DNA of 20,712 nt from a virus. The notes beneath the pieces are model-generated. The model was not told where the DNA came from. It ran no database searches and was given only the letters and a program-made list of their open reading frames with translations. Below, piece after piece: positions 1 to 20,712 of this stretch (the first letter of the stretch is position 1; each line of letters begins with the position of its first letter). The position numbers and the translations under genes were made by a program. The stretch is from the IMG/VR virus record IMGVR_UViG_3300042691_009188, positions 1 to 20,712 of that record. One strand, 5' to 3'.

Positions 1-1
1 A

Positions 2-1342
2 TTTTGGGATGACACGAATAATCGTTTAGGGATTGGAACAACAACGCCTGAAAATAATTTAGATGTAAATGGAAGTACAAGATTAAAAGGATTAGGAGCT
101 ACTGCTGCTACAAATTCATTTGCTGTACAAAATAGTGCGGGAACTAATTTACTTAATTTAAGAAATGACGGACGTTGGGATATAGGTGGGATTGCAAATG
201 TTTCATCTATAAATAGTTATTCATCGGGAGAAAATAGAGTTAAATTTTTCTCAACTACTGAGATGACTGATTCACTTCAATTTTTTACAAATGGCGGTGC
301 TTATGGAAGTTCTTACGCAGAATTTGGGTATTTATTTAAAAATACTTCAACTCAAATGGCAAGTATTAATTTTGATACAAGAGCTTCAGTTGCGCCATTT
401 AGATTTTTTGTAAATGCTTCAGGGGCTTCAGCAGTTGATGCAATGGATATTTTTAGAAATGGGAATGTTGGAATTGGTACTGTAAATACAAACGCAGGGT
501 TTAAATTAGACGTAAACGGCACAATAAATTCTACATCTACAAGAATTGGAGGTGTAGTATTAGCTCTAAGCTCTCAAGGTGGCGGAACTATTAGTTCATC
601 AAATAGTGCAGGTAATAATTTGGGTCCTTGGATTAGTTTAAATGGCCCTGCTTATTTGAATCCAACAGCCGGTAATAGTGGAATGTTTTCAATAGCAGGT
701 CAATATCAAGCTTCAAGTGGAACTGCAATTTTTAATCATTTAAACCTAGCCCCTACAATAAACAATACAGCAACTTACACAGGAACTATAAGAGGTATCT
801 ACTACAATCCAATACTTACATCACTAACAGGAACTACACATAGAGCAATTGAAACAGTTACGGGAGATGTAGTTTTAAATTCTACAAGTGGCAATACCTT
901 GATTGGAACAAGCACAAACGCAGGGTTTAAATTAGACGTAAACGGCACGGCAAGGGTGCAATCAACTTTAAATTTATTAACCGGTAATGCGATTCATTTT
1001 ACTACAGGTTTTACCGGAACTTCTGGAAATTGTATTTATTCAGCAGGTTCGTCTACATTATTATTAGTTAATAGAAATAGTATAATTGCTAATTTTTACA
1101 ACGGAGGAAGTGATAATCAACAATGTGTTTTAATTGGCAATGGCATATCATCAGGTTTACCACCAAATGCAGCATCTTCAATATTAGATGTTCAATCCAC
1201 TACAAAGGGCTTTTTACCACCGAGAATGACCACCACGCAAAAGAACGCAATAGCTACACCTGCTGCGGGATTGGTTGTTTACGATACTACTGATAACAAA
1301 CACTATGGCTATAATGGCACAACTTGGAACGCATTTTACTAA
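2..1342 (+). CDS. Tail fiber / receptor-binding structural protein, 3' part (5' end outside window)
   Basis: The frame is open from base 2, so the gene starts upstream. The ATG at 263 is internal, because the protein already reads in frame before it (RLGIGTTTPENNLDVNGS and onward). The sequence is low in charge and rich in Gly, Asn, Thr and Ser. It carries a recurring unit of the type GNxxIGT...GFKLDVNGT three times (near bases 30-80, 460-525 and 890-950), as in beta-rich trimeric fibers. The C-terminus has GFLPPRMTTTQKNAI followed by a GLVVYDTTDNKHYGYNGTTW-type end, which I recognise from many Bacteroidetes phage fibers and surface proteins. It probably forms a tail-tip or tail-side fiber that contacts the host surface. 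No enzymatic domain or chaperone-peptidase motif is visible. The role is inferred from composition and from the downstream lysis genes. A head fiber or other appendage cannot be excluded. Confidence 0.75.
   Translation, partial: FWDDTNNRLGIGTTTPENNLDVNGSTRLKGLGATAATNSFAVQNSAGTNLLNLRNDGRWDIGGIANVSSINSYSSGENRVKFFSTTEMTDSLQFFTNGGAYGSSYAEFGYLFKNTSTQMASINFDTRASVAPFRFFVNASGASAVDAMDIFRNGNVGIGTVNTNAGFKLDVNGTINSTSTRIGGVVLALSSQGGGTISSSNSAGNNLGPWISLNGPAYLNPTAGNSGMFSIAGQYQASSGTAIFNHLNLAPTINNTATYTGTIRGIYYNPILTSLTGTTHRAIETVTGDVVLNSTSGNTLIGTSTNAGFKLDVNGTARVQSTLNLLTGNAIHFTTGFTGTSGNCIYSAGSSTLLLVNRNSIIANFYNGGSDNQQCVLIGNGISSGLPPNAASSILDVQSTTKGFLPPRMTTTQKNAIATPAAGLVVYDTTDNKHYGYNGTTWNAFY
488..522 (+). repeat. 35-bp direct repeat, copy 1, in fiber gene
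   Basis: This copy is identical over 35 bp to 914-948. It encodes the TNAGFKLDVNGT unit of the fiber. Flanking bases differ, so the identity is confined to this block. It may be a site for homologous exchange between fiber units. Confidence 0.9.
914..948 (+). repeat. 35-bp direct repeat, copy 2, in fiber gene
   Basis: This is the second identical copy of 488-522, in the same reading frame 426 bp downstream. Recombination between the two would delete or duplicate exactly 142 codons without a frameshift. Confidence 0.9.
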
Positions 1343-1357
1343 TAAATAAATAAAAAA

Positions 1358-1609
1358 ATGGCACAAATTCAACCGATTAACTTTCCCTTTACAGGCGAAG
1401 CAACAACACTAAAAGTTTTAATACTTAATTTTCCAACCGATGCAAACACTTGCACAACTTACAACGAGTTATTGACTCAAGACGGTACACTTTGTACCGC
1501 TTGGAACTACACGTTGACTGATGAGGAGTTTGCAGAGTGGGGAACAGACAACACTTGGGTAGAACAATGTGTTGCAAATGACAAAAACATAACTATAATA
1601 ACATATTAA
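1358..1609 (+). CDS. Small hypothetical protein after the fiber gene
   Basis: This 83-aa protein begins MAQIQPINFPFTGEATTLKV. It starts 16 nt after the fiber stop, behind an A/T leader of TAAA repeats with no Shine-Dalgarno sequence. It has three Cys, many Thr, Asn and Trp residues, and no membrane segment. The N-terminal half looks beta-rich and the C-terminal part contains an acidic stretch (TLTDEEFAEWGTD). Small proteins in this position in Bacteroidetes phages may be fiber-associated, but I do not recognise a characterised family. The location suggests a structural accessory or fiber-assembly role; this is inference from context only. Confidence 0.7.
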   Translation: MAQIQPINFPFTGEATTLKVLILNFPTDANTCTTYNELLTQDGTLCTAWNYTLTDEEFAEWGTDNTWVEQCVANDKNITIITY

Positions 1610-1610
1610 A

Positions 1611-1757
1611 ATGGAAGAATTAAATCTAATCAAACAAGCTCTTGAGATTGCAACTCAGAAAGGTGCATTTGGAATGAATGACGTAGTAGCGATCTACCAA
1701 ACATTGGCTAAATTAGAAGAAAAACTCAAAGCAAATGAGTCGGAAGGAGCAAATTGA
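1611..1757 (+). CDS. Small helical protein (48 aa)
   Basis: This short gene starts two bases after the preceding stop, with ATG at 1611, and runs 48 codons to TGA at 1755-1757. The protein (MEELNLIKQALEIATQKGAF...) is predominantly alpha-helical and ends in a charged helix (AKLEEKLKANE). It has no signal peptide or membrane segment. It overlaps the next gene by 23 nt in another frame. Its tight coupling on both sides supports a real gene. Small helical proteins of this type occur beside lysis genes in Bacteroidetes phages, but I cannot assign a function. Confidence 0.65.
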   Translation: MEELNLIKQALEIATQKGAFGMNDVVAIYQTLAKLEEKLKANESEGAN

Positions 1758-1932
1758 TTTATTCCTAAATAAATGGATTAGTAGAAAACTTATAGTATTC
1801 ATAGTTGGATCTGTGGGTTTATTTCTAGGTAACATAACTTCTGAGGACTGGGTAATAATATCAACGGCTTATATAGCTATAGAAGGAACAACAAACATTG
1901 TAGAACGCTTAATTAAAGCAAAATCAGCATGA
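1735..1932 (+). CDS. Small membrane protein, holin candidate
   Basis: This 65-aa protein has a charged, amphipathic N-terminus (MSRKEQIDLFLNKWISRK), a hydrophobic segment at about residues 19-33 (LIVFIVGSVGLFLGN) and a second, weaker one at about 39-50 (WVIISTAYIAIE), then a basic tail. The two short hydrophobic segments, the size and the position three genes upstream of the endolysin fit a small holin or an accessory inner-membrane lysis protein. The start overlaps the 48-aa gene by 23 nt, and the stop overlaps the next start by 4 nt. No known holin family signature is recognised, so the role is inferred from topology and neighbours. Confidence 0.65.
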   Translation: MSRKEQIDLFLNKWISRKLIVFIVGSVGLFLGNITSEDWVIISTAYIAIEGTTNIVERLIKAKSA

Positions 1933-2222
1933 GTAACTTAGAAGGAGAAAGACTCGACCGCATTGAACAACACTTAAGATTGCTAAAACAAGACGGTGAA
2001 GAAAGAGCGTCCGATATAAAGGAAATAAAACAAGCTTTAATAGGTAGCGCATTAAATGACTACAAGGGGTTAGTATGGAAAGTATCAGATATTGATGAAC
2101 GAGTACAAAACCTTGAAGAACAGGAGAGCGAAATACAGGTATATATAAAACAAGCAAAGGTTTTAATTATTGCATTTGCAGCAGCATTGGCAACATTGAT
2201 AGTTAAAGCGTTCACAAAATAA
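1929..2222 (+). CDS. Coiled-coil protein with C-terminal membrane anchor, holin candidate
   Basis: This 97-aa protein has an N-terminal charged coiled-coil region (residues about 5-70: LEGERLDRIEQHLRLL, then IDERVQNLEEQESEI) followed by one strong transmembrane segment at about 78-93 (VLIIAFAAALATLIVKAF). This cytoplasmic coil plus C-terminal anchor resembles the XhlA-type holin-associated proteins of Gram-positive phages, though I cannot confirm homology. The start ATG overlaps the previous stop (ATGA) and the endolysin follows 5 nt downstream, so it belongs to the lysis operon. The alternatives are a holin, an antiholin or a membrane anchor for lysis proteins. Confidence 0.7.
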   Translation: MSNLEGERLDRIEQHLRLLKQDGEERASDIKEIKQALIGSALNDYKGLVWKVSDIDERVQNLEEQESEIQVYIKQAKVLIIAFAAALATLIVKAFTK

Positions 2223-2227
2223 ATTAT

Positions 2228-2689
2228 ATGCAATTATCAAAGAACTTAACATTAGCAGAAGTAATACGGAGTGAGTCTGCAAAAAGGAACGGCATAAGTA
2301 ACGAGCCTACCGCAAAACATATTGAAAACTTTAAAAAATTAGCACTTAAAGTGTTCCAACCAATACGCAGTAATTTCGGCGTGCCAATCCATATATCAAG
2401 TGGTTATCGTAGTGCGGAACTTAATAAGTTTATAAAAGGTAGTGCAACATCGCAACATTGCTCGGGTGAAGCAATTGATATTGATATGGATGGAACAACA
2501 ATAACGAACAAACAAGTATTTGACTTTATAAAAACACATTTAAAGTTTGATCAGCTCATTTGGGAGTTTGGTACAGATAAAAACCCAGATTGGGTACATG
2601 TATCGTATGACGCAGAAGGAATTCAAAGAAATCAAGTATTAAAAGCAATTAAAAAATCCGGAAAAACAATTTATGTACCTTATTCTTAA
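2228..2689 (+). CDS. Endolysin, M15-type zinc peptidase
   Basis: This 153-aa protein carries the M15 metallopeptidase (VanY / D-Ala-D-Ala carboxypeptidase-like) signature: SSGYRS at residues 57-62, a GSATSQH motif ending at His77, EAIDID with Asp84, and WVHVS with His124. His77, Asp84 and His124 are the expected zinc ligands, and acidic residues near WEFG and DW (112-122) are candidates for the catalytic base. The family cleaves peptide bonds in peptidoglycan stem or cross-link peptides, so this is the likely cell-wall-degrading lysin. It has no signal peptide, so release should need the holin candidates upstream. The full length is typical of a single-domain phage M15 lysin. The 3' end overlaps the spanin-like gene by 17 nt. 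Confidence 0.9.
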   Translation: MQLSKNLTLAEVIRSESAKRNGISNEPTAKHIENFKKLALKVFQPIRSNFGVPIHISSGYRSAELNKFIKGSATSQHCSGEAIDIDMDGTTITNKQVFDFIKTHLKFDQLIWEFGTDKNPDWVHVSYDAEGIQRNQVLKAIKKSGKTIYVPYS

Positions 2690-2993
2690 CTCACTCAGAA
2701 ATCAATGGCTAGGCTTTGTATTAATTTTTTTCATGGTATTATTCTGGGTATCCAGTGATAATGAAATGAACAGGTTAAAAGCAAAAGAAAAAGAATTACA
2801 ATTAGTAATAAAAGATCTTGAAGAAAAAGATCACGCAAGCGCATTACTTATAGATAGTTTATCAAAAGTAGATACTGTATTGCTTACTAAAATTAAATTA
2901 ATTAAGGAAAAAGAATATGAAACAATTAGGATTATTGATAGCATGCATATTAGTCAGCTCCAGCAGTATTTCACAGACCGTTACGAAAGATAG
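2673..2993 (+). CDS. Inner-membrane spanin (Rz-like) candidate
   Basis: This 106-aa protein has an N-terminal transmembrane segment at about residues 13-27 (LGFVLIFFMVLFWVS) followed by a long charged periplasmic coiled coil (MNRLKAKEKELQLVIKDLEEK and on) and a C-terminal EYETIRIIDSM...YFTDRY end. This is the architecture of i-spanins, which bridge the inner membrane to an outer-membrane partner and fuse the membranes after wall degradation. The gene overlaps the endolysin by 17 nt, and the next reading frame starts inside it, as Rz/Rz1 pairs do. Homology to a named family is not proven; topology and position give the assignment. Confidence 0.7.
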   Translation: MYLILNSLRNQWLGFVLIFFMVLFWVSSDNEMNRLKAKEKELQLVIKDLEEKDHASALLIDSLSKVDTVLLTKIKLIKEKEYETIRIIDSMHISQLQQYFTDRYER

Positions 2994-3387
2994 TGTAGTT
3001 GTTTTAACAGAAGAACAAGCAAAGCAAGTTGTAGCGGATTTAGTAAGGTACGATGTTTGCAAAGCTATCTCCAAAGTAAAAGATGAAAGAATTGATAACT
3101 TTTTAAAGAAGGAAGTTGAATTCAAGAAACAATTAGAGGTTAAAGACTCCATTATATCGTATAAGGACTCGTATATCGCGTTACAAAAAGAAATGCTTGA
3201 TCATAACAATAAAATTAAATTCAGTGGCTCTGTAGGGCTTATAAGCAATCGGTTCACTTTGGGTTTACCTATGTTATATGGAACGATTGTTGCTTCGCTG
3301 AATAGATTTAGGCTTGGTACAATGTATAACATCCGTCAAAACAATCCACCTAACTATGGCGTGGTTCTAGAGTATAAACTATTTTAG
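2917..3387 (+). CDS. Exported coiled-coil / beta protein, outer-membrane spanin-partner candidate
   Basis: This 156-aa protein begins with a Sec-type signal sequence (MKQLGLLIACILVSSSSISQ), then a mature helical region with a long coiled coil (residues about 45-105, ERIDNFLKKEVEFKKQLEV...), and ends with alternating beta-like segments (GSVGLISNRFTLGLP, RFRLGTMYNIR, YGVVLEYKLF), the last terminating in Phe as many outer-membrane strands do. The start lies 77 nt inside the preceding spanin-like gene in another frame, behind an AAGGA about 9 nt upstream of ATG. I infer a periplasmic or outer-membrane lysis partner. It is much longer than classical Rz1 lipoproteins, so an alternative is an unrelated exported structural protein. 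Confidence 0.65.
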   Translation: MKQLGLLIACILVSSSSISQTVTKDSVVVLTEEQAKQVVADLVRYDVCKAISKVKDERIDNFLKKEVEFKKQLEVKDSIISYKDSYIALQKEMLDHNNKIKFSGSVGLISNRFTLGLPMLYGTIVASLNRFRLGTMYNIRQNNPPNYGVVLEYKLF

Positions 3388-3400
3388 TTAAAATGCAGAA

Positions 3401-3420
3401 AATTACGTAATAATGTAATT
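3401..3420 (+). other. AT-rich inverted repeat ahead of groEL
   Basis: AATTAC at 3401-3406 is complementary to GTAATT at 3415-3420, with an 8-nt spacer. It sits in the 60-nt gap between the lysis module and groEL. The stem is only 6 bp and AT-rich, so it would be a weak hairpin. It could mark an operator, a promoter-proximal element or nothing. It is followed by two near-copies of ATTAAATAAA that form the leader directly before the start codon. Confidence 0.3.
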
Positions 3421-3447
3421 ATTAAATAAAATTAAATAAAATCAAAT

Positions 3448-5007
3448 ATGTCAGATGGAATTGTAAAGAACCTTAGTTTCGGGATAGAGGCTAGGGACAA
3501 AGTATTTGCTGGTATCAGTAAATTATCAAAAGCCGTTAGTTCTACATTAGGAGCTAGTGGTAAGTGTGTAATGCTGGAGGATGGAACTGGAAATCCTGTA
3601 ATCACAAAAGACGGGGTTACTGTTGCGGACAGTATTATTTTGTTGGATCCAATTGAAAATATGGGAGCGCGCTTATTAAAAGAAGCAGCTCGCAAAACGG
3701 TTAAAGAAGCTGGAGATGGTACAACAACCGCGACAGTATTAGCTCACGCTATTTTAAAAGAGGCTTATAAAGTTCAAGGCAAAGCAAATAGCAGAGATCT
3801 AAAAAAAGATATAGAACACACTTGTGGATTAGTTGTGGATTACTTGGAGAGTATTTCAGTGCCTGTAACAGGGGATATGATTGACCATGTTGCAACAATC
3901 TCTACAAACAATGATAAAGAATTAGGTAAAATAATTGGCGACGCATTTAGAATGGTTGGCGACAATGGCGTTGTAATGATGGAATCATCAACAAGCGCTG
4001 AAACGGAGATTGAATTAATTGAAGGCGTTCAGTATGACAAAGGTTTAATGAACATGCATTTTGTCACAAACTTAAATAAAAAAGCAGCTGAGCTAGATCG
4101 TCCCGCTGTGCTGTTGATTGAGTCACCTGTTGAAAACATAAGACAGATCCAATCAATATTAGAATATGTAATGAAGGCAAATATGTCTTTATTAATTATA
4201 GCGGATATGGAGCCAGCAGTGGTGTCTGTATTAGCAATGAATAAAGTAAAAGGTAATTTCAAAATTAATGTTATTAACGCGCCAACGTATGGCGTTAATA
4301 AAAAAGATACATTAGCTGATCTTGCCGCATTAACAGGAGCGACTGTTATTAATGAAGATCTTGGCGATGATATGGATTTAATATCCGCCGAGCATCTTGG
4401 AAGATGTTTAAGAAGTATTACAACTGAGTCGGAAACAATCATTCAGATTGAAGAATCATCAGAAGAAGTTCTAGAACTAATTAAACACGTTAAAGAGCAA
4501 TTAGAAAAAGCAAAAAATCCAGGTGAAGTTGTAAGACTTGAAAAAAGATTAGCCCGTTTATCAGGTAAAGTTGCTGTTGTAAAAGTGGGTGCTAATTCTG
4601 AAATTGAATTAAAAGAAAAAGCTGATCGCGTGGAAGACGCTATTTGTGCAACAAAAGCCGCGATCAAAGAAGGTATTGTACCTGGAGGTGGAATTGCTTT
4701 AATGGACGCAACAAAAACAATTGGCGCTATAAGTGAAGGTGATTGGGTTTTAATTGACGCAATACAAGCTCCTTATAACACGATATTAGATAATGCAGGT
4801 ATTGGTCCAATGACTGAGGATAATAGAGAGGTTGGACACGGAGCAAATGTAGTTACTGGAGAATATGTAGATATGATTAAGTCTGGCATTATTGATCCAT
4901 TACTTGTGACCAAATCAGCATTAAGAAACGCGGTATCTGTTGCTACAACAATACTATCAACCGATTGTGTAATCAATAACTTACGAGTGAATGAAGGCAA
5001 TAGGTAA
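3448..5007 (+). CDS. groEL: Phage-encoded chaperonin GroEL (Hsp60)
   Basis: This complete 519-aa group I chaperonin would form the ring that encloses and folds substrate proteins using ATP. The equatorial nucleotide site is intact: KDGVTVA with Asp55, GDGTTTATVLA at 89-99 with Asp90, Asp397 in VEDAICATKAA (equivalent of E. coli Asp398, needed for hydrolysis), the GGG at 413-415, and Asp483 in IIDPLLVTKSAL. The apical domain (about 190-370) diverges: the canonical RGYLSPYF reads KGLMNMHF, and the usual APGFGDRRK reads APTYGVNKK. The protein stops after NLRVNEGNR, lacking the GGM-repeat tail. It is about 29 residues shorter than E. coli GroEL. It is followed by an overlapping groES. Phage GroELs are known in some large phages; here one sits among lysis and morphogenesis genes, suggesting it folds virion proteins. 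Confidence 0.97.
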   Translation: MSDGIVKNLSFGIEARDKVFAGISKLSKAVSSTLGASGKCVMLEDGTGNPVITKDGVTVADSIILLDPIENMGARLLKEAARKTVKEAGDGTTTATVLAHAILKEAYKVQGKANSRDLKKDIEHTCGLVVDYLESISVPVTGDMIDHVATISTNNDKELGKIIGDAFRMVGDNGVVMMESSTSAETEIELIEGVQYDKGLMNMHFVTNLNKKAAELDRPAVLLIESPVENIRQIQSILEYVMKANMSLLIIADMEPAVVSVLAMNKVKGNFKINVINAPTYGVNKKDTLADLAALTGATVINEDLGDDMDLISAEHLGRCLRSITTESETIIQIEESSEEVLELIKHVKEQLEKAKNPGEVVRLEKRLARLSGKVAVVKVGANSEIELKEKADRVEDAICATKAAIKEGIVPGGGIALMDATKTIGAISEGDWVLIDAIQAPYNTILDNAGIGPMTEDNREVGHGANVVTGEYVDMIKSGIIDPLLVTKSALRNAVSVATTILSTDCVINNLRVNEGNR

Positions 5008-5254
5008 TAATATAGTTATTCTCCCGAAGAAGTTAGCTGTAACAGATAAAACAAAAGGCGGATTATTATTAAAGGAATCCGATAAAGAAAACATAAGATA
5101 TAAACAAGCAATAGTAATATCTATCAGTGATGAAATTAAGTTCATGGAAGTTGGCGATGAAATTTACTACGACAAGCATGCTGGCCATGAAATAGAGTTT
5201 GAAGGTGATAATTATACTGTTATTAAGATTAGTGATGTTGTTGCGGTATTATGA
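4991..5254 (+). CDS. groES: Phage-encoded co-chaperonin GroES (Hsp10)
   Basis: This 87-aa protein aligns by eye along the GroES fold: an N-terminal strand (AIGNNIVILPKK), a mobile loop at about residues 16-30 with the GroEL-docking GGLLL at 23-27 (E. coli GGIVL), a VGDEIYYDKHAGHEIEFEG core, and the SDVVAVL C-terminal strand (E. coli SDILAIVE). Between the core strands the segment that forms the roof hairpin in E. coli is several residues shorter (ISDEIKFMEVGD), recalling roofless phage T4 Gp31. It should cap the GroEL ring. The start ATG lies 17 nt inside groEL, so translation is probably coupled, and the stop overlaps the next start (ATGA). Gene order is groEL-groES, opposite to most bacterial operons. 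Confidence 0.93.
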   Translation: MKAIGNNIVILPKKLAVTDKTKGGLLLKESDKENIRYKQAIVISISDEIKFMEVGDEIYYDKHAGHEIEFEGDNYTVIKISDVVAVL

Positions 5255-5697
5255 GAAAAATAAGCGCGGATGAATTAAAAAGCATTGGTTTATTTAAGTA
5301 TTACAGATTGGTTAGGAAATGGGCTTGCATTAATAATAATCTTACAGACGCAGATTTAGAATTACTAATATATCTAGACTGTATAGATTTATTTACAAAG
5401 CAAGATTTTATAACGGGTACACATGCATATAGTTGGAATAACAGGCGCTGGAACGATTTACTTAAAGAAGGGTGGATAACAGTATGGAGGAAAAGAAACC
5501 ATACAACCCAAAAGTATCACATATATAAAGTTTCATTAAAGTGCAGACAACTTATAGCTAGAATGTATCGTATATTGCTAGGAGAAGAAGATGTACCCAC
5601 AAGCAAAGCAAGGCGAAAACCAATAAGCAAAAGATCGTATACTGAAAAAGTATTAATCAATGCAATCGATAACTTAAATAAAGACAAAACAAGATGA
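5251..5697 (+). CDS. Winged-helix DNA-binding protein candidate (MarR-like)
   Basis: This 148-aa protein has the outline of a winged helix-turn-helix domain: a helix LTDADLELLIYLDCID (about 32-47), FTKQDF, a candidate recognition helix WNNRRWNDLLKEG, then a basic wing (WITVWRKRNHTTQKYHIYKVS) and a further helix (CRQLIARMYRILL). The C-terminus is strongly basic (SKARRKPISKRSY). MarR-type proteins bind DNA as dimers and regulate transcription; in a late phage region, a DNA-packaging or regulatory role is equally possible. The start overlaps the groES stop (ATGA), placing it in the same transcript. The fold call is by eye; the target and role are unknown. Confidence 0.7.
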   Translation: MRKISADELKSIGLFKYYRLVRKWACINNNLTDADLELLIYLDCIDLFTKQDFITGTHAYSWNNRRWNDLLKEGWITVWRKRNHTTQKYHIYKVSLKCRQLIARMYRILLGEEDVPTSKARRKPISKRSYTEKVLINAIDNLNKDKTR

Positions 5698-6005
5698 TGA
5701 ATACTATTCAAGCAGCCGTTGCACCTAGGGCTGTGCCAACAACAAAACCAGCAAATCCAACTATGGCGGCTGTCCAAGAAGTTGCTCAAGCATATGCGCC
5801 AGTTCCAGTTAATATGGGTGTTAAAGATAGTGGAGCTCCGGTTAATTTTTCTCCAACTGACCAGGCTAGAATGGCTAGTACATTTGGGCAGTCTTATCAG
5901 AATAAATATGAAAGAAGTGTTGGGCCATTAATGCAGGCGCAACCTATTCAACCACCAGCAGGCGTAGCTACTCCAGTAGTACCTCCATATGATTTAAACA
6001 ATTAA
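5694..6005 (+). CDS. Hypothetical Pro/Ala-rich protein
   Basis: This 103-aa protein is rich in Pro, Ala, Val and Gln (for example PRAVPTTKPANPTM, QAQPIQPPAGVATPVVPPYD) and probably largely disordered. It has no signal peptide, membrane segment or recognised domain. The start codon overlaps the preceding stop (ATGA), and a second in-frame ATG follows immediately, so the start may be 5694 or 5697. It is in the small-gene block between the chaperonins and the terminase. A flexible virion or assembly-associated peptide is possible, but I do not recognise it. Confidence 0.7.
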   Translation: MMNTIQAAVAPRAVPTTKPANPTMAAVQEVAQAYAPVPVNMGVKDSGAPVNFSPTDQARMASTFGQSYQNKYERSVGPLMQAQPIQPPAGVATPVVPPYDLNN

Positions 6006-6017
6006 TAAATATATAAG

Positions 6018-6245
6018 ATGGATCTAAAAACAAAAGTACACCCATTAACCGCGTTCGATAAAGAAGCAAAAATGTCTGGTGTAGGAGCAAATGCCGTATG
6101 GAATGGCCCATTAGACACAACCGCTTATCCAAAAGGAAAAGGATCTAGCTCAGGTACTTACGGTATAAAATTAAGATTTGATGACCCAAGTTGTGGGTGC
6201 ATGATGCCAATCACTAAAAAAGCAGGAGCTTCTCGCAATGCCTAA
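6018..6245 (+). CDS. Hypothetical small protein
   Basis: This 75-aa protein begins MDLKTKVHPLTAFDKEAKMSG. It starts 12 nt after the previous stop behind an A/T leader. It is Gly/Ser/Lys-rich, with a DPSCGCMMP segment (CxC) near residue 55. It shows no membrane segment and no family I recognise. It overlaps the next gene by 8 nt, indicating co-translation. It belongs to the cluster of small basic proteins upstream of the terminase; no function can be given. Confidence 0.7.
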   Translation: MDLKTKVHPLTAFDKEAKMSGVGANAVWNGPLDTTAYPKGKGSSSGTYGIKLRFDDPSCGCMMPITKKAGASRNA

Positions 6246-6510
6246 AACTGCTGCTTGGACTAGAAAAGAAGGCAAGGATCCTAAAGGGGGATTAAACGCA
6301 AAAGGCGTTGCTAGTTACAGAAGAGAGAACCCAGGATCAAAATTACAAACCGCTGTTACAAAGAAACCGTCGGAATTAAAACCAGGTAGTAAAGACGCTA
6401 AACGCAGAAAATCATTTTGCGCAAGAATGTCTGGAATGCCGGGTCCTATGAAAAAACCAAATGGTGAACCAACTAGAAAAGCATTAGCGTTAAGAAAATG
6501 GAATTGTTAA
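6238..6510 (+). CDS. Small basic phage protein (DUF6321-like)
   Basis: This 90-aa, strongly basic protein contains the conserved run AWTRKEGKDPKGGLNAKG near the N-terminus, then SYRRENPGSKL, and a C-terminal SFCARMSGMPGPMKKPNGEPTRKALAL segment. I recognise this as a family widespread in aquatic phages and, from memory, call it DUF6321; the domain label should be checked. Function is unknown. The high Lys/Arg content suggests contact with nucleic acid or with acidic virion proteins. It overlaps its neighbours on both sides (8 nt upstream, 13 nt downstream). Confidence 0.85.
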   Translation: MPKTAAWTRKEGKDPKGGLNAKGVASYRRENPGSKLQTAVTKKPSELKPGSKDAKRRKSFCARMSGMPGPMKKPNGEPTRKALALRKWNC

Positions 6511-6641
6511 AAAGAAAAGATGGTTCAAAATCCAGAAGAGGATTATGGGACAACATACGAGAAAATAAAGGCTCTGGCAAAAAACCTACAAAAAAGATGC
6601 TTACAGAGGCAAAAAAGATAAAATCTAAAAATAACAAGTAA
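6498..6641 (+). CDS. Small Lys-rich protein (47 aa)
   Basis: This short gene starts 13 nt before the end of the preceding gene, in another frame, and encodes 47 residues (MELLKRKDGSKSRRGLWDNI, then a Lys-rich helix). The RRGLWDNIRENKGSGKKPTK core resembles small proteins I recall from many aquatic phages, always beside the basic protein encoded upstream. It has no membrane segment. The high charge suggests nucleic-acid or virion contact. The stop is followed in frame by five more TAA triplets. Confidence 0.7.
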   Translation: MELLKRKDGSKSRRGLWDNIRENKGSGKKPTKKMLTEAKKIKSKNNK

Positions 6642-6677
6642 TAATAATAATAATAACTAAACAAAAACAAAAACAAA
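6639..6677 (+). repeat. (TAA)6 followed by (ACAAAA)3 leader
   Basis: Six consecutive TAA triplets (6639-6656) begin with the stop codon of the 47-aa gene and stay in its frame. After CTAA come three ACAAAA units, the last A of which is the A of the next ATG at 6678. The block is an unstructured A-rich leader of the kind that replaces Shine-Dalgarno sites in Bacteroidetes. Confidence 0.8.
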
Positions 6678-6947
6678 ATGGCACAATTTATTTCTATTGC
6701 AACTACGATCGCAGGAACACCTACACTACAATTAAACACAAACATGATTACTCATGTTGCTTATGGCTCAGCCACGTCTGTTGTGATTTATATGGGAACA
6801 AAAATTTTAACGCTTACTGTTGCTGGAGCAACAACTACTAACTTTTACAACGCTGTATTAGCCGCAATTGTATCGCAAGTTCCGTCCCCATTAGTTGAGG
6901 TAGTATTGCCAACGGGGGTAACAGTAACAACAGCGGTAGTATCCTAG
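6678..6947 (+). CDS. Small beta-rich phage protein
   Basis: This 89-aa protein, MAQFISIATTIAGTPTLQLN..., is hydrophobic in alternation and poor in charge, with repeated beta-like segments (HVAYGSATSVVIYMGTKILTLTV; LVEVVLPTGVTVTTAVV). It resembles short proteins common in aquatic phage genomes that begin MAQFI and contain TLTV. The composition fits a small virion surface or decoration-type protein, but no function is established. It starts directly after an ACAAAA-repeat leader. Confidence 0.75.
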   Translation: MAQFISIATTIAGTPTLQLNTNMITHVAYGSATSVVIYMGTKILTLTVAGATTTNFYNAVLAAIVSQVPSPLVEVVLPTGVTVTTAVVS

Positions 6948-6965
6948 TAGTTAGAACAATATATT

Positions 6966-7268
6966 ATGGGACAATATGGTAATCAGCCGGATTTCGGCAC
7001 GAAAGCTTTATCAATAACACCAACAGGCGACGCTAGTTCCCTGGATACAGGAGTGTATCTAGGGAATGCAGCCCTGTATGTTGGAACAGGCGGCGATTTA
7101 CTAGTTACTTTAGCTTATGGCGAGGACGGTGGTAGTTTTGCAGGTGGGGCAACCTTATTTAAAAACGTACCGTCTGGTTCATTTTTGCCAATAATAGTAG
7201 ATTATGTATGGGACAATGATGGAGGTTCTTACGGCACCACCGCTGCTGATATAATTGCTCTGTATTAA
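6966..7268 (+). CDS. Small conserved phage protein, decoration/spike-type candidate
   Basis: This 100-aa acidic, Gly-rich protein, MGQYGNQPDFGTKALSITP..., has a recognisable core: LDTGVYLGNAALYVGTGG, LLVTLAYGEDG, TLFKNVPSGSFLPIIVDYVW and a C-terminal TTAADIIALY. This pattern (alternating beta strands with YVGTGG and GSFLPIIVDYV) is frequent in short proteins of aquatic phages. It likely folds as a small beta structure and may decorate the capsid or fiber. That role is inference. The stop codon overlaps the next start (TAATG). Confidence 0.75.
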   Translation: MGQYGNQPDFGTKALSITPTGDASSLDTGVYLGNAALYVGTGGDLLVTLAYGEDGGSFAGGATLFKNVPSGSFLPIIVDYVWDNDGGSYGTTAADIIALY

Positions 7269-7570
7269 TGGCGATGGGAATAGGAATAGGTATGGGTATT
7301 AGCGGCGCTTCTCAAAATGCTGGGTTAGTAACTGGTTGGTTTGAGGTAGTGTCTACATGCGCATTTACCAAGCCAGCAATCAAAGTTGCTACTTCACAAT
7401 TAATCAATGTATCCTATCAACCTGGCGACTATATACAGACAAAAGTATCTGGCCCTTATGCCGGAAAAAGAATTTTACTAGGCGAGTTTACATCAACCGC
7501 TCCAGATGGTTCGTGGATTCTTATTGACACAGAGCCAGGGTCTTTAGTTTACAACGCATGCCAAGTATAA
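7268..7570 (+). CDS. Hypothetical small beta-rich protein
   Basis: This 100-aa protein starts with a Gly/Met/Ile run (MAMGIGIGMGISGASQNAG) followed by a beta-rich segment with many aromatic and Thr residues (WFEVVSTCAFTKPAIKVAT, QPGDYIQTKVSGPYAGKRI, WILIDTEPGSLVYNACQV). The glycine-rich N-terminus is not a convincing signal peptide. ATG overlaps the previous stop by one base, so translation is coupled. I do not recognise the family; with its two upstream neighbours it forms a run of similar-sized beta proteins. Confidence 0.7.
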   Translation: MAMGIGIGMGISGASQNAGLVTGWFEVVSTCAFTKPAIKVATSQLINVSYQPGDYIQTKVSGPYAGKRILLGEFTSTAPDGSWILIDTEPGSLVYNACQV

Positions 7571-7587
7571 ATAAATAAATAAATAAA
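7568..7587 (+). repeat. (TAAA)5 tetranucleotide repeat in intergenic leader
   Basis: Five perfect TAAA units start with the stop codon of the upstream gene and end 2 nt before the ATG at 7590. A shorter TAAA run also precedes the ATG at 1358. It is likely an unstructured A-rich ribosome-binding leader. Confidence 0.85.
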
Positions 7588-7589
7588 TT

Positions 7590-7736
7590 ATGAAAAAAGT
7601 AGTAGAAAAAAAGACTGGTGAAAAATATGCTTCAAAAGCCGCAATGATGAAACACGAAAAAGGTGAATCAAAAGCAATGAAGATGAAGGAGGGAGAAATG
7701 AAAGCCCCTATGAAGAAAAAAGTAAAAAAGAAATAA
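7590..7736 (+). CDS. Lys/Met-rich small protein (48 aa)
   Basis: The gene reads 48 codons from ATG 7590 to TAA 7734-7736. The protein (MKKVVEKKTGEKYASKAAMM, then Lys/Met-rich to a KKKVKKK end) is extremely basic and lacks hydrophobic segments. Short proteins of this form occur in the same neighbourhood in related aquatic phages as I recall them. A nucleic-acid or virion-packaging contact role is plausible from charge only. The next gene starts one base after its stop. Confidence 0.65.
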   Translation: MKKVVEKKTGEKYASKAAMMKHEKGESKAMKMKEGEMKAPMKKKVKKK

Positions 7737-7737
7737 G

Positions 7738-8298
7738 ATGGCATATACTCAAAAATACGGTAGAGGCAATGGTCTTAAAACTGGCGACGACTTGCCTGTT
7801 GAATTTAAACAAAATAATGAACCCCCCGCTAACAAAGCAACTAGAGAAAGAGAAATACAAAACTCTGCTTTTAGATTAGTACAGCAACAAATGGGTTTTA
7901 ATGCTAAGGCGAAAGCGGGATATTCTGGCGCAGACGTTACGCAAGCTAAGAGTATTATATCTAAGTCCGGAGGAGCGCTTTCGAGTGGAGGAAGTTCGTA
8001 CAATTTTAATACAGGTGAAGAAAAAATTGAACCTTACGGGTATAATTATGTAAAACCTAAAGACGGCAAAAAAGGAAGAGTTTTTAATAGTAAAACAAAA
8101 GAACTTGTAAAAGAAGCTAGTTATGCAGATAATGCGTCTAATAAAAATACTTATTCTGGTTCTTTTAAAAACCCTAAAGAGCTTTTAAGCGAGCAGCAAT
8201 TATATCAAGGATTTGTTAAAGACAGTGTTGATGACCAAACAAGAAAACGTTTAAATCTAGCAAATTTAAAAAACACAAAAAGAGTAGCGGGATATTAA
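7738..8298 (+). CDS. Hypothetical protein, polar
   Basis: This 186-aa protein, MAYTQKYGRGNGLKTGDDLP..., is rich in Lys, Asn, Ser and Gly and probably poorly ordered over its middle (about residues 75-140, SSGGSSYNFNTGEEK...). A helical segment occurs near 38-55 (EREIQNSAFRLVQQQMGF) and another near the C-terminus (LSEQQLYQGFVKDS). It has no membrane segment, signal or known catalytic motif. It starts one base after the Lys-rich gene. Its role is unknown; the position suggests a minor virion or assembly protein. Confidence 0.7.
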   Translation: MAYTQKYGRGNGLKTGDDLPVEFKQNNEPPANKATREREIQNSAFRLVQQQMGFNAKAKAGYSGADVTQAKSIISKSGGALSSGGSSYNFNTGEEKIEPYGYNYVKPKDGKKGRVFNSKTKELVKEASYADNASNKNTYSGSFKNPKELLSEQQLYQGFVKDSVDDQTRKRLNLANLKNTKRVAGY

Positions 8299-8328
8299 AC
8301 CAATTAATAACAAATTAAATTAAATAAA

Positions 8329-8604
8329 ATGGAAATAGTAAACGAAAACAATGAGAACAAGATTACAGCGGAACAATTAGAAACTGTGCAAAGACAACAA
8401 AAGGATTTGCAGAATTTATTGGTAAACATTGGAGTTTTGGAATCTCAAAAGCATAGCGCATTGCGCGCGCTAGAAGTATTAAACAAAGAGGTTGACGAAT
8501 TCAAAATGCAACTTGAAGCACAATACGGAGCGATTAATATAAATGTTGCGGATGGGACATACTCTGCAATTGCAGTACCTGAAGCACAATGGGAAGAATT
8601 ATAA
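8329..8604 (+). CDS. Small coiled-coil phage protein
   Basis: This 91-aa protein has an N-terminal coiled-coil hairpin: ITAEQLETVQRQQKDLQNLL, a turn around NIGVLESQKHSAL, and a second helix EVLNKEVDEFKMQLEAQYG, then a short beta tail (AININVADGTYSAI). I recall similar helical proteins in the same position, two to four genes before the terminase, in aquatic phages. It may act as a dimeric assembly or adaptor protein. Its leader shares the AAATTAAATAAAAT sequence seen before groEL. It overlaps the next gene by 16 nt. Confidence 0.75.
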   Translation: MEIVNENNENKITAEQLETVQRQQKDLQNLLVNIGVLESQKHSALRALEVLNKEVDEFKMQLEAQYGAININVADGTYSAIAVPEAQWEEL

Positions 8605-8816
8605 GAAAAATAAGTATTGGTGCAGATTATAAAAATGATGCCATGCACTATTCTATCGCGCAAACGGTATATGGTGGACATGAAATCTCTCATATAATGT
8701 TTGACGAAGAGGACAGATCATATAATATTTATATTAAGAAAAACGAAGAGGTAATGCCTTGGAAGAAATTTAACTCTAACATGGCAATATCTGTTGAATA
8801 TGACCTTGAGTATTGA
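8589..8816 (+). CDS. Small conserved phage protein
   Basis: This 75-aa protein, MGRIIRKISIGADYKNDAMH..., alternates short strands and turns. The IRKISIGADYKNDAMHYSI and NEEVMPWKKFN motifs match small proteins I recall from aquatic phages, function unknown. It overlaps the coiled-coil gene by 16 nt and its stop overlaps the next ATG (TGATG), so it is translationally coupled on both sides. Confidence 0.75.
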   Translation: MGRIIRKISIGADYKNDAMHYSIAQTVYGGHEISHIMFDEEDRSYNIYIKKNEEVMPWKKFNSNMAISVEYDLEY

Positions 8817-9421
8817 TGAGAAGTATTTTTGATTTTTTAATTAGACCAGTCGGCGAAAGATACAACAACAAAGTAGACGTTGACGGTAAAGAACTTATAA
8901 TAAACACAAAAATAGAAAGCTTTAGATCGGTTAACAAATTAGCCGAAGTGGTAGCAACTCCTTTGGCATTTAAAACAGATATAAAACCTGGTGATATAAT
9001 TATTGTACACCATAATGTGTTTAGAAGATTTTATGATATAAAAGGAAAGCAAAAAAATAGTAGATCTTATTTTGAAGAGGATTTATATTTTTGTAGTTTA
9101 GACCAAATATATTTATATAAAAGAGAAGGTAACTGGAATTCAGTGAATGACCGTTGCTTTGTTAAACCTATTAAAAATACAGACTATTTAAAGCTAGATA
9201 AAGAACGAAAGCATATTGGTATATTAAAATATGGTAATAGTTCCTTAGATGAGCTTAAAATAAACCGTGGAGACCTTGTTGGGTATACTCCGTTTGGTGA
9301 ATTTGAGTTTTTAATAGATGGGGAGCGATTATATTGTATGAAATCAAATGATATTGTAATTAAATATGAATACAAAGGAGACGAAGCTGAGTATAATCCA
9401 AGCTGGGCGAAGAGCGGTTGA
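8816..9421 (+). CDS. Tandem GroES-like (Cpn10-fold) protein candidate
   Basis: I chose ATG 8816, which overlaps the previous TGA; a TTG at 8813 is in frame but less likely. In the 201-aa product each half resembles the GroES pattern. First half (about 1-103): an N-terminal strand, IKPGDIIIVHHNVFRRF at about 56-72, and a closing DQIYLY. Second half (about 112-188): CFVKPI, NRGDLVGYTPFGEFEFLIDGERLYCM, and a SNDIVIKYE end that parallels the GroES SDILAIVE strand. No GGIVL/GGLLL mobile loop is visible in either half, so canonical GroEL docking is doubtful. I recall related proteins labelled GroES in aquatic phages. With true groEL/groES upstream, a second co-chaperonin or a repurposed structural protein are both possible. 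Confidence 0.65.
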   Translation: MRSIFDFLIRPVGERYNNKVDVDGKELIINTKIESFRSVNKLAEVVATPLAFKTDIKPGDIIIVHHNVFRRFYDIKGKQKNSRSYFEEDLYFCSLDQIYLYKREGNWNSVNDRCFVKPIKNTDYLKLDKERKHIGILKYGNSSLDELKINRGDLVGYTPFGEFEFLIDGERLYCMKSNDIVIKYEYKGDEAEYNPSWAKSG

Positions 9422-9644
9422 GGAACTTGTAAAGGTTGCTCAAGAAGCAATTATAGACAGCGGGGATGATATATCTGCGGACAGATTAAAAAATGCTGCG
9501 GCAACTAAGAAGTTGGCTATATTTGATGCTTTTGAAATTCTTTCTAGGATTGAAATGGAAGAGAAGATGATAATGGATGAAGAATCAGCAAAGAATGATA
9601 CGCAAAAAGTATTTAAAGGATTTGCAGAAGGGAGGTCTAAATAA
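9366..9644 (+). CDS. Small terminase subunit candidate
   Basis: This 92-aa, mostly helical protein, MNTKETKLSIIQAGRRAVEE..., contains a conserved-looking block LVKVAQEAIIDSGDDISADRLKNA and then TKKLAIFDAFEILSRIE. It overlaps the previous gene by 56 nt and ends one base into the TerL start. Its size, helical make-up and position immediately before the large terminase fit a small terminase (DNA-recognition) subunit. No classical TerS helix-turn-helix is obvious, so the name rests mainly on position. The alternative is another packaging accessory. Confidence 0.6.
   Translation: MNTKETKLSIIQAGRRAVEELVKVAQEAIIDSGDDISADRLKNAAATKKLAIFDAFEILSRIEMEEKMIMDEESAKNDTQKVFKGFAEGRSK
9631..9636 (+). promoter_or_regulatory. 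Consensus Shine-Dalgarno site of the terminase gene
   Basis: GGAGGT lies 7 nt before ATG 9644 and is the full consensus core, unlike the A/T leaders of most genes here. It also encodes Gly-Arg of the upstream protein, so coincidence is possible. Confidence 0.55.
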
Positions 9645-11869
9645 TGTACGAGCAATCATTAGTTAAGGTTATTGAGAATTATATAACCCCCGGCACATTA
9701 AAAAAGAATAACAGGTTACAGAAATGGGAATACGGTTATAACAAAGACCATGATATGGTTGTTATAAGCAAAACCGGAAAGATTGGTGAAGTATATGAAA
9801 TACAAAATTTAAAGATAGCTTTGCCATTAATAGAAGACGTATACTCAAGATCTGATAAAAAGGAAGAGCAGCATTGGCAACAATTTGTTTGCCCTAAAGA
9901 AATAGATAAAATAAAAAGTGTATTTGATTGGACTAAACAACCAGAGCATTTCAAAGAGCGATGGTATGATTATATAGATAACGAGTTTAAATACAGAGAT
10001 GAAGGATTTGCTTTTTACAATAACGGCAAACCAACCTACATAACCGGGACTCACTACATGTACTTACAATGGAGCAAAATCGACGTAGGTGCACCTGACT
10101 TCAGGGAATCAAATAGATTATTTTTTATATTTTGGGAAGCTTGCAAGGCTGATCCAAGATGTTATGGAATGTGCTATTTAAAAAATAGACGTTCTGGATT
10201 TTCTTTTATGTCATCAGCAGAGCTTGTAAACCAAGCAACTATATCTAGCGATTCGCGTTTTGGTATATTATCAAAATCCGGAGCTGATGCTAAAAAAATG
10301 TTTACAGACAAAGTCGTACCAATCTCTGTTAATTACCCATTTTTCTTTAAACCAATACAAGACGGTATGGATAGGCCAAAAACAGAATTGGCTTATCGTA
10401 TACCTGCATCAAAACTAACAAGAAGAAAACTAGATTCAAACGAACAGTTAGCAGAGCTCGAAGGGCTTGACACGACTATTGACTGGAAAAATACCGGAGA
10501 CAATAGTTATGATGGTGAAAAGTTAAAGCTGTTAGTTCATGATGAAAGTGGTAAATGGGAACGTCCTGATAATATTCTAAATAACTGGCGTGTAACAAAA
10601 ACAACATTAAGGTTAGGTAGTAGAATTATTGGTAAATGTATGATGGGATCAACATCTAATGCATTAGATAAAGGAGGAGAGAATTTTAAAAAACTCTATT
10701 ATGGTTCAGACGTTACAAAAAGAAACCGCAATGGACAGACTAGTTCAGGATTATATAGTTTGTTTATACCTATGGAGTGGTCCTACGAGGGATTCATTGA
10801 TACTTATGGGGTACCTGTATTCGATACTCCAGAAAAACCGGTAAAAGGTGTTGATGGTAATTGGATTGAGTATGGCGTTATTGAGCATTGGCAAAATGAG
10901 GTTGATGGATTAAAGCAAGACTCAGACGGATTAAATGAATATTACCGTCAGTTTCCAAGAACAGAGCAACACGCATTTAGGGATGAAACAAAGCAATCTT
11001 TGTTTAACCTTACAAAAATATACGAGCAAATAGATTATAATGAGGATCTGCGCAATACTAGCATGGTTACGCGTGGAAATTTCCAATGGGAAAATGGCAT
11101 ACAAGATACAAGAGTACAATTTTATCCTAATAAAGATGGGCGATTCTTAATTTCTTGGGTACCGCCTATACATTTGCAAAACCGTATGATTATAAGAGAT
11201 GGATATAAATATCCAGGTAATGAGCACTGTGGCGCATTTGGTTGTGATAGTTATGATATATCTGGAACAGTTAACGCGAGAGGTTCAAATGGATCGCTGC
11301 ATGGATTGACTAAGTTTTCAATGGAAGACATACCGCCAAATCATTTTTTCTTAGAATATATAGCTAGACCGCAAACATCGGAGATATTTTTTGAAGAGGT
11401 GTTAATGGCACTAGTGTTTTACGGCATGCCAATGCTTGCAGAAAATAATAAGCCAAGGCTATTATATTATTTAAAAAGAAGAGGGTACCGTGGTTACTCC
11501 ATGAATAGACCTGACAAAATATTAAATAAACTTTCGCCATTCGAAAAAGAAGTTGGCGGAATTCCTAACTCTTCAACAGATGTAATGCAAGCGCATGCAT
11601 CAGCTATTGAGACGCATATAGAGCAGCACATTGGATTAAAACAAGAAGGCGAATACGGAACAATGTATTTCCAAAGAACTCTGGAGGATTGGGCTAAATT
11701 TAATATAAATAATAGAACAAATCATGATGCCTCTATTAGTTCAGGATTAGCAATAATGGCTTGCAATAGACACATGTATACACCAATAGCAAAAGTAGAA
11801 AGGCCATCAATTTCTCTTGGATTTAAAAAATACGACAATAAAGGATATAATTCACAAATAATACAATAA
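9644..11869 (+). CDS. terL: Terminase large subunit (TerL), ATPase-nuclease
   Basis: This 741-aa protein would be the motor that pumps DNA into the prohead and cuts the concatemer. The ATPase domain shows a degenerate Walker A at about 179-187 (LKNRRSGFS, without the usual GKS/T), Walker B with Asp300-Glu301 (LLVHDES) and coupling motif GSTSN at 335-339. The nuclease domain (about 525-720) shows Asp535 and Asp538 (FGCDSYD) and Asp695 (NHDAS) as candidate metal ligands. Length and motifs resemble the long terminases of crAss-like and related aquatic phages. It is preceded by a TerS candidate and followed without a gap by the portal (stop 11869, start 11870). A consensus GGAGGT site precedes the start. 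Confidence 0.92.
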   Translation: MYEQSLVKVIENYITPGTLKKNNRLQKWEYGYNKDHDMVVISKTGKIGEVYEIQNLKIALPLIEDVYSRSDKKEEQHWQQFVCPKEIDKIKSVFDWTKQPEHFKERWYDYIDNEFKYRDEGFAFYNNGKPTYITGTHYMYLQWSKIDVGAPDFRESNRLFFIFWEACKADPRCYGMCYLKNRRSGFSFMSSAELVNQATISSDSRFGILSKSGADAKKMFTDKVVPISVNYPFFFKPIQDGMDRPKTELAYRIPASKLTRRKLDSNEQLAELEGLDTTIDWKNTGDNSYDGEKLKLLVHDESGKWERPDNILNNWRVTKTTLRLGSRIIGKCMMGSTSNALDKGGENFKKLYYGSDVTKRNRNGQTSSGLYSLFIPMEWSYEGFIDTYGVPVFDTPEKPVKGVDGNWIEYGVIEHWQNEVDGLKQDSDGLNEYYRQFPRTEQHAFRDETKQSLFNLTKIYEQIDYNEDLRNTSMVTRGNFQWENGIQDTRVQFYPNKDGRFLISWVPPIHLQNRMIIRDGYKYPGNEHCGAFGCDSYDISGTVNARGSNGSLHGLTKFSMEDIPPNHFFLEYIARPQTSEIFFEEVLMALVFYGMPMLAENNKPRLLYYLKRRGYRGYSMNRPDKILNKLSPFEKEVGGIPNSSTDVMQAHASAIETHIEQHIGLKQEGEYGTMYFQRTLEDWAKFNINNRTNHDASISSGLAIMACNRHMYTPIAKVERPSISLGFKKYDNKGYNSQIIQ

Positions 11870-14287
11870 ATGATTTATACTAATACTAATAGTTCTTTCC
11901 CAAATCAGGTAGTACCTGACGAGGTTAAACAAAGTTACGAGTATGGCACCGCGGTTGGTAGAGCTATTGAGAATGAATGGTTTAGAGGAGGAGCTGCTGC
12001 AGTCGGCGGTAGTGATAGATGGAGCGCAAATTGGCAAAGATTTCATACACTAAAGTTGTACGCTAGAGGTGAGCAATCGGTGCAAAAATATAAAGATGAA
12101 TTATCTGTAAATGGGGATTTATCCTATTTGAACATTGATTGGAAGCCTGTGCCTGTGATACCAAAATTTGTTGATATATTAGTGAATGGTATCTCCAGCA
12201 AAAACTATGAAATAAAAGCGTGCGCGCAAGACCCTGAGTCTATAAAACAAAAAACAGAATACGCAAGAGCAATCATGGAAGATATGGCTGCAAAGCAATT
12301 TTTGATGAAGATGCAAGAAAAACTTGGCGTAAATGGTTTTTCACAAGATCCAGCAAAATTACCAGAGGACAAAGAAGAACTTGAAATACACTTACAGTTA
12401 TCATATAAACAAGGAGTAGAGATAGCAGAAGAAGAAGTTATTAATTACATACTTGATAAAAATAAATACGAATTAATCAATAGAAGATTAAACTATGATT
12501 TAACTGTATTAGGTATTGCTGCTGCTAAAACAAGCTGGAATAAAGCTAACGGTATTGTGCTGGATTATGTTGATCCAGCTAATTTGGTATATTCGTATAC
12601 CGAAGATCCAAACTTTGAAGACATTTATTATGCCGGGGAAGTAAAAGCAATACAATTAGAAGAACTTAAAAAAGAATTCCCAGAACTTACAAACGAAGAC
12701 TTAGAGGAAATACAAAAATACCCCGGTGATAATACTTATACTAGAAATTATTATGGGCAGAACTATGATCCTGCCGCCATTAAGGTTTTATATTTTGAGT
12801 ATAAAACATATACTGATCAGGTATTTAAGATTAAACAAACGGAATTTGGATTAGAAAAAGCGTTGGAAAAACCCGACACATTCAATCCTCCTCCAAGTGA
12901 TAACTTTAATAGAGTATCAAGAAGTATAGAGGTATTGTATTCTGGTGCAAAAATACTTGGACACAATAAAATGCTGAAATGGGAAATGTGTGAAAATATG
13001 ACCCGTCCTGTAGCAGATACCACAAAGGTAGAGATGAATTACGCTATCTGTGCTCCAAGAATGTATAAAGGACGCATAGAGTCTATTGTTAGTAGAATAA
13101 CTGGATTTGCTGACATTATTCAATTAACACATTTAAAACTTCAACAGGTATTATCAAGAATGGTCCCAGATGGAGTATTTATGGATGTTGATGGATTAAT
13201 GGAAGTCGATCTTGGTAATGGCACAAAATACAATCCAGCCGAAGCGTTAAATATGTATTTCCAAACCGGTAGTATTGTTGGTAGATCACAAACGCAAGAC
13301 GGTACCGGCAACCCAGCTAGAGTGCCAATACAGGAATTGCAAACATCGAATGGTAATGCAAAAATACAGTCATTAATATCTACATACCAGTATTATCTAC
13401 AAATGATACGAGATGTAACCGGATTAAATGAAGCTAGAGACGCAAGTACACCTGATCCGAAAGCATTAGTTGGTTTGCAAAAATTAGCAGCGGCAAACTC
13501 AAACACTGCGACCAGACATATATTGCAAGCTAGTTTGTATTTAACATTAAGACTTTGTGAGAATATATCTTTAAGAGTAGCGGATTCTTTAAGGTTCCCT
13601 CTTACCGCGCAAGCATTGAAAGAAAGTATATCTACTTTTAATGTTAAAACATTGGAAGAATTAATGAATCTTAATTTGCATGACTTTGGTATATTCTTAG
13701 AGTTAGAGCCTGATGAAGAAGAGAAGGCGCAGTTAGAACAAAATATACAAATTGCATTACAATCTGGTGGTATTGATCTTGAAGACGCGATTGATTTAAG
13801 ACAAATAAGAAACCTTAAACTCGCTAATCAATCTTTAAAATACAAAAGAAAGAAAAAATTAGAAAGAGATCAAGCAAATCAACAAGCAAATATACAAGCA
13901 CAAGCACAAGCAAACGCACAATTAGCAGAGCAGACCGCAATGTCCGAAGTTCAAAAACAACAAGCTTTAGCTCAAACAGAAATACAAATACAACAAGCAA
14001 AAGCGCAATTTGAAATACAAAAATTACAGCAAGAACTTCAAATAAAGCAACAATTAATGGCTCAAGAGTTTCAGTACAATATGCAATTAGCTCAAGCCCA
14101 ATTAGGTGCACAACAGAAAAAAATAAACGATATAGAAGACCGTAAAGATAAGCGAGTTAAAATGCAAGCTACTCAGCAAAGCGAGTTAATCGATCAAAGG
14201 AAAAATGATACAATGCCTAAAAACTTTGAATCAGAGTTTGATAATGTGAGTAGCGGGTTTGGCTTAGGCACTCTAGATCAAATGTAA
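11870..14287 (+). CDS. Portal protein
   Basis: This 805-aa protein follows TerL directly, the standard position for a portal. The N-terminal part (YEYGTAVGRAIENEWFRGG, then RFHTLKLYARGEQSVQKYK and a VDILVNGISSKNYEI segment) matches the large portals I recall from crAss-like and related phages. The central part has YDLTVLGIAAAKTSWN followed by a VDPANLVYSYTEDP motif. Residues about 667-750 are an unusually Gln/Ala-rich helix that would extend the barrel or crown into the capsid. It would form the dodecameric vertex ring through which DNA enters and leaves, contacting TerL during packaging and the connector proteins afterwards. Assignment rests on size, order and recalled family likeness. Confidence 0.88.
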   Translation: MIYTNTNSSFPNQVVPDEVKQSYEYGTAVGRAIENEWFRGGAAAVGGSDRWSANWQRFHTLKLYARGEQSVQKYKDELSVNGDLSYLNIDWKPVPVIPKFVDILVNGISSKNYEIKACAQDPESIKQKTEYARAIMEDMAAKQFLMKMQEKLGVNGFSQDPAKLPEDKEELEIHLQLSYKQGVEIAEEEVINYILDKNKYELINRRLNYDLTVLGIAAAKTSWNKANGIVLDYVDPANLVYSYTEDPNFEDIYYAGEVKAIQLEELKKEFPELTNEDLEEIQKYPGDNTYTRNYYGQNYDPAAIKVLYFEYKTYTDQVFKIKQTEFGLEKALEKPDTFNPPPSDNFNRVSRSIEVLYSGAKILGHNKMLKWEMCENMTRPVADTTKVEMNYAICAPRMYKGRIESIVSRITGFADIIQLTHLKLQQVLSRMVPDGVFMDVDGLMEVDLGNGTKYNPAEALNMYFQTGSIVGRSQTQDGTGNPARVPIQELQTSNGNAKIQSLISTYQYYLQMIRDVTGLNEARDASTPDPKALVGLQKLAAANSNTATRHILQASLYLTLRLCENISLRVADSLRFPLTAQALKESISTFNVKTLEELMNLNLHDFGIFLELEPDEEEKAQLEQNIQIALQSGGIDLEDAIDLRQIRNLKLANQSLKYKRKKKLERDQANQQANIQAQAQANAQLAEQTAMSEVQKQQALAQTEIQIQQAKAQFEIQKLQQELQIKQQLMAQEFQYNMQLAQAQLGAQQKKINDIEDRKDKRVKMQATQQSELIDQRKNDTMPKNFESEFDNVSSGFGLGTLDQM

Positions 14288-14315
14288 AAATTAACCAATT
14301 ATATATTATCATATT

Positions 14316-15467
14316 ATGTCAGAATTAGTAAACCAAGAAGGGGATTTTAAAATAAAATCAAAACCCCGTATGAAAAAAATGATGGAGCAAGATGCCATTA
14401 TAAAAGTGGATTTAACCAATAAAAAAGAAAAAGATGCCGTTCAAGAGCAAACAACAGATGAAGGCGTGTTACGCACAGAACAGTCCGAAGTGGGATTGCA
14501 AGAAGTGGTCCAAGGAAACGAAGAATACAAAGAGTCTGCCTCAGAGAATGAAAAAGAAATAGTAGTAATTAACGAGGTTGTTGAAGAACAAGCAACCGAA
14601 TTAAAAGAGGAAGCGCGAGAAGCTATTGCGTTTGCTGAAAAAACAGGTAGGGATTTACCTGAGAATATTGAGAAGCTTGTTTCATTTATGGAGGAGACAG
14701 GCGGAACAGTTGAAGACTATATTAGACTTAATACAGATTACTCAAATGTAAACACAGGAACTCTGTTAAAAGAATATTATAAAAAGTCAAGGCCGCATTT
14801 AGACGACGAAGAAATTGATTTCTTAATGGAGGATAGGTTTAGCTACGACGAAGACGAAGATGATGATCGAGACATCAGAAAGAAAAAACTCGCATTTAAA
14901 GAAGAAGTTGCAAAAGCCAGAACGTTTTTGGATGATCTTAAAGCAAAATATTATGATGAAATTAAGTTAAGGCCATCATTAAATGCAGATCAAAAAAAAG
15001 CATATGACTTTTTTAACCGATATAATGAAGAGCAAAAGCTTGCAGAGCAAAAACACTCTAAGTTTGTAAGTGATACAAAAAACTTTTTTACACAAGAATT
15101 CAAAGGTTTTGATTTCAATTTGGGTGAAAAAACATTTAAGTATAACCTGCAAAACAGCGAGAGCGTAATGGATAAACAATCAAACATAACTAATCTAGTC
15201 AAGAAGTTCTTGAATGATTCTGGTGAAGTTGTAGACTTGAAAGGGTACCACAAAGCTATGTACGCAGCCGAAAACGTAGACACTATTGCAAAACATTTTT
15301 ATGAGCAAGGCAAGGCCGATGCAATTAAAGAGGTTGTTGCAAAATCTAATAATATAAACCCTGAAGGTCGCAAAACTAGCACCGGAGAAGTTTTTATTAA
15401 TGGTTTAAAAGTACGCGCAATTAACGGTATTGACTCTACAAAACTGAAAATTCAAAAACAATTTTAA
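14316..15467 (+). CDS. Capsid scaffolding protein candidate
   Basis: This 383-aa highly charged, helical protein lies between the portal and major capsid genes, where scaffolds usually are. The N-terminal 90 residues are Glu/Lys/Gln-rich and probably disordered, an acidic run (YDEDEDDDRD) occurs near 177-186, helical coils follow (KLAFKEEVAKARTFLDDLKAKYYDE), and the last ~40 residues are basic (EGRKTSTGEVFINGLKVRAIN...LKIQKQF), which could be the capsid-binding end. It would guide procapsid assembly and then leave or be degraded. No protease domain is visible. Identification is by position and composition only. Confidence 0.75.
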   Translation: MSELVNQEGDFKIKSKPRMKKMMEQDAIIKVDLTNKKEKDAVQEQTTDEGVLRTEQSEVGLQEVVQGNEEYKESASENEKEIVVINEVVEEQATELKEEAREAIAFAEKTGRDLPENIEKLVSFMEETGGTVEDYIRLNTDYSNVNTGTLLKEYYKKSRPHLDDEEIDFLMEDRFSYDEDEDDDRDIRKKKLAFKEEVAKARTFLDDLKAKYYDEIKLRPSLNADQKKAYDFFNRYNEEQKLAEQKHSKFVSDTKNFFTQEFKGFDFNLGEKTFKYNLQNSESVMDKQSNITNLVKKFLNDSGEVVDLKGYHKAMYAAENVDTIAKHFYEQGKADAIKEVVAKSNNINPEGRKTSTGEVFINGLKVRAINGIDSTKLKIQKQF

Positions 15468-15484
15468 ACTAAAAAACCAAAATT

Positions 15485-16930
15485 ATGGCTTTTACATCAC
15501 CAAGCGGTGCGTTCGGAAGTATCGTACCATCACAAGTGCAACAAGCGCTTGCTACAAATTATTTAACCTTTGACAGTGCGTCTGGAGGAGGCACATTTGC
15601 TAAACAGTATTTACCTGAAATCTACGAAAATGAAGTAGAGCGTTATGGAAACAGAACGCTTTCTGGATTCTTACGTATGGTTGGCGCTGAAATGCCGATG
15701 ACTTCAGATCAGGTTATTTGGTCAGAACAAAATCGTTTGCACATTGCTTACAATAATGTTTCTACCACAGCTACTGCAAACCAAGTGTCGTTTACTGAGT
15801 CTGCTACTATTGTTAACGTTATCAGCGTTGGCTCTACTGTAGTTATTATGAACCCTGCTACTGGAGCTGAAGCAAAATGTTATGTTTCTGCTAGTACAGC
15901 GCCTGGAACTGGTACAGCTTTGCTTACATTGCTTCCATACACAGCCGCTTCTTTGTCTGCTGCTGGATTTGCTGTTTCTTTAAGCGGATTCAAAATCTTT
16001 GTATACGGTTCTGAATATTCAAAAGGATCAGCAATTAACTCTAACTACGTTTCAGTTGCGCCTTCATTCACTCAGTATTCAAATTCGCCAATTATCATCC
16101 GTTCGAAATACACCGTAAATGGTTCGGATACGGCTCAAATTGGATGGGTAGATGTTGCAACAGAAGATGGCGCTACTGGATACTTATGGTATTTGAAAGC
16201 TGCTTCTGAAACTCGTTTGCGTTTTGAAGACTACTTAGAAATGTCTGTTGTTGAAGGTGAATTAGCCGCTGCTGCTTCTGCCGCTATTGGATTTACACCT
16301 CCTAATGGCACGGCATTAAAAGGAACTCAAGGTTTATTTGCTGCTATTAAAGCTCGCGGTAACCAAGTAACAGGATTCTCTGCCGCAGCTGGTATCACTA
16401 ACTTCGATGCGGTGTTGAAAAACTTAGATACTCAAGGAGCGATTGAAGAGAACATGCTGTTCTTAAACCGTCAAACCTCATTAGATTTCGATGATATGCT
16501 TGCTGCATTGTCTTCTGGATCTGCTGGCGGAGTTGCTTATGGTTTATTTGAAAACTCAGAGCAAATGTCTTTGAACTTAGGATTTACTGGCTTCCGTCGT
16601 GGATCTTATGATTTCTACAAAACTGACTGGAAATATTTGAATGATGCCTCTACTCGTGGAGCTGTTGCTAGCAATGCTATTGATGGCGTATTGATTCCAG
16701 CTGGAACATCTACCGTTTACGATGAGCAATTAGGAACAAATATTCGTCGTCCTTTCTTACACGTTCGTTACCGTGCTTCTCAAGCAGATGACCGTCGTAT
16801 GAAATCTTGGACAACTGGATCTGTTGGAGGTGCTTACACTTCTGATCTTGATGCAATGGAGATTCACTTCTTGTCTGAAAGATGTTTATGCGTACAAGCT
16901 GCTAACAACTTTGTATTGTTTACAGCATAG
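15485..16930 (+). CDS. Major capsid protein (crAss-like / HK97-fold type)
   Basis: This 481-aa protein begins MAFTSPSGAFGSIVPSQVQQ. It is Ala/Ser/Gly/Thr-rich, with an inserted beta-rich, low-charge region at about 95-190 and a conserved C-terminal half including FEDYLEMSVVEGELAAAAS, MLFLNRQTSLDFDDML and the C-terminal LHVRYRASQADDRRM. It resembles the capsid proteins of crAss-like and related aquatic phages from memory. Position after portal and scaffold supports this. Arginine codons are 16 CGT, 1 CGC and 2 AGA by my count, whereas the portal uses mostly AGA, a sign of selection for high expression. A stem-loop follows its stop. The HK97 fold is expected for such proteins, not demonstrated here. 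Confidence 0.9.
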   Translation: MAFTSPSGAFGSIVPSQVQQALATNYLTFDSASGGGTFAKQYLPEIYENEVERYGNRTLSGFLRMVGAEMPMTSDQVIWSEQNRLHIAYNNVSTTATANQVSFTESATIVNVISVGSTVVIMNPATGAEAKCYVSASTAPGTGTALLTLLPYTAASLSAAGFAVSLSGFKIFVYGSEYSKGSAINSNYVSVAPSFTQYSNSPIIIRSKYTVNGSDTAQIGWVDVATEDGATGYLWYLKAASETRLRFEDYLEMSVVEGELAAAASAAIGFTPPNGTALKGTQGLFAAIKARGNQVTGFSAAAGITNFDAVLKNLDTQGAIEENMLFLNRQTSLDFDDMLAALSSGSAGGVAYGLFENSEQMSLNLGFTGFRRGSYDFYKTDWKYLNDASTRGAVASNAIDGVLIPAGTSTVYDEQLGTNIRRPFLHVRYRASQADDRRMKSWTTGSVGGAYTSDLDAMEIHFLSERCLCVQAANNFVLFTA

Positions 16931-16943
16931 TAGCAAACAAAAT

Positions 16944-16986
16944 GGTAATATTTACCCCTGCTGTATTTGCGGGGGTAATATTTACC
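16944..16986 (+). terminator. Stem-loop downstream of the capsid gene
   Basis: TTACCCCTGC (16952-16961) pairs with GCGGGGGTAA (16969-16978) over 10 bp with one G-U pair and a 7-nt loop. It is flanked by outer GGTAATA and TATTTACC arms that are near-complementary. No U-run follows, so it may attenuate, mark a processing site, or protect the capsid mRNA 3' end rather than act as a classical intrinsic terminator. Confidence 0.65.
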
Positions 16987-17016
16987 TAATTAGAAATTAT
17001 TAAATTATATTATATC

Positions 17017-17862
17017 ATGGTAAAAAAAGAAAAAGAAACTACTGAAAAGCACATTGACTTAGAGGTAAAAAAAGAAATTAATGTTGAGGAAGTAGCCACA
17101 AAGATTGCTACAAAAGTAAAACCAAAACCCACGTGGGAAATTAAAGATAGGAATTATTATTTGTTAGGCAACGTTACTGCATTGACATACAGTATACCAA
17201 CAAAGCACTCAGCTAGGTACCCATTATTATGGTTAGATGAAGACACTGGTGAACAAAAAGAATTAAGATATGCAACCAATCAATCATCCCCGTTCGTGGA
17301 AGATCAAAAGGGAGAATCTGTGTTAGGGCATATTGTATTTGAAGACGGCGCATTATTTGTACCTAAGGAAATGCAAAATTTACAAAAGCTATTATCATTA
17401 TATCATCCATTCCTTAATAAAAGATATGCTGAATTTGATGGTATTGCTGAAGCTGAAGATGAATTAGAGGATTTAGAATTAGAATTAGTTGCAATGACTG
17501 CGGCAAAAGATTTAGATATTGACGCGGCTGAAGCAATAATGCGCGTAGAGCTTGGATCAGCGGTTTCTAAAATGAGTTCCAAAGAAATCAAACGAGACCT
17601 AATGTTGTTTGCAAAACGTAATCCAGAATTATTTATTGAGCTTGCAAATGATGATAATGTGCAACTGCGGAATTTTGCAATCCGAGCAACTGAAGCAGGC
17701 ATAATTAAACTGTCGCAAGATCAAAGAACTTTTCATTGGGTGTCAAATGATAGAAAATTAATGACAGTGCCATTTGATGAAAATCCATACTCAGCGATGG
17801 CTGCGTTCTTTAAAACGGATGAGGGTGTAGAAATATACCGATCCATAGAGAAAAAATTATAA
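17017..17862 (+). CDS. Conserved post-capsid protein, structural/assembly candidate
   Basis: This 281-aa protein has a Lys/Glu-rich N-terminus (about 1-38), then a beta-rich segment WEIKDRNYYLLGNVTALTYS, a HSARYPLLWLDE region, and the block ELRYATNQSSPFVEDQKGESVLGHIVF. A helical acidic stretch (about 144-160) and a C-terminal QRTFHWVSNDRKLMTVPF with FDENPYSAMAAFF (253-265) follow. I recall this protein next to the capsid gene in related aquatic phages, function unknown. The N-terminal beta part and helical rear could bind the capsid or portal. It is transcriptionally isolated by stem-loops on both sides, suggesting a different expression level from the capsid. No enzymatic motif is seen. Confidence 0.8.
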   Translation: MVKKEKETTEKHIDLEVKKEINVEEVATKIATKVKPKPTWEIKDRNYYLLGNVTALTYSIPTKHSARYPLLWLDEDTGEQKELRYATNQSSPFVEDQKGESVLGHIVFEDGALFVPKEMQNLQKLLSLYHPFLNKRYAEFDGIAEAEDELEDLELELVAMTAAKDLDIDAAEAIMRVELGSAVSKMSSKEIKRDLMLFAKRNPELFIELANDDNVQLRNFAIRATEAGIIKLSQDQRTFHWVSNDRKLMTVPFDENPYSAMAAFFKTDEGVEIYRSIEKKL

Positions 17863-17875
17863 TAATACGTAATAC

Positions 17876-17914
17876 TAATATTAGGCGGTAGCTCAGGTTA
17901 CCGCCTTAATATTA
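17876..17914 (+). terminator. Strong stem-loop between post-capsid gene and connector gene
   Basis: TAATATTA-GGCGGTA (17876-17890) pairs with TACCGCC-(T)-TAATATTA (17899-17914) around an 8-nt GCTCAGGT loop; one T is bulged. It lies 13 nt after the preceding stop and ends 15 nt before the next ATG, leaving little room for a promoter between. It could be a leaky terminator, processing site or RNA-structure element near the next start. Confidence 0.65.
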
Positions 17915-17929
17915 TAATAAATATACACG

Positions 17930-18841
17930 ATGGCAATAAATATAGATACCGTTTATAAAACAGTCTTATTGATAATAAATAAAGAACAACGCGGTAATAT
18001 GACGCCGGATGAGTTCAATAAGGTTGCAGCACAAGTACAACTTGAAATATTTGAAAGCTATTTTGATGACTTAAATCAACAATTACGCATACCTGACAAC
18101 GACAGCGAATACGCAGATCGTATTAAAACATTAAAAGAAAAAATATCGCTATTCCAAACGGATGGCGTTTGTCAATATATAGATTCCTATTTTAACCCGC
18201 CAACATCTTCTGGTATTTCTTTCTCAGAAGCAATAGTAGGCGTAAGCACTATTAGACAATACCCGTTGCAAACTATAACTCAAGCAGAAGCAGCGGATAG
18301 TTTAATTACAGTGTCTATTAATGGTTCATTCTTAAGTGATGAAGACTGGGAAGTTAGCGGCGGTATACTAACCCTAACAGCATTCCCGTTGGATAATGCA
18401 AATATAGTCGTTACGGCTTACCCATCTGATTTTTACAAGTTAGGCACTGTAATATATAATTACGAAAAAGAAGTGCAACAGGTGCAGCCACACGAGTTAT
18501 TAGAGTTAAATTTATCGCCATTAACAAAACCCACAACTTATTTTCCGGTATATAAATATATCAGTAACAAAATATATGTTTATCCGCAAACAATAATCAA
18601 TAATATATCGGCTACATATTTAAGAAAACCACTAAATCCAATTTGGAATTTTAGTTTAGGTACCCAAAATGAATATATATATAATAAAAATAACTCAATT
18701 GATTTTGAGTTACACCCAAGCGAGCAAATAAGCCTTATATCTAAAATACTTTTATATGCTGGAATAGTTATAAAAGATCCACAGATTGTACAGGTGGCAG
18801 CGCAACAAGTACAGGCTGAAAATATAAATTCAAAAAGCTAA
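17930..18841 (+). CDS. Head-tail connector / ring protein candidate
   Basis: This 303-aa protein has an all-helical N-terminus (MAINIDTVYKTVLLIINKEQ, then MTPDEFNKVAAQVQLEIFESYFDDLNQ and EYADRIKTLKEKISLF) and a longer beta-rich C-terminal part (SISGSF-type strands, then TYFPVYKYISNKIYVYPQ). The N-terminal motif IDTVY..NKEQRG..TPDEFN is one I recall from structural proteins of aquatic crAss-like phages. The position between capsid and the connector/stabilization genes suggests a ring protein at the portal-tail junction. The exact ring assignment in crAss-like structures cannot be made by eye. Confidence 0.7.
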   Translation: MAINIDTVYKTVLLIINKEQRGNMTPDEFNKVAAQVQLEIFESYFDDLNQQLRIPDNDSEYADRIKTLKEKISLFQTDGVCQYIDSYFNPPTSSGISFSEAIVGVSTIRQYPLQTITQAEAADSLITVSINGSFLSDEDWEVSGGILTLTAFPLDNANIVVTAYPSDFYKLGTVIYNYEKEVQQVQPHELLELNLSPLTKPTTYFPVYKYISNKIYVYPQTIINNISATYLRKPLNPIWNFSLGTQNEYIYNKNNSIDFELHPSEQISLISKILLYAGIVIKDPQIVQVAAQQVQAENINSKS

Positions 18842-18847
18842 TAAGAT

Positions 18848-20056
18848 ATGCCATTTCCAAACGGAGGTTTAATAACCGAAACAAATAGACAGTATTACGA
18901 AGGAGCTCAGGGCTTCCAAGTTGATAACGCGCTTGGCCAAGACACGTTTGTTGCTACATTTAACACGGATCTTGTGTTTTATAGTTATGATCCAGGTGTA
19001 GAGGAGTATGAATTAAATAATTTTAAATTATACGGAAGTTTTGATGGTATAACATATTACGAATATATTGACCCGTATACCGTTGTTAACAATGTAATAA
19101 CGTTAGATACTCCCCTGCCGGACGAAGAAATACTTGTAATACAATTAAAAACTGTTACAGGCGGGAATTATGGTGACAAAGATGCTTATGGCAATACCGT
19201 AGAACAAAACTATGGCGGGTACGCATATATAACCTTAAACGACGTTATAAACAATTTTATGGTCGCTTATGTTGGTGTTGGAAAATTAATAGGAGATGTA
19301 AAGCGTACTGATGTTATATTTCATGCTAAACGTGCATTGCAAGAATTTAGTTACGACACTTTAAAAAGTGTAAAAATACAGGAATTAAGTGTACCAAACA
19401 GTTTGTCTATACCGCTGCCTCAAGATTATGTAAATTACGTTAAACTGTCTTTTGTAGACAAATTGGGTATTACGCACCGCATATTACCAACATCGTTGAC
19501 TAATAATCCAACAGAGGTTCCTATCCAGGATTCTTTTGGTATTCCAATTCAGGATTCGTTTGACGACAACATTGAAGGAACGCCCATTATAGAAAATAGA
19601 TGGGCAACGGCTAATAGCGGCCAGATAGCCGCGAACTTAGACTACCCATATGGTTGGCAAAACTATGACTGGGGCTACGGGGGTTTTTATGGAAGACAAT
19701 ATGGTGTTGATCCACAATACGCCAATATGAATGGCACATTTACAATAAATGACAGAGAAAACAAAATAAACTTTTCCAGCAATCTTGTTGGATTAGTTAT
19801 AACACTTGAATATATATCAGACGGATTAGCTTATGATTTAGATTCAAGAATACCAAAAATGGCAGAGGAAGCGGCTTACGCTTACATTCTACATGCGATC
19901 ATATCCACAAGAGCTAATCAACCTGAATATTTAGTTAATAGGTTACATAAGGATAAAAGCGCGAAATTAAGAAATGCTAAAATAAGATTATCTAATATTA
20001 AATTAGAAGAAATTACTCAGATAATGAGAGGTAAATCTAAATGGATTAAACACTAA
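18848..20056 (+). CDS. Head-tail connector (adaptor) protein with N-terminal extra domain, candidate
   Basis: This 402-aa protein has two parts. The first (about 1-125) begins MPFPNGGLITETNRQYYEGAQGF, is beta-rich and ends in GGNYGDKDAYGN. The second carries YITLNDVINNFMVAYVGVGK (about 129-148), then KLIGDVKRTDVIFHAKRALQEFSYDTLKS, a LPQDYVNYVKLSF segment and a Lys-rich C-terminus. The second part is one I recall as a connector/adaptor-type structural protein of aquatic phages (P22 gp4-like role). A short internal duplication PIQDSFGIPIQDSF occurs at about 225-238, next to an aromatic Gly-rich stretch (PYGWQNYDWGYGGFYGRQYG, about 271-290). It starts 6 nt after the previous stop. Function is inferred from order. 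Confidence 0.72.
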   Translation: MPFPNGGLITETNRQYYEGAQGFQVDNALGQDTFVATFNTDLVFYSYDPGVEEYELNNFKLYGSFDGITYYEYIDPYTVVNNVITLDTPLPDEEILVIQLKTVTGGNYGDKDAYGNTVEQNYGGYAYITLNDVINNFMVAYVGVGKLIGDVKRTDVIFHAKRALQEFSYDTLKSVKIQELSVPNSLSIPLPQDYVNYVKLSFVDKLGITHRILPTSLTNNPTEVPIQDSFGIPIQDSFDDNIEGTPIIENRWATANSGQIAANLDYPYGWQNYDWGYGGFYGRQYGVDPQYANMNGTFTINDRENKINFSSNLVGLVITLEYISDGLAYDLDSRIPKMAEEAAYAYILHAIISTRANQPEYLVNRLHKDKSAKLRNAKIRLSNIKLEEITQIMRGKSKWIKH

Positions 20057-20058
20057 TT

Positions 20059-20712
20059 ATGGCAGAAATTAAGAATAACTTTCTACAGTCAAAAATGAAT
20101 AAAGATTTGGATCCTAAATTGGTTCCAAATGGACAATATATAGATGCTAGCAATATATTAATAAACAAATCACCAGGAGGAAAGGTAGGCACCGTAAGAG
20201 TTATTCCTGGCAATACAGAATTAGGCGCTACAGTGTTAGACGCTGATTTAGAGTGTATTGGGTATTTTATTGATGAATCTAATAATTGTATATACAGATT
20301 TTTAACTAATTATTTTGACGAAGACCCTGCATTGATAACTTTGCCACCCGCTGGTTCTGGTTATAAAATGCAGATAACTGTATATAATTTAAAAGAAAAT
20401 TTACATTACACGTTAGTAGAAGGTTTATTTTTAAACTTTGCTACAAACAAAGAACATCAAATCACGGGGGTAAATCTAATTGAAGATTTATTATTTTGGG
20501 TAGATAATAGAAATCAACCTAGAAAAATAAATGTAACATTAGCTAATCCCGAATTTGTTGCAAACCCAACGTATTATACTTTGGAAGAGCATATATCGGT
20601 AGCTAAATATGCTCCTGTTGATCCTATTTCATTAGTAAGAAAAATTGAAACAACCGTAGCGAATCTAACATCTCTTGATGAATTAGAACTTGATAGCGTA
20701 GACGGTGTAGAA
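20059..20712 (+). CDS. Tail stabilization-type structural protein, 5' part (3' end outside window)
   Basis: ATG 20059 opens a frame that continues to the window end (218 codons seen). The N-terminus has NKDLDPKLVPNGQYIDASNI (residues 14-33) followed by a KVGTVRVIPGN segment, and LLFWVDNRNQPRKI near 143. The NKDLD...LVPxGxYxDAxNI and LFWVDN motifs are hallmarks I recall from the tail stabilization-type proteins of crAss-like phages and relatives. It likely sits in the tail tube or hub, after the connector proteins in assembly. No stop or enzymatic domain is visible. The preceding gene ends 2 nt upstream. Confidence 0.8.
   Translation, partial: MAEIKNNFLQSKMNKDLDPKLVPNGQYIDASNILINKSPGGKVGTVRVIPGNTELGATVLDADLECIGYFIDESNNCIYRFLTNYFDEDPALITLPPAGSGYKMQITVYNLKENLHYTLVEGLFLNFATNKEHQITGVNLIEDLLFWVDNRNQPRKINVTLANPEFVANPTYYTLEEHISVAKYAPVDPISLVRKIETTVANLTSLDELELDSVDGVE

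Follow-up and report, generated by a model that had tools for sequence, protein, structure and literature searches.

A phage GroEL-GroES pair and a putative tandem co-chaperonin in a relative of Elemovirus and Pervagoviridae

Introduction

Why would a phage carry complete groEL and groES genes within its late region, in the order opposite to that of bacteria, and which proteins would the products fold? The question is raised by an IMG/VR record in which an overlapping groEL-groES pair lies among late genes, and for which a sequence-only reading had proposed dedicated folding of virion proteins. In phage T4, the co-chaperonin gp31 is linked to the formation of heads.

GroEL is already known from publications on this phage lineage, being present in 36 of 78 ‘group 2’ genomes (Nishimura 2017, PMC5332604); mass spectrometry has detected the GroEL of Cellulophaga phage phi38:1 (PMC13288928), and both GroEL and GroES have been noted in phage Panino (PMC11590407). 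Because of that earlier publication (PMC5332604), the pair by itself is not new, and the groEL-groES pair alone is, in part, already a known trait of its phage family. Here, we report how the pair is conserved, how its GroEL departs from the host type, and that a second, putatively tandem co-chaperonin gene, which we call ES2, is encoded in the same late region.

Results

The phage and its late genes

The window, by which we mean the whole stretch of DNA analysed, is an entire IMG/VR record of 20,712 bases and a fragment of a larger phage genome. Its late genes, all on the plus strand, run in the order tail-fibre-like, lysis, groEL, groES, winged helix, small genes, ES2, a 92-aa protein, terL, portal and capsid-like (Table 1). 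The pair thus stands where it was first read to stand, with the lysis genes (a holin-like ORF and an M15 endolysin) upstream and the small genes and TerL downstream.

Table 1. Features of the late region in the window
Feature	Position	Strand	Description	Evidence
Holin-like ORF (weak)	1735-1932	+	Upstream of groEL	
M15 endolysin	2228-2689	+	Upstream of groEL	
groEL	3448..5007	+	Group I chaperonin subunit, 519 aa, GGM tail absent	PF00118 over full length, residues 26-510, E 3.4e-55; phrog_5725 ‘chaperonin groEL’, 7e-131
groES	4991..5254	+	Single-domain co-chaperonin, 87 aa, mobile loop KTKGGLLL	PF00166 over residues 2-86, E 4.5e-13, above cut-off; phrog_3188
groEL/groES overlap	4991..5007	+	17 nt; groES ATG within groEL codons NEGNR-stop	Direct sequence
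Winged-helix gene	5251..5697	+	MarR-like winged-helix protein, 148 aa, 4-nt overlap with groES	AlphaFold pLDDT 82.6; Foldseek
ES2	8816..9421	+	Putative tandem GroES-like co-chaperonin, 201 aa	phrog_13932, 4e-23; hhalign; AlphaFold model
92-aa protein gene	9366..9644	+	Between ES2 and terL; possibly small-terminase-like	Weak match to phi38:1 TerL N-terminal extension
terL	9644..11869	+	Terminase large subunit; anchor for ES2 and for phage classification	phrog_6681, 5e-168
Portal gene	11870..14287	+	Portal protein; possible chaperonin client	phrog_6547, 4.7e-149
Virion protein gene	15485..16930	+	Major-capsid position; possible client	phrog_13704 ‘virion structural protein’, 4.6e-91

TerL of the window is 64.6% identical to that of the Manatee Spring podovirus MW202828 and 44% identical to those of the Flavobacterium elemo phages. 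At E<1e-5, tblastn with TerL gave 87 matches, and the relatives found were phages of Flavobacterium (elemo), Cellulophaga, Tenacibaculum and Maribacter and the Manatee Spring phages only. None of the 87 was crAss-like, and the first impression of a crAss-like-looking genome did not survive at family level, although a deeper kinship is possible. By this comparison the window phage is a relative of Elemovirus and Pervagoviridae, and since every cultured relative infects Bacteroidota, its host is probably a member of that phylum.

Several neighbouring genes deserve a brief description. The winged-helix protein has MarR-family proteins as its top Foldseek matches (E 2e-3 or weaker), and its gene lies immediately 3’ of groES in nearly all clade loci. 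In elemo, MW202828 and Panino, a homologue is close to groES on the opposite strand. Because the phi38:1 homologue is distant from groEL, we rejected a chaperonin-specific regulator, and a general phage regulator is more likely. A promoter scan of the region returned fewer sites than in shuffles and was uninformative. The 92-aa protein weakly matches the N-terminal helical extension of phi38:1 TerL (29% over 79 aa, E 0.012, in a five-sequence set); longer TerL proteins (876-879 aa) with this extension are found in phi38:1, elemo and Panino (L002, L084, L085). It is possible that the 92-aa gene encodes a small-terminase-like piece that is fused to TerL in some lineages and separate in the window. 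At 6238-6510, a 90-aa protein matches the C-termini of many phage families unrelated to one another (phrog_4689, 3477, 727 and others), and is apparently a widespread small phage domain without an assigned role.

Conservation of the groEL-groES pair

The GroES of the window aligns with host GroES by hhalign at 98.0% over 83 columns; its mobile loop aligns with GGIVL, and the hydrophobic triad that marks a Cpn10 is present. To the 80 IMG/VR loci that encode GroEL at 69-92% identity we added the window, its own record re-fetched (L003), MW202828 and elemoA, and compared the 84 sequences. Every one of them (84/84, i.e. all 82 other loci) had groEL followed by groES on a single strand, and the gap between the two genes was exactly -17 nt in 62/84 sequences, or 60/82 other loci. 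For five close pairs, dN/dS was 0.02-0.11 in groEL, 0.00-0.08 in groES and 0.02-0.11 in ES2, values by which all three genes are under strong purifying selection in the window’s clade. Since 82 other loci keep the same order, 60 of them with the same 17-nt overlap, and selection is strongly purifying, the pair is attributable neither to chance nor to a misjoin. The start of groES 17 nt inside groEL, already pointed out from the sequence, is confirmed by the bases common to both genes.

Two observations on individual records may be added. In three loci, an insert of 361-374 nt sits exactly at the groEL/groES junction with the groES start intact (L053:9424-9784, L054:4043-4403, L074:9555-9928); judged by eye, its small ORF resembles a homing endonuclease gene of the zinc-finger HNH or endonuclease VII type. 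The record of L047 (G010; 67,575 bases) has groES at both ends, 925-1182 and 67306-67563, and therefore suggests a complete genome of about 66.4 kb with a terminal overlap.

In nine further records of the wider family groEL again came first, and groES followed at a distance of -20 to 381 nt, or of 3.3 kb in one case. The exception was phi38:1, in which the arrangement is groES-x-groEL among replication genes, unlike the overlapping groEL-groES of the window’s late region. The late-region position of the pair was constant only in the window’s own clade: elemoA has groEL-groES on the strand opposite the late genes, and in Panino the pair is far from terL.

A GroEL with intact catalysis, a changed apical face and eroded inter-ring contacts

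Catalytic residues D52, D87, D398, G415 and D495 (E. coli numbering) were found in 100% of 88 unique clade sequences. Together with the full-length PF00118 match, this upholds the initial description of a complete GroEL with intact ATPase residues. The window GroEL shares 40% identity with E. coli GroEL. Relative to the latter, the apical face, where GroES and substrate bind, carries V263A and V264M in 100%, Y199L in 97%, L234Q in 95% and Y203H in 81% of the clade; F204 and L237 are unchanged. By this pattern, the apical face has changed and become fixed in a new state.

At eight inter-ring positions, mean conservation in the clade was 0.54 versus 0.81 at random equatorial positions (P 0.0035), whereas in hosts these positions did not differ from the rest in conservation (0.80, P 0.46). 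E434 lies in a segment that is deleted in all clade sequences, N467 in one that is deleted in 93%, and the contacts of the double ring (K105, A109, E434, R452, E461, S463, V464) were not conserved in the clade. GroELs of the wider family are also without the full host set of inter-ring residues. From its sequence, the protein is still a group I chaperonin, and the inter-ring loss lowers only the expectation of a standard double ring.

Mitochondrial and other phage Cpn60s also depart at inter-ring contacts. Since the inter-ring contacts are eroded and the apical face is re-set, we predict weak ring pairing and a dedicated lid; by analogy with established work on GroEL single-ring mutants and with reports on phages EL and OBP, the rings are predicted to be single or weakly paired. 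Chaperonins of EL and OBP form single rings (PMC5934643).

ES2, a second candidate co-chaperonin

ES2, close to terL, was absent from the sequence-only reading. Its mechanical ORF opens at TTG 8813, and the ATG at 8816 fits its relatives. ES2 matches phrog_13932 ‘co-chaperonin GroES’ over its whole length. Residues 105-186 (barrel 2) are a GroES homologue (hhalign 95.6-96.6% over 73-84 columns); residues 1-104 (barrel 1) match GroES weakly (10-15%, or 62% with phi38:1 as the lead sequence). By sequence, an internal repeat between the barrels was not detected (D1 vs D2 5-7%), and a search of the ES2 sequence against the PDB returned no significant match.

The AlphaFold model of ES2 (pLDDT 76, pTM 0.71) has as its best PDB match 7ekq_R, the Cpn20 of the Chlamydomonas ClpP-co-chaperonin complex (Foldseek E 9.8e-6; VIA Z 10.1, 157 aligned, model range 1-185). 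This was the only PDB match that spans both halves of ES2, while single GroES chains matched the second half only (Z 6-8). The loop of barrel 1 has 31-32 residues and carries the triad LII, LIL or LIV, which was hydrophobic at 3/3 positions in 82% and at least 2/3 in 99.5% of 193 unique ES2 sequences. A low-confidence stretch of the model (residues 30-38) falls within this loop, with the triad just before it, and one profile alignment (hhalign, phi38:1 lead) puts the triad segment on the GroES mobile loop. In barrel 2, nearly all members have a short loop of 16-18 residues, with a longer one in phi38:1 and a single contig, so that ES2 may dock by its first barrel only, or not at all. ES2 looks like two GroES-like units fused in tandem, barrel 2 being assigned by profile and barrel 1 on a model with mean pLDDT 76; because the barrel-2 loop is not full length, we class it as Cpn20-like, not as a Cpn20.

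Co-occurrence of the three genes, and two other roles for ES2

GroEL, GroES and ES2 were all encoded in 21/21 large records of the window’s clade, five of which had been recruited by ES2 alone. Among the loci recruited by ES2, terL was downstream in 79/79, and groEL and groES were present in 19/19 with at least 8.5 kb upstream. The wider-family set had terL downstream of ES2 in 67/68, and elemo, Callevirus, Panino and MW202828 each have an ES2 homologue adjacent to terL. On this evidence, the gene that stays in the packaging cluster is ES2, not groEL-groES. Divergence of groEL, groES and ES2 tracks that of terL (matrix correlation r 0.55-0.93). ES2 is probably the gene behind the ‘chaperonin cpn10’ that is named as a core protein of Pervagoviridae (Bartlau 2021, PMC8776804); the consulted parts of PMC5332604 and PMC8776804, which note GroEL or ‘cpn10’, do not mention its tandem nature.

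In a more distant set of 17 records with ES2, nine encode GroEL together with a strong single-domain GroES and the other eight encode neither. Thus GroEL and GroES go together, and ES2, found in all 17, behaves as a core gene. A strict dependence of ES2 on phage GroEL, which we had considered, was therefore not upheld in the wider family, where GroEL is found in 9/17 records. The same distribution would fit a division of labour in which ES2 caps the host GroEL in the manner of gp31 and the phage GroEL-GroES works on its own as a distinct pair with other clients, and T4 gp31 provides the precedent of a phage lid on host GroEL. Set against this, the eight contigs lacking GroEL may be fragments, ES2 is always accompanied by phage GroEL in the near-complete genomes of the window’s clade (21/21), and with its two domains it is not a gp31-type single-domain lid. 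We consider such a division possible but unlikely.

ES2 might also have left the chaperonin role. It would then be a GroES-fold packaging or head-assembly factor (e.g. a partner of the terminase) with no chaperonin partner, next to an ordinary phage GroEL/GroES that tops up host folding. Its constant place beside terL, its presence on contigs without GroEL, the weak GroES likeness of barrel 1 and the short barrel-2 loop are all in keeping with this, but the conserved hydrophobic triad of barrel 1 aligns with the GroES mobile loop, the sole structural match over both halves is a co-chaperonin, and the re-set apical face of GroEL speaks against simple host support. Moreover, the ES2 gene of phi38:1 (gp089) was not annotated as structural from virion data, whereas the portal and several neighbours were. 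We hold a packaging role of this kind to be rather improbable, and prefer to read ES2 as a lid of the phage’s own chaperonin.

Origin of the phage GroEL

GroEL trees were built with IQ-TREE (LG+C20 PMSF) from 58 GroELs, and also from 47 rows. All 25 family GroELs form one group (94/87), which includes neither the Bacteroidota hosts nor other phages, e.g. DAC16 and the Vibrio phages. Several family branches are long, so their deep placement is unsure. Host-type pairs had the order groES-groEL in 74/74, and one metagenome (MAG) bin holds both a host pair in that order, with a GroEL that groups with Bacteroidota, and phage contigs with groEL-groES at other places. Thus the groEL-first order noted at the outset is indeed reversed relative to bacteria, and the two checks proposed with it, for transfer from a host of the same gene order and for a misjoined contig, both came out in favour of a phage locus, the block recurring in independent contigs and isolates.

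The closest cellular GroEL matches are from Bacteroidota (40-42% identity), and a tree joining the family to Bacteroidota was not rejected (AU p 0.27), so that an old Bacteroidota host origin is possible. Those two results could also be cited for recent uptake of a groE operon from a host or for the misjoining of a host contig, but with the host order opposite, the host and phage copies of one MAG bin differing in order and place, and the same gene block in 80 IMG/VR contigs and complete phage genomes, we rejected this reading as extremely improbable from the locus comparison, the host gene order and the GroEL trees. The evidence supports a genuine, phage-adapted chaperonin pair that has descended with the phage and was not acquired from a host in recent times.

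Some database labels around these loci need care. Three phage contigs of the family, L086, L087 and L088, were placed in MAG bins that bear the names Aliivibrio and Euryarchaeota and would lead host prediction astray. The phage-named record CAKLQF020000019.1 (L255) holds an ordinary bacterial groES-groEL operon amid metabolic genes, and entries of this kind make phage GroEL seem commoner than it is.

Discussion

We propose, with fair though not high confidence, that the phage encodes its own group I chaperonin machine, which is expressed late, has two types of lid and probably serves head proteins. A phage-made GroEL ring ATPase would enclose phage proteins under a phage-made lid. The frame overlap would couple groES translation to that of groEL and give a fixed ratio late in infection. 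The chamber would fold phage proteins that are made in bulk or are hard to fold, most likely head proteins; the gene position and the precedent of T4 gp31 make these the probable clients, and we infer, as the sequence-only reading did, dedicated folding of virion proteins by the pair. The lids would dock via the hydrophobic triad of a mobile loop (GLLL in GroES; LII, LIL or LIV in ES2 barrel 1), and the GroEL apical face may have changed in step with these triads. As a second, head-related lid, ES2 would be produced from the packaging cluster and either take the place of GroES or act together with it. Because the inter-ring contacts are lost, the rings may work singly or pair weakly.

The closest known systems share parts of this design. 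By TerL, portal and ES2, phi38:1 and related marine Bacteroidetes phages belong to the phage family of the window, and the GroELs fall in one group; phi38:1 likewise has groEL, a Cpn10 gene and an ES2 homologue before terL. Elemovirus (elemoA) and MW202828 resemble the window in having groEL then groES, with ES2 upstream of terL. GroEL identity is 39% for elemoA, and for MW202828 it is 35% despite a TerL identity of 65%. T4 gp31 has the GroES fold and matches ES2 barrel 2 (VIA Z 5.3-5.7), but it is a single domain that works with host GroEL, whereas the window phage brings its own GroEL and two lids. A short roof loop in the phage GroES was considered as a gp31-like enlargement of the cage and dropped, as the GroES of Bacteroidota hosts is shortened there too. 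The chaperonins of EL and OBP are phage GroEL relatives with reported weak ring pairing, a feature that is predicted for the window GroEL; EL showed no interaction with E. coli GroES and OBP reportedly needs no co-chaperonin, unlike the window GroEL, which has its own GroES (PMC7185714, PMC5934643). The literature searched, to which the principal overview of viral chaperonins (Marine et al. 2017) did not belong, contained no description of a tandem phage co-chaperonin or of lost inter-ring contacts in such a system.

Chloroplast Cpn20 (7ekq_R) is like ES2 in having about 20 kDa and two GroES-like barrels in a row, alongside a single-domain Cpn10. ES2 differs in its 12-14% identity, in a barrel 2 without a full-length loop, in its phage origin and in its place next to terL, and the comparison at this identity gave no sign of shared ancestry of the two fusions. 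The apicoplast, a relict chloroplast, also has a tandem co-chaperonin. The review literature calls tandem co-chaperonins chloroplast-specific (PMC5780408). In 7ekq, one Cpn11, two Cpn20 and one Cpn23 chains sum to seven barrels; plastid Cpn10/Cpn20 hetero-oligomers carry seven GroES domains (PMC5780408, PMC4242682), and plant Cpn10(1) is functional only with Cpn20 (PMC4242682). By count, three ES2 and one GroES would likewise give the seven barrels that the ring needs. It is conceivable, if distinctly doubtful, that a mixed asymmetric lid of this composition sits on a largely single-ring GroEL, as an independently evolved, plastid-like hetero-oligomer in which ES2 steers the chamber to head proteins.

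If the proposal of a phage-encoded machine with two lids is true, a phage family with GroEL and both single and double GroES would offer an independent and genetically simple case. It would open the questions of how even-numbered lids sit on a seven-fold ring, how general mixed lids are, and whether a lid can direct the chamber to particular clients, and chaperonins that give up inter-ring contacts yet keep a lid would have a clear test case in it. Cultured relatives, the elemo phages on Flavobacterium and phi38:1 and Calle on Cellulophaga, make these questions testable.
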